Shown: positions 1 to 64,000 of the stretch, piece after piece | How the letters are laid out: every line of letters starts with the position of its first letter | Position numbering within the stretch: the first letter of the stretch is position 1 | From: Ricordea florida | Taxonomy: Eukaryota > Cnidaria > Anthozoa > Corallimorpharia > Ricordeidae | Direction: 5' to 3' | Assembly (NCBI GenBank): GCA_949710005.1 | Contig: OX453280.1 | Coordinates: forward strand, 12,760,605 to 12,824,604 | Length of the DNA stretch: 64,000 nt | Program-made: the position numbers and the translations under genes | Notes under the pieces: generated by a model | What the model was told of the DNA's origin: nothing | Databases searched by the model: none | The model's input: the letters and a program-made list of their open reading frames with translations, nothing else

Positions 1-354
1 ACCCAAATGAAGCGCAAGACCGCTATAGGCCAGGGCAGTTGTTTTTGAGGCAGCAAATTAGGCAGAAAACCTTTCCACCAGCGACGGCGGCAGTTTTGGC
101 GGAGGGAAGAAAGGAGAATGACTCTGAGCATCGCTAGCTGCGTTAACGTTCAGAACATGGAAATGAAAACCTAGAAACACTGCGAACTGGCGCGGATTCA
201 TTGCGGCCGTTCTATTCTACACATTGAGCGGGAAATAATCATTTATGCGGTGAAATTAAAACAAGCAGGTCTTATCTTTACTTTACATTGTCTCAGATGA
301 TTGTCTCTACAATGCGACCGCAAAACGACAACATTTTTAATTGTTTTTTTGAAA

Positions 355-540
355 ATTTTTTTGAAAAATAAACTAGTGAGCAGCACTCTGCGAACTATGT
401 ATAAATACAAGCTTGTAACTCTCATTTGTAAAACTCCCTGAAGAAGTCCGCGACAGTCGGACGAAACGCGTAGGAGAATAAATCAGTTTTACAAAACCAG
501 TTCGCAGAGTGCTGCTCACTAGTTTATTTTTCAAAAAAAT
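355..540. repeat. Foldback element with 42-bp perfect inverted repeats
   Basis: The arms at 355-396 and 499-540 are exact reverse complements over 42 bases (they include GTGAGCAGCACTCTGCGAAC and its complement). The 102-base centre holds a hammerhead-ribozyme-like sequence, annotated separately. Perfect arms imply recent formation or strong conversion. Penelope-like retroelements and retrozymes are known to carry hammerhead motifs near their ends, so an inverted pair of element ends is the likeliest origin, but no coding sequence remains here. Confidence 0.75.
425..495 (+). ncRNA. Candidate minimal type I hammerhead ribozyme
   Basis: The core-like CTGAAGA is at 438-444 and GAAA at 463-466. 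Between them is a 5-bp stem II, GTCCG (446-450) with CGGAC (458-462). Stem I is CTCC (434-437) with GGAG (473-476), extended beyond an asymmetric internal loop by TTTGTAAAA (425-433) with TTTTACAAA (487-495). The predicted cleavage dinucleotide is TA at 471-472. Stem III is almost absent, as reported for minimal type I hammerheads of Penelope-like elements. One extra A (445) sits between the core and stem II, so activity is uncertain. Confidence 0.45.
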
Positions 541-1335
541 AGTGAGTGACCCATAAAGGTTAGTGAAGTAGTCGTCAGCGCGTTCACCTCTGGTTGTGCC
601 GTTTTCGAAACTTAATAACTTAAACAGCAATAATTACAAATTAACGAAACTGCATCACGACGAACACCATACTGTGTACTACACTGCCCATTGCAAGTAA
701 CTGTACGTCCATTATAAAAATAGTGAGTGACCCATGAAGGTTATGAAGTAGACATCAGCACGTTCACTTCCGGTTGTGCCGTTTTCGAAACTTTTAAAAT
801 AAGTTTAACAGCACCAGGGACGGCGGAACGTATTTTGAAGTGGGGGGGCTGAAAACGAGCGCCGGAGTCGCGAGTTGGTAGGGGGGTCTGGGGGCATCCT
901 CCCCCAGAAAATTTTGAAATCTAGAAACTCGGAAATCGTATTTACAACATTCTCCGCGACATACTTCTTGAAAAATGAAAGGTACTTTTAATGCTGACAG
1001 CAATATTTTGGAGGTTATTTCTCCTCAGCCTTCCGGTCTCCAACGCTAACCTGCGGTTTTTGGACACAAGCTTCCCGTCTGTGGGAAGGAAGCACACGCT
1101 GAGAAAATGTTAAAAATACGTAAACGCGAAAAGTTTCCGACGAGCCTTGTATAAAGTTGTAGCTTAAACAAAATAAAATGTCATCCTCCTTAAAAGTGGG
1201 GGGGCTGAAGCCCCCCCAGACCCCCCGGCTTCGCCGTCCCTGAGCACTCAATACAATTGAATGAAACTGCACCATGAGTGACACCTGTATGCCCATTGCA
1301 AAAAAAGCGAATGTCCTTCCAACTTTCAAGTTTGC
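540..1335 (+). repeat. Two-copy tandem duplication, about 181 bp per unit
   Basis: The first copy starts at 540 and the second at 721, both with TAGTGAGTGACCCAT and both containing GGTTGTGCCGTTTTCGAAAC. The second copy is interrupted at 810-1247 by the MITE below. After it the match resumes (AATGAAACTGCACCATGAGT against AACGAAACTGCATCACGACG) and runs to about 1335. Confidence 0.7.
815..1242. mobile_element. hAT-like non-autonomous element (MITE) with 5-bp TSD
   Basis: The left end starts CAGGGACGGCG and the right end finishes CGCCGTCCCTG. Both are flanked by AGCAC (810-814 and 1243-1247), a 5-bp target duplication. Runs of G and C lie just inside both ends. Termini beginning CAG fit hAT transposons, some lineages of which make 5-bp duplications. 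There is no transposase gene, so it would depend on another element. Confidence 0.65.
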
Positions 1336-4155
1336 GCAACAGCCCGATTTGTTTTCAGCAGATAGATACAATTCGAACACTGAGGACTCTTTGGGGCCGG
1401 GAGTCCATTAATGAACTCCTGTTGGGACGTAGTTGTACGGCACAATTTTTATTTTTGTGGACTTTTGTAAAACTCCTAACCTTGCTCCGCGAGCTTTTGT
1501 ACAGTAGGAATGGTATTTCAATATATGTGATACAGTCAAAGTTGTATTAAGCGGACCAGTCATGGGAAGTGTTTCACCATTCGCTTTACCACCGAGCTTG
1601 GCGCTTGAGCGGTGTCGTTTTTAAGCTAGTAGTTAACTGGTTCTTTACTCGCATCACTGTACTTAGAGTACTCCACGAAAAAGCGCACTCAGAAAGAAAC
1701 ATTTCAAGCTATGTTATAATTTTCAAGACTGACGCAATAAAACACTATTATACAGTTCTCAAAGCTCCTCAAACGAGCGTACCTTTTAGAAAATAAACTT
1801 AAGAAAGAGTAGTCAGGTGTCATGTGTTTCGAAAAGGAAAGCATAAAGTATATTTTGCCATGCTTTTTTTAGATAGTCATGCACTTTAACTGAAAATGTT
1901 TTGTGTTCTGGTTACTTCCTAATTTTCATTCGGCTGCACGTAACTGTGACACCCGTAACTTGTTGGCACTCTACCAGCAGGTATTGCTGGTTATAAGTGC
2001 TAGTTAACAATTAGTTAACAGATCGCGAACCGCGAAGGAAGAGTATGCGGGTAATGGAGAGAGGACATTGCATTTTCCAGTAAACAGATTATCGTTAACT
2101 TTATAACCATAGGTCATAGGTGCCTTCGTTAGATCTTCTTGCGTCTCAGTTCACGGGACGGAAACCCTGGAAAGGTGTTTTTATTCACAAATTTTTTTAC
2201 ATAGTAACGCGAACTAAAAGCGAAAACATTTCGAGGCGAAAACATTTCGAGGTAACATCTGACTAACATTTCCTTAAATTTGTTTAACTTTCGCCCACGC
2301 AGCGACAATCGCTCGCTCTTTGAAAATGTCTATCAACGTTAATGAGAATCGGAAACGGATATAGTGTTTCTATTTTCGGATCAAAACAAAACCAGCGTAT
2401 CCTTCTGCGGTAGCTGCACCTGCCTGCGTCGTTTGTCCAAGCCGGAAAAAGTGATTCTATAAATAATATACAAAAAAAAAAATCTTCTTCTAACAGAGGG
2501 AGGAAATTTACTGAAAACACTGCCAGCTGTAGTTCGACAAAATGTGCACTAACTCACCTACAGAGCTGGTGAAAATTCAACAGCCATGCACTGGACCGAA
2601 TAGAAGCTGTTGTTTTCTGTCAGTTCCACTTTAAGAATTAAAAAGGGCCAATAATAGATTGTATCACGCGGTTTTCTATGCCACACTCTCAATGTAAATT
2701 CAAAACATGAAAACTTACTCAAATTCAAACAGGAAGACTTGGTAGTCTGTTATTCACCTGCTTTGTTCGCCAGAGGCATGAAAGCAAACTTTTTTTTCTT
2801 TTTTTTTTCCCGTTCTAAAACGGCGATTATTCAGTGGTTTAGTGTAAAAGGATATAGTCCACATAAGGCGTTAAGGATGTCGTATGATAAGTTGTTAAAC
2901 AAATGCAATAGCGCTAAGTTTCGAAATTACCCAGTCAACAAAATGATTGAGGACCTTCAGTCGTAGCCAAAGTCCTAACCATTAGAGCTAAAAATAACAT
3001 GCTACTAGTCGTCCACGAACTGATAGCCGCAGCCGTGAACAACACTAGCAGACATTAACGAGCAAAGAGGCTAACCTACCCAAATAAGGAAATTATGCTC
3101 CTGGAGAACAGACGAAGTTCATTTTTTAATGCGACCACGATCAGTGTGAAAATGTTCAGTGGAAATACTATCTTTAGTTTCTAAACAGAAAGACCCGAGC
3201 TTGGTATACACCACCTATTTTAGTTTTAAGCTTTTATTGTGGACATTAATTTTTTGAAAGTAACTGTAAACGATACAACGGTGTTGGTACAGTGTCTGGA
3301 CTTAAGCGCTCGTAAAAATCCTCCCTGAGCTAGCTTGTTCGGTCTGTAATGGAAAGAAGTTGGTTTCTCATATTTTTTGCTAGGAATTGTTTTTTCACTT
3401 GAAGTAATAAAGCCTCGTTGTTGTCATGTAGTAAAGTGCTTAACCTATGTCTCCTCGACAAACGTGTCTAAGTCGCTAAATTTAAATGGAAAGTATTAAC
3501 GAATATTTTTTAGTCACGGTTCTGAAGAATTTCTGTTTACATTGAAGCTTACTAGAATCTAAGTAAACGCACATACTAAACAACGTAACATTTCTGTTGT
3601 GAGTAATTGTTAGTAAAATCAATTGCTGTGTGGTCCTTTTCACCGGCAAAATCATAGATGACGAATTAGCGAAAGACAAAGAAAGTCACACACCCTGACG
3701 TGTTAGATACAGGTCAAACAATTCACTTGTTTTGCGTCTAATTTCTTCTTCTAAATCTTTTCTTTCGAGAAGCTATATCAAACGCTTTATGCATCTGCCA
3801 GGTTTAGTCATTTGGCAAACATCTCTAATTTCGTCAAAAATAGGTCCCTTCGCAGTGTCTTTTCAGATCTCTTCTCTGTGTTTCATATGTGATCAAACAC
3901 TCTGACTCCTGTTGATATACATAAAATTAAAGAGTTAAAAAGCAAGCCCTTTTGGTTACTTTATTGAAACTGGATCACTTTCGTATCAATGGTCTTTGTG
4001 TCGAAGATGTTAGAGTCAAGATTTATATATTTTCTTTATCCTCTTTGTAATGAGAACAGGGAGAAGTGTTGCCTACTTTGAAAAGTGAATCAACTCTTTC
4101 ATTAGCAAATTACAGAGATCAATGAAATTGACATGTCAAGGGCATTTTGGTTTAC
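1336..4155. other. Intergenic DNA with no gene seen
   Basis: Short frames here have no recognisable domain and look random. A 16-base word containing GCGAAAACATTTCGAGG is repeated head to tail at about 2219-2252. Nothing else could be supported. Confidence 0.5.
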
Positions 4156-4159
4156 TAAA

Positions 4160-4305
4160 TTGAGTCCATGTGGCCTTATTAACGGGTGACCGCAATAACG
4201 GGGCTATTTTGTGAGAAAATGTAAGGCCACTTTGCTGGGCCGAAAAAAAGTGGCCGCATTAACGAGGTGACCGTGTTATCGAGGTGGCCGTGAAGCGGAG
4301 TCTCA
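4160..4305. repeat. Imperfect short repeats of a GTGGCCG/TTAACGAGGTGACCG type
   Basis: The words TAACGGGTGACCGC, TAACGAGGTGACCGTG and TATCGAGGTGGCCGTG follow one another, with further GTGGCC copies between them. It looks like a fragment of a dispersed repeat. The family is not identified. Confidence 0.4.
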
Positions 4306-5472
4306 CTTTGTAGTACGAATTACCCTTCAACAATTAACTTTTATCCCGGTTGTGTTATGGCTTGGCGTCGTCATTTTGTTTGCTTAATTTAAGCTCCCTA
4401 CTGAGGTTGCTTCATTGGTATATACTAAACCAATTATTCTCTTCCTGATTCTCGGTGAATAGTGTCTCAAGGAATATCGATTTCTTAGAATATTTGTTAA
4501 ATGTAAACAAAAATCGGTCAATATCTTTGTTGGTAAATTATGAAAAGTAATCGGACGATCAAAAAACAGTTAAAAAAAACAGAAGAAACAGTAATAATAT
4601 GAATCAGTTTTATCATATTTATTTTCATTGCAGGAACTGACTGTAACTGACCCATATTGGAACAATGGGCCACCGTCGCAAGGAGTGTGATTCTGAGGTC
4701 TGGGAAACAGTCCTCATCTAGGTCCATATCCCTTTTTGCAGATTTTTCCGAGCTTAAGTGAGGCACTTATATTATCATTTCGATTCAAAAAACGTCCATA
4801 AGAGCAAAACATGATGAATAAATGAATGAATGTGTTGCTGAAAACTCAAACTGATCTTCTGTTTGCCTCATTCAATGTAACTCAGTACCTGGTGTAAAGC
4901 ATGGAGTATTTTTAGGACTCACGTTTCCGCTGCCGGTTGCAAAAAAAAGTTTTCAGAGAAAATGATTCGATGGAGAGAGGGGAGTGGTTGCAACAAGAAG
5001 ACTGTAAAGACTTGTTTCATTTTTTAGATCACAAGTATTGTCAACACGACAAATTAAGCCTAAAATAGTTAAAAATTAATTAAAAATTAATACCTCCTCT
5101 AATCGACAGATGGAACCACAAATTGGTAGTACACGCATTGATCTGTCAATTGGGGGAGGGGGGGGGGGGAAATTAGACACTGACACATCTATGTTATTCG
5201 TTGCCTTGTTGGTCGGCTACAGCAAGGAAGCAACGCCAAAGCAGAGAAACCAAAGGTTGACAAGGAAAGAGCGCTGAAAAATTCTCTTTAAATCGTCTTA
5301 TTTCTGAGATGGACGCATGCTAAAATATTGGTGGTTTGACTGATCTCTTCCGTTCTGTGCATACTTTGTAGGGTGGCGTCGTTTCTCGAGGAAAGGACTG
5401 ACTGTGCAAGACGCTTTGCGGTAGTATGCAAGTAGCCTACCATGAACCCAGGTTCTATATGGATTTTTTCCG

Positions 5473-5820
5473 TTGGATCTTTTCTCCCCGCGTTCTGCGA
5501 CACAAGGTGTTCTAGTTGTTCCCAAATCCTTCACCTCCACCTTTGGGGACAGAGCTTTCTCAGTCGCCCTGCCCAAACTTTGGAACAATCTGCCAGCAAA
5601 TGTTTCAACTACATGTACGAGCGCTTTAGATTCTTTTAAAAGGAAGCTCAAGACTCATCTCTTTCAGGACGCATTCCCGTAGCATTTCTTTTTAACATTT
5701 GTTAGCATTCGTAGTATTTTTAACATTATAGTATTTTGTATTTTTATAATAATATCTTTTATACTGGTTGTAATTTAAGGTCATGATGGATTTCATCGAG
5801 GCAATGCATAATGCTTTCTA
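5473..5820 (+). mobile_element. 3' end of a LINE-type retrotransposon (5'-truncated)
   Basis: An open frame to 5682 encodes the typical C-terminal tail of a non-LTR retrotransposon reverse transcriptase, with the words FGDRAFSVALPKLWNNLPA and FKRKLKTHLF. The AT-rich 3' untranslated part follows to about 5820. The catalytic reverse transcriptase domain is missing, which fits the 5' truncation usual for LINE insertions. The clade is not resolved. Confidence 0.7.
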
Positions 5821-5837
5821 AAACCTAAATTATCATT

Positions 5838-6030
5838 ATTATTATGATGATGTTGGTGACAATTACGAGGACAGCAGCGATGGCGACGACGATCTTGATG
5901 ATGATGACGATGACGACTAACAACAGCAATGGCGACAACGATGCTGATGACGATGACGACAACAGCGCTGGTGACGACGATGCTGATGATGATGACAATA
6001 GGGAGCTTAAGCGAAACGACAACGACGACT
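5838..6030. repeat. GAT/GAC trinucleotide microsatellite
   Basis: Imperfect GAT, GAC and AAC triplets run through the stretch. The Asp-rich open frames that cross it are by-products of the repeat, not genes. Confidence 0.75.
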
Positions 6031-6041
6031 AGGACGGAACT

Positions 6042-6124
6042 AACCTCGTTCCCAGGGTTTTATCCCTTAAAAATGGGAACGGCAATCCCATTTTTTAAGG
6101 GAAAAAGCCATGGGAACGAGGTTG
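6042..6124. mobile_element. 83-bp MITE with a 10-bp target duplication
   Basis: The element is almost entirely a palindrome, starting AACCTCGTTCCCAGGG and ending CCATGGGAACGAGGTTG. It is bounded by GGACGGAACT at 6032-6041 and 6125-6134. Related copies lie at 19737-19803 and 20966. Target duplications of 9-10 bp suggest mobilisation by a Mutator-type transposase. Confidence 0.7.
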
Positions 6125-6734
6125 GGACGGAACTTGTGAAAAAATGCCTTTGTTTTCCTGTACCAGGCTTGTTTTTTTTGGATTTCATATTTCTTCCAAA
6201 CTGTAAAATTGTCCAGTTATTACCGTTCTCATTTCATTCTGAATTTCTGTTGGCAATTTTGCCGTCATCGCTAGAAAAATGGGACATTTGGTCATATGGT
6301 CAGCGATCAGTACATTCTGCGGTAAATTTACATTCCACGGTAATGGAGGTAGAACGAAATATCTCCTGACCAAATTGTTGAGGTCAGAATGTACAACAGG
6401 TTCATGTTAAACTGATGTATCAAGAAAGATACTGTACAAAACATAAATGGATACTTCGAAGTGTACTTTTGACGGTTTTCTATAAGCACTTCAAAGGTAT
6501 TTCATAGAAAAACGGAAAACTCATAGTTTATAAACAGCGATTGCAGGTAAAATTAATGGTATCGAAAAATTGTGCAAGTGGCTTCACTAAAATTATACAT
6601 TTAACAAACTAACCTTTCGATTTTCCGCTTCATCTAATTGATTTTGATGTGTACTTTTTGCAAAGTGAAAATGACGAGAAAAAGGCATCGATGAAATCAC
6701 ACGCATTAACCACTCTAAAATCACAAAATCTGAG

Positions 6735-6862
6735 ATCAGCAGCAATCGCCAGAAAACCTAAAGAGTTCGTCACTGATTGCCAGAAAACCCAAAGCAATCC
6801 TCAGTGATTGTCAGAAAACTAAAGTGATCATCAGTGATTGCACCTAATCCAAAGCGACGACC
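6735..6862 (+). repeat. About three imperfect tandem copies of a 38-40-bp unit
   Basis: The unit contains CAGTGATTGCCAGAAAAC followed by CAAAGCAATC or a variant. Copies start near 6740, 6770, 6805 and 6832 with growing divergence. No function is apparent. Confidence 0.5.
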
Positions 6863-7728
6863 AGTGGAAACACTGAGAGCTCAGCTATTCTAACTCCCAT
6901 AATGCCCTACTTTGACCTTCAGTGTGAGGAGGGCGCTATTTCGACCCAACGAAAATACTCCGGAGCTTCTAAGAAAGAACGACGACGACGCCGAGGACAG
7001 CACGTTCGAAAAATTGATTTGCTTTTCTCCTTTACCGATGGCGGCAGGCTTGTTTCATTCTCTTCCCATAACTTTTCAAACCGCCGATTTTTCCAACTTA
7101 CCCGTTCACAGTTCATTATAAATTTTTCTTGGCAATTTTGTCGTTGTGCCTTCGCGTCTCCCAGGAAAATTGAAAAATGGTCAGACTGCATTTTGCACGT
7201 GCAGTTTCATTGTTTCGTTCATCAAAGCTATCCTTTGGTGCGGTTCTAGGCGACGTCGTCGTTGTGTTTCGCTTAAGGTCCCGTTTTACCAAATGAAAGC
7301 AAACTCCCGTACAGAACGTTTCATTACAAACACTTTGAAAATAAAAGGAGTATCTCCAGTTGAGGTCAGAATGCCAAAAGCTAAATGCCTGGAGAGCGCT
7401 AGCAGTTCTAAGCGTCTTGTCTTACTGAATTCCACACTAATATAAAGCGTCTTAATGTCGATGGCTAAAAACATGGAAGAATATGCCGTCGCTCACTGAA
7501 AGAGACGCGGTACACACAGCTCTTGGATTTGCAAATTTGTAACATGTGCAATGACGCGTAAAAATAAGAATGACTCTGGAAACAAAACCTAGAAAGGGCA
7601 AGCGATTTTGCACTAAAAAACCGCCGAGCGACCCGGAAATCAAGCAATTGTATACAAACCGGCCAAGCTTTAGGAAGAACTGAGAGTCTTTCGACTTCCT
7701 GAAAGTGCGTAAACATTACTGAGAGCCC

Positions 7729-8125
7729 TAAGGCCCGTTTCCCGTAATGCCCGATAACTTACGAAGCCCTGAAAACTATTTTATGATGGCAATAATCACA
7801 ACGAGAATTCCAATTTCGTCGGTTTTCAAGGACACGTGATACAGGTCAGTTTGTGCGTTAGGTTGGTTTGTTCGCTAAGAACTACAAAAACATTAATATT
7901 AACTAGACTCTGACCTGATGGAGCTCCAGGGGCCTGTTTCTCAATAGGCCAAATAACTTACCAGTCTCGGAAAACTATTTCATGATTCGCAATGGTTGCA
8001 ACGGGAAGTACAAGTTCGTCAGTTTTCAAGGACTAGCGATACAGTTGTAGCTTAACTTGTACTTTAGGAGCGGTTTGCAAGCTAAAAACTACACAAACAT
8101 TCGGTAGACTCCGACCTATAAATGG
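7729..8125 (+). repeat. Two-copy direct duplication, about 200 bp per unit
   Basis: Copy 1 (about 7729-7915) and copy 2 (about 7930-8120) share GGCCTGTTTC or GGCCCGTTTC, GAAAACTATTT, TTCGTCAGTTTTCAAGGAC, GATACAG, AACTACA and ACTCTGACCT in the same order. It lies about 0.8 kb upstream of the Smad4 start codon. Confidence 0.6.
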
Positions 8126-8912
8126 GGCTCCGGTCAGGTAAAGTTATCAGGACTTTCGAGAATCGGGCACCTAAATCGCCTCTCCATTGTTTGGCAACCC
8201 ATGTGAGAGAGGAAGGAAAAAAAAAACAATGAAAGAACAATCGAAATTTGAACGTGGTAGCAGTCAAGGTTGTGGTTTCTTGCGAAATGAAATGACATAT
8301 CATGCGTTTGGTGCCATCGAATGTTACAGTAACGGCCAAAAAGCGCTCCCGGCTTGTAATAAATGCATCCCAACCTCCCAATAAATACAGTATAACAGTA
8401 CAGATGTTCTTCTCTCATGACACTGTGAACTCGGACAGGTTTTCTGCTCATTTCCTGTGGGGATGTACACCTTCTTGAGGATGTGTTTCAGCAACTGAAC
8501 CAACTCAGTCGTGTTCAGGAAATAAGGAACACGAGGTCGATGAAAACGAACTAGAAAAACACATCAAATTCTTTTGAAACTTACTGCAGGCTCAATTGTG
8601 ACATTTGATGTTAAAGTTCGTTTACACTGGTCAAGAGGAACAAAACGAAACCAATGCCACACCCCTCCTCGGTTCAAAGTCGTTTATGGATGGTCTGTTG
8701 CGCAAGATGCAGCTTAACCGCTGTACGCTGAGTGTGCATGCTCCGGATATTTATGCATGTGATTTGAAACTTTCCTGGTGGCAACATTGATGAGCAACTT
8801 GCCGTTACTGTCTGAAATCAGAAAGATAATAGACGCTACCGGGACCGCTCTCAACAGGTTAGGCACGTTTTCGATCGCTCTGCCAAGCTCCGTCGAGCAC
8901 AGGCTGTAGAAT

Positions 8913-9315
8913 ATGGCTGTGGCACCGAACAGTTCGGACGCCTGCCTGAGTATCGTACACAGCCTGATGTGTCATAGGCAAGGAGGAGAATCCGAGTCAT
9001 TTGCCAAACGAGCTATCGAGTCCCTTGTGAAGAAACTGAAGGAGAAAAGGGACGAGTTAGACTCTCTTATCACAGCTATAACCTCGGGTGGAACACAACC
9101 TTCCAAGTGCGTTACCATTCAGAGGACCCTGGACGGTAGATTGCAAGTCGCCGGCCGCAAAGGTTTTCCTCATGTCATTTACGCGCGAATTTGGAGATGG
9201 CCCGACTTGCACAAGAATGAGCTCAAGCATGTGAAGTACTGTCAGTTTGCTTTCGACCTGAAATGTGACAGTGTGTGTGTTAATCCTTATCATTATGAAC
9301 GGGTCGTATCCCCAG
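8913..9315 (+). CDS. SMAD4: Smad4 coding exon 1 (MH1 domain)
   Basis: This exon encodes residues 1-134, essentially all of MH1. It includes the DNA-contacting hairpin [18 protein letters not shown] and all four zinc ligands. It ends in phase 1 before GTAAAT. The near-identity to vertebrate Smad4 in this block makes the assignment firm. An upstream non-coding exon and the promoter were not located. Confidence 0.93.
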
Positions 9316-12300
9316 GTAAATATTCACATCGGACTCCCTTAAACAAGGTTTCCTACGGTTAATAATGTTAAGTACACAAGTTTGTGTGAGTGACATACCG
9401 GACTGACACACCAGTTGAAATATAGACGATTTCTCTGATAGTGACACCTTCGATTGAGTTTTGTCTCAAGAGTACAGGCATCACAGACGCTAGTGTTCGA
9501 TTTAGTGTTACGTCTGTTTTTCTCAAGAATGAACCCTAAACGTTTGTTTTCCTATCCCTAGATATCACGGGTCTTGCTTTATCCAGAAACTCAGGTAAGT
9601 TGAAAATCGACGTTTAGGTATTTAGCTGTTCTCGAGATTGAATCTTTTCACGAATTGTGGTGCTGCCGTTTTCTAAATTTGCTCTTAATTCATCACTTCT
9701 TGGGTCCTCGCTGCTTTTCCTCTTTCGTTGAAAGATGTTTTTTCCCGAGGATTTGTTTGAAAAGTTTAATAAATGTTCTTCACAGGGCCATTGAAATAGA
9801 CAAAAGTTACCATGGGTCTCGATGCGCTGCGTATTACATTGATCGAGATAGCTTTGTTCAAAGCCAGACTTTCTGTCTACTCTGTAACACGTGGCCCCTT
9901 CTTGCCAAGTTATTGCCTCACTGCTTGCAGACAATGAACTGAATCGTTCTCTAATAGTAGGTATTTTTCGTCCTGGTTTTAGATGCTTAGCGACTTTACA
10001 GCCTGCATATTAGACCACAACTTGTTGTAGCTTAAATGATTATAAGACAAAGGCGAGTTTAATTACGGTGATAAAAATAACTAAACAAGGAAAGTGAAAG
10101 TAACGGGTACTTTTGCCAAGTCACGCTGTACTAGCTGGTACTGTCAAATACTTTTAATATGCCAACTGTTAATTCAGCATGTGGAATTGTTGTCACCACG
10201 CTTTTGGTAACATTTCTTACTACGAGGTTGTAAGTCATTATTCGAAATACATAAGCGTTATTCAGTTTAAAGGAAACCGTAAAGTGACGGGTTATAAAGG
10301 TAAAAATGCCTCGGAAAAATGGTAGATGCTTGGTTCGGACCATGGTGGCTAAGGTCGGAGAAGATTCTAGCGGATTGCGTACTTGGCGTTTTGTTTTCTT
10401 GTCTTTGAAACAGAAAGCTCACTCACTCTTGATGCGAAAAAAACCTCTCGTGCTCAACAATCAAGTCTTTGTAACAAATGTTTCCATTCAAATAAAGTAA
10501 ACCTTTCTTTGACATTACTGTTTGCAGTTACACGTATTTGAGGCGCAAGACATTCTTTTATTGTTATGTTAGATGAAAACTAAGGATACACTCTCACACT
10601 ATTTTCTCTTTATAATTATTACACTACCTTCTATACTGTCTTTCAACTAATAACCTGGATAGGCCACTTAAATGATTAACATTCCATAAAATAAAGAGTG
10701 GAAAATAGGCAAAAACATTATGTTAACACTGGTGTAGTTTACTATTATCATTTTGTAGCAATGTTTATTTAAGTCTGGGAAGGATTCAAGTGATAGTTTA
10801 AGCATGTTAGTGTTTCTGCCACTGTCTTTAGGTTGATGTAATTTTTCTACTTGGATTTTAAATACATGTAGTTTTTTGTATCAAGCTTACCTACTGACCT
10901 AAAAATTTGGGTCCAAATGTAATGAAATTTTAACAAGTGCATTCTGATTGGAAATTGATGATTTTAGTAACTCAAGTCAGACACCATGGAGTAGAGCCCT
11001 TTGAGTTGGGTTTTCATTGAAGTTTGAGGCAATAGTGGCTTGGGATCTTGCATTCACACGTATGTGACTCAAGGCTACACTTAAAAAAACCTTATGTTTT
11101 GTTTTTTGAGATGTTGAAAGCAGTTGGGGAAAGTTGTCTTCACTGCTGGTCAATTTGTTTGGTGCTCAACACTAAGTGAAACCACTGCTCCACTGGGTTC
11201 ATGAATACAAAAGCTGAAAAAAGCTATTTTCCTTGCACCAACATTTGCACATGCTTTTGATTGTTAGCTAGATTTCTCCAGTTGGTTGGGTGAATATTGT
11301 AACCTCCAATAGTCAATTACTGAGTCTCCCCCATTTTCCAGCACTCTGACTGTACATGTATGTTGAAATTCATTGATATTTTTGTTAATATGGTAAAGGT
11401 GATAATTCAAAGCTTTTTTACCAGTTGCTCATTGCACATACTTTAGCACTGTTTTGTCTGACTTGTATCCTACTAAGATGTTGCCTCACTGAAGTTAAAG
11501 AGGATCTAAAGCTACTGGGATGTTGTTTAATACTGTACATCCTAAAGGGCCCCAGGGTTTTATTTGCTTAGACTTTTGAGCCTGTAGGCTGTAACAAGCG
11601 AGCGGTAACAAGTTGTGTCATTCCATGCTTTGCACAGAAAGAATATTGCATCTGTACTGTTGAGCATTAATTTGTGTCTTGTTTTGCTATCTTTTAGTGT
11701 ATTGGTATGCCAATATAATTTAATGTATGGTATAATATAAATTGTATATGCTTATCATTTGTTTTTGTTGGTTGGGGCATCTTCTCTTCGTCTATAGTGG
11801 TGGAGCATTAATTTTGAGGCATTTAACCCATGAGTTGATGATACTTCCGTTTCTTTATTCATACTTTGTTTTACTTATTTTATATTTTGTTTTTCTCATG
11901 TCATGATAAATGATAAAACAGCTGGCTTCAATGATTGTGACTTATAACATGCATGCTATGGTCCTCAGGCCATTTGGCTCACTTTTGTTCTAAGAAATGT
12001 CTGAATCCTATTGAATTTACAAGATATGAGAAGACATTGCCTCCGTGATAGTGTTGAGCAATAGATATAAACTTGAGACATATCTTGTGAGCTATGCAAA
12101 CGTGTAAGTTGCCATTTACAAAGTATTCCTTTTTAGAGTAGAGAAACCACCCAGCATAGGAAACAAATGCACCACCTGTTTTATTTTGTCCTTTTCATAC
12201 AGAAGATTATTTTTCTAGGTACAGGAAGCATTATCAGGGCTTCCTTGTTTATTTTTCCCCATCACAGGAAGCTGATGAACAAAAGTAAAAACATCTTGAA

Positions 12301-15300
12301 TTCACTGCTACACTGTAAATTAACTATTTATGTTTGTATCCCTCTCTTTGTGAGCCAGTGCATGCATTTTCAAAATCTTAGAGAAATCAGTTTCACCTGT
12401 GAAACTGTCATTATGACTGTCATTATGTAGCCTGTACAGCGTGTAAAGCCCTCATCAATGAAAAACATATGCTTTATACAGAGAATTGTTACATCTGCAT
12501 ATGCTTCCCATGAAGGAAATAAATGTCACTTTGTGTGAGACGTGGGGGTGCTGGTGTTTTCATGGAACTGTAAAGGAGCTCAGCTTGTGGGCAGTTTTTG
12601 TTCCTTTTTTGCAGTAATTTTTATTTTAAATAAAGGGTTAGTTGCATCCCTTTGCTTCACTCCATTTTAAACTTCAATTTATTCACTTGTGGAGAAATGC
12701 ATAAAACTACATATGTACAGACCAGCCCTAAGTAAGTTAATGCTGGCAATCCCATTCAATCTATGTCAAGTGGCCACCTCTATGAAATTTATGGTCACAT
12801 TAGCCTTCACTCATCTAAAGTATGATTTGGCTACTGTTTCTGACTGCAATTACTGATATCATTTTAGGCATTTGCTTTCATCCTATTTTATTTGAAGAGA
12901 AAGCAGCACCCTACTTCATTATTTTACATACTGTACACATCAAAAACATTTACCACTGTTTTATGTAAAGACCATTTCTTACAAGTAAAGTGCCCACTGC
13001 TACTGTTCCTCTGGTAAGTCCTTATTTTCTATTAAAGGCTCCATTGTTCTTTTTGAGCTTTCACTATACATTTAATGTCCAAAGAAAAGTGTTAATGGCC
13101 AGTACAATTTACAATTTTTAACTTGACATTTAGATTACAATTACTTTAGAATTTATATTATTGTTTTCATGAGCCCTTTAAATTGAACTTAATTCTCAAG
13201 AACAGAACAATTTCTGTAAATTTAGCTGTTAGAATATTGGTACTTACCCTAACAAAATGCTTCCTTGCCTTCGCTGGATTACTTCACACTAGAATTTGGA
13301 CAAAAAACAGTTGGGCATCTTTTACAAATGTTAATCTTCAACTTTAAGGTTAGCTTTTGAATTTTATTAAGGTAACCGTATACCTTCGTGAGTGTCCTTC
13401 GCGAAAAAAATCATCTGCGCGCTGCTTAAAACGCAGCAACCACAAACTATATATCAATAAAAAGCTAATTAAACGCACTATCTGCCAAAAATTATTTCGC
13501 TTTTATTTTTTCAAACCGCAAGGAGAGTGCGTCCCACAAGCACAAAACGGCTGACGTCTCTTTGAGCGAATTTATCGTGTATGGAATTTGACCGCAGAAT
13601 CTAAACTTCTGCATTATATAAATCACAAGGCACTAATCTTCAACACCGTGTGAGGCTTTTTTGATATTCCCATTGGTTGCTTCGCAATTTTTCTGTCAAT
13701 TTTGATGATCAAAAATTTACCGATACCTTTCACAACAATGGCCATTGTGGGAGATCAATTTTAAAAAACGGAAATCCCTGACACGGTTTTGATGATTGAT
13801 GCCTTGTGAATGATATAATGCAGTAGTTTTGTTTATGTGGTTGAGTTTGATACCCGATAAATTCGCTCAAAGGGACGTCGGTCGTTTCGCGCTTTTAGGT
13901 TGCGCTCGCCTTACTATTAAGAACAATTGAAGCGAAACAATTTTTATCAAATAGAGCATTCTATAACCTTGACATTGATATATAATTTGTAGTGGTTGTA
14001 TTTAAGACAGCGCGGTAATAATTTTTTGGCTAAAGACACCTGCGAAGGTTTACGGTAACCTTAATATCTTAATAGTAGATTGACAGTTTTGCCAAACCAG
14101 AAATATTCTCAGCATTACTTTTTCGATCGCAAGATTTAATTGCATGATTATTCATGAAGTCTTTTGTAGGCGCAGCATCAAAGAAGAAGCTTAGTACCAT
14201 GAGTACTTTGTTTTAGATCTGCTGTGCTGAATTATCATGTTGACTTGAAAGACTCTTGTGCTAACTTGCCTTCATGCAACAGGCTCTTTCAACAGTAAAA
14301 TTTTAATGTCATTCTTGAAGTCATTAAGGGGAATAATGTCAATTAAGAAATAAGTTCAGTATGCTATGAGCAGTTTTTGAATTGCTGAATTTACCACTTG
14401 GACACATTGTGTTAATTTTACCTTGACAAGACAAGACAAGTCATTATCATAATATTGCCTGTACAATTTCTTGGCACACAGTTAGCCAAAAAAACGCTAG
14501 TCATGGCGTGCCAAATTAATTCTATTAATCAGATATCGCAAGTAACAAGTAAAAAGCAAAGAAAAAGAGGAGAAAAATATGTGTAAGTCAAAGCAACAGG
14601 GACTAATCTATTGATTGCAAGCTTTGAAAGAAGCTTAACTTTAGAATGACACAATTTTATTTCACGTTTTATCATCATTGCATCAAGGTAATCATCGTTG
14701 TCTTTTAATATGTCAAAGATTGCCTTGAGAAATACTGAAAGCACAAGCTCTTTTGACAGTAGAACTGAAATGTTGTTCTTGATGTCTTTAAAAGGAACAG
14801 TGTCAACTTGAAGAAATATGTTTAGTAGTAGATGATGAGCAGTTTGTGATTTGCTGAATTTGCCACTTGAACAAATTGTGTTTGCCTTGAGAATATGGTA
14901 AGCATTACTTTCTGACAACAAGACTTAAATGTTAGTCTTGAAGTGTTTCAGAGAAATAGTATTAATTAACAAGTGGGCTTTGTGCTATAGACAGTTTGTA
15001 TTAGATCTGCGATCTGCAAAGTTACGGTCACTTGGAGTTAAACAGATACATTTTGTTACCTTGTGTTGAGAAATACTATGTATTTCAGCTTTTAGCTGCA
15101 CATCTACAGTATCATTTTTTAATTCTTTTAGAGCAAGAGAATAAAAAAATATTTTTCATGCTATGAGCAGTTTGTACTAAACCTGCTGCCTCGTTGATCA
15201 AAACCACTTGGAGTTAAAAGATACATGTTGCTTTGCCTTGCAAAATACCCTATGCAAATTAGCTATTTGATGGAAAAATATTAAAATTAATGGTATTTGC

Positions 15301-18300
15301 TATTTCTGTTGGTTCAAGAAAGGGGCTTAGTATTTTAAACAGTTTGTTTTAGATCTGTCTTGTTAATGGGAAGCAAAGTAGGACCAGAAGATGGCCTTAG
15401 TGCTACTGTATCAGCCATTTCTATAAGATCTGCCTTGCTGAAGTTTTAACTTAATAGTCACATTTAGTTTCCTTATTTTGAGAAATCACTTTTTCCTGCA
15501 ACCCTTATTGAAATGGGCTTTGAAGTACTGTAAGAAGTTTGCTTCATAATTGCATCTGCCTTTTTGAATTGTCAGTTACACTTGAAGATTTTAAGGGAGT
15601 TTAAGTTTTAGAGCATTTCCTATCCAAAGCGTCTATTGCAAATGTTTGAGACACTAAAGAAAGATCTTTGCCTGGAAAAAATGCCAGAGAATTTCTAAAA
15701 ATCCAAAAGAGGTTATGGCTTAACATGGAGAAACTTGAGTACATGTTGGTGCGAGTGGGAGGAAAATTCCACTTTAAATGTGTTATTCTTTCCTTCTCAA
15801 ATACCAATATCAAATTGCAATATGGAGCTTCTGTACCACTTACATGGGAAGACCTGTCAGTATACGGTTGTGGCAGATGCATGGTAAACAAAATTCAAAA
15901 TTAGGAAATTCTGTCGGGGATAGTTATTTGCCATTTGCAGTACCCACTCATGTATGCATGGAGAATCTACAATCAAGAGAATTGTATTATAGATGACTTT
16001 GAAGGAAATAGGACTTGAAATTCCATTGGTTTATTGTCAGAAAAACTAGACCCCCTTTTCATACATGCTGTTGCTCTTCGAACATTTACTAGGACTTCCA
16101 GTAGACTCTTGTTCCATTTACTTTTCAGCCACAATTTTTCTGAAAATTTCTGCAAGTAGTAAACCACTAGAGGCTCTCTTAAAACTAACTTGTTTGGTTT
16201 TTGCTGGACTGTAGATGGGGCTTACCCAAGTGGTTCACAATCTGACCCGGATTTCCGTCAAGCTGTTGGACCCACAGCTCATCATTTTCCTGGTAAGTTT
16301 TAGAAAATAGTTTGTATCATTTTCTGTGTATAATTTATATATTTGTTTTGAAATGTTTTTGAGTGGTATACCATGGAATGTCCCGCAAGTCATGTGTTTT
16401 CTTGGTATACACATGGGTTCAGGTGAGGGTGTCTGCAAAGCAAATACAAGTGAAGAGTGGGATAATCCATGGTATACCACAAGAAAGCATTGCATAACTC
16501 TCTTATATCATGCCATAGAAAATACAAACAACAGTTGAACGAATATGCCAAGAATCGCAACTCACAATGGGAAGGTTGGATGTGATACCGTTGATTTTCA
16601 CTGATTGACAGGAAGGTTAGGTGGAATACAGACGATTAGTACATAATTATACAAACCTCTTGGTATTTTGAGCAACCTGATTGGCTCTCCACCTTGGGAT
16701 ATCCTACACTATCCACCTCCTAAGAGGTCAATAACACAGGGGCTCCGGGGTAATCCTTGTGCCAGTGAGTGTTAAAAAAATATCTATCTTTGTCGTATGA
16801 ATTATGCTTCAATAATTGAACTTTTTAGCCAGTTACAAGTTTTATCCTTGGTAATACTGTTCCTATTGAGTTAATGTTTATTACTCAGAAAATCAGCAGA
16901 AGTACAGCAGTTTCATCTCCAGACAATATCTGATTGTTTAACATGTGACGTCCTGTGGTTCACACAGACTGATTATAATGTTATGGTTGCCAATTCTTGT
17001 GACCTTCCGCCTTCCCAAAAAAAGGTGTGGCTTCAGCATTAATGCTGGCTTGTTAAACCTACAAATGCTGTACTGTGAAATGTTACCAAAAACCATGCAG
17101 GTGGATAAGCTCCACAGGAACAAAACACCAGACCGATTAGCAACATTATCCACATGCTGTGGTTTCAAGAATCATATTGAGAAGTGCATTTGATGGTAAT
17201 ACTGAACCAGTATTTAAGGTTACACAATACCTTCGCGGGTGTCCTTGGGAAAAAAATTCGTACGCGCGTTGTTTTAAAGTAAACTACCACAAACTATATA
17301 TCAATAGAAAGGTAAAGAACTGTAGAATTCGAAAAAAAATATCTGTTGTTTGGCAGAGCCATTATTGAGAAGAAAGAAGCCAATAAACCGAAAACGACCG
17401 AGTGTCATTCCGCCGAATTAATCGGGTATCAAACGCAGCCACTACTGCAAAAGAACTGCACAATGTAAATCAGCAAACATCAATCTCTAAAAGGGTGTCA
17501 GGCTTTTTCGTAATTCTTATTGGTTATTTTTTAATAGACCCGTAAATTTGTAGTAGCGAATAATTTGCCGACCCCTTTGCGTTCGCGGCCGTAAAATGAG
17601 AAATATCTAAATTAAAGCTAATCCCGACACCATTTTGTTCCTCGATGCTTAATGAATGTTCTGGCCAAATTTCATAATTATCCGTCCGTTCTACATACCC
17701 TATTAATTCATTTAAAGACAAGGTATTCTGGTGAAAAAAGATTGCGAGTTATCGCCATTTGAAGATTTGTAAACATGTCACGCCTTTACCAGAGATGTAT
17801 GTCAACAGGATATACCGCCAGCCAATGAAATGATGGCTTCCTGACCCCACACAGCGAGCAATACGATCTTCGCTCATCTTCGCGGGAATTTCAGTCACGT
17901 TCTCCGTGTTAAAGTTCAGCGTGCCGTTGAAATGGGGAAAACTAAGAGAAATAAGCGGGCAGAAACTTTTGTGGCCAGCCTTCAGTGGCTTTAAACATAT
18001 CTTGTTTGCCTTCTGGGTACCTTTCATCGTAGGAGTGTTTTGCCTTGACCATAATGAGTTTTTGGGAAACTCTTAGCCCGTTAGCTCTGCTTCCATGAAT
18101 CCATTCAAGGATTATGTTGTCAAGATCACTATCCACAGTCTTTAGTCCCCCCTCTATCTAGTTTTTTTCTTCCCTGGCCTTTGTGTTTTTCTTTCAGATA
18201 CCCTTTCTGCATGCTCTATTGCCTCAAGTTTAAAGGACATGTCATAGTTTCGTTTTTTGAACATCGGGAACATCAAAGAGCGCTATCCTCACTTTGAATT

Positions 18301-20920
18301 GGAAATTGAGCAAGATGTAACTTGCACACTAGTGTTAATTAAGCAAGAACGCAAATGAACAGGGGGCGTTTGTTAGAGAGGGGTGTTTAATGCAAATTTG
18401 TCAGCTTAGAGGGGCGTTAATTAGATAGTAGGCATTCATCAGAGAGGGAGCATTTGTTAGATCATTTACAGTATCAGACAGTTTGCAATACACTTTCAAG
18501 AACCTAAACTGTTTAATTCTTTTAATAGACAAATTTTCTTTTAATAGAGAAATACTGACAGTTTTTCTAAACTGACTTCCCCTTATTTTGTTTGTTTGTT
18601 GGTTTGTGTTCTTTGCATTTGAACCTAAATGTATGTATAAATTAAATAAGACATGCCTGTAATTATAATTTCATAGTTGTCTTTTTGAGGTGCCTATAGC
18701 CCTAATAAACCTGAATGGTTTCTACGTGTATATGGGCATCCTTACCATATGCTTTTCTTTTATTGGTTATTTAATATCTCTTGTAGTTTAATATACCGGT
18801 ATACTTATTTTGTGATCTTAAATAACAAATGTGGCAAGATAAACTGAAACGGAAACTGTAATTTGATGCAATTTCAGGAAATTAATTGCTAAATTTTGTA
18901 TGAAAATGCCTAACCTGGAGCATAAGCGGGCAGAACTTGTCTTGTAGGTTCAAACAGCCATCCTAAAGTATTTGTTTTTGTGTGAAATATCATTCTTGAA
19001 GCCCATGGTCACCTGTGAACACACACAGTACAATATGTTGCTTTAAAATGGAGAGGACATGTGGTTTTGCTGCTGGTTAAGTAGAAATGTTAACTTAAAA
19101 TTAGTTTGGTAACCTAGCATTTCTACAGACAGCAACCTCGCACTGCAGTTTAAGCCCAATGAAATGTTGAATTAATGCTATCGTATCGCAGTGTACCATA
19201 AATGAGTTGGTTTTGGCACCTTCACAGCCAAACGTGGAAAAAGGAAATCTGAGTTCTCCCATTATTGGAGTCAAACCTATGCCAGCTTGGATGCATGCTC
19301 TGCCACTGAGCTATAGGAAACTTCTGGAAGCAAGGCCATCAAGCTACAGCTGTAGGTTCATAGCACAAATATCCTTCATACTGCTAGGATTTGAATATCA
19401 AAGCAGTGAAAGGTTTTAAGATGAAGATGAACATTGGGAAATTTGAGTCTGGAAAATGTGTAAAAGATGTATTTTTTTGGCACTATCACCAGGCCTTCTG
19501 ATAGGGTGCGATAAAAAGATGCAAATTATGCGAAATTTGCAGGGCAGATTATGCGATTACAGAGGCCAATTATACGATAAATAATGAAGATTGTGCGGTT
19601 TTTTTCTGAGCAATTTTAAGCTTGTTTTATAAGGTTTCAGGATAAGAAAAACACTTTTTTGCTGCTCTTAAGACATTTTGAATGTGTTTCTGCTTTATAT
19701 GAAACAATTTTATTGTGTAAAACACAAAGCTAAACTCAACCTTGTTCCCAGGGTCCTCTCCCACTCGGCCCCCGAGTAGGAGAGAACCCTGGGAATGAGG
19801 TGGAGCTAAACTGAAACACGATGCTGACGTCTCTTGACACATGTGCAGTGCAAACCTAACATTGTCTGTGATAAAAAAAATAATGTAAGAATACTCAACG
19901 CATCAGCAAAATATTCCTAGCTAGCACTGCCTTACGTTGCGGAGTATATTCCCCTTTCAAGTGATTTTTTAGACTAAGTAGAACCTGAGATAAATAAAAG
20001 TTTTAGTGATCTGTTCAATTCATAGCGCCGCATAATTAGTTCAAGGCGATAAAAATATAATTGTCGGCACGCATGTAAACAAAACACTGATAAGGATCAA
20101 CAGCCCAGGATCGGGGTAATGGGCTCTTGCAAGGATAGAAATAATACCAAAATACTCGATGCATCCCGTTTCAAGCAATTTCTAAGACCCGGAAGATCCC
20201 GAGATATTGTTTCTTGAGGAAATTGCGAACCGAATTTTACAAGTTCTCAATTCTCAATAGTTTTCAGTGGTAATGAAAACTTGCTAATAGCATGCTGAAA
20301 AGTATTTTGTTAAGCAAAAAACAAGGAATAAAGTTTTCTTCGATTCTAATACGATACGATAAGTGTTTCCACGAGTCAATTACGAGAAATGCGAGTTCAA
20401 TTAAAAAATGCCTGAAAGGCTCAGAGCAATTTTCAAAGCGCTCCATCGCTTCAAATTTTGTGAGTTCTCTAACTGTTTTGCATAACTTTCTTTTGTTTTT
20501 GTGTGCGAGTTATCTGCAAGTGCGTGTTCTGACGATTCCCTTTTTCCTTTTGGCAAAAATCACCCGTGGGGGTAGTCCGCCGTGCGGGTAAACGGCCGGA
20601 AATTACAGCCATTCAGATTGGCTAATCTGAACAAGGGGCGTGTTTGTGTTACACCAATAGGCGACTCTTTAAGAATGAGACTCATACCAGGTCCTTGACA
20701 TTCAAAATAACGCCTTAACTTCGAATGAATACGAAATCGAAGGTGAAAGAGTCTTGTTAGCCTTTTTCCAAGGTAAATCATCTTGAAAATGGCGTATTTT
20801 TGCAGGAATTCCAAAGAAACTTGTTGATTCATGCTTTATTTTATGAACATTGTGCGTTATTTTTTGAATTATGCGATTTTTCGTGAATTGTGCGATCGGA
20901 TGCGATTTGAGGTCGATTGT

Positions 20921-20956
<36 letters not shown>

Positions 20957-23900
20957 TATCACAGGCAACCTCGTTCCCAGGGTCTCTCCTCTTCCTGCCC
21001 CCTGGAGCAAGAGAGAGAGACCCTGGAAAACGCTGGTCATGTGTCTCCCAGTATAAAATATTCCCCAGGCAGGTTCCCTTGTTTTTGGAAGGTTTGTCGC
21101 CTCAAATTTTTGTAAACACCATGTTTTATAGTAGTCTTCACTTTGCGATCATAAGCAGCAGCTACTGGAATATAAATCTCAAACCTAAACAAGTCTTGTG
21201 CTTGGAGGCAATTTACTCTTGAAGAGATTCCATTGGTGTACTGCCAACAGAATACAGAAAATCTATCATCTTCCATCTTTTACCCCGGGCTTTTCTTGGA
21301 CAAAATCAACTCTTGATCGACGTGTCAGACAGGCTCGCCAATCCATCCTGTAAGCAAAACAGGTAGGCCTAACTTTTCCAACGTGTCTACTTCAACACAA
21401 TCTGGTTCACTTCAAGGTAAATTCAGAAATCAATAGACAGAAAACTTTTCATTGTAAAGGCTTGTGGTGTATTGTATATAATATAATGTTTATTACATTT
21501 TCTACACGACTTAATCTTTTCAAACCCTTTAATGACTTTCTTACATTGTAATCTTGATGGTTCTCCGTCATGGCAGGCACCTCCATATCTACAAGTAAAC
21601 GTTGACATACGTCTTGACCGTCCCAATACTTTTCCAACTCTATTCCTGTTAGTACTAACAGTTAAATCAGTAGAAAAGTCCTCCATGCGATGTTTCTTAT
21701 CCTGGTTGGCCACAGAAGTTCTTTGGTTTTACATCATGAATTCTTAAATTTATTCTGTTTTCAGTAGTAGTTTTGTTCAATAACAAGTGCTCATTTCGCT
21801 CATATAAGTTCTCATTCGAGTGCTCATTTTGCTCTATGAGTTCTCATGAAAGCTTACTACTTTAGCAAGAGATTTCCTCATCTTCAGATCACTTTTGAGC
21901 CAACTGAAATTCATATACTGCCTGTAATCTTGGGGGTGGTCAACGTCAGAAGGGCGAATAGTTATCTTCTCGTCATGTTTAGCACCTGCCCGAGTCAAAG
22001 GCTCATGAAATTCAGTCTCCAAGTTGGCCATTGTCCTAATGGGAGACATTCAAACTCCTTTTGATTTTAGTAAGACTGCTAATCGTCCTGTTAAGCTACA
22101 AAATCACTACAAACTTTGGCACCGGTATGATACACTTTCAGCGTGGACTTTGATCAGTAGACATTGGTGACGACAATTGTCGTCTTCGTATCAGTGCTCC
22201 CGAGTTTTATCCGACTAATTATGAACTGTGTTTACACTGGAGTGAGTGATTGAGTGAGTGTCAATTTGCATATCGGAGTCCCCACAAAAACTCGCAAATA
22301 CGCTTCATGTATCCTTGAGTTAAAAACATGGCATTTCCGGTTGGCTGCTTTTGGCCGCTGTGGTAGTGAAGAGGTTAAATAATTACTAAATGTGACAACA
22401 ACAAACTCACTGTCAACAAAAGTCAGTTGTGATTTCTTTTGCAAAATGCACAAGGTAAAAAAGTTCACTTGGAAACTAAATGTAAGCATTGCTAATAAGA
22501 AACGAAAACTAAGTTTCTACTGGGCTGTTTATCCCCAAAATTAATTCTATGGCGGCTTAGAATGACCAAAGACTCATTTAATTTCGAGCTTTTAAGGTAT
22601 TCCTGGAGGCTATTTTAGGCATTTTTGTTTGATATCATTTGTAGAGATTTTCTAAGATATATGTACGCAAAGTCTGCCATATTAACACCATTGAATAATC
22701 ATTTCAAGTACCTTCTGACAAAATTGTTTTTTCTTAAAAAGAATGTAAATTATTTCTGGAATTTGACGTATATGTGGGCGTGGTCGTAACCATGTCACAT
22801 CACACTTTCTTTAAAATCTTGAGTAAAATTTATCCATTGAGCATAACCTTTGGCCAAACGATGCACATCAATATTCTCTACATTGCCATGGCAGTGCGTC
22901 AAAATTAAGAAAAACCAGAATATTTTAAGGCGCATAATCTGATATCTCTTGTCTGTGAATTTCGTGGAGCCACCACCATTCATATATCTGAGAAGAACTG
23001 ATGCGCTGCCAAGGAAATATTCGTATATATGTTTATTTCATATCCTCCAAGTTTCAAGTCTTTTTGCCAAAACCACACAAAGAAGTTACAACTGGTAAGG
23101 CTCTCCTCAAAATTTGTAGGCCATTTACGTCCAAAAATTATCCGCAAATTGAAGAGAAATCGATTAGGAGACCAAACACTGTGCTGTATTTGATGGCAGC
23201 CATCTTGCCTGAGTCTTTAATAATCGTTTGCAGCGGTAAAACGCAAAATAGAGCCCCATATTTGGCCTTTTACGCCCTTCGCGTGCCCCTATTTTTCCCG
23301 CGAAACCAATCAGATGCAGGGATAGTAAACATTGACACCTCACCATAGCAACAGGACCTCGAATTTCAGTGTTGACAGCCCGAAACCCCATGTAGCAACA
23401 AAAAGTATTGTGCAAAGGAGGAGAACGTATATTACGAAGATTCTGCAATGCCCAAAACGAAAATGTCTATAAGCAGGAAAAAAGCATCAGAAAAGGCTCA
23501 CGAAGCCCGAGGTTATGGTTCGAAAGGGAGAATCCGTTTAGATTTTGAAAAGTTGAGAACGAAGGATGGACAATTGAAGAACGGCAAACGACATGGAGCT
23601 CAACAGTCTGATTCGTAAAGAATCGAAACCTAGCGGTCGTGCCGAAGCAACTATGATTACAGACAACGAATTACTTCAATACCTCAGACCAAATACACCT
23701 GGTGACGAGGATGTCTGTTATCCAGTACCAAAAACACCTTCGTACTGTCCACTTTCGGACACCGAAGAAAACATGTCAGAGGACAAACTAAATGATGCCA
23801 CCGAGGATTCACCTCCACCATCGCAACCCAGACCACTGACTCGTAACACCAATGAAAACAATTGCAAAATGTAAATAGGCAGAGTCGTTTTGAGTCGCAA

Positions 23901-26084
23901 TCGGCGTCAAACATTGTAAACATCGACAATGTAAAACTAGCTGAATTGGAGAAAAGGCTCCTGGTACTCACGAATATTATGTCAACACATGTAAGCAACA
24001 CAAATAAACGTGTTGAAAGTCACAACATTGTATTCTCTGAACCATCAAATTTTTCAGAGAGGGAAATCACTTTCCTCGACACAATAGTATACAAAAGGGG
24101 TAGATTTCAAACTGACTCTATCCTGGACATCAGGACCCACTACAAGCCGACAGAAACCTTCCAATACATGCATTTCACCTCATGTCACCCTCCGGGTGTA
24201 AAACGAGGTTTTATCAAAGGCGAAGCAACACGACTCCTCAGAACAAACTCTTCACAGACTACATTTGAAGAGTGCCTCTCAAACTTCAAGCTACGCCTCA
24301 AAACGCGAGGATGCCCTTATAACTTCATTGAGAGGTCCCTAAAAGGAGTCTGCTTCGAAGACAGAAAGTTGGCACTCCAACAAAGAACTCAAATGAGAGT
24401 TTTGCCATTTGTCCCGACGTATCACCCAACAGTGCGTGACTTAAAGAAAATTTTAATGAAAAACTGGGTTGTCATACAAAACCAGCAGTTGCTGAAAAGC
24501 ATCTATACAAAGCCTTTTACAAGAGAGGCAAATCTCTTAAAGATACGCTCGTTACAGCGAAGATTTGACAGAAGGCTAAAATGAATCGCTACCACAACTC
24601 ACGAGGGGAGTCCGCGTAGGCCTGTCATTATCTTTTGTATCGAATGACATAGTTTTATGTCAGCGATCTGTCAACCAGATCATCCTTCGGGAATTCCAAA
24701 GGAAGATGATGGTGTTTTGGGCGCAGCATGGTGTCCTACTTTTCCCGCAAAATCAGCCCTAGAAACAAAAATTCGCTCGCCTATATCTCAGTAGAGTTTG
24801 GTTGTATCAACCTGAATTTTGCATGCGAGTTCATGTTGAGCTTGCCTATTAGCTGAAAAAAATTACGGCAATCCGAAAGAGTTACTTTAGCCTCCAGGAA
24901 TACCTTAAGCGTTCACGGTGCAGCTGGCGACACTTCGATGTATCTCTTGATTAATTCAAAGGACATTTGGGTCTCAGTCATGGTGTTCTTGAAAGCTTTA
25001 AAGCTGTTCACTCGCCTTTCACACAGTCTACATATCAAACGTGGCAATAGGTTTTCACAGGTTATCCCTGTGAAAAGGACCCACCATAAAGTTCTTCCGC
25101 AGCTGCGAACAGCGCTCTATTATTCTTTGCAAGCAAATTATTGGAGTGCTCGATATCTCCGACAGCCTACAGCAACTTGTGTTCACATGACTGCAAGCTG
25201 CATAAACTTTTTTGGCATCAAAATATTCGACATTTTGACCTCTTGCAAACAAAATTACCTGGCGGAGTTTCTTACTCTGAACCAGAGGTGTCATTGTTTA
25301 TGTAAATATTCACCATCCCCTGGTGGGCTAAGTATAACCAAACTCTTAAATTGCCAGGTCATCCCTCTATGTCATCTTTTGTCATCTCCCAGATTCTAGG
25401 AAACATGTGACCAGCATTTTCCAGGGTCTCTCTCTCATACTCGTAAGAGCAAAACTCTAAAGGGGTCACATATTACATGGTACAAAAGTTTCCATTGTTA
25501 GAAGTCGTGCAGGCCTGTCACTCCTTGCTATTTCCTACTCCTATCCTGGATATAAAAACACATTTTAAGCCAACTGAAACCTTTTAGTACACTCATTTTT
25601 CCTCTAGCCACCCATCGGGTGTCAAAAAGGGATTCGTGAAGGGCGAAGCTCTAAGACTTTTATGAACTAACTCTTCAAGAACAACATTTGAAGAGAACAT
25701 TTACAAATTCAAATCACGTCTCCTTGCTAGAGGTTATCCAAATCATCTGATCGAGACACTCCTTTCAGATGTCAAATTCACAGAAAGTGAATTGGTGCTA
25801 CGACAGAAAAATGAAAGCCAGAAAGAACTCCTGCCTTTTGTAACACAATATCAACCATCAGTGCCCAACCTCAAAAATGTTTTAATGGAGAAATGGCACT
25901 TGATACAAAATCAGCCTTCTCTATGGCAAATTTTCAAAGAGCCACCACTAATATCGTATAAAAGAGGAAAATCCCTAAAAGACGTACTCGTAAGAGCAAA
26001 ACTCTAAAGGGGTCACATATTACATGGTACAAAAGTTTCCATTGTTAGAAGTCGTGCAGGCCTGTCACTCCTTGCCATGTCCTA

Positions 26085-26179
<95 letters not shown>

Positions 26180-29100
26180 TGCTTCAGGGGGCAGGAAGAG
26201 GAGAGCCTGGGAATGAGGTTGTATCACAGGCAAACTATGAAAAAGCAGATCTGACATCCCCCTAATAGGGCTCAAACATATGATAGGCCCTTATTGCTTT
26301 ACTTCAGAAAAGTGTATTACCTTGTAGTTGTTTGCTAAAAAGGTAGCACTATAGTGTTGGTAACTGACTCTTATTGAAACACCTACAGTTAGGAAAACAG
26401 GGCTGTGGATAGCAACAGAGAGAGACTAAAACGTTTGATTGAACACCATTTAGTGATGGTAAATAAATATTGTTAGTATTATGTTATTTGACACATTATA
26501 AGATTTGACTCGCAAAGTATTGATAAAACTTTGAGCAAGAAATACTTGTTTTTTAGCCCGGAAAAGAACTGGCTGGAAAGTGTGTAATCTTCTATTGCAT
26601 TTCTAACTGCAGTGCATACATGCATTATACATTTTATCTTTACACTTAAGTGTTGTTGTATTTAACACTGCTGTGGTAATTTTGGGAATGTAAAGTTAGC
26701 TACATGTACAGAAAAGCAAACATTTCAAATAGAAAATAAACCTAGATAATAACCCTAACAGCTGGAGGCAAACCAGTTGGCTATTTACAACCTTGGCCAA
26801 GGATTTGAAACTCAGAATGACTGGGCCACAAATCCAGCTAGAGGTCAGAGCTGGAGTTGAAATGGGGGCAACCAGATTTCAAGTCCAGCAGCTTAACCAC
26901 TTGGCTGTGCTGCCTCATTATACACTACCATCTCTACGTTATTTGTCTTATTATTATTACAGCATTAATGCTACTGAAACCTGTTTTCTTGTCAGGTGGC
27001 CAAACAATCCCTCCTGTAGTGGGTCCCCCTCCTGAGATATATGCTGGAATGCATGCACCTATGAACCACTCAATGAGCCATGTCTCACAAGGTAAAGCAC
27101 TATAATCTTCATGAGGTCGCATTCTTAACCCTCACTGTCAACATTTTACAATACTTAGCTATAATTGACACTTGGCTTTGAACAGTGATTTTATTTCCCC
27201 TGCACCTTTGTATCTCTAAAAACCTGCCAAAGGACTCAAAATGTTAATTATGTACTTGATGTAACAATAATTTTTGGCTCAACTGAAATTTGATTAACAA
27301 ATGGCACCCTTCTCCTTTCTATTGCAACATCTGAGTTACTGTTAAATGGTCATTCTAAGTAAAGATCGTAGACTTCCTCAATTGCCATTGTCTGCGGACA
27401 CATTTAACTGTTAAAAAGGTTATCTGGTAACAAATTTGATTGTTAAAAATCAAATTCGTTTTCTGTTAGCTTGATTGTAATTTCGGCTGACAGTTGGAGA
27501 TCTTACATGCACTAAGTAAAGTTGCTTATTGATCTCTTCTGGAAGTCAAATGGTTATGACCCTCTTACTTAACTATATATGACAGAAACACTGAGGGCAT
27601 GTTTACATGAGACATTTTGCCAAGACATGAGTTTCATACCGGGATGACCACTTGATGTATGTTTTGTGTTTATGTGATGATCATTAAACAAGCTTGAGAA
27701 TTGAATTGATGTAAATTTTGCATGTGATTTTGTATGAGAATAATACTTTCACTCGGGTTTAGAGACCTGGGTGAACTTGCTTTGGTGTGACTCGCTCTAG
27801 TATGACTTGCTCAGTCATGACTTTTCTGGTGGTATCATATGTATCATGTAAACAAATAATTATAGTGCCACATGGGGGAAACTCAGAGTGAACTCATGCC
27901 AGAGTGAAATTTACCCTTGGTTTATATAAGTGCCCTCTAAATTACCTGTATACCCAATATTAAACATGCTGACTGTTAAATAAATTGATTTTTTTTTCAA
28001 GCTGGTCCATCTGGCTGGGGATCACCAGGATCAGCAACATACACCCCTGGACCTCACCCGGGAACTGGCTACTGTAAGTCCATTTGTACTGATATTATCC
28101 CTAGTCTTAACGTGAGTCTAGGTTAATTGTCTTCCTTTTCCACATTGCATATGATTAAAATGTTTCATTTTTCATTGTTATCTGAGTTCTGACATTTGTC
28201 AATAGGAACAATACTAGTATCTCAGCTTAGTTTTCCTATTTTAATTGTAATGACACATGCTTAGCAATTAAATTTCTTTATTTTCAATCTGAATATTAAT
28301 CTGAGTCTTATTGTATGGTCTCTGATGCCTTATTTAAATTGCTCACTTATTCCTAGTTACTATACTGAAATGACACATGTTCATTCCCAGAATATTAGTC
28401 TGTGTTGCATAATTTTGTAGTTTGCATTGTGTTGGTGAATATTTGCTGTTAATCTTAAATGTATCAATCTGAATATATATATATATCTCATTTTATGTTA
28501 CCTTCTCCATTGTATACTTGAATTGTACAGTTCTCCTGAGTTTTTGCTGCACCAACACATTCTTGATAATTCCTTGTGTATTAATCTAAATCTTAACCTA
28601 AGTCTTAATTTTTGGCACCCTCTTCATCACTGTACACTTATTTTGTTCAGTCTTAGATGTTTTAAGTGCACTGACGGACGTTTTGTGCATGAGTAGTGAA
28701 GACACAATCTGCATGGTGGGAGTCTGGTAAAGAGAAAAAGGGAAGGGGAGCCTGTAAGAATTGTTGTAAATACTGTACATCATTCCGGTATACCAGCTCC
28801 TGGTATAAATTGTTTTCACTCACGTGACCAAAATTCTAGCAACCGTTGCTACGCCGCCATATTGGTGGGTCAAAAGTGTAAACAAACTGCATTGCATTAT
28901 CAGTGTGAAGATGGTATTTTGCTTGATAGTTGGTTGTGGAAAAAATAGCAGTCGAGAGAAAGGTCTTAGATTTTCTTGAGTGCCATCAATAATTACAAGC
29001 CAGGGAGAAGAAGCAGAGAAATTATCAAGAGAAAGGCGATCGCAGTGGATTTTGGCTATTAGCCGAGATGATTTAACTGAACAGAGTCTTGAGAACGATC

Positions 29101-32100
29101 GAGTGTGTGGCCAGCATTTTGTCTCAGGAATCGCAGCGAAGAGTTGGGACAGATACAACTGTGGCATTATAGAGAAATTGTTACCTGGTGATCTTGTCTT
29201 GGCAGACAGGGGATTTACCATCCAAGAATTGCTCATGTTCAAACATGCCCGAATGGCAATTCCTGCATTGACACGTGGCAAAGACCAGCTGGATCGGGTT
29301 GACGTTGAAGAAAATTAGAAATATTTCTAATGTTCGCATACATGTGGAACGAGTAATTGGTCTTCTACGCAGGAAATATACCATTTTAAGTGGATTCCTG
29401 CTAATTGATTTCCTAATTTCTAGTACTAATGAATCACAAGAAGCATCCAGTCCCATGATTGATAGGATTAAAAATGTATGCTCGGCTTTAGTGAACCTCT
29501 GCCCTGGAATTGTTCTGTTTGATTGACATGATACAATGATACATCCAGTTTGGGCTGTACAGAGCCATCCAGAAGTACCGGATAATTAAGTAATTTCACT
29601 CAACTAGAATTATAAAGGAATTTACAGATAGAATAACAGTGAGAAAGCAATTTTAATTAGAATTTTCATTTTAAAATGTATATATTTTTTTATTTATACA
29701 CACTTAGTGATCTTAATGTTCAGCAATTTGATTGGTTCGCTATTTTGGGACAATCAGCAAATGAATTATAATGTGCAAGCAAAACAAAACAAAAAACAAA
29801 ATGGCAGCCATGCACTTGCATTCTGTCCATGTTTTAGAAACTGAAATTTCTCAATTTTGTTTTTGGTGCTCTTGAGGTACTCTGTGTGTATAACCTTTAC
29901 CCAGAGAGAGAAATTTGGAGTTGGTCACTAACAACTTGAAGGATTAAATATTTGGAAAGGGTTGCATTGCACGGCCTTGTAAACAATTAAGCAGGTGAGG
30001 GCACATCATTGGTATTGAAAATTTGCATTGCTTGAGGGTTTTGCCCGTACATGAGACATGTAGCAAATGCTATGGCAAAAACCCCACAGTCACTGTTATT
30101 TTGTTGCTGCTGAACTGGCAGCTGGTTGATGCCCTTGTACCTTGGACCAAGTAAGTTTTTAACCAACTCTACAATTTCTTGTGATACTACTGATTTTGAT
30201 TGACTGTCCAGGAGATTGACATAGCCAGGTGCATAATTGATTGATGTAACACATACTAAGTGGTTATTGTTAACATGAAGAATCTGTACAAAGTCAGATG
30301 ACACAATGTCAAACTGTCCAATAGGTCCAAGGGTTGGTCTCTAAATTCTGTTATTGATGTGTTTACATTTGCTAAGAGGATTTGTGCTTCATGTATGATG
30401 GCGCAATCAAGCCATCTCGTAGGTGAAGAAATAATGTCAAACTCCTTTTGACCAAGCACTCCCAACGATTTGTGTTTATCAGTTTGAGTGTGCACAGTTT
30501 TAATAGTAGATCAGTCGATTCCACTGGAGGTAAACAATCCGATTCGAAATACTTGCCTTCGATTAACTTGCCTTCGATTAACATTAGCACTTGGTATTTA
30601 TGTTTCTCAATGACTCAAATTTCTCTGGAATAATATGTGGAAAGCCAAAGAGAGGATTAATTGACTCTAATTTCTTCTGCATTGCTTCAACTCTAGGAAT
30701 ATCTAGCCTCTGGTTTTCCATAACCCTAGGGTCATACAAAGTTGACTTTATTCCTCTATTACTTTATTCCTTTTGAACTGATGTACTCATGATTGCTTCT
30801 TATGGGAGATCCTTCTCTCCTGGAATACCCCATTTTGTTGACTGACTTGTACATGCTTTTTCCTCTGGGACTCTATCCAGTTCGCCCAATGAGTAACGTG
30901 CAAGCAAACACATCACATGATTAGAATATCCACAGTTACCAGCATTACAAGTACAGTGTGCTGTGAGTACCAGCCCGGATGTCAAATCCAGCAAAACTTT
31001 TAAGTCATGAATTTCTTGATTGCTCATGCTTGCTCTACATTTTGCTTTGAGAATAAATTATTTTCAACTGTTTTCGTGTAAACTGTATCCAAAGATAGGA
31101 AACGCTCTTCTCTACATTGAAAGCCATGCTTCAAAATCTTTTTGATAGGCTTTGAAACATCGTCAACCTTGCATTTCCCACTTTTGTTGCAATGTAGATC
31201 GATTTCTTTTCTTGTGAATACAGGTAGCTTTTCCAGGGACTTACTCCATGGGATGTCTGTTAGATTTTTGGCCTCCGTGTGACAGGAAACTGTCGTTAAA
31301 AATGAAGTGCAACTTGTGCTCACTGCAATGTTGTCCTCCATATTGGATTTTGTCCACCCAAGCCTCGTTTTCGAGTTTTAATGCAGGCGCTTGTGACGAA
31401 TGCGGGAAAGGTGTATTCTGATATTGAAGATAGTTTGGATGAACAAAGCGACAAGTTTGCCTCTGAAGTGGCGAACATACATGTAGACATTATTTCCCAT
31501 CAGCCGTAATGTTTGTTGTGAAATCACCTCAAGCAAGAAGAAATTGTCTACTGAGTATAACCTACTGGCTTAGTTGTCCACCATACATCACTTTTTGGCA
31601 TAGGGTAATTTTCTGTAGTGATAGGATTGCGTGACATGCCATGTGATGTGACAAAAAATAGTTTTGCAAAGTTCTTTTTGCTATACTTGGGGTACAGAGT
31701 TCTTCGTCTTAATTTGCAAAACATAATTTTAGTTTTCAGATTGAGCATTTGACTGCCATAGATATTGCCCTCTTGTTTATAACTGTGACACTGATGAGTG
31801 ACTTTGATGTCATCTGACACCTGTCAATAGACGTCAAAAATTTTTTGGAATGCTGTTCCATAAAGAACTGTTCTTCGTGTAAATATTGTGAAAGTTTTGT
31901 GCGGAAGATACCAAGCATAAACTGCTTGAAATACATTTCAACATGTAAGCACAAGTTTCAGTCAACTGGCAAAAAATATCTTTGCAATAAACATTTGTGT
32001 GGATGGAATGTTGCAGAGAAATATTGTCTTAGTGAATTTTTGTCTTACTGAAATTTTGATGGTATTGCAAAGTAGCAGCAAATTATTGTTGCACTACTTT

Positions 32101-35100
32101 GCTAAGATATCAATGAAATATCAAGAACGAAACTCCATAGTAAATCATTGGCAAATTTTGCACAATGCTTTTGAAAGTCCCGAAAGGGTTAATCTGAGTC
32201 TCATTTTGTGGTTTCTTGTTCCTTGCATACTTGGTACAGTTAGCCCAAATTTTCACTGTCTTAAGTAAGACAGTGTATCTATGGAGATTTGATTGATAGA
32301 CTGCTGGTTTTTAAAGGGGCACCACAGCCAAATGTAATAACCCTTAAGGAAGACAGTAGACAGGAGGGTCAAAATGTTGGGTTGGTGAATAGCAACTTTA
32401 AATTGCATACATTGTCTTAAACCAGCGTAGCATCAGACTATATCTGATTGTCCTGGTTGCATTGTGTTAATGTATTTGAATGTATTTTTTGGATTTTTTT
32501 TTCCTCAGGGACCCAGGATCATGCTACTGAAGGAGAGATCAATGGACACCCTATCTCTAAACATCCTCGTAAGTATTCAGAGGTTTCAGTTGAAGTAAGA
32601 TCATGCAGCTGTTTTAAGTCACTGTTTGTGTCATATCAGACTGTGTGGTTTTCTACCCTCTTACATAATTACAGTTATGGGGTTATTGCCCTTTAACACC
32701 CTACCTCCATTACCCCCAGCCCACCCCTCTTCCTTCTTCCTCCCTCCCACACAGAAAAAATGTACTCTGAGAAAAATTCTTGAGTATTATGTGAGAGGGG
32801 CTACCCACTGTGGTCCTTGCACCCCTATTATTTTAGACCTGTTAGCCACCTGTGAACCATGTTTTGACTTTTCTACAACTGAGGTAACATTGTGCATACA
32901 ATGTCATCCCATTAAATTTTCCTCTGAATTGGTTTTTATTAGCATCAATGTCTTCGTTGTGTCTGGTGAAGGAGACATTAAGCTCTGCTTGTTTTCCAGA
33001 CATTGTCTTCTTTTACTACTACAATATTGGCAATGTTTTTGTGTGGCTTAGTGAAATTATGAACAAAGTAGCTGTATTTTATACACGCATAAAATTCAAT
33101 GCACTGATTGGCTGAGAGTGTGGCAATTAATCCCAAACAGTGCAGAAAGTTGAAATTGACTGCAGAAATTTGAAAGGAAATTTTATGCTTAATTATTCCT
33201 TATTGCACTCAACCATTTGGTTACCAATTCTTATAATATACAATGCATGGTACATGAAAACATTTTCAAGGTGCCTCTTGGCTGAGAAAATGTACAATGT
33301 GGAAAAAGGAAATTGACTGAAAAAATTTGAAATTAAAATTTTGAATGCATATTATTGACAAATAGGCATTTCTTTTTGAGTGCAGTCCAGAATAAATAAG
33401 CTCTCTTAAATTTTTCAAAGTCAAAATACTAAAGTTGCACTACTGCAACTTTTTTTGGTCTTTGAGAAATTTATTTGTGGGTGTTTAATTTAGATTGCAC
33501 TCAAAATGGTTTGATTACCTGTACATATGGAATGTGTAAGCATATTCTGCCACTGGTGTCAACCCATTCACTCAAGCAAGTCGTCATGTTATAGCATCTT
33601 ACACTATTAAGTTGTGAGCAAACTAGTAATGAACATTAAGAAAAATCAATTCCATTATCCAATTATTATTGATTCACCAACGTTATATTTAAGAAATTGC
33701 CCATAATGTGGTTGCAACTGCCTTGAAATACGACTAAGGCCTTGGAAATTTAAGGGTTATGAAGCCTGTTGGTCCATCTATACAATCTGTCAATGTATAA
33801 AAATCGTGTTTATTTTTTTTCCTTGAAAGTTGTGCTTGTTTTCTGGACTGAATGTCTCTGTACTGTTAAATTGTGTTTGGCTTGAGTTTGGTTTTTGGTC
33901 ATCTACAGTTGTAATCCATCGGTCGCTTGAAATTTCAAAATAAAACAAGCCAAAAAATGTCTTCTTCGTGATCTTAAAAAATACTCCTCTATTGAAGTGA
34001 AACTGCCCAGGTGTTTGCCATGTGTTTTCGTACTTTATGCCTTCATCAAAAGTTAAAAAAGGGAAACTTTCTTGGTTGTACAGTGTAGTGAAATAGAAAT
34101 TTCACCGTGCCGGTTAATAGCTTGAGCTAATGTTAAACTTGTCATTTTGCTAACTCTAAACTAAACTAACTATGAAAACGGATGCTATAGCTTATAGTTA
34201 TTGCAGAGAAATTTATGGAAAAAGACAGATAGAAGCAAATCCAAGATGTTTTGTTTGTATCAATAATGCTTCATAGAGCTAGTCATATTTCTTACCTTTC
34301 TTTTCTAGCTCTTGAAAATAAACTTCAACTCCCAGCGGTTACTGGCGGTCTTTCAGCCTTATGTAACAGCTAGTGGCATTTCCCCTTTATTCTCTCGTCA
34401 ACTAGTTTCCCGCTTTGCAACTGGCGCGTTGACCCAACTACCCGAAACAAGGGCGCGAATTTTTGTTTCAGTTCACACCCTCGTAAACAGCTTTACGCCT
34501 CAGGCATCGCCTGCATGCATCCGTCTTTTAACGAAGACGGATGCTGTTTTCCAAAATATTCTCGTCCGCACATTGCACATCCCCCGTCCTAGCGTATCCG
34601 ATAAAGATAGTTGCCGAACATCATTTTTGAATTTATAGATACCTTTCTATGGAGCAGAACATCCACGCATAATAGTTAAATTGAGAAAAGGTTAAATCTA
34701 GGATTCTTGTTAAGTTCTCTTAGTCTCCCTTATTTAAAATTTTTATTATTAGAAATCCTTTATGAATAGATAATGTCCCGATTGAAGGTTCCCGGTTAGT
34801 TTAGTTGGTAGAGCGGCGGCCTGTCCTCCGGGAGGTATATTGTGTTCAAACCTTGGTCAGACCAACACTCAAGGTCTTAAAATAGTTGAGGAGAATGTGC
34901 TGCCTTTATTATGACATCTGCAAATGGTTTGATATTCTAGTCTTTTCGGATAAGGACGAAAAACTGTAGGCCCCGTCTCACAGCACTGTTGTCTCTTGTC
35001 GGGCCTTAAAAGATCCCACAACACTGTTCGAAAAGAGCAAGGGACGGAGTCCTCGGAAGTGATGTGGTCGACCTTTGTTAAGTTTGTTCTGTGGGCCACA

Positions 35101-38100
35101 AGTTAGAAAACTGTGATAGATTAATGCGCTTGCCTCTTTAAATAAGGCTACTGTATTGTATTGTAACGCTCTATTATATTGCATAATGTGGTATCTTCTT
35201 TGCTCATAAGTGAACCTAAATTATTTTGGAATAATCGCGGGTATTTTGTATTTTTTTTTTCGTAAACAAGAGCGAGCAAGGCATAACGATTGTTCCTGAA
35301 AAAAATAAAAAATCCTATTTTTTGGCCATAAAGTCATTGTCATTTCTAAGTATTAGTGGAAAGGAAGAGTAGAAAAATGCGAGGTAGAAGAAGATCTCGG
35401 TAGTCTTTTCTATACGCTGCACAGTACACTCAACAGCAACAACAATAATAATAATGATAATAATAAAATTATTATGATAATTGTTATAATTATTTAAAAA
35501 AATAAAGAAGCCTTAGCCGTGTATTAAACTGTGATAAAACAAGATGGGCATTTAAGAACACGAGTGAAAAGTAGAAAACACTCGCCTGCAGTTCGTGTTT
35601 GCTACATTTCACTCGTGTTTTATACTTTCTAAAAGTAGCGGACACAGCCTTGGCTAGCGTTTTGAAGGCAGTCATCAATGAAATCCCCTTATGGAATTTT
35701 GTGGAAAGGCGTCCTAGATCCTCTTACGCATGTGTGTACCGACCTTAAAATCTCAAAATAAAGCAATGTTCTAATCTAAGTAATAGTAATGTGGTAAGGT
35801 TCCTCATTCTTTTCTGAGAGGTTCTCGACTAGATGTTTGAGAAAGCAACTGCAGTCGGCTCCAATTAAAAACTAGGGGAGTGAAAGATCCCATTTCACCG
35901 TCCAGCCCCCTCTGTTGGTACTTCCGCTTTTCCTCTCCTCTTGCTCCTTAAAGATTATAAATGGTGCTTTTCCCTGGTTTCACTTGGAGTTAACATGCGT
36001 CACTCTGACGTCGAACAATGTAAGCGGTCGAAACGTCGCGATCCACATCCAATTGACTGCGTCGTGTGACAAATGAAAAAGTTTATACAACAACTGATAA
36101 ATTTTGAACCCGTTTCTAATTCGTGTGGTAAACTCATTTTTCGTGTTTTAATTACCCACTGATACAACATCAGTTTTATTGATTTTGAGTGCAATTTGAT
36201 ATGTATATAGAATCAATCAAATATTTTAAAGGTTTAAAAGATTGCTCGAGCCTGTAAGTCGAGTGTAATTTGTTGTCTTATTTCTTATGGCTTTTGTCTG
36301 GTCTTTGGTGTTGCATTGCAGCCCCTGAAAACTGGTGCTCGATATCGTACTTCGAACTGGACCAACAGGTTGGCGAGATCTTTAAGGTCATGTCATCTTG
36401 TCCGTCAGTCACAGTGGACGGTTACGTGGATCCTTCAGGTGGTAGCCGCTTTTGCCTTGGTCAGCTCTCCAATGTCCACAGGACTGAGGCTAGCGAGAAG
36501 GCAAGGTTGCATATAGGTGAGAACACGGGCATAGTTGCCCAACTATGTACAGCGGCCTTAGTAGTGATAATGTGCCGGTCCTGGGACACTGCTTTAAATC
36601 TATAGATTTTAATCAGATTTTGATTTTGATTTTTCGGATTTTGATTTTTTGGATTTTGATTTTGATTTTTGGGATTTTGATTCTTTTGATTTTGATTTTG
36701 GTTCTCTGTGTGATTTGCTTGCAGTTGTTGAGTTTTCTTATGATCTGATTTTGGGATTTTGATTGTTATTTTTGGGATTTTTTTGATCCGATTTTGGGTT
36801 GAGTTTGATTTTTGTGGATTTTACTGGTTTTTACTGGTTTTGGGTGGCTTTTAGGTTTGGCTGGATTTAAAGCAGTGTCCCAGGATCGGCACATTATCAC
36901 TACTGCCTTTCCCGTATTAATACCCAACATCAATTACCACTTCAAACAAAAACTCGCGGAATATGCTCGTCCGACCTCTGGGACCTGTGTTATCTTGCCT
37001 GCACTCCGATCCGCTTCCTTTGGCCAATTTTAACCACCACCCCCCCCCCCCCCCCCCCCTTGTTATACTACCGCTTGTTTTCGCATATGAATGGCCGCGA
37101 GTATTCCAGTACTCCAAGGAGTGCTGGTAAGACCAGTGTAAATAAGATACTCGTTGAGTTACCGTGGCAGTATAATAGTGCAATGATCCTGTGGCACTTT
37201 ATCCTAATTAGAAAGAAGGCCTTTGGTTGCACTTGGGGACAAACCCTATGAATATGCGAACATGGACCCGTTTATCGAAAGACCCGGTAACTTTACGGGC
37301 CCGAAACCCCATTTTTAAATCGCAAACCAGCCTGACATACAAGTTAAGCTTGGATTGTTTTGCTTAATCTTCAAAACCAAGAAAATTGTAACTCCCGTCG
37401 TAAACATTAAGATCACTAAATAGCTTTTTAGACAGGGTAGAATACCGGTCCTTTCGAGTTTTAAACGCACGTACCACTGGCCACCACTGGCCCTTAAGTC
37501 CACGCGGAGGGTTGCCTATGCGAAATTTAAATGACATGTGTAGTGTTGTTGTCTCGGGTTGTGGCTTAATGAATGAGGTATATTGCATGTGTAGTGTTGT
37601 CTCGGGTTGTGGCTTAGAATGAGGTATATTGCATGTGTAGTGTTGTTGTCTCGGGTTGTGGCTTAATGAATGAGGTATATTGCATGTGTAGTGTTGTTGT
37701 CTCGGGTTGTGGCTTAATGAATGAGGTATATTGCATGTGTAGTGTTGTTATCTCGGGTTGTGGCTTAATGAATGAGGTATATTGCATGTGTAGTGTTGTT
37801 GTCTCGGGTTGTGGCTTAATGAATGAGGTATATTGCATGTGTAGTGTTGTTGTCTCGGGTTGTGGCTTAATGAATGAGGTATATTGCATGTGTAGTGTTG
37901 TTGTCTCGGGTTGTGGCTTAATGAATGAGGTATATTGCATGTGTAGTGTTGTCTCGGGTTGTGGCTTAGAATGAGGTATATTGCATGTGTAGTGTTGTTG
38001 TCTCGGGTTGTGGCTTAATGAATGAGGTATATTGCATGTGTAGTGTTGTTGTCTCGGGTTGTGGCTTAATGAATGAGGTATATTGCATGTGTAGTGTTGT

Positions 38101-40576
38101 TATCTCGGGTTGTGGCTTAATGAATGAGGTATATTGCATGTGTAGTGTTGTCTCGGGTTGTGGCTTAATGAATGAGGTATATTGCATGTGTAGTGTTGTT
38201 GTCTCGGGTTGTGGCTTAATGAATGAGGTATATTGCATGTGTAGTGTTGTTGTGTCGGGTTGTGGCTTAATGAATGAGGTATATTGCATGTGTAGTGTTG
38301 TTGTGTCGGGTTGTGGCTTAATGAATGAGGTATATTGCATGTGAAGCGTGCTTGTCTCGGGTTGTGGCTTAATGAATGAGGTATATTGCATGTGAAGCGT
38401 GCTTGTCTCGGGTTGTGGCTTAATGAATGAGGTATATTGCATGTGAAGCGTGCTTGTCTCGGGTTGTGGCTTAATGAATGAGGTATATTGCATGTGAAGC
38501 GTGCTTGTCTTGGATCGTGGCTTATTGAATGAGGTATATTGCATGCGAAGCGTGCTTGTCTTGGATCGTGGCTTAATGAATGAGGTATATTGCATGTGAA
38601 GCGTGCTTGTCTTGGATCGTGGCTTAATGAATGAGGTATATTGCATGTGAAGCGTGCTTGTCTTGGATCGTGGCTTAATGAATGAGGTATATTGCATGTG
38701 AAGCGTGCTTGTCTTGGATCGTGGCTAAATCCGAAATTCCACTGGACTCCTTCGATGGACTCCTGGAATGTAGTGAGGCATATTGGACATGGATGTTCTC
38801 GTTCGGCCCGGCTTAGCGTGGTTTGGCACTTTGCTATTTTGGTGCTTGCAGTGCATTAAAACGTGGTATGTTTTTTAAGAAATGTGCGTGTTGTAAGTTT
38901 CAAGTTTTATTTCTTACAGCAGACTTTCTTACAATTTAATTTATAACTGGGCTGGCCTGCAAATAGCCAAGAGCTAATCGTGGCAAGCCAGACTGTACAC
39001 AGAATAATTGTACACAGGATTATATTTATATAATAAATGAACATTGACAAACAATTACAATATGTAAACATTACTCTTCGTCTTGGCAAAAGAACAATAT
39101 GTAAAGAAAAAACTATTGAGGAAATCTGCAGACTAAATAGTTGCTAACATCATCTTTCATTTTACTAATTAGGGTATCTGTTTCGACTAAAGAGTTTTCA
39201 GTTTCTAGAATTTCGATTAATTTTGATTCTAATGTGTTTTTGCGTGTTTTTGGATACGTTCTTGAGACTAGCGCTAGCTGGCATCCCATTCCAGATTTTA
39301 ACACCAACACATGAAAAGGCCTTACTTTGAGTATTAATTGCAGATTGTTTGGTATAAAAATTCTCAGATGTTGAAGAACGTATGCTGTAAGAATGAACGC
39401 TGGTGATTTTGGAGAGCAAATTCGAAACGGATTCGAATCGGTGCAAGATTGGTATTGATATTGTACATTAGAAAAACAATTTTTTCATAATACAGGAATT
39501 CTAGCGGTAGGCATTTTCCTTTTAAGACAAGACGACGCCTGAAGGCGTTTACGCGGGATGTGTTGGTTTAAAATTGCTGACGCAGTATGTTTTTTTGCTG
39601 CTTGTGCGATTATGGAGATCCATGGTGCAATCCAACCTGACTTGCACGTGATTCGGAGTTACAGCCAATAAAAATCACACAATTTTTTCGGGACGGGCTC
39701 GGGATACGGGAAAGTTAAAAAAAACAAGGCAATTTTTGACTCCCAAGATGACGAAAGGAATGCGCTACCGAATTTTATAGGCTGGCTGACTACGTCAACC
39801 CGCGTAAAAAAGCCTCCACTAAGCCTACGCCGGACGAGATTTACAATGCAGTATTGGACTACGTGAGATTTGATTGTAAAGTAATAAATCCATACGTGTA
39901 GCTGTCAATAAACTGTCAGTCACAACAATATCGTTATGTTTATCGTCTTCGCTGAAAGTAAACTAATCCAGACCAGAATTCGGACCTGAATCATACCAAA
40001 GGATCGTACCCTATGCTCCAGGGTTTCCATGGTTGGAGGTTGTCTGTAGCGGAAAATTAAAACATCACTTTTCTTTTCATTGTTACAGGTAAAGGCGTGC
40101 AGCTTGACCTTCGAGGAGAAGGCGATGTATGGGTCCGTTGCCTTAGTGAGCACAGCGTTTTCGTTCAGAGTTACTATTTGGACCGAGAGGCCGGGCGTTG
40201 CCCAGGTGACGCTGTCCACAAAATTTACCCTTCTGCATACATCAAAGTGTTCGACTTGCGCCAGTGCTATCGGCAAATCAAACAGCAGGCGCATGCTGCC
40301 CAGACTGCTGCTGCAGCCCAAGCCGCTGCCATTTCCACTGGAGTAGGGCCTGGTGCTTTGATGCCGCAGATCGGAATTAGCGTGGGCGTCGATGATCTGC
40401 GACGGCTTTGCATTCTTCGCCTGAGCTTCGTTAAAGGCTGGGGCCCCGACTACCCGAGAAAAAGTATCAAGGAGACGCCATGTTGGATCGAGATCCATCT
40501 CCACCGGGCCTTGCAGCTATTGGATGAAATCTTGATCACGATGCCAATCAATGAGCCACGCCCACACGACACGTGA
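8913..40576 (+). CDS. SMAD4: Smad4 (common-mediator Smad), complete eight-exon coding region
   Basis: This is the co-Smad of TGF-beta/BMP signalling. It joins phosphorylated receptor Smads in a trimer that enters the nucleus and binds DNA. The coding exons are 8913-9315, 9562-9594, 16215-16292, 26996-27091, 28002-28073, 32509-32568, 36322-36516 and 40089-40576. They sum to 1425 bases, giving 474 residues plus stop, shorter than vertebrate Smad4 (about 550) because the linker is shorter. MH1 is residues 1-134, with zinc ligands Cys66, Cys110, Cys122 and His127 in place. MH2 is about residues 248-474. The C-terminus lacks an SSxS phosphorylation motif, as expected of a co-Smad. All introns are GT-AG and phase 1. 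The start ATG precedes the conserved [20 protein letters not shown] block by eight residues. An additional short linker exon inside the 6.6-kb second intron cannot be excluded. Confidence 0.93.
9562..9594 (+). CDS. SMAD4: Smad4 coding exon 2 (33-bp microexon)
   Basis: It lies between a pyrimidine-rich CCCTAG acceptor and a GTAAGT donor. With the split codon from exon 1 it encodes [11 protein letters not shown], matching the DLSGLTLQSN stretch that follows MH1 in vertebrate Smad4. Phase 1 at both ends. Confidence 0.8.
9595..13366. other. Smad4 intron 2, first part: no feature seen
   Basis: AT-rich intronic DNA without supported genes or structured repeats. The short frames at 9614-9942, 10131-10500 and 12167-12430 have no recognisable domain. 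Confidence 0.5.
13371..14060. mobile_element. 690-bp foldback element with TTAA target duplication
   Basis: It is flanked by TTAA at 13367-13370 and 14061-14064. The ends are GGTAACCGTATACCTTCG and CGAAGGTTTACGGTAACC, and the two halves remain complementary over several hundred bases. Both TTAA choice and lack of a gene fit a non-autonomous Kolobok- or piggyBac-type element. A relative starts at 17218. Confidence 0.75.
14195..15600 (+). repeat. Highly diverged tandem repeat, period about 150-175 bp
   Basis: The motif block GAGCAGTTTGTNTTAGATCTGC ... CACTTGGA ... TTGCCTTGAGAAAT recurs at about 14203, 14365, 14838, 14990, 15167, 15339 and 15535. Spacing is near 160 bases or multiples of it. 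Copies differ by many substitutions, so the array is old. It lies in Smad4 intron 2. Confidence 0.5.
16215..16292 (+). CDS. SMAD4: Smad4 coding exon 3 (linker)
   Basis: A GTAG acceptor and GTAAGT donor bound 78 bases in phase 1. It encodes a Gly/Ser/Pro/His-rich linker stretch ([19 protein letters not shown] at its start). The linker is poorly conserved, so support comes from frame, splice sites and exon spacing. Confidence 0.7.
16363..16480. repeat. 118-bp hairpin element with 15-bp perfect arms
   Basis: GTGGTATACCATGGA at 16363-16377 is the exact reverse complement of TCCATGGTATACCAC at 16466-16480. Similarity continues inward (GTCCC and GGGAT). It starts 71 bases after exon 3. It is probably a small MITE; no target duplication was recognised. 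Confidence 0.5.
17218..17740. mobile_element. Truncated relative of the 13371-14060 TTAA element
   Basis: It starts TTAA then GGTTACACAATACCTTCGCG. It shares GTGTCCTT, CCACAAACTATATATCAATA and later blocks with the left arm at 13371. No matching right terminus is seen, so the 3' limit is approximate and the copy is truncated. Confidence 0.6.
17942..18264 (-). pseudogene. pogo/Tigger-type transposase, N-terminal fragment
   Basis: Reading leftward, a frame beginning near 18264 contains [17 protein letters not shown], the start of the Brinker/CENPB-like helix-turn-helix seen in pogo/Tigger transposases. After a stop and a frame change, 17942-18136 encodes the second CENPB-type helix-turn-helix ([19 protein letters not shown] ... 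FKATEGW). The DDE catalytic region is missing. In-frame stops make it non-functional. Confidence 0.7.
18358..18465. repeat. Imperfect repeats of GGGGCGTTTGTTAGAGA
   Basis: Variants GGGGGCGTTTGTTAGAGAG, GGGGTGTTTAATGC, GGGGCGTTAATTAGATAG and GGGAGCATTTGTTAGAT follow one another. They lie just upstream (minus strand) of the pogo fragment and may be its 5' subterminal region. Confidence 0.45.
19250..19330 (-). repeat. tRNA-like SINE head
   Basis: On the minus strand, TATAGCTCAGTGGCAGAGC (A-box type) is followed about 30 bases later by GGTTTGACTCC (B-box type). The cloverleaf stems do not close well, so this is a tRNA-derived SINE, not a tRNA gene. Confidence 0.55.
19490..20956. mobile_element. 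hAT-like element, 14-bp TIRs, TATCAC duplication
   Basis: The termini CAGGCCTTCTGATA (19490-19503) and TATCAGAAGGCCTG (20943-20956) are exact inverted repeats. They are flanked by TATCAC at 19484-19489 and 20957-20962. Several TGCGA words lie inside both ends, like hAT subterminal repeats. No transposase frame survives. A small MITE is nested at 19737-19803. Confidence 0.65.
19737..19803. mobile_element. 67-bp MITE with 9-bp target duplication (nested)
   Basis: The ends CAACCTTGTTCCCAGGG and CCCTGGGAATGAGGTGG form an inverted repeat. AGCTAAACT occurs at 19728-19736 and 19804-19812 as a target duplication. Same family as 6042-6124. Confidence 0.7.
20966..21045. mobile_element. CAACCTCGTTCCCAGGG-family MITE, altered right end
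   Basis: The left end matches the family. The inner stem CCAGGGTCTCTC pairs with GAGAGAGACCCTGG at about 21010-21027. The usual outer right terminus is replaced by AAAACGCTGGTCATGTG. The same altered end, in reverse orientation, is seen at about 25408-25437. Confidence 0.55.
21046..22591. other. Smad4 intron 3 DNA, nothing supported
   Basis: Short frames on both strands here have no recognisable domains. No tandem repeat or terminal inverted repeat was found. Confidence 0.45.
23448..23618 (+). CDS. Small basic protein, unknown function
   Basis: An ATG-initiated frame of 56 residues, rich in Lys, Arg and Gly, starting [20 protein letters not shown]. It lies inside the TTAA element and about 240 bases upstream of the Penelope-like frame. 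I do not recognise the family. It could be a chance frame, or a remnant of the element's own gene. Confidence 0.25.
   Translation: MPKTKMSISRKKASEKAHEARGYGSKGRIRLDFEKLRTKDGQLKNGKRHGAQQSDS
23862..24584 (+). pseudogene. Penelope-like element reverse transcriptase, C-terminal part
   Basis: An open frame of about 240 residues contains [31 protein letters not shown], the [14 protein letters not shown] block and the linker [20 protein letters not shown]. These are the thumb and post-RT regions of Penelope-like retroelements. The catalytic YxDD core and any GIY-YIG endonuclease are absent. A second, tandemly arranged copy lies at 25438-26086. Confidence 0.7.
25438..26086 (+). mobile_element. Penelope-like fragment with direct terminal repeats (pseudo-LTR)
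   Basis: Direct repeats of about 102 bp (25438-25539 and 25985-26086, about two mismatches) flank a 5'-truncated reading frame. Each repeat holds the last five codons and the 3' untranslated region. The middle (about 25545-26007) encodes the same Penelope-like region as 23862-24584, with in-frame stops in TTTTAGTAC and CTTTTATGA. This is a head-to-tail join of two truncated copies, the known pseudo-LTR arrangement of Penelope-like elements. Confidence 0.7.
26087..26173. repeat. CT dinucleotide microsatellite
   Basis: About 43 CT units run without interruption, starting directly after the second Penelope-like repeat. The flanking sequences at 25408-25437 and 26174-26223 together rebuild one reverse-oriented CAACCTCGTTCCCAGGG-family MITE. 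The Penelope-like element therefore sits inside the CT run of that MITE. Confidence 0.8.
26795..26915 (-). repeat. tRNA-derived SINE fragment
   Basis: On the minus strand, GGCAGCACAGCCAAGTGGTTA (A-box region) is followed by CTTGAAATC (anticodon-arm-like) and CATTTCAACTCC (B-box region). The spacing is longer than in a standard tRNA. It ends about 80 bases before Smad4 exon 4. Confidence 0.5.
26996..27091 (+). CDS. SMAD4: Smad4 coding exon 4 (linker)
   Basis: Bounded by TTGTCAG and GTAAAG, 96 bases, phase 1 at both ends. It encodes a Pro/Met/His-rich linker ([20 protein letters not shown] at its start). Linker sequence conservation is low; splice phase and position support it. Confidence 0.75.
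28002..28073 (+). CDS. SMAD4: Smad4 coding exon 5 (linker)
   Basis: A long pyrimidine tract and CAAG acceptor precede 72 bases ending at GTAAGT. It encodes [20 protein letters not shown] and then GTGY. The Tyr-Thr-Pro and His-Pro-Gly pattern resembles the vertebrate linker before its HYWPVHNE segment. Confidence 0.8.
28911..29526 (+). pseudogene. THAP/DDE transposase, internally deleted and broken
   Basis: From an ATG at 28911 the frame encodes a THAP-like zinc finger (CLIVGC near the start, [23 protein letters not shown]), broken by TGA at 28977-28979. The sequence then jumps to the DDE catalytic part ([13 protein letters not shown]). After a frameshift near 29310 come [17 protein letters not shown] and the C-terminus. 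THAP plus DDE_Tnp_4 fits an ISL2EU-type transposase. The central section is deleted. Confidence 0.7.
29987..30590 (-). pseudogene. Ulp1-like (C48) cysteine protease remnant
   Basis: The 105-residue frame at 29987-30304 has [20 protein letters not shown] and [20 protein letters not shown]. These hold the His-containing and DCG catalytic motifs of Ulp1-type proteases. The N-terminal part (30256-30590, with [17 protein letters not shown]) is in other frames, so the gene is broken. It converges on the THAP/DDE pseudogene and may come from the same transposon or from a neighbouring insertion. Confidence 0.6.
30800..31341 (-). pseudogene. SWIM-type zinc finger protein remnant
   Basis: A frame from 31341 contains [13 protein letters not shown] and [14 protein letters not shown]. 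Continuing in an adjoining frame (30800-31027), [20 protein letters not shown] is a SWIM-like CxC...CxH zinc finger, followed by [13 protein letters not shown]. In cnidarian transposon-linked proteins this module normally precedes a YqaJ nuclease. That nuclease is not visible here. Confidence 0.6.
31560..32500. other. Smad4 intron 5 DNA, no gene recognised
   Basis: Short frames lack recognisable domains. A perfect 22-base palindrome, CACTGTCTTAAGTAAGACAGTG, lies at 32254-32275 and may be a chance hairpin. Confidence 0.4.
32509..32568 (+). CDS. SMAD4: Smad4 coding exon 6 (linker to MH2)
   Basis: Bounded by TTCCTCAG and GTAAGT, 60 bases, phase 1. The codon split with exon 5 gives Tyr-Trp, and the exon encodes [20 protein letters not shown]. 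This aligns with the YWPVHNE...PISNHP segment just before MH2 in vertebrate Smad4. Confidence 0.85.
32569..34780. other. Smad4 intron 6, no gene seen
   Basis: AT-rich sequence with no supported gene. A GC-richer patch at 34312-34640 has an open frame without a recognisable domain. It includes a hairpin, GCATCCGTCTT with AAGACGGATGC, at 34517-34544. Confidence 0.4.
34787..35175 (+). repeat. tRNA-derived SINE, near full length
   Basis: The head has GGTTAGTTTAGTTGGTAGAGC (A box) and GTGTTCAAACC (B box). The body contains GGATAAGGACGAAAAACTGT, GGCCCCGTCTCACAGCAC and TTAAAAGATCCCACA. The tail has CTCTTTAAATAAGGCTACTG and a TATTGTATTG repeat. The tRNA head plus conserved body is the standard SINE plan. 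Confidence 0.7.
35437..35500. repeat. AAT/CAA trinucleotide microsatellite
   Basis: CAACAGCAACAACAATAATAATAATG and further AAT repeats lie in Smad4 intron 6. Confidence 0.6.
36322..36516 (+). CDS. SMAD4: Smad4 coding exon 7 (start of MH2)
   Basis: A TTGCATTGCAG acceptor and GTGAGA donor bound 195 bases, phase 1. It encodes the first 65 MH2 residues, including [20 protein letters not shown] and [20 protein letters not shown]. These are close to vertebrate Smad4. Confidence 0.93.
36560..36904. mobile_element. 345-bp MITE with about 40-bp TIRs and GATTTT-rich core
   Basis: The ends AGTAGTGATAATGTGCCG and CGGCACATTATCACTACT are inverted. Similarity extends through CCTGGGACACTGCTTTAAAT. GCCTT at 36555-36559 and 36905-36909 is a 5-bp duplication. 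The centre (about 36607-36800) is low-complexity GATTTT/GGATTTTGATT. Confidence 0.7.
37034..37060. repeat. Homopolymeric C tract
   Basis: An uninterrupted C run of about 20 bases follows a CCACCACC stretch. Length in an assembly is unreliable for such runs. Confidence 0.7.
37530..38735. repeat. 51-bp minisatellite, about 23 copies, in Smad4 intron 7
   Basis: The unit contains TCTCGGGTTGTGGCTTAATG, AATGAGGTATATTGCATGT and GTAGTGTTGTTG. Because 51 is a multiple of three and units lack stops, 17-residue periodic frames exist on both strands; they are not genes. Units change along the array: the left block has GTAGTGTTGTTG, the next has GAAGCGTGCTTG, and the rightmost also has TTGGATCG for CGGGTTG. 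Two units near 37590 and 37950 share the same short deletions. Confidence 0.9.
39113..39446 (-). mobile_element. LINE-type reverse transcriptase 3' end, frameshifted
   Basis: The frame 39198-39446 has [18 protein letters not shown] and [20 protein letters not shown], the C-terminal signature of CR1/L2-like non-LTR elements. After a frame change, 39113-39240 continues with [16 protein letters not shown]. The rest of the element is missing. Confidence 0.65.
40089..40576 (+). CDS. SMAD4: Smad4 coding exon 8 (rest of MH2 and stop)
   Basis: It starts after TTGTTACAG and ends with TGA at 40574-40576. It encodes [20 protein letters not shown], an Ala/Gln-rich insert, [20 protein letters not shown] (with the L3 loop) and the final helix [13 protein letters not shown]. 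The insert between strands is Ala-rich as in other Smad4 proteins. No polyadenylation signal could be fixed with confidence. Confidence 0.95.
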
Positions 40577-40749
40577 TACCTCAGGAGAGCCAATGTGATC
40601 TTTGCCTTTGTCAGCTGGATCTTATATCTCCATTTGCTGCTGAAGTAAGACCTTTTAAGAAGTGGCTTTAAAGGTCGCACAATGTTTTAAATTTATTTAA
40701 TTGTTGATAGTGCAGCCAGGGCAAAAATATTAGAGTTCTTATAAAACGA

Positions 40750-40903
40750 GTGAAGAATTTGGTAAGTTGGTTGAGTCCTATTGTTTCCAGTGTTTGAGTC
40801 ATTACGTCTGCCACATTGTAACAATACTTTGTGAAGAATTTGGTAAGTTGGTTGAGTCCTATTGTTTCCAGTGTTTGAGTCATTACGTCTGCCACATTGT
40901 AAA
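40750..40903 (+). repeat. 81-bp tandem duplication
   Basis: The copy starting GTGAAGAATTTGGTAAG at 40750 repeats at 40831. The copies are identical over about 73 bases up to CCACATTGTAA. It is downstream of the Smad4 stop, probably in the 3' UTR or just beyond. Confidence 0.85.
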
Positions 40904-41873
40904 ACATTAGTTTCTCAGAGTTTCGTAGTAGACCATAAACAAACCCTCTTGGTTTTTTGCCGTCAAACCACAGTCCTATGGCAAAATACTCTTGAAACTG
41001 CGAATTTAGACGTTAGGCTTGAAGTTTTGCACTATGTGTTGGCATGTACATTGACGTTGCGACATGTTGTGAGGACAAGTGGCGGTTTAAAGCAAACGGT
41101 ACTTTAACTTTGAATTGGGCCGCCGCTTCGTCTCCGCGACCGACCGCACAAGGTGGAAGAATTTTGACTCTTTTAACATGACGGTAAATATTCCAGTTTA
41201 AGATGCTGGTAACGTCATTCTTGCGTCAACGTTTTGATCACAGACCCCACTGGGTCAACGCGAGTTTTACTCTGTCGATTGTACAAACGCATCAATTATG
41301 CTTCGTATTTAAGGTGACTGTATATAGCATTTTAAAATAACAAATTTTAAGAATATTATTATTTTGTAATTGTGCAATATAACCGTTCGAAGGGTGGTAA
41401 GAGAAAACGGTATCTTCGTGAAATAAGTTCTTATGTTTCCAATTCCGATTCTGATTCTATTAATGTTTTTGATTCTGTTGGCGGCACACTATACTCTCTT
41501 ATAATATGCCTGAGAAAAGCGGAGAAAATGAGGCGAATCCTGAGTTCTGTTTGGCTACCCGAGTGGACAAAATGAGCCTATCCTATCCGCTCGAGATTTC
41601 CCGCGTTGTCCCGCCAAACAAAACAAAGCAAAATGGGCAAATAATAAATCCTTTACTGACCAAGCTCGTTCAGTCAAGGTGGTTGAATATTGGACTTGTT
41701 CTTTGTCGCATTTTTATTGACCGAGTATTCGGCCAATATGCAGTCATTTTGGCCTCACGCTTGGTCGATAACGCATATATCTTGCAGGTGGTTAGACAAA
41801 GTTGGCGATTTTCTTGATAATCATGAAAATTACATTTTCCTCGATTGTGATTGGCTTATGAGACTCCTATTTT

Positions 41874-41915
<42 letters not shown>

Positions 41916-44600
41916 CGGACAGTTCAAAAAGCCAATCACATTGAAAGTTGCAGCTTAAATAAACCAATCACATTCAAAGTTGTAATTTAAATCAATTAAT
42001 CTCAACTTTGGTTTCAGTCACCATAGAAATGATGTACAGTGACAATATTTTCTTTCGTAACTTGCATTTGTCTCTTCATCTTTTCTCGGAAATTGTAATT
42101 TTTATGATTACTTGGTAATGAGACTTCGTACAGTCCAATTCGGTCTGTAGTCATACTCGTGATAAACAAATCAAATTCCCGCTGCGCTCTCGTCCGATTT
42201 TATCTCTCGTATGATTACAGAGTGAATTGGACTCCACTCAGTCTTATTACCATTACAAATATAGGTTATTAGGCGTTGTGATTCCTTTATTGTCGTGATA
42301 TTTTGTATTTTCTTGCTTGTTTTGTTTTTGGTTTTGTTTTTTTAATTCCGTCCTCCTTTGTTTACATACTGAGTAGATAACCGCCACAGTTCATTTGTAG
42401 TGCTGAGTGAGCATTCGATTTGGTTTTTAATGTAAGTAAATGTTTTGTGAAAGGCTGTGGGTGTGTTACCAGGAATCCAGCGTGTCACTGTAGTTATCGT
42501 TTCTTGACTCGCATCTCGCAACGCGCGAGGTTTTGCCTTCATCACGTTAAAGCAGCTGGCAACACTGAGCGTTTTCTGTTTTCTGAAAGAGAAAGGCATA
42601 CATTTGACAGTGCTGTTTATAGTTAAGGTCAGCATTCGTGGAAGTGTGGACTGCCAAAACTGGCGTATGAGAAGAGGGTGGCTTTTTAGCTTCGTGCGCT
42701 TTGGTGCAGACTGGAAAAAGTTCAGAAGGAGGAAGTTAGCGAGGTATTGATGCCAGTTTGGTGTGACCAAAGCAGGGCTCACGAAAACGGGTTTCTGTTT
42801 GGTTGTAAACGGTGTAAACATTGTCTTTGTTTTGAGCCATTGTTGTCGTAGTCTGCGTTGTTGGAATTTTCTTTGTAATCTGATTTTTCTACGTTACTGG
42901 GGTGTTTAACATCGAATTGCACATATTTGCACAGCGATATAGTTATAAGTCATGTAAGTTCTTTATATTTCCCCTCTTGCCACTTAAGTGGCCAAAGCTC
43001 CTCAGTCGTTTCTCTGTGTTTTTTTGTAATGTGGTATGGTTTTATTAAGCTGTCAAACAGCCTTTTCTTTGTACTTTAGTTTCCTTCGACAGTAGAGCAT
43101 GCCTGTTTTGAAAACGGCTCAAAACTGTTGTGGTACTCTATGAACAGGCAAAGTGCGCCTTTTGTTAGCATTAATTACGAGTTCTTGAACATTTTGGTAA
43201 TGCCTAATGTTTGCAATGTTTACGAACTGTTCAGATGTGTCCTCTATCTTCTTAGAGTTGTAGATAAGAAGCTTAATGCTGTCAGTTATTGACAAATAAA
43301 ATACACTGAACTCTTGTTGACTTTGCAATGTTTTAAAACCCGGTAGAGGAAAAAAGGGGCACCTACTATTCGGCCACAAAATCCGGAAATTTCTGTTGGA
43401 AGTCAGAGAGAACGGTCCATTTCGGTTCTGTTCGACTTGAATATTTGGTACCACCTTCAGGTGGTCCCAAGTGACTGGTCCGTTTGACCCGATCAAGATG
43501 GCGCGTTTCATTTGACCACTTCTTTTACGTTTTGGCTTTCTCTTTGTGTGAAAGTGGTGCAGAAGGCTTGGGAACGCGCGGGAATTTGAAGCAGGTTTGT
43601 ACATCTAAAAGTACTGTTGCACTTTTCAAACGAAAATTCCAAGATCTAAAACCAGAATTTCCGTGGAATAACAACTGAAGATTAAAGCTAATATAACCGC
43701 CCGGCAAACCTATCAAAAGAAGTTGACTTCAACGTTCCATCTTTGCTTGATCCCACAGTATATTGCTCGACCGTTTGTCCACGTTCTGTGACGTTCGTCA
43801 ACAGCGTGATCAACTATTGTATAAGGTTAGCTCTTAATCAAACATTTCATCCAGTCCATGTCCAACAAGCATCATCAAACACAGTTGGCTAAACGCTCAA
43901 ACAAAGTTGTAACATTTAATTCACCTTATAGTTTCGCTAGGCTAAAACATTACACCCAGCAGTTTCCATTAGTGACGAACTTAGGGATCTTGCGAATTTC
44001 GCCCACTGAAACATCTCTTTGCAAATACCGGGAATTCCTCAATTGAGTAAAATCTTTTTTCCTTCCACTTAGTGTTCGGTGTTGCTGTCGTGCTAGCCTG
44101 CTCGGCTCGCGGTTTTGTGGGTACTTTAGTCTAAAAGGAATGTTGACCTGCAAAAGGAATGTTGCGGGAAAAAAAGTGAAAAAGAAAAACAAGGGGGGAA
44201 AGAAAAAGTTGCGCCACGTATGCACAAGTGACTATTCGTGGATTATAAACCTCCCCATTGGTGCACAGACGTATAGCACAAGACAATTGCTTCACTAGCA
44301 ATGAACACTTTGCTCTATCTTGCTTACAGAGATTGCAATCCTTGGCACAGACCCGACTAGCGGACTATTGAGACGGGCTTCCAGCCTGGCCTAGTCAGTC
44401 AGGAGCTGTCCCAAAAAGGGCTTATTTTTCATTTTCGCTAAACATTTTTGGTAGGTTTTATGACTCGGTAGAGATACACTTGAGAGGTCTAAGGGTCCTT
44501 GGCGTGACATCAGGGTCTCATGATAGGTTATCGTCTCTACTCATGAACAAGGTGCCCCAAGAAATACGTACGCTTGACTGCTAGTAGAGAGGCCAAGGGG
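40904..44600. other. Intergenic DNA, no gene recognised
   Basis: Frames at 42342-42821 (minus) and 43119-43604 (minus) are open for about 160 codons but have no recognisable domains. The latter overlaps GACCGGT/CCATTTCGGT-type sequence that looks like a dispersed repeat. I treat them as non-coding. Confidence 0.4.
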
Positions 44601-45030
44601 GAAGACTGCTTTTGAAGGTTATTTAGCGAGAGTTGGAGGCACTTGAGAGAGAAGCAGTACCCCAGACCAATTACATTCCATCACCTGGTTCATCCCCCCG
44701 ACAGGATAATTATCAAGTTCATATACAAGCCCAACTTGTACCTTCTGTAGACAGCCTCGAGCTTCTAACAGCTGCAAGACGGTTTCAAATGTACAAGCGC
44801 GGAGAGAAATTCTTAAGAAGAGTGAAAATGTTACGTGTGACTGAAGAGTAGGTGTTTCAAGTGCAATGGTCGTCACCACGTAAGCATTTGTATGAACGAT
44901 AAATCCCAATCTGGCACTGAACCAGAACACAGAGAGAGAACACCCCGAGAGGAACAGTCACAGCCTCACAACTCCCCCATTACTCTGTAACTTCCCAATT
45001 CTTCTACAGACAGTTTAAGCTGTAATTTAC

Positions 45031-45326
45031 AGGAAGGGATCAGCAGAAGTCAGGAAGGTCAGAGTCACCCTTGATAGTGGAATTCGGAGGTCATACATCA
45101 CTAACCATTTGAAGGAAGCTCTGGGCCTACCTGTTTGCCAGCAAGAAACGATGCTGATCAAGAGATGTTACAGACATGCGATGCTGTTCGTTTTGGAATC
45201 AAGCTTCAAGATGGGAAGGATATGGAGTTGTCAGCTTACTCGGTCCCTATTATCTGTGAACCACTCACGGGTCAGACAGTTGCCCTCGCAAAGAATGTGT
45301 ACAAGCATCTTACAGTTATTCATTAA
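45031..45326 (+). pseudogene. BEL/Pao-type retrotransposon protease fragment
   Basis: A frame from about 45031 reads VRKVRVTLDSGIRRSYITNH then LKEALGLPV, the DSG active site and flanks of the BEL/Pao aspartic protease (DUF1758-like). After a frame change, 45135-45326 continues with LSAYSVPIICEPLTGQ. A frame at 44633-44851 may be upstream gag but is not diagnostic. It ends where a Gypsy fragment of opposite orientation begins. Confidence 0.6.
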
Positions 45327-45540
45327 GGAATTCTTAATCTTCGTAAATGCTTCTTGTTCTTTACTGGTCCACCGCCATTTTGTGTCTGCTCGAGTTAACT
45401 CCCGGAGCGGAGTGGCCACAGTTGAGAAATCGTTGATAAACCTCGCCGAGTAATTGGCCGTGCCTAGGAACGAGTTTACTTCAGCCACGTTGTTTGGCCT
45501 GTCAGCTTCTCTCAACGCATATTCTTATCTCGTTGAGAGT
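45327..45540 (-). pseudogene. Ty3/Gypsy reverse transcriptase/RNase H fragment
   Basis: The frame has NVAEVNSFLGTANYSARFIN, FSTVATPLRELT and KWRWTSKEQEAFTKIKNSL. This is the junction between reverse transcriptase thumb and RNase H in Gypsy elements. Catalytic motifs lie outside the preserved piece. Confidence 0.7.
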
Positions 45541-45705
45541 TTTCTTCGGCTGAATCACCAGTGTAGATATCCATGTTGTTGGCTCATCATCTGGTACTGG
45601 TTCGATGACTCCAGCTTCTTCCAAGTTTCCAGTTGTTCTTTCACTTTGTCATGATAGTGGTATGGAATTCTCCGATTGTCTTGTGCAATCGGCTGGATGG
45701 TTTCG

Positions 45706-46139
45706 TCAACACATTTTTAGGGTTCTTGTCAAAGGCGAACATAGTATTTGATAATCAATTCGTCCATCTTTCTGGCGCATTTTGCGAAATCTTGCCACGA
45801 GGACGTCCGTATTCTTCTTCGGTAAGAAGAAATCGTTTAACTTGGAAATTGTTTTATTTGAAACGTTTTCTTCTGTTACGGTGTCTGGCAGGCTGTCCAC
45901 TAGGTGTCGTATTCGTTCGCCTCCATAGATCTAAAGCGCCTTAACCTTGTTCTCAGGATCCGTAATCTCGAACCATTCGAAATTATCTTCCAATTCCACT
46001 TTTGCCACCTTACTCCTTTAGAAGCCAGGTCGCCGTCTTCGTCAAATTCTTCTAACCTTAGTTTCGCCGTCATCCTCGTCGCTAATGTAACGTTCTGGGT
46101 TCTAAACTTTAAGGTTTTTATTTCCACTCCGTCCTGCAA
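45706..46139 (-). pseudogene. Ty3/Gypsy gag fragment
   Basis: Two frames (45900-46139, then 45706-45900) hold RWQKWNWKI, then LNDFFLPKKNTDVLVARFRK and a following QKDGRIDYQI, typical of Gypsy capsid. It lies upstream, in the same orientation, of the fragment at 45327-45540, so one element with an internal deletion is likely. Confidence 0.6.
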
Positions 46140-46284
46140 TCTACAACTTCACTTTTTTCGCGACCGGCCTCTACGTTTTTGTGATTACTTGCTGAAAGCA
46201 GGAACCACTATGTCATCGCCTGTGTAAGTCAGTACGTCCGTAAATCGGAATTGTGTAATTACACGAAGTTGTGTCGAGTTCACC

Positions 46285-46373
46285 ACGACAGCTTGACGAG
46301 ACTTAAGTCGGATCCTCGACAGCTTAACGAGACTTAAGTCGGATCCACGACAACTTGACGAGACTTAAGTCAG
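46285..46373. repeat. Three tandem copies of a 31-bp unit
   Basis: The unit is CGACAGCTTGACGAGACTTA followed by AGTCGGATCC(T/A); the third copy diverges at its end. On the minus strand it lies upstream of the Gypsy gag, so it may belong to the LTR or leader. Confidence 0.65.
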
Positions 46374-46668
46374 ATAAAAATGATGTTTCGCTTTCCGTCC
46401 GATTGCCGTACGATGAGTTTTCGTAAGTTAATCGTAACACTGTACTGTTGAATTGTGGGACTCGTTTGCTACGCAGTACAATATTGCGTGTTCTTTCGAA
46501 AAGGAAAAATAGATGCTGTATTGTGTGTGCTTTCGATGTACCAGTAAGTTAACGATGCTTTCTTCTTCTTTTTATCTCTTTGCCAAGGACAGCTTTCGCC
46601 AAATGAGGCCAAGTACTGTTTTCAAAGATTATTTTAGGTCATTTCGTGGTTTGAAGAGAGGTTTTAGT

Positions 46669-46947
46669 CCCGGGGGGGTACTTTAGGAATCTCTGGGTGG
46701 GGATGTGCCGCTGGAACCCTGGAACCCTTAGCCTATACCAGAGCTGGTTCAGCTGAATTTTGCTACCCTATACTACAGTAAACCACCCAAATCACTCCTA
46801 TTCTAGAGTAGCTGTTTTCCACCAGCACAGTCTAGCCAAAACAAAACCTTATACCACAATCGTTTCTCTCTACAAAAATGATTTATTTATACTAGTTCAG
46901 TTTTTTTTAATTCTCAACCAACTGGTCAGTTTTGTGAAAAATGATAC

Positions 46948-46982
<35 letters not shown>

Positions 46983-47025
46983 TTATGCTAGAGTAAACTG
47001 CTTGAAAACCATACCCTTCACAGCG

Positions 47026-47069
<44 letters not shown>

Positions 47070-47073
47070 GGGG
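46669..47073. mobile_element. 405-bp MITE with G/C-run termini and 8-bp duplication
   Basis: The left end is CCCGGGGGGGTACT and the right end is AGTACC followed by a long C run and CGGGG. Inner parts keep GATGTGCCGCTG and CAGCGGCACATACC as inverted matches. GTTTTAGT at 46661-46668 and 47074-47081 is the target duplication. An 8-bp duplication is consistent with hAT mobilisation. Confidence 0.7.
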
Positions 47074-47579
47074 GTTTTAGTGTAAAGACGAGCCGTGAAT
47101 TGACGTACTGTTTGCTTGCTGACCATCCAACCTACCGAACTCATATTTACTCGGGCTTTCCGAAGGAAACGCCCGAGGTTTAAATTCGGCTTCGTTATTT
47201 TTTTTTTCCTTCAGTCACAAATCGCCGTAGAGCTCTTACGCATGAGCGCATGCGTAGAATTTGTATGGTGCGCATACAGTTACGAGCGAACCTTTTATCA
47301 TGAACCATGCTATGACTGCTTTATCAAATGGACTATCTATCGAAAATCATGCTATATCAAATCAGCTATCTCCTGTTAGCTTACGTAGAAATCGTCGCAT
47401 GGGTAAACGTGATCGAGAACCCAGCAGATTGCCAGTTCGAATTTTGAAGTGTCTGAGAAACAAAAGCAGAAAGCTGAAGGAGTTTGTCTTCAAACGTATC
47501 TGTGCGAGTTTACGGCTCTTTCTCGGTATATCAACAACTGAAATTTCGCAACCATTGAAAGCACTGAGATCTCTGTGGT

Positions 47580-48012
47580 TCTTGGTCCTTGGTCCTTTGG
47601 TCCTGGGACTCTGGGACTCTGGGACTCTGGGTCTCTGGGTCTCTGGGTCTCTGGGTTTCTGGGTCTCTGGGTTCCTGGGTTCCTGGGTCTCTGGGTCTCT
47701 GGGTTTCTGGGTTTCTGGGTTTCTGGGTTTCTGGGTTTCTGGGTTTCTGGGTCTCTTGGTCTCTGGGTCTCGGGGTTTCTGGGTTTCTGGGTCTCTGGGT
47801 TTCTGGGTTTCTGGGACTCTGGGACTCTGGGTCTCTGGGTCTCTTGGTCTCTGGGTCTCTGGGTCTCTGGGTCTCTGGGTCTCTGGGTCTCTGGGTCTCT
47901 GGGTTTCTGGGTCTCTGGGTCTCTGGGTCCCTGGGTCCCTGGGTCTCTGGGTCCCTGGGTCTCTGGGTCTCTGGGTCTCTGGGTTTCTGGGTCTTTGGGT
48001 CTCTGGGTTTCT
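47580..48012. repeat. 8-bp minisatellite, GGGTCTCT type, about 54 units
   Basis: Units GGGTCTCT, GGGTTTCT, GGGTTCCT, GGGACTCT and GGGTCCCT alternate. Because 8 x 3 = 24, several frames on both strands stay open across it. The long frames near 47261-48281 and 47362-48039 are therefore repeat artefacts, not genes. Confidence 0.9.
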
Positions 48013-48455
48013 GGTGCCATCGCCATTGTGGTCAACCAAACAATATCACCAAACTAACTGCACTATACCAATCAGCGCTTCATGGGAGTGTTGGGCTTTA
48101 TCATGGGGAGAGGCGTCAAAGCAGGAATATATTGAATTTCTTAAAACCCCGACGCACTTTAGCGCGCCAAGATCTCACGATCATTTCGGCCAAACTTCAT
48201 AAAAATCCGACAAGTCTACATATCCTATTTATTTATGTATTTTATGTTAAGAGAGGTTACTCGCGCCCAAAAAAATACTGAGTTTTTGGCCGAAAATTTT
48301 TACAAGTTTTGACACTTCATCGACGCTGGTGTGAATGCGGTCATGCTGCCAATCAGTGAAAAAATCCCGGTGCGCTGGTGAGACCTCGTGACGCCATAAA
48401 CCCATAACACTTGTTTATCGCCTTTCAGTTTTTCCTTTCAAGCTTTAAAATTGTG

Positions 48456-50683
48456 ATGGCTCGCGTCGCCTATGTTATCGGTATATTTGTGTTGCTGGTG
48501 GAAATTTCATCCGCTATAGATATTGACGAAAATACAAAGGAATACATCAAAAATGTTCTGCGAAGGTACGAGGAAAGCTCTGAAGTACGCGAATTTTCCG
48601 AAATCCGACCTGACCGACCAAGGGTTAGTGAATGCTGTTCTCCGTCGTCCTACACGCTTCCGAACTTGTTCATTTGGGATCCCCTTCAACAGTACTGGGA
48701 CATATTCCATACAAAGCCTTTGTTCTGTGATCAGCATGGTCATATAATTGTACCCAGCCGTTGGACTAGTGGATCGTGTAATTCGTTAAACCCACGTGTT
48801 ATACTGGACTACAATGGGCCAGCCTTACTCATTGCACGAGAATACTACTGTAAGTCTGGCGACACAAGGCACTACATTCGCAGTACCGATGGAGACTTTT
48901 TGCGACAACTTTGCGAAAATTATTATATCAAGCCCCCATTCAAGCTGACACACAAGTGTGGTTTCACATTACCATTCATCCAAAAACTAAGAAGTTATAT
49001 TTCAAATGGGTTGTCTTTTAATCTGTTTCAGTCAAATTACATGGAAAGCCAGCTTGAAGATTGCATGGAAAAACAATGGCAATTTCGAAGGCACTGTGAA
49101 CTGAGGCAAAGGGTATTGGGCAAACAGCGCAAGAGTCGTCCGAAGAATCAACCAAAGAGGCTTTCGACGCATTCAGAGACTTTGTCATTGGGCTTTGCCC
49201 TAGTGACGACTTACTTTGTGACATTTGTCTCAAGGACTTTCAAGATCGAAAAGATTTGTACGAGGAATCCATGCGTTCGACATCGGCGAGAGCGCTGATG
49301 GCAGACCACACTTTTAAGGTAACGTGGGCAGACAGATCTGTTTTGAAATTTATCCATTTTACTATTCGTTCTTGCACTTTCCTTTTGCAGATTTTTTTTT
49401 CTGTAATTACTCTTTCCATCAAGTATTTTCGGCCACCTCCCCTTTTCTAATCGTCCGTTGATAAAATAACGCAAGGCAATAGCCAGCTGCAATGGCCACC
49501 ACGTGGCTTAATTTTTTTTTCGAATTAGAAACGTTTGTGGTGGCTACGTGGTGCTTAATTTCTCTCTTATTTAACAGGAAGGGAGTTGAACCAGATATAG
49601 TGAATATTGGGATTTTTAATGCAGTCACTGACAAAAAGGCCTTACATACAAGGAAGGGAAGCCGCGCATTAATTGCTCGAATTTTTCATCTCACCCCAGC
49701 CCCCATGGGGCCAGAAGGAATTACCGCAACTTGCAAAATATCTGTGCATTTGACAGGTGAAACCATTGAATAAGGTTGATGAAAGTTATTACTATGATCC
49801 TATTTCCTAAGTTTCACTTATATTCTCTATAAAATAAGACCAATGCCACCAAAAATTGGATCCCATGCTGCGTGACTAAAATCCTTTATTCCTCATTTAT
49901 CCTAGGTTACAGTTAATATAGGACTGACACGGGCCACTGATCATTCGTGGATCAAATTAACAGTTCAATTCATTGTTTGTTGTATTAAACGAGAAACATG
50001 AAGTAGTGACATGGAGACTTACAAAGAAAGAAAACTTTGAAATGGTTCAAGAAATGCTCGAGAATCTCAGGGAACGACTATGCAGTAAAGATGACTCTGT
50101 GGAATTCTTTATCATTGATAACTGCTGTAAATGGAGAAATAAAATACACGAGACGTTTGGCCCCAATGTAAAAGTGCGTTTGGACCTTTTTCATGCTGTT
50201 CAACGAATTACGAAAACGATATCTAAACAGCATCACTTTTACTCGGATTGCGTACATGACTTGTCAAATGTTTTCAGATCTGATGATGATACCGGAAAAA
50301 ACAAGAGAGAGAAGCCTACTCCGGACTCGTCCACACTTTTACGTAACCTCGACCGATTCAGTGAGAAGTGGCAACACATCTCCAATATACAAGTTTCTGC
50401 GGATCCTTTTTTGCGAGAGTCCTTCCAAGAGCAAATAAATAATTTGAGACGGCATATAACTGAAGGTTGCCTCTCAGGAATTCCAGTGGGATACTCAAAG
50501 AGTATCAACGAGTGTCTTCATGAAAAAATAAATGATCTCTTTGCAGGTGCTAAAATGGGGCCCGAGCTGGCTGTGGCGCTTCTTACTGTATTTTTCTATT
50601 CTTGGAATTCTCGAAAAAAGAACAAGATAAATGGCGTTCCAGTTATGCAGCCACTGCCTCCGTTTTGCTCAGTTAACTCAGAG
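48456..50683 (+). pseudogene. DDE-type transposase gene, frameshifted, cut by the Polinton
   Basis: From ATG 48456 a frame with a signal-peptide-like start leads into a conserved domain (LPNLFIWDPLQQYWDIFHTK; ILDYNGPALLIAREYYCKSG; THKCGFTLPFIQ). It resembles DUF6729-type transposon proteins. Near 49137 the frame shifts to SSEESTKEAFDAFRDFV. The first catalytic-type block, ADHTFKV, ends at a GTAACG donor near 49319. It seems to resume after an acceptor near 49905 (VNIGLTRATDHSWIKL) and, after another frame change, in 49973-50680 (VVLNEKHEVVTWRLTKKENF; IIDNCCKWRNKI; VRLDLFHAVQRITK). The C-terminus ends abruptly near 50683 where Polinton sequence starts. Family assignment is tentative. Confidence 0.55.
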
Positions 50684-50970
50684 AGTAGGTATAAATACCC
50701 GATTCTGGCACAAAAATGAAAAATGTAAAATAAAAAATTAATTTTATTTTATCCCCAAGATTCTCGCACAAAGAAAATGGTGATTCATGCAAAGTTTCGG
50801 CCAAGCCCTTAAGTCAAGAGGGGCTGACGGGAGGTGTGAGCCGAGTAAGCGGAGGCGGGCACTGTCTTTGTGGCCGAGTCTCCGCAAAGTCAATGTAAAA
50901 TCGGGGGAGATTCTGGCCCCGAAATAAAAATAAATTATGGTTTAAAGAAATAGCATCGCACCACTAAATT
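50684..50970. other. Polinton left terminal region
   Basis: No gene. An AT-rich segment (50730-50760) is followed by a GC-rich patch at about 50818-50900. By analogy with other Polintons this should include the terminal inverted repeat, which needs the right end for proof. Confidence 0.5.
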
Positions 50971-50974
50971 AATT

Positions 50975-51445
50975 ATGGAACAAAAATTGCAAAAATTATA
51001 TTTGCCGCAATTGAAAAAAATTGCGGTGGGGTTAAAAATTAAAAGATTATATGGAATGAATAAAGCAGAATTGATTGAAGAGATAGGGAAATTTTCAGAA
51101 GAAGAGATTAATGAGAAAAAACAAAAAGTTATAATTAATAATAATTATGTTTGTGCCCATGGAATTTGTAAATATTTCTGCAAAGAATGTGGTGGGTCAC
51201 AAATATGTATTCACAATAAAAATAAGCATCAGTGTAAAGAATGCGCAGGGTCGCAAATATGTTCGCACATTAAATATAAGTATCAGTGTAAAGAATGCGG
51301 CGGGTCGCGGATATGTAAACATGGCAAACAAAAACAACAATGTAAAGAATGCGACGGATCACAAATATGCGAACATAATAAACAAAAGCATCATTGCAAA
51401 GAATGTTTAATATTACGTTATGAAGCCCGAATTTCAGCCAAATAA
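50975..51445 (+). CDS. SAP/Rho-N-like plus cysteine-repeat protein
   Basis: 156 residues. Residues about 5-45 (LQKLYLPQLKKIAVGLKIKR and following) look like a SAP/Rho-N helical nucleic-acid-binding module. Residues about 60-150 hold four to five repeats of about 20 residues, pattern CxxCxGSxIC-x-H-x5-6-C, each probably binding zinc. Similar His/Cys arrays occur in large DNA viruses and in algae. First gene inside the left end, same strand as the next gene, with GTTTAAAG about 33 bases before the ATG. DNA or RNA binding is inferred. Confidence 0.75.
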   Translation: MEQKLQKLYLPQLKKIAVGLKIKRLYGMNKAELIEEIGKFSEEEINEKKQKVIINNNYVCAHGICKYFCKECGGSQICIHNKNKHQCKECAGSQICSHIKYKYQCKECGGSRICKHGKQKQQCKECDGSQICEHNKQKHHCKECLILRYEARISAK

Positions 51446-51487
51446 AAATTATGATTTAAAAGGAAGAAAAAGAATTATCAATCAAAA

Positions 51488-52120
51488 ATGGAAGGTTTAT
51501 CAAGTCAAGAATATATTGAAAATGGAATTATTACTATTGTGTATTCTAATGAAAAAGAGCTGGAAATCAGCGATTTCATTGATTCAATGAACAAGGATTT
51601 GGTAAAAGTAATATCAAAAAATTATGGGTTTTTAGATAAAAATTGTAAGCCTGTTATTGAAATTATATATTCTGGAAAGAATGACGGTGAAATTTTCGAA
51701 TATTATTGCGGAGAAGATGATGAAATAGATTTTGATGAGGGTTTTGTATTACCTGTTGATGAAATTTCTGAGATATTAATGGAAAATGCGAATGAAATTT
51801 ATTATAATAATTATCAAAAACTAAAATATATTATGCGCGTTTATAATGATGTATATGATGACCAATATGAATATGTTGATGAAGAATCAGACGAAGAAGA
51901 TGAAGATTATTCAAATAACATGAATGATTTTATTATTAATTCAATTAAAATCACATTATACAAAGACGCGCATAAGGTATTACACAAAAAGAAATTTTTT
52001 AATGATTTGCATAATGATTTAATGGCCGCAGCATGGAACCCCTACAAAAGAAAAGTTTTGGATTGGTGCGTCGATCTTGAAGAGCTGGGGGGTTTGAAAA
52101 ATAGATGGGGAATAGATTAG
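51488..52120 (+). CDS. Acidic protein with C-terminal AWNP...WC motif
   Basis: 210 residues, strongly acidic, with an Asp/Glu run at about 136-150. The C-terminal part LMAAAWNPYKRKVLDWCVDL resembles a short motif (AWxPxR...W) I associate with uncharacterised proteins of large DNA viruses. Upstream ATTTAAAAGG and TATCAATC match the element's shared promoter pattern. It is followed by a hairpin at 52135-52166 shared with the convergent gene. Function unknown. Confidence 0.7.
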   Translation: MEGLSSQEYIENGIITIVYSNEKELEISDFIDSMNKDLVKVISKNYGFLDKNCKPVIEIIYSGKNDGEIFEYYCGEDDEIDFDEGFVLPVDEISEILMENANEIYYNNYQKLKYIMRVYNDVYDDQYEYVDEESDEEDEDYSNNMNDFIINSIKITLYKDAHKVLHKKKFFNDLHNDLMAAAWNPYKRKVLDWCVDLEELGGLKNRWGID

Positions 52121-52134
52121 TTTAAAAATAATTA

Positions 52135-52166
52135 TGTTATATAACCTAATTACTGGTTACATAACA
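52135..52166. terminator. Hairpin between convergent genes (copy 1)
   Basis: TGTTATATAACC and GGTTACATAACA form a 12-bp stem (one mismatch) with an 8-base loop. It lies 14 bases after one stop and 4 bases before the opposite gene's stop. Nearly the same hairpin is at 57797-57828 in the same position relative to genes. Probable two-way 3'-end signal. Confidence 0.65.
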
Positions 52167-52170
52167 AAAT

Positions 52171-52806
52171 TTATCTAAATCTTAAACTAAAAGTTATTGG
52201 CAATCCTCTTAAATCAAGTTTTTTCCAATCAGAGTCTAAGATAGTTAAATCAAAGTGGTTTATGAGGCTCTCATATTTTTGAATCGGAATTGCCGGATAA
52301 TCTTTTGAGGGTATGTTTGCAAGTAGGTTTGATGGCGCGAGTTTCACAAGTTTTCCATCTTTGGTGTTATTCATATATGATGACTTATTATCAACTAAAC
52401 TACACATAAGTCTCAACGGCCCCCTAGTCTGTATATTTATGGGGTATAATTTACCAGGATTTATAACTTCAGGTACCCCTAAAGCAAACGACAATCCTCT
52501 GGTAAGTTTAATTTTGAAGTTTTTATTGGAATAAAGATAGTCAACAGTGTCTGTCTCAATGATTGTTATTTTTTCCCTATCAGGATCATTAAGAAAGATC
52601 GAATGAATATCACGCAACGAATATGACCCAGGTTGTATTATTATTTTTGGGAGCTGATTATTGTCAGTTATTTTTTCTTGATCCTTGAAATTAATCAATC
52701 TTTTGGTTTGTATATTACAATCCAGGAGCTGTATCTCCCGAAGATTTTTCAGAGGAGGATCTAAATAAATTCTAGTTTCTGAATCACACATTGTAATACT
52801 GAACAT
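52171..52806 (-). CDS. Polinton structural protein candidate (minor capsid-like)
   Basis: 211 residues. The plan is an N-terminal beta-rich part (YLDPPLKNLREIQLLDCNIQ), a block PGSYSLRDIHSIF, a mid region with LRLMCSLVD and a C-terminus LDLRGLPITFSLRFR. This resembles a protein conserved among animal Polintons that I believe is a virion component, possibly the penton (minor capsid). That assignment rests on pattern memory, not on visible catalytic residues. A TCTAAAAAC motif lies about 30 bases upstream, between this gene and the divergent Rpb7-like gene. Confidence 0.65.
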   Translation of the reverse strand: MFSITMCDSETRIYLDPPLKNLREIQLLDCNIQTKRLINFKDQEKITDNNQLPKIIIQPGSYSLRDIHSIFLNDPDREKITIIETDTVDYLYSNKNFKIKLTRGLSFALGVPEVINPGKLYPINIQTRGPLRLMCSLVDNKSSYMNNTKDGKLVKLAPSNLLANIPSKDYPAIPIQKYESLINHFDLTILDSDWKKLDLRGLPITFSLRFR

Positions 52807-52844
52807 ATTTTTGATTAAATTATATTAGTTTTTAGATAAGGAAA

Positions 52845-53306
52845 ATGGAAACTAATATAATTAAAAGGCGAATATATCTTGAACCTAAATATCTAGATAA
52901 AAATATTATGAGCCATCTATTGAGAACAATTGAAAAGAAAATGATTGAGGAAATTGATAAAGAGTATGGTTATATTATTTCAGTAAATCAAATAGTAAAA
53001 ATTTTACATAATGAAAATACTACTTTTGTTTTAAAAATTGAGGTGAAAACATACAAACCAAAAATTAAGCAAAAAATTCATGGATTGGTATGTGGGATTT
53101 TTGAAGAAGGCATTTTTGTTAATGTTTTTGGGAAAGTGAAAATTTTAATTCCGCATATTTATATAAAAGATTATACTTTTGATGCTGTTTCTAATAAATA
53201 TGAAAATAATAATAACAGAATTGCAATGGGAGATAAAATTAAAGTGGAAATAAAAGCAGTTAGATTTGATGAAGGCGGGTTCAAATGTATTGGGTTTTTA
53301 GCTTAA
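52845..53306 (+). CDS. Rpb7-like RNA polymerase subunit
   Basis: 153 residues, close in size to the RPB7/RpoE1 family. The N-terminal tip-associated domain has YLEPKYLDKNIMSHLL and EYGYIISVNQI. FVLKIEVKTYKPKIKQKIHG is the typical join to the S1 (OB-fold) domain. The S1 part has VCGIFEEGIFVNVF, GDKIKVEIKAVRFDEGGFKC and IG. Cellular Rpb7 pairs with Rpb4 as the polymerase stalk; poxvirus-like and asfar-like viruses encode homologues. It starts 38 bases from the divergent structural gene. An RNA polymerase subunit is not part of the usual Polinton gene set. The frame is intact and AT-rich like its neighbours, so it belongs to the element. Confidence 0.8.
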   Translation: METNIIKRRIYLEPKYLDKNIMSHLLRTIEKKMIEEIDKEYGYIISVNQIVKILHNENTTFVLKIEVKTYKPKIKQKIHGLVCGIFEEGIFVNVFGKVKILIPHIYIKDYTFDAVSNKYENNNNRIAMGDKIKVEIKAVRFDEGGFKCIGFLA

Positions 53307-53311
53307 ATATT

Positions 53312-53350
53312 ATGTTTTGATTAATTTCGGATTTTTTGTAATCAAAACAT
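53312..53350. terminator. Hairpin between convergent genes (second type)
   Basis: ATGTTTTGATTA (53312-53323) and TAATCAAAACAT (53339-53350) are a perfect 12-bp stem with a 15-base loop. It starts 5 bases after the Rpb7-like stop and its right arm touches the stop of the opposite gene. The sequence is unlike the other two hairpins but its position is the same. Confidence 0.6.
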
Positions 53351-54933
53351 TAACGAAATAAAAACCAAGATAATAATCCCCCAGCAAATATTAAAACAAT
53401 AAGATTATTTTGATGAGAAGATTTTTCTAAATTACTAAATTCAACTATTTTGTCTGATTTATCGTCATTGCTTAATTTAGGATTGGTATTTAATAAAACC
53501 TTTGATGTTCCTAAACTATTAGGTATTCCAACATTTTTTGTTTCGGCATTTATTGAATTATTTACCCCAAATTTCATATCTTCTGTTGCTATTTTCAGAT
53601 TATTATTGTACCCAACCGTGCTCTCTGTATTTATAATCATATTACTTGGCATCAACCAAACTCCAGGAGCAACAGCCAAATCGAGTCGTAATTTAGTTTC
53701 CTGCACAGATTGTTGGTAATTTTGAACGGATTTAGAAATATCATTTACCTTAACAGAACTTTCAAATAAGGTTTTGAATTCATTTTGTGTTTCTATTGCT
53801 CCACCGCCGGCGCCAACAATAGAATTTCTGGTATTAACTTGAGCGCCCAATATGCAATAAACAAAAGCCTCAACTGATCTATTTATTCTCCCCAATCCCG
53901 CCTTTGTTAATCCGTATCCAGATTCTGGTATAAACCACGCATATTGAAAATCTATAAAATGATCATTTCGAAGCATAGATATTAAAGTACCTCCAAATTT
54001 TTTGCCGCCATAATCAGCAAATTTATTTATTTCGCTGGGCCAAATATTTACATCAGGATCATTAGGATGAATAATTCTTACGTTTTGATTTCCCCCTCCT
54101 ACTGCCTGTGAACTACCACCTCCAGGAGGGATGTATCCTTTTCCATAATCAATGAATACATCTCCTGCCCCATGGTTTGCGCCACCCCTGAATCTAAAAT
54201 CAGCTAAAGGTTTTCTCCATCCTTTAAAATCTTGATTATTGCTTAACCCAAATTCTGCGCACAATCTATTATAAACATTTTTGTTGTATGGATTATTTTT
54301 TGAAGAAAAAGTTTGTTCGCCGGGTAATGGTATATTTAATTCCTGTAATATTCTTCTTATTGTAAAATAAACGTGAAATACAAAAAAACTTCTAATCACT
54401 CTTGGGTAATTTAAAATTTCAATTAAACTAACACCGCAGCCAGATGTTGCGCACCAAACCGCCATGTTTAATTGTTGAGGCCAGTGATTAATATTTGGTT
54501 TACTCAACCAAGCTCTAGCTTCTTTGCCGCTAGTAAGACCCACAGTTTGATTTTTAAAAACATTTGTCATTGCCGCAGTGAAATGATCTTTTTCCGAAAC
54601 ATATATATCTAAATTAGTTAACATTTTTGTTACATCAGTAGCAAATTCATCGAATTTAACCCCAGGTATTGAATATGTTTTTTTCGTAAATGTTAAACTT
54701 TTTGGGAATGAACTTTTCTTGATTTTATTTTCTTTACCCAAATCTTTCCATAATAATGTTTTCAAATCATTAGAAAGATTTGCAGTCCAAGTTTCCCCTG
54801 AAGGATCATCGACGGACATAATTGTTGTTCCATTAACTTTCCATTTAATATATCCTCCAAATGAGTCATTCACAAAAGTAAATTTATTTAGGCCCGCGTT
54901 TGGGTAACGGTTTTTGAAATCATCCAATAACAT
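53350..54933 (-). CDS. Large Polinton protein with C-terminal membrane anchor
   Basis: 527 residues, the largest complete gene of the element here. It has a mostly polar N-terminal half, a Gly-rich segment (RFRGGANHGAGDVFIDYGKG and YIPPGGG) at about 245-275, a Gln/Asn-rich region, and a single C-terminal transmembrane stretch, NLIVLIFAGGLLSWFLFR. No enzymatic motif is seen. Size, anchor and place among the virion-type genes suggest a structural or membrane-associated virion protein. Upstream, TCTTAAAAGATCTAAAGATC matches the shared promoter pattern. Confidence 0.65.
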   Translation of the reverse strand: MLLDDFKNRYPNAGLNKFTFVNDSFGGYIKWKVNGTTIMSVDDPSGETWTANLSNDLKTLLWKDLGKENKIKKSSFPKSLTFTKKTYSIPGVKFDEFATDVTKMLTNLDIYVSEKDHFTAAMTNVFKNQTVGLTSGKEARAWLSKPNINHWPQQLNMAVWCATSGCGVSLIEILNYPRVIRSFFVFHVYFTIRRILQELNIPLPGEQTFSSKNNPYNKNVYNRLCAEFGLSNNQDFKGWRKPLADFRFRGGANHGAGDVFIDYGKGYIPPGGGSSQAVGGGNQNVRIIHPNDPDVNIWPSEINKFADYGGKKFGGTLISMLRNDHFIDFQYAWFIPESGYGLTKAGLGRINRSVEAFVYCILGAQVNTRNSIVGAGGGAIETQNEFKTLFESSVKVNDISKSVQNYQQSVQETKLRLDLAVAPGVWLMPSNMIINTESTVGYNNNLKIATEDMKFGVNNSINAETKNVGIPNSLGTSKVLLNTNPKLSNDDKSDKIVEFSNLEKSSHQNNLIVLIFAGGLLSWFLFR

Positions 54934-55029
54934 CTTATTCTTTGTGTTTCAAATAATGTGATCTTTAGATCTTTTAAGAATAAGATGTAAAACAATTGCA
55001 ACCAACTTCAGTTTTCTCATACACAAGTT

Positions 55030-55629
55030 TTAATGTCCTTTCCCTCCGGTAAGTTCTTTTAATAGATCTTCGCGAACTTTCTTCCTTATAATCGACATGT
55101 CGAAGTTTTTTTCTGTATCTCTCCGAAATTTTTGTCGAACTTCTAGTTTTAGTTTTTGGAACTTTTCCAACTCCGCCAAAATTATGGAAAATTCTTGGTC
55201 GGATATAACATTATCTTTCAGGGCTTTTGAAACTAAATCGCTAATGGTGTTTAATTTTGATTTTGCAATTGCAACGGTTTGTTCGTGTTTACTAACTTTA
55301 CCAGAAAGTCTTTTTGATGCATAACCGAATCCAATCGACAAACCGCCAAAAATCCCGCCGACAACACCTAAAGGCACACCGACAATAGTTCCAAAACCAG
55401 TAAGAGAAGTTCCGAGACCGCTTGCTGATAGAATAACTGAAATCAAACCACCAGAAATACTAATTTTTGCACATATTCCTCTCGCCCTATTATATTTTTT
55501 CCTTACTTCTTCGTAATGTTTGATTTCTTTCTCAAGATTTTGTAATACCTCGCTTGATTTTTGAAGTCTGAAATTAATAGGATCAGTATTATTGGGTAAT
55601 ACAGGGTAAATTTTATTGTAGTCATCCAT
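55030..55629 (-). CDS. Polinton membrane-active protein, Gly-rich hydrophobic core
   Basis: 199 residues. An N-terminal coiled-coil-like stretch leads to ICAKISISGGLISVILSASG and a following GVPLGVVGGIFGGLSIGFGY hydrophobic region (about 52-105). A second helical region has LISKAL-like and EFSIILAELEKFQKLKLEVR sequence. I recognise the pattern from cnidarian Polintons, where such proteins are thought to act on membranes. The start is supported by TTTAAAGATATCGCGGTGAT and AGTAAAATA just upstream. Confidence 0.65.
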   Translation of the reverse strand: MDDYNKIYPVLPNNTDPINFRLQKSSEVLQNLEKEIKHYEEVRKKYNRARGICAKISISGGLISVILSASGLGTSLTGFGTIVGVPLGVVGGIFGGLSIGFGYASKRLSGKVSKHEQTVAIAKSKLNTISDLVSKALKDNVISDQEFSIILAELEKFQKLKLEVRQKFRRDTEKNFDMSIIRKKVREDLLKELTGGKGH

Positions 55630-55667
55630 ATTGTATTTTACTGATCACCGCGATATCTTTAAATTTG

Positions 55668-56654
55668 TTACTTACTCTTCTTTTTTATACTTTCCACAAA
55701 ATATAGAACCACGGCCATTATCAATAACCAAGCATTCTTTCCTAAAAACCCAATAACTTCTCCCGCTGTTTTGAAAAGAAAGCTAACTATTGCACCAACC
55801 ATTCCGGGTAATATTTCACCTAATTTTTTGCCTAAAGTTTTTAATCCCTTTCCAACCCCCCTTCCCAAAGAAGATAAACCCTTTGAAAGATTAGAAATTA
55901 TAACCCCAATGACGGCACCTACCGCACTCATAACAGCAAAAACTGTAAAACCATACTTTTTGAATAAATACTTTAGCCGATCACGTAATGGCATATTTTT
56001 TAGTATTTCATCATTTTTTCTCTCAATATCAGCCATTTGATCTTCGTTTAATATTAACTGTTTTCTCGATAGTTCATCGTAAGTTTCAACCCTTTTAGCT
56101 AACCTATCTCGACTTTGTTCAATATTTTTCAAGCTAGCCAAATCTTTCTTACCCTTTTCATTCTCGGTTTTGATTTCTTTCAAATCATTAAGTAAAGTTT
56201 CTGCATATTGTTTTGCATCAACCTTCTGTCTAACTGCGGCTTCTAAATAACTATCTTTTTCAGCGATTGTGGTTTGATTTCGTTCAATCACACCCATCAA
56301 TTCTTTTTCAATTGAAACATATCGATCTATTTCGAATTGGCTTGTTTCCGCTACTGCTCTTAAACCATCTAATGCATTACGCAAATCCCTAATTTCTTCA
56401 TTTTTTTCATTTAATTGAGATAAAAGATCATCGCCAGCCTGAACAACTTCTCCTGATTTTTTACCCAGAGCATTCAATATGGTGGCAGGGAGTTTTTTAT
56501 TAATATCACCATTTTTATCGAATAAATCATGCCATACAGAATTTATTCTGGGGACTGAAACTATGATTTTACCCCACTCATCATATTTGTACAAAAATAT
56601 TTTAGTTTCAGCTTCTGGAAATTTATTTAAAATATCTCTCTGCACTTGTTTTTT
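55668..56654 (-). CDS. Coiled-coil and C-terminal membrane protein, no ATG start
   Basis: About 325 residues of open frame. Residues about 75-215 are a long coiled coil. The C-terminal 110 residues contain several hydrophobic/Gly segments (FTVFAVMSAVGAVIGVIISN; GEVIGFLGKNAWLLIMAVVL) typical of a membrane-inserting Polinton virion protein. There is no ATG at the start; the frame opens after a stop at 56655-56657, and the first possible starts are GTG codons. It overlaps the upstream acidic gene exactly at an A_AAA_AAC heptamer (56648-56654), so it is probably made by -1 frameshifting from that gene. Confidence 0.65.
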   Translation of the reverse strand, partial: KKQVQRDILNKFPEAETKIFLYKYDEWGKIIVSVPRINSVWHDLFDKNGDINKKLPATILNALGKKSGEVVQAGDDLLSQLNEKNEEIRDLRNALDGLRAVAETSQFEIDRYVSIEKELMGVIERNQTTIAEKDSYLEAAVRQKVDAKQYAETLLNDLKEIKTENEKGKKDLASLKNIEQSRDRLAKRVETYDELSRKQLILNEDQMADIERKNDEILKNMPLRDRLKYLFKKYGFTVFAVMSAVGAVIGVIISNLSKGLSSLGRGVGKGLKTLGKKLGEILPGMVGAIVSFLFKTAGEVIGFLGKNAWLLIMAVVLYFVESIKKKSK

Positions 56655-56881
56655 TTATTTTCCTTACCACGAATCTCTATTTCTTTGCTTGGTAATTGTG
56701 TTTTTGGTCTTGCCCCCTCATTCTCATAATTCCTTTCACCTCTGGTTGTGGATGTTACTCGAACAGGTATTTTTGATGGTTTTCTACCAAGTAGTTGACT
56801 ATCTTCATCATAATCATCAGGATCTTCTTCTTCCCCCAATCCAATGGGATCATCGTCCGGTACTTCTGGTAATGTTGCCAT
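56627..56881 (-). CDS. Short acidic N-terminal protein, upstream of frameshift
   Basis: From the ATG at 56881 (MATLPEVPDDDPIGLGEEED) about 84 residues run to the stop at 56627. An earlier in-frame ATG at 56896 exists. I prefer 56881 because TCTAAAGATTTCATACTGAT and GAGTAAAAA lie at the same distance as at other genes of the element. The C-terminal end overlaps the coiled-coil frame by the slippery run. It probably serves as the N-terminal domain of a larger frameshift product. Confidence 0.6.
   Translation of the reverse strand: MATLPEVPDDDPIGLGEEEDPDDYDEDSQLLGRKPSKIPVRVTSTTRGERNYENEGARPKTQLPSKEIEIRGKENKKNKCREIF
56648..56654 (-). promoter_or_regulatory. Candidate -1 ribosomal frameshift site A_AAA_AAC
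   Basis: On the minus strand the zero frame reads AAT AAA AAA AAC AAG. A slip of -1 on A_AAA_AAC moves ribosomes into the open frame of the 325-residue coiled-coil protein, which otherwise lacks a start codon. The heptamer is one of the strongest known eukaryotic slippery sites. A downstream pseudoknot was not established. Confidence 0.6.
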
Positions 56882-56962
56882 GATTTTTTTACTCATCAGT
56901 ATGAAATCTTTAGACGAAGAAAATGATTTAAAATAAAAAAAAAATAAAAGAAAAGAAATAAA

Positions 56963-57775
56963 ATGATGAACGAAAATACGCAATTAATAGATATTAATAA
57001 TTATAACCCCCAAAAAAGTATGATCTTTTCTAAACCATTTTTAGGCGAAGTTCCAGATAAAAAACCAAAGGTTGAATTTAGAAGAATAAAAATTTTTACA
57101 AAAAATGAAGATGGAACTGAAGGAGAACTAGTTATTCCAACCAGCCGGTTGTATTCATTTGGAGTTTCTGAAAGTTTTTCAACTTGTTCTTTTCCTTTGT
57201 GTTTATGGAGTGGAAATAAACCCACCGATGAAGAGGAAAAATGGATAGAAAAATTTAATGAAATAGTAGATTGCTGCATTGATCATATTTTAGAAAATAA
57301 AGAAGAAATTGATAGATTTGAGTTGAAAAGATCTGATCTTACTAAATCAAAGGGAGGTTTTAATCCTCTCTATTGGAAAATGGAAAAAATTGAGGATGGT
57401 AAAAACAAACCTTATATGCAAAGAGTTCCTGATAGAGGACCGACATTATATCCCAAATTAATTTCGTACAAAAAGGGAGAATTTCTTACAAAATTTTATG
57501 ATATTAGAAGTGAGGATTGTAATGGAACAATAAACCCCAAGGATTTAGTCAATAAAGGTTGCCACGCAGAGTGCTCAATCAAAATTGAATCAATATTTAT
57601 TGGCGCGCGTATTTCATTGCAAGTAAAACTTTATGATGCTCTTATTGAAACGAAAAAGGAAATTAAAAGATTAGCCCCTCGCAAAAAAAATAATCCAGAA
57701 GTAATTATTTCTGACGGCGAATCTGCTTCTTCCTATATTGGTTATGAAGATTCTGATGACGGGAGTCTCATGTAA
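56963..57775 (+). CDS. DUF2738-like protein of large DNA viruses
   Basis: 270 residues. After a short basic N-terminus come EGELVIPTSRLYSFGVSESF, FPLCLW, EKWIEKFNEIVDCCIDHILE, GGFNPLYWKME, PTLYPKLISYKKGEFLTKFY and a strong block CSIKIESIFIGARISLQVKL. This order of motifs matches the DUF2738 family found in nucleocytoplasmic large DNA viruses. Function there is not established; single-stranded DNA binding has been proposed. The C-terminus is acidic. The gene is divergent from the acidic frameshift gene and ends next to a hairpin at 57797-57828. Confidence 0.7.
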   Translation: MMNENTQLIDINNYNPQKSMIFSKPFLGEVPDKKPKVEFRRIKIFTKNEDGTEGELVIPTSRLYSFGVSESFSTCSFPLCLWSGNKPTDEEEKWIEKFNEIVDCCIDHILENKEEIDRFELKRSDLTKSKGGFNPLYWKMEKIEDGKNKPYMQRVPDRGPTLYPKLISYKKGEFLTKFYDIRSEDCNGTINPKDLVNKGCHAECSIKIESIFIGARISLQVKLYDALIETKKEIKRLAPRKKNNPEVIISDGESASSYIGYEDSDDGSLM

Positions 57776-57796
57776 ACCAAATAATAAATATACTTG

Positions 57797-57828
57797 TGTT
57801 ATATAACCCAATTACGGGTTACATAACA
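57797..57828. terminator. Hairpin between convergent genes (copy 2)
   Basis: TGTTATATAACCC and GGGTTACATAACA form a 13-bp stem (one mismatch) with a 6-base loop. It is almost the same as 52135-52166, and extra bases at the stem base are co-varied (ACC/GGT against CCC/GGG). It sits 21 bases after one stop and 9 bases before the other. Confidence 0.7.
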
Positions 57829-57837
57829 AAAAATAAT

Positions 57838-58236
57838 TTATAATATTTTACTGACTGCGTAACCTAAACCTAACATTCCAGCCGCGACATATGCCATTTC
57901 TCCTGTTTTTTGATCATCGCTTGGTTTGTAATAATCAGTGAATTTTGGTTCATTCATTTGAGCGTACAATTCAAAAGCCTGATTTGTAACCGAAATATTT
58001 TTTGTTGCTTGATATTTTTCATCTTTTCTTTTCATTTTCCAATCAAGCATTTCTTGTCTTTTTTCCTGATATTCTTCGTAATCTCTTTGGTATTTTTCCA
58101 TTGCTTTGTCGTGCCGTATTTTTTCTGTATCCACATTACGCCCCGATAAATATTTTGCAAGATAATTTCCGCCAGTAAATGCCGTTGCATTTAATACAGC
58201 ACCTCCAATCATCATTGCTATTGATACTAATGCCAT
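57838..58236 (-). CDS. Polinton small membrane/coiled protein
   Basis: 132 residues. The N-terminus has a hydrophobic stretch (MALVSIAMMIGGAVLNATAF), then a charged helix with RHDKAMEKYQRDYEEYQEKR. The C-terminus has another hydrophobic stretch (AYVAAGMLGLGYAVSKIL). The GGAxxNAxAFxGxN and RHDxAxEK pattern recurs in cnidarian Polintons. Its ATG overlaps the upstream stop (TAATG), which suggests coupled translation with the next entry. Confidence 0.65.
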   Translation of the reverse strand: MALVSIAMMIGGAVLNATAFTGGNYLAKYLSGRNVDTEKIRHDKAMEKYQRDYEEYQEKRQEMLDWKMKRKDEKYQATKNISVTNQAFELYAQMNEPKFTDYYKPSDDQKTGEMAYVAAGMLGLGYAVSKIL

Positions 58237-58454
58237 TATTTTGGTAAAATCTTTTGATCCTCTAAATATGTTTTAAGATACATGCTTCCGGATAATACAG
58301 CTACCCACTTTGCATAATTTGTAATGCTTGAAGATGGGTCACTCAAAAATGATTCTTTCATCATCTTTTTAGCTACATACCCAACCCCAGCTCCCAATCC
58401 AATAAGTACGGCTGAATCAGTTACAGTTTTCACAAGTTTGTTTTCAGTTGACAT
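58236..58454 (-). CDS. Small membrane protein of the Polinton
   Basis: 72 residues with two hydrophobic segments (VLIGLGAGVGYVA and WVAVLSGSMYLKTYL) and the end KILPK. Upstream TTTAAAAGTTTCTCAATGAT and ACAGTAAAAAAT fit the shared promoter pattern. Stop and next start overlap. Probably a virion or assembly membrane protein. Confidence 0.65.
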   Translation of the reverse strand: MSTENKLVKTVTDSAVLIGLGAGVGYVAKKMMKESFLSDPSSSITNYAKWVAVLSGSMYLKTYLEDQKILPK

Positions 58455-58499
58455 AATTTTTTACTGTATCATTGAGAAACTTTTAAATGACTTTTGAGA

Positions 58500-58916
58500 T
58501 TATTCCATTCCTAAAGATTTTGGAGTTAAATGAAATGGAATTTTTGAGGGTTGTGGTAATTGGGGAACTTGTGATAAATCAGCTATCCTATTAGAATATT
58601 CAACCCTAGCTTTTTCCTTATATCTCATAAAAAGATCAAATGCTGTAAACCCTAATCCAATAACAGATAAAACAGTAGTAAAAGATAACTCCGGCAACCA
58701 TGATTTGACTTCGCGAGGAGGCTTTTCTTGATTATACTCTATTTCTGTATTTTCCCGTTTCATTTCCCTAGCTAATGCTTCTTTTGCTTTTTTATTATAT
58801 TCGGCTAATTTCTTGCCAGCTGCAACTTTTTTTGGATCTTTTTCCTTTTTTCCTGTAGTTTTTTCCTCTTCTTTTGGAGGATCTCTTGTAATTTGCTCAA
58901 CAAATTCTTCAGACAT
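58500..58916 (-). CDS. Lys/Glu-rich protein with one membrane segment
   Basis: 138 residues. A highly charged N-terminal half (KDPKKVAAGKKLAEYNKKAK) is followed by WLPELSFTTVLSVIGLGFTA, which is a likely transmembrane segment, and a Pro-rich tail. The KDPxxVAAGKKLAxxNKxAKE pattern recurs in cnidarian Polintons. TTTAAAGGCTTATTAGCGAT is about 30 bases upstream. Confidence 0.65.
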   Translation of the reverse strand: MSEEFVEQITRDPPKEEEKTTGKKEKDPKKVAAGKKLAEYNKKAKEALAREMKRENTEIEYNQEKPPREVKSWLPELSFTTVLSVIGLGFTAFDLFMRYKEKARVEYSNRIADLSQVPQLPQPSKIPFHLTPKSLGME

Positions 58917-58951
58917 TATTTTAATATCGCTAATAAGCCTTTAAATCATGC

Positions 58952-59476
58952 TTAGTAAACAGTATCAACACCTTCAGTAGATTGCTTAGTATTCTGGTCA
59001 GTTGTGCTGCCATTAACTGGTTCTTGTTGATTTTTGTTGAATTTGATGTGTTTTGCTACTTGAAATATACCGCTAGCAAGTGCTGCCAGTCTTCCTGATT
59101 TCAATGCTAAGAACCCAACAATGTTTGATAGTTCTCGATTAACCAAATCATCATTCTTCAGATCATTGCAAAGAGATTCTATATCATCAACCGGAACTAA
59201 ATAAGAAATAATTTTGGAAACTAATTGAAGGGATGAATCTACTAACCCACCATTAATTTTCTTACCCATTACCGATTGATAACGATTAAAATATTTTTCT
59301 ACATCTTTTTCTGATAGTCTCTTTATATCACCCAGACTCATATCAACCCCCATATATTCCTTTGTTGTCCCAAGCACTGCTAGAATCGCAAGAGATTCTT
59401 GTTTAATTTCAAGATCCTCATTTTTTCCCGACGGTTGGTCTGCCTCTTCTTCAATATATTCTTCAATATTAGACAT
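58952..59476 (-). CDS. Polinton conserved helical protein
   Basis: About 174 residues from MSNIEEYIEEEADQ. It contains LSEKDVEKYFNRYQSVMGKK, GLVDSSLQLVSKI, DDIESLCNDLKNDDLVNREL and a hydrophobic stretch VGFLALKSGRLAALASGIFQ. The family recurs in Polintons; role unknown, possibly virion. I choose the start at 59476 over one 12 codons upstream because TTTAGAGATACC lies about 30 bases before it and because it then begins 5 bases after the ATPase stop. Confidence 0.65.
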   Translation of the reverse strand: MSNIEEYIEEEADQPSGKNEDLEIKQESLAILAVLGTTKEYMGVDMSLGDIKRLSEKDVEKYFNRYQSVMGKKINGGLVDSSLQLVSKIISYLVPVDDIESLCNDLKNDDLVNRELSNIVGFLALKSGRLAALASGIFQVAKHIKFNKNQQEPVNGSTTDQNTKQSTEGVDTVY

Positions 59477-59481
59477 CTTTG

Positions 59482-60108
59482 TTAAATCACTTCTGGTATC
59501 TCTAAATAGCAATTAAATGGATATCGCAAAGATAAACATAACCTAGAATATTTTTCAGTTTTCAGTAAATGCACAAACTTTTTGCCCAATTCGTAATCCA
59601 AATCACCTCCATAATCTTCGAAAAACATTTTCATACCTTTCTGCGAAGGATTATGGAAAGTAACAACGCAGGCCACATTTTCCCTGAATGGTTTTGCTAT
59701 TGAAGTTAATTGCTGGGTTAGAACCCAAACTGATAATCCGTGATGCCTTCCGGAAAATGCTAAATCTATGAACTTATTCGATCGTTTCTTCAGATCAGTG
59801 GATACGGCGCAATCATCTAAAATTATTAAAGTATTTGTTCCGGAGAATAAAGTTTGGCAATCAGTTAGTAACTCATTAATCTCCTCAACGTTACTTGCAT
59901 CTGGAGATAATACATAGAAATGTTTATCCTTATTAGCAAAATTATGATAAGTTTTATTCTTAGAATAGGTCGGACAAATTAACACAATATATTCAAAAAC
60001 TTTCCGGAATGGCCCTCGGAGCTGTTCAATTAAGTACTTTGTTTTCCCGCAATTTGTGGGTCCTGTTATAATACAATGGAATGGTATTTTATCTCGTAAA
60101 TCTTCCAT
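59482..60108 (-). CDS. Genome packaging ATPase (A32/FtsK-HerA family)
   Basis: 208 residues. Walker A is ITGPTNCGKTK (about 14-24) and Walker B is LIILDDC (about 93-99). WVLTQQL (about 128-134) fits the sensor motif, and the arginine of SGRHHG lies just before it. The ATPase pumps DNA into capsids in poxvirus-like viruses, virophages and Polintons. It is in the same direction as the capsid gene, which starts 35 bases upstream of its leader. Confidence 0.85.
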   Translation of the reverse strand: MEDLRDKIPFHCIITGPTNCGKTKYLIEQLRGPFRKVFEYIVLICPTYSKNKTYHNFANKDKHFYVLSPDASNVEEINELLTDCQTLFSGTNTLIILDDCAVSTDLKKRSNKFIDLAFSGRHHGLSVWVLTQQLTSIAKPFRENVACVVTFHNPSQKGMKMFFEDYGGDLDYELGKKFVHLLKTEKYSRLCLSLRYPFNCYLEIPEVI

Positions 60109-60142
60109 GATTTTTGTATCATAACATTATGTTTTTAGACGG

Positions 60143-61384
60143 TCAGTACTTAATTGATCTCAAACTTGAATTCATAATCTCCAGCATTGCATCAGCTACG
60201 ACAAACATATGACAAGTTATTGTTCCGGATCCGCTTTGTTTCCTTTTAATTTCTATTTTTACACCATCATGCGTATTATTTAGAGCTAATCCTCCGCCAT
60301 GAATATTATTATCTGGATGAGTTCTAGTATCAACCCAAAGAGCAAACTTATCCGCGTAAAATTCTTTTTCTTTCAAAGAAATTTGTTCCCCCGTTGGCCG
60401 GAAGCGTTTTTTCACGGATTCCCAAAAATCAGACGGAATCATTCCCCTAGAGTATATTCTATTTGGCACTCCATCAACATCAATTTCAACGGAAGATATA
60501 CCAGGATTATAAAAATTTTCAGAATCCCTTGCTCCTGCAGCTTGAGGCAACAAAAACAAAAACAAAATTCCTGTCATTGATCTTCTCGGCAAATTAATAT
60601 GCTGATTAATAACGCCATCACCGCCAACGGAAAATGTAAAAGTTTTGTGTAAGGTAATATTTTCATAAAAGAATCCTTTGCCAACTTGATAAGCTGCTTG
60701 AGCCTCGCGGGCCAAGTATTCGCTTGAAATGGAAGAATATTCTAACTCTAAGTTTTTGATTGAATATGATGGTGCTTTAGTTGTATCAGAATAAATAAGA
60801 ATATTATTAATTGGGGCAAGTGTAATCTCAAATATTAGATGATTTTCCAACGCTTTCGGATAAAAAACACCGTGATCGTTTAAAATAGGGTGATTTATTG
60901 GTATTCTATACTTTGAACCGTGAACTTTAGCTAGAGCAATTTCTTTTACATCTATTCCAGTTTTTGCATCTCCAGATTTTGTTCTATGTCTTCTAATATC
61001 TATAGAAGAAATACCTTGTTTTAATTTATCTTCGCGCTCTTCTTCGGTTAAGAATAAATCATGATACGTTTGAAATAAATCATATCTTTGAGTATCTTGC
61101 AATGTTTCTCCACCAAAAAGAACTTTTAGTCTGGTTACAAGATTACGACCCAGATTATTCACAACCGTATTATTCGCATGCCCCTCAACATCTAAGTCAA
61201 ATAGAAGAGAAACGCTTCCAGGTACAATTACCAAATTCTCGGCGAGTTTTGGAATATTTATATATAATGTTTCTCCCGGGCTGGCTGAGGATGGATTTAG
61301 AGTAATTCTATTCAGGGTTGATTCCGCCTTCAAACCAAATGGTTCCTTTGGAATTCTGTTTGGATTAATTTTTTCAGACGTCAT
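60143..61384 (-). CDS. Major capsid protein (double jelly-roll)
   Basis: 413 residues. The first jelly-roll has ETLYINIPKLAENLVIVPGS and LVTRLKVLFGGETLQDTQRY. The second has FFYENITLHKTFTFSVGG and SMTGILFLFL. HMFVVADAMLEI is near the C-terminus. These are landmarks of the Polinton/F54H12.2-type capsid, homologous to virophage and adenovirus-like capsids. It is full length, with no stops. Upstream are TTTAAAGGCTAACC and TATCTTATAA. Confidence 0.85.
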   Translation of the reverse strand: MTSEKINPNRIPKEPFGLKAESTLNRITLNPSSASPGETLYINIPKLAENLVIVPGSVSLLFDLDVEGHANNTVVNNLGRNLVTRLKVLFGGETLQDTQRYDLFQTYHDLFLTEEEREDKLKQGISSIDIRRHRTKSGDAKTGIDVKEIALAKVHGSKYRIPINHPILNDHGVFYPKALENHLIFEITLAPINNILIYSDTTKAPSYSIKNLELEYSSISSEYLAREAQAAYQVGKGFFYENITLHKTFTFSVGGDGVINQHINLPRRSMTGILFLFLLPQAAGARDSENFYNPGISSVEIDVDGVPNRIYSRGMIPSDFWESVKKRFRPTGEQISLKEKEFYADKFALWVDTRTHPDNNIHGGGLALNNTHDGVKIEIKRKQSGSGTITCHMFVVADAMLEIMNSSLRSIKY

Positions 61385-61413
61385 TGTAATTTATAAGATA
61401 CTTTGGTTAGCCT

Positions 61414-61605
61414 TTAAATCGGTGTTGTCCTATTTTCTAACTCACCAATATGTTTTAATAAACATTCCCTCGCCTCGGGAATTAAAATTAAAATATTAAA
61501 AATTTCATCCCCATCTTCCATAAATAGAATTTTTTTCCTAATAATTTTTTTCATGAGATTAATTTGGTTTTCGCTAAATTTTATTTTTTCTTCCTCAGCT
61601 ACCAT
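61414..61605 (-). CDS. Small Polinton protein, unknown
   Basis: 63 residues, helical and charged, starting MVAEEEKIKFSENQ. It has its own TTTAAAAATAAACAATTATC and TTATAAATT upstream, shared in spacing with the capsid gene, which supports that it is a real gene. It lies divergent from the integrase gene 31 bases away. Confidence 0.55.
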   Translation of the reverse strand: MVAEEEKIKFSENQINLMKKIIRKKILFMEDGDEIFNILILIPEARECLLKHIGELENRTTPI

Positions 61606-61636
61606 TTTAATTTATAAGATAATTGTTTATTTTTAA

Positions 61637-62614
61637 ATGATGTCAAAAATATATTATTCAGCCGAAGGGTATTGGAAAGGATATGCCGCGATTCCTAAAT
61701 TAGCTGAGAAGGCTAGAGTAAGTGAAAATGAGGCAAAACAATGGTTGCAGAAACAGGCAATATGGCAAATCTATCTACCTACCCCAAAATATATTCCTAG
61801 ACCGCACTGGACTTTAGATAAACCCAATCAGATTCACCAAGCGGATTTATTATTTTTACCGCACGATAGAGTTGGAAGAAAAACATATAAATATGCGTTA
61901 GTTGTGGTTGATATCGCCTCGAGATATAAAGATGCTGTGCCATTAACCTCAAAAGAAAGTCGAGAGATATCAGAAGCTTTTACAAAAATATATTCTAGAA
62001 GATTGAAATACCCAAAAACATTAATGGTTGATCCTGGGAAAGAATTTATGGGAGAAGTTAGTAAACTCATGAATTACCATAATGTGAGGATACAAAGAAG
62101 TGAAGCTGGTAATCATAGAGCTCAAGCATTTGTGGAAAATGCGAACAGAATATTAGGAGAAAGATTATTTAGCCATCAATATGCGCAGGAAATGATCAGT
62201 GATGATCGATCAAGAGTATGGGTGAAAAGATTACCAGCCATTCTAAAAACTTTGAATAATACGAAAAAGAGAATAACCGGTAAAGAGCCCGATGAGGCTA
62301 TAAAACTGAAAGAGGTTGATATTGAAACCAAAAGATATCATCGCGTTGTGGGACCTGATGAGGTTAGATTACCGCCGGGCGTTAAAGTTAGATATTTATT
62401 ATCCCCGGGCGAACTTGAGGGCGGCGAAAAAAGACGCGCTACTGATCCTATTTGGAGTATCAAAGTTTATGATATTGCGCGTAGCGTCGTTTCGCCTAAT
62501 CAACCTGTTTTATATTATTTATTGGATGGGCCGAGGCGGGGGTTTGTAAGGGAAGAACTTCAAGTTATACCTTATGATACTAAGTTGCCGCCAGATTCTG
62601 TTTTGCAACGATAA
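61637..62614 (+). CDS. Polinton integrase (retroviral rve family)
   Basis: 325 residues. An N-terminal helical part (residues about 15-45) precedes the RNase H-fold core. The catalytic triad is D in QIHQADLLFLP, D in TLMVDPGKEF and E in AQAFVENANR, all in place. A C-terminal SH3-like part has DPIWSIKVYDI and VLYYLLDG. No chromodomain is seen. Two ATGs are in tandem at the start. It integrates the element with 6-bp target duplications in characterised Polintons. Its 3' end overlaps the polymerase gene by 43 bases, in opposite orientation. Confidence 0.85.
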   Translation: MMSKIYYSAEGYWKGYAAIPKLAEKARVSENEAKQWLQKQAIWQIYLPTPKYIPRPHWTLDKPNQIHQADLLFLPHDRVGRKTYKYALVVVDIASRYKDAVPLTSKESREISEAFTKIYSRRLKYPKTLMVDPGKEFMGEVSKLMNYHNVRIQRSEAGNHRAQAFVENANRILGERLFSHQYAQEMISDDRSRVWVKRLPAILKTLNNTKKRITGKEPDEAIKLKEVDIETKRYHRVVGPDEVRLPPGVKVRYLLSPGELEGGEKRRATDPIWSIKVYDIARSVVSPNQPVLYYLLDGPRRGFVREELQVIPYDTKLPPDSVLQR

Positions 62615-64000
62615 TGCCCATAGGAAAAAGTATTTATTCCATCCTCGCAAATTATTCTCTTATCATCGTCATATGATAGCGCGACTTTATTAATAGTTTC
62701 AGTATAAACATCATGCAAACGACTTCTAAATACATTCATCTTTCTCATTTGCCGTTGTTTATTGAAAAGACAATTTTTATAATCATCAAAGCTTATTGTC
62801 TTTTTTAATACTGGCGTTTTTACCCCTTTGCCCTTTTTTATCTCGCCGCCTTCATCCAACCTGTATGAGTAAAGCTTGGCTCTTAGACCGACAAATTCTG
62901 ATATTTGTTTTCCGCCCGCCTCATCTTTGAACATGTTGATTACTTTTTTGTTTTTATCGGTCTTAATACCAGATCGATGGTTTGCGGGGAAATTAGAAGT
63001 GTCAAACCTTTCCTTCACATCTGCGGCAATGTCCTGGTAGAAATCTTCCGTTTCTATCAAATATGCAAGACTATCCGTATCTGTAAAAAGCAATTTAGAC
63101 TTTTCCCCATACTTTGGTTTGATATAATTATAATGAAAGTCGAACATTATTGTTTTGCTTAAATCCAGAATGCACATACCCAAGTAAACGGGTTTATTGA
63201 ATACTAACTTTGTTTTCTTCATATGAATGGCCACAAGATTTTCACAAAAGATAGTACGATGCTGATAATTAGGTTTTGTTATTAATTTTTTCGCGTCTTT
63301 TTGATTTGTTACTAATTTAATGTCAACCCTTTTTCTGATGTTTTCCATTGTTTTACCAAACACAGAATTGTTCATTAACTTGAAAAAATCTTTCTCAAAA
63401 TCGTTATTTCCTTTAGCTCTGAGGTCAGTATTCAATTTAATGTAAGGTTTTAACCATTCTGACTCTTCGAATGTGATCCCCCGATGGATTTTTGTAACTT
63501 TCATTCCCAAGGATTGGTAAAGTTTTAGTGTTTCGCGATGGACAACATACTTTTCCTTATTGTTTAGATTTGGGATTAATTTCTCCACTTTATTAACTAC
63601 AAGCCTCTCCGGGGCTAGTGGATAATCATTGTGCAAATCATGAAGGTGGGCTGGGTATTCTAAATCAACCTCTAGTATGCATGGGGTATTTTCCCAATTT
63701 TCGAATTCCTGATCTTTCATCCATCTAAATCCGTGGGTGGGTAAAGGCCTACTCATTCCACCGCCATACAAATTATTTGCGTCTAGATATTGAATGAAAA
63801 TTTTGGGCAGATTAGGATCATATTCTCTCATGTATGAGTTATTTGCTTTCCCATATCTGGTAGATATCATAGAGACGCCGCCTCGGATGCCTTTCTCAAT
63901 CATAAGCAGCATATCAGCATCGGTTAGTAGCTCCAAATTCACTTTTGTGTACTTTAATGCGGCATCCCAAGCTAGCCCCGGCGCCGTATAATAGTGGGCG
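62572..64000 (-). CDS. Protein-primed DNA polymerase B, C-terminal part
   Basis: The frame is open from the window edge (HYYTAPGLAWDAALKYTKVN at the edge) to the stop at 62572, about 475 residues. Motif A is YLDANNLYGGGMSRPLP, motif B is FKLMNNSVFGKTMENIRKR and motif C is LLFTDTDSLAYLI, with both catalytic Asp residues. It is the palm and thumb of the Polinton replicase. The exonuclease domain lies beyond 64000. No break is seen. Confidence 0.85.
   Translation of the reverse strand, partial: AHYYTAPGLAWDAALKYTKVNLELLTDADMLLMIEKGIRGGVSMISTRYGKANNSYMREYDPNLPKIFIQYLDANNLYGGGMSRPLPTHGFRWMKDQEFENWENTPCILEVDLEYPAHLHDLHNDYPLAPERLVVNKVEKLIPNLNNKEKYVVHRETLKLYQSLGMKVTKIHRGITFEESEWLKPYIKLNTDLRAKGNNDFEKDFFKLMNNSVFGKTMENIRKRVDIKLVTNQKDAKKLITKPNYQHRTIFCENLVAIHMKKTKLVFNKPVYLGMCILDLSKTIMFDFHYNYIKPKYGEKSKLLFTDTDSLAYLIETEDFYQDIAADVKERFDTSNFPANHRSGIKTDKNKKVINMFKDEAGGKQISEFVGLRAKLYSYRLDEGGEIKKGKGVKTPVLKKTISFDDYKNCLFNKQRQMRKMNVFRSRLHDVYTETINKVALSYDDDKRIICEDGINTFSYGHYRCKTESGGNLVS

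What the first reader, a model, noticed from the sequence alone, without database searches (positions are those of the whole stretch)
52845..53306. Rpb7-like RNA polymerase subunit gene inside a Polinton
The 153-residue protein has both the N-terminal tip-associated domain and the S1 domain of Rpb7. Known Polinton gene sets (capsid, ATPase, protease, integrase, PolB) do not include RNA polymerase subunits. Large DNA viruses such as asfarvirus and mimivirus relatives do. A lone stalk subunit might recruit the host polymerase to the element or, via the S1 fold, bind its transcripts. With the DUF2738-like gene next door, this suggests gene flow between Polintons and large DNA viruses.
Basis: partly seen in the sequence, partly recalled or inferred. 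Interest (0 to 1): 0.85.

Follow-up and report, generated by a model that had tools for sequence, protein, structure and literature searches.

The report
Polymerase stalk-like gene in animal Polintons
A virus-like element that has multiplied in an animal's genome carries its own much-altered version of one part of the cell's RNA-making machine, and selection has kept that gene working in many copies of the element, which suggests it helps the element get its genes read.

Summary

The host genome (unnamed animal, 538 Mb) holds at least 184 such sites. At 48 distinct sites read, g527 lies beside the gene in 48 and g211 in 47; 47 of 48 are full length; median pairwise dN/dS is 0.34. The host's own RPB7 is a separate multi-exon gene, about 90% identical to human and 22% to the element's protein, so recent host capture is excluded.

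Some sister elements lack it: in 4 of 4 read, g527 and g211 are directly adjacent. The gene appears to have entered antisense at g211's promoter, whose inverted repeat survives beside it.

Best explanation: a selected accessory gene acting on a polymerase (confidence 0.5). Transfer from large DNA viruses is untested. My searches of the held library found no report of Rpb7 in a Polinton.

The parts
52845..53306 (+). Rpb7-like gene, 153 aa: SHS2 tip domain (about 1-70) and S1/OB domain (about 71-153)
   Evidence: 48 distinct genome sites
53310..53352 (.). 13-bp-stem inverted repeat between Rpb7 and g527: by comparison with empty sites the former g211 promoter; its TCTAAA core has decayed in this copy
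   Evidence: both arm cores present at 46 of 48 sites and TCTAAA at 26 of 48
52807..52844 (.). 38-bp region between the divergent starts of g211 and Rpb7, presumed to hold both promoters
   Evidence: TCTAAA in the g211 direction at 46 of 47 sites
52171..52806 (-). g211, conserved 211-aa protein with no Pfam match; neighbour of the insert
53350..54933 (-). g527, conserved 527-aa protein with no Pfam match above cut-off; neighbour of the insert
50975..51445 (+). Rho_N domain plus Cys-rich repeats, 156 aa
   Evidence: PF07498 E 6.5e-6; 54-nt spacing
51488..52120 (+). g210, acidic, variable protein, no family
56963..57775 (+). DUF2738 protein
   Evidence: PF10927 E 5.7e-55
59482..60108 (-). A32-type packaging ATPase
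   Evidence: PF04665 E 3.7e-12
60143..61384 (-). major capsid protein, double-jelly-roll class by fold
   Evidence: PF16903 E 5e-4, under cut-off; fold
61637..62614 (+). retroviral-type (rve) integrase
   Evidence: PF00665 E 1.3e-9
62572..63912 (-). part of a PolB-like DNA polymerase, running off the window; motifs read by eye, no Pfam match

Best explanation
The gene is a strongly diverged Rpb7 homologue carried as an accessory gene by part of a very abundant Polinton-type family in an animal genome. SHOWN: the two-domain Rpb7 fold (by prediction); the fixed place between g527 and g211; purifying selection; a separate cellular RPB7 gene in the host; sister elements with an empty site. INFERRED: it was gained by insertion at g211's promoter and is swapped between elements by recombination. 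INFERRED MECHANISM: the protein docks by its tip domain on a DNA-directed RNA polymerase core, most likely host Pol II. There it replaces or competes with the cellular Rpb4/7 stalk. Its S1 domain binds the nascent element transcript and so favours elongation, 3'-end formation or later handling of element mRNAs.
Against: A deletion removes most of the loop IQPGRG that host, human and (as IQPGQG) fly Rpb7 have: 57 of 57 own-genome copies aligned are gapped there. From memory, that loop belongs to the tip that contacts the core, so docking may be altered or lost. No Rpb4 partner was found among the ORFs scanned. There are no interaction or expression data. Elements persist without the gene: 76 of 101 close capsid genes have no listed Rpb7 within 12 kb (the Rpb7 lists were capped, so some may be missed) and 4 of 4 read lack it. 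One of 48 sites is truncated (L036).
Confidence: 0.5

Rival explanations
1. It acts away from the polymerase: a free S1/OB RNA-binding protein, using only the RNA-binding half (mRNA stability, translation, or virion RNA/DNA binding), or a decoy that titrates host Rpb4 and damps host transcription.
For: Tip loop deleted. The S1 half alone matches Pfam above cut-off and RNase R S1 domains. The cellular Rpb4/7 pair has been given cytoplasmic mRNA roles (abstract of PMC4207488 in the listing). One copy joins the tip domain of one lineage to the S1 domain of another.
Against: The N-terminal half is conserved at least as well as S1 (mean major-residue frequency 0.82 against 0.79) and holds the most invariant block.
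Confidence: 0.27
2. It serves a helper: the element is virophage-like, is transcribed by the polymerase of a co-infecting large DNA virus, and supplies a stalk subunit for it.
For: Rpb7 homologues occur in irido-, mimi-, pox- and asfarviruses. A shared TYTAAA-type motif lies 29-36 bp before the ATG of 10 of 14 genes tested; mavirus-type virophages share a TCTA motif with their giant virus (passages of PMC8547959). Palindromes lie at the three convergent junctions that have an intergenic gap.
Against: No helper virus is known here. TTTAAA/TCTAAA is also a plausible TATA-like box for host Pol II. The motif was chosen after looking, and the antisense strand of the same regions also scores 10 of 14, since TTTAAA is its own complement. 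The number of hairpins in the element (7) is within the range of ten controls (1-7).
Confidence: 0.1
3. A host RPB7 copy was picked up recently and is decaying or neutral cargo.
For: Elements without it exist, and 76 of 101 close capsid genes have none listed nearby.
Against: Host RPB7 is about 90% identical to human and about 22% to the element's protein; cellular and element proteins separate with 100/100 support. dN/dS is about 0.3 and 47 of 48 sites are full length.
Confidence: 0.03
4. On origin, a separate question from present role (so its odds do not add to those above): the gene came from a large DNA virus rather than directly from a cellular donor.
For: Great divergence from cellular Rpb7. 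Rpb7-like proteins of iridovirus relatives in the structure list are of similar size, 141-170 aa. Three database proteins of unknown source (P0009-P0011) lie outside the own-genome group and keep a cellular-length loop.
Against: No viral Rpb7 sequence could be compared by tree; structure does not rank viral above cellular homologues.
Confidence: 0.4

Closest known systems
Eukaryotic Pol II subunit Rpb7 (and archaeal Rpo7/RpoE1)
   Different: About 21-25% identity to cellular Rpb7; tip loop largely deleted; 153 residues against 171-172 in mammals; intronless; encoded by a mobile element, with no Rpb4 or other subunit among the ORFs scanned
Rpb7 homologues of large DNA viruses (iridovirus 250L type, mimivirus Rpb7, ASFV D339L, poxvirus Rpo18)
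   Same: Viral Rpb7 fold; ASFV and vaccinia also lack an Rpb4 (table in PMC10881513); size close to the iridovirus-type proteins
   Different: ASFV and vaccinia carry further polymerase subunits; here Rpb7 is alone among the ORFs scanned, in an element of Polinton type
Polinton/Maverick and adintovirus elements
   Same: rve integrase, A32-type ATPase, capsid protein of double-jelly-roll class, PolB-like gene
   Different: Carries Rpb7 and DUF2738; term searches of the main text of two surveys found neither word (PMC11071308; PMC10120064)
Mavirus-type virophages (EMALEs, PMC8547959, passages and abstract)
   Same: Many integrated copies in a host genome; a motif shared by gene starts
   Different: Here the host is an animal and no helper virus is known; the motif is TYTAAA, not shown to be the TCTA promoter

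Membership tests
Rpb7 (RNA polymerase stalk subunit) | N-terminal SHS2 tip domain | tested here: met
   Pfam PF03876 22.9 bits, just under the 24.8 cut-off for P0001, E <= 0.01 in 9 of 11 members; fold match over residues 1-153
Rpb7 (RNA polymerase stalk subunit) | C-terminal S1/OB domain | tested here: met
   PF00575 above cut-off; 11 of 11 members
Rpb7 (RNA polymerase stalk subunit) | Best full-length relatives are Rpb7 rather than other S1 proteins | tested here: met
Rpb7 (RNA polymerase stalk subunit) | Tip loop as in cellular Rpb7 | tested here: not met
   gapped in 57 of 57 own-genome copies aligned (six residues fewer than host); hence called Rpb7-like, a homologue, and not filed as the Pol II subunit
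Rpb7 (RNA polymerase stalk subunit) | Assembles with Rpb4 and a polymerase core | not testable with these tools
   needs biochemistry
Polinton/Maverick | Retroviral-type integrase | tested here: met
   PF00665 E 1.3e-9, above cut-off
Polinton/Maverick | Double-jelly-roll capsid protein | tested here: met
Polinton/Maverick | A32-type packaging ATPase | tested here: met
   PF04665 E 3.7e-12
Polinton/Maverick | Protein-primed DNA polymerase B | tested here: inconclusive
   frame 62572-63999 (-) shows B-family-like motifs read by eye (recalled motifs), but no Pfam match; it runs off the window
Polinton/Maverick | Terminal inverted repeats and 6-bp target duplication | not tested
   the right end lies outside the window and was not fetched
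Polinton/Maverick | Adenoviral-type maturation protease | tested here: inconclusive
   no Pfam match among the ORFs scanned; the right end was not seen
NCLDV-type viral RNA polymerase | Several polymerase subunits in one genome | tested here: inconclusive
   no other polymerase family among the ORFs scanned; the right end was not seen, and genome searches for Rpb4 and Rpb6 did not complete (and later repeats)
Virophage | Depends on a giant-virus helper | not testable with these tools
   needs co-infection data

The most novel reading that the evidence does not exclude
An animal Polinton reprograms its host's RNA polymerase II by swapping one subunit: its own Rpb7 replaces the cellular stalk and makes a polymerase that favours the element's promoters or its hairpin-ended transcripts. 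The gene is traded between elements as an exchangeable cassette.
Probability: 0.22. Interest if true: 0.92.

Novelty: new variant of a known kind. Interest (0 to 1): 0.72.

Why it matters
Small integrating DNA viruses of animals are, to my knowledge, thought to rely on host transcription. A lone, selected polymerase stalk subunit in such an element would be a new way to take over or tune a eukaryotic polymerase. It also offers a natural experiment: elements whose capsid proteins are 97-99% identical to this one, with and without a listed Rpb7, lie in the same genome. That makes the effect on expression, spread and copy number directly measurable, and it bears on whether Polintons and large DNA viruses trade transcription genes.

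Tried and rejected
Viral origin by tree: three viral-contig scans with queries of this family (P0001, P0007, A5) and one with an alignment of the more distant P0009-P0011 found nothing; scans with the capsid and DUF2738 proteins also failed, as did a scan of prokaryote genomes. So no viral Rpb7 sequence was available and the origin stays open.

Contig-length fingerprinting: I compared contig lengths of the 10 Rpb7 hits with those of the 120 capsid hits listed of 667. No equal lengths, so this gave nothing. The genome search settled the question.

Hairpins as terminators: first read as giant-virus-like transcript ends. Their number in the element is within the range of controls. Comparison with empty sites showed that the one beside Rpb7 is the former g211 promoter flanked by an inverted repeat. 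An end-forming role remains possible because the arms outlast the TCTAAA core (46 of 48 against 26 of 48).

Double counting, corrected: the 50 loci hold two sites twice (L012 = L048, L015 = L032). One search recounts on 48 distinct sites, and those are the numbers given here; no conclusion changed. The trees still hold both duplicates; the tree does not.

Gain against loss: trees of g527 and g211 need 2 and 3 changes of the with/without label. With only four empty elements, and with recombination, they do not decide.

Host capture rejected. Capsid model: low confidence, used only for fold class. No conclusion is drawn from absent fold matches.

Not achieved: genome searches for Rpb4 (PF03874), Rpb6 (PF01192) and a mitochondrial marker (PF00115) did not complete.

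Full report

COPIES IN THE GENOME. The window lies in an unnamed 538-Mb assembly. P0001 gave 150 scored matches of 213 candidates; 148 of 150 have no internal stop. The capsid query had 6176 first-look candidates, of which 101 were scored; how many of the rest are real is not known, but the Polinton load is clearly large. Of those 101 capsid genes, 25 have a listed Rpb7 within 12 kb; all 25 lie on the opposite strand, 6.5-8.1 kb apart by their low ends; 0.8 would be expected by chance. The other 76 have none listed.

SYNTENY AND SELECTION. I read 50 loci: 8, 6 and 36 (every fourth of the ranked list). Two sites were fetched twice, so 48 are distinct. g527 flanks Rpb7 at 48 of 48 and g211 at 47 of 48; all 48 start with ATG and 47 are full length (38 of 153, 8 of 155 and 1 of 150 residues); L036 stops at 92 (first counts). 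Nei-Gojobori dN/dS among the 47, over the 992 of 1081 pairs with dS 0.1-1.0, has median 0.340, quartiles 0.288-0.390, maximum 0.63; 23 disjoint pairs give 0.292. Pairs share ancestry, copies recombine, and neutral time after integration raises the ratio, so selection in the active lineage is, if anything, stronger. PKYLDKNI (14-21) is in 45 of 45 distinct proteins; the tip half is as conserved as the S1 half (0.82 against 0.79). Two of the more distant copies vary one residue of it (L066, L068).

NOT THE HOST'S GENE. Host RPB7 is a multi-exon gene on C13, about 90% identical to human in the joined exons and about 22% to the element's protein; cellular and element proteins part with 100/100 support. 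The host protein keeps the loop IQPGRG; 57 of 57 own-genome element copies aligned are gapped there, while P0009-P0011 are not. Database proteins P0002 and P0003 nest among own copies (with L037, 94/84; with L052, 100/100), so these lineages also occur in other sequence records, whose source, perhaps the same species, is not named.

EMPTY SITES AND INSERTION. Four close elements without a listed Rpb7 were read (L054-L057), the first four of the 77 without one. In 4 of 4, g527 runs directly into g211 and no Rpb7 is found. In three of them the intergenic DNA is an inverted repeat, TGTTTTGATTA and TAATCAAAACA, around TCTAAAGATG, just before g211's ATG; the fourth (L057) lacks the first arm and has TTTAAAGATG. 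In occupied elements that repeat stands between g527 and the 3' end of Rpb7, often with TCTAAA intact, and g211 has another promoter beside Rpb7's start. AATCAAAA stands on the g527 side at 47 of 47 sites and a like word before g211 at 46 of 47. The simplest reading is one insertion of Rpb7, antisense, at g211's promoter, with a short duplication. Both arm cores persist at 46 of 48 sites while TCTAAA persists at 26, so the repeat may have a use apart from the old promoter, perhaps as an end signal for the two convergent genes. Trees of g527 and g211 do not decide between gain and repeated loss.

RECOMBINATION. Divergence of neighbouring genes from the window's copy is loosely coupled: g211 and g527 rho -0.09, Rpb7 and g527 0.24, Rpb7 and g211 0.47; at 19 of 47 sites Rpb7 and g211 differ by 15 points or more. 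One Rpb7 joins a tip domain 94% like L071 to an S1 domain 95% like L066 (L068); four further sites, not read, share its score. The elements seem to exchange segments, even inside this gene.

EXPRESSION SIGNALS. A TYTAAA word lies within 60 bp upstream of 10 of 14 genes, at -29 to -36 in each of the ten; the PolB and 209-aa frames, whose starts are uncertain, were left out of the 16 listed. Shuffles average 3.3 genes and none of 2000 reaches 10. Cautions: the word was chosen after looking, one element was tested, and the antisense strand of the same regions scores 10 of 14 too, because TTTAAA is its own complement. Rpb7 itself lacks the word. It could be a TATA-like box for host TBP or a virus-type promoter.

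MECHANISM. The protein most likely still meets a polymerase: the segment aligned with cellular PRYFGPNL is its most constrained part, and both domains are kept under selection. The stalk contacts nascent RNA through the OB fold and couples transcription to mRNA processing (passages of PMC10881513); Rpb6 helps to hold Rpb4/7 on Pol II (passage of PMC13257274). The shortened loop argues for altered docking: weaker, reversible, or towards another polymerase. A free RNA-binding role stays open.

LITERATURE. Polinton with Rpb7 gave one paper, by its title on a Drosophila gene, not read. For two of RPB7, Nucleocytoviricota and Polinton, none of the 20 listed of 54 holds the word Rpb7. Among the 10 listed of 115 holding two of adintovirus, virophage, Maverick, Rpb7 and two synonyms, the only one with Rpb7 concerns Mimiviridae (passages). 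Term searches of the main text of PMC11071308, PMC10120064 and PMC11071296 found no Rpb7. The library lacks most subscription journals, so absence from print is not shown.

Noticed in passing
50900-62600, upstream of 10 of 14 genes tested: Shared TYTAAA-type motif 29-36 bp before the start codon, a likely promoter of the element
   Followed up: partly
52135-52166 and 57797-57828: Two 32-bp palindromes of nearly the same sequence at convergent gene junctions; an arm of this type was found at the first place in 34 of 49 loci, two sites counted twice
   Followed up: partly
55668-56297 and 56627-56896 (-): Two frames that look like one gene split near 56.6 kb beside a run of T; described only
   Followed up: no
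L068 (C2:15738594) and four sites with the same score: Rpb7 that looks chimaeric: tip domain of one lineage, S1 domain of another; only L068 was read
   Followed up: partly
whole genome G000: 6176 first-look candidates for the capsid gene, 101 scored: a large Polinton load in one animal genome
   Followed up: no
50975-51445: Rho_N domain followed by tandem 18-residue Cys/His repeats, found again beside most fetched copies
   Followed up: no
51488-52120: g210 is the most variable of the five neighbours compared, from 90% identity to undetected; perhaps a host-interaction gene
   Followed up: no
47515-48100: Minisatellite with an 8-nt step, open in both directions as repetitive ORFs
   Followed up: no
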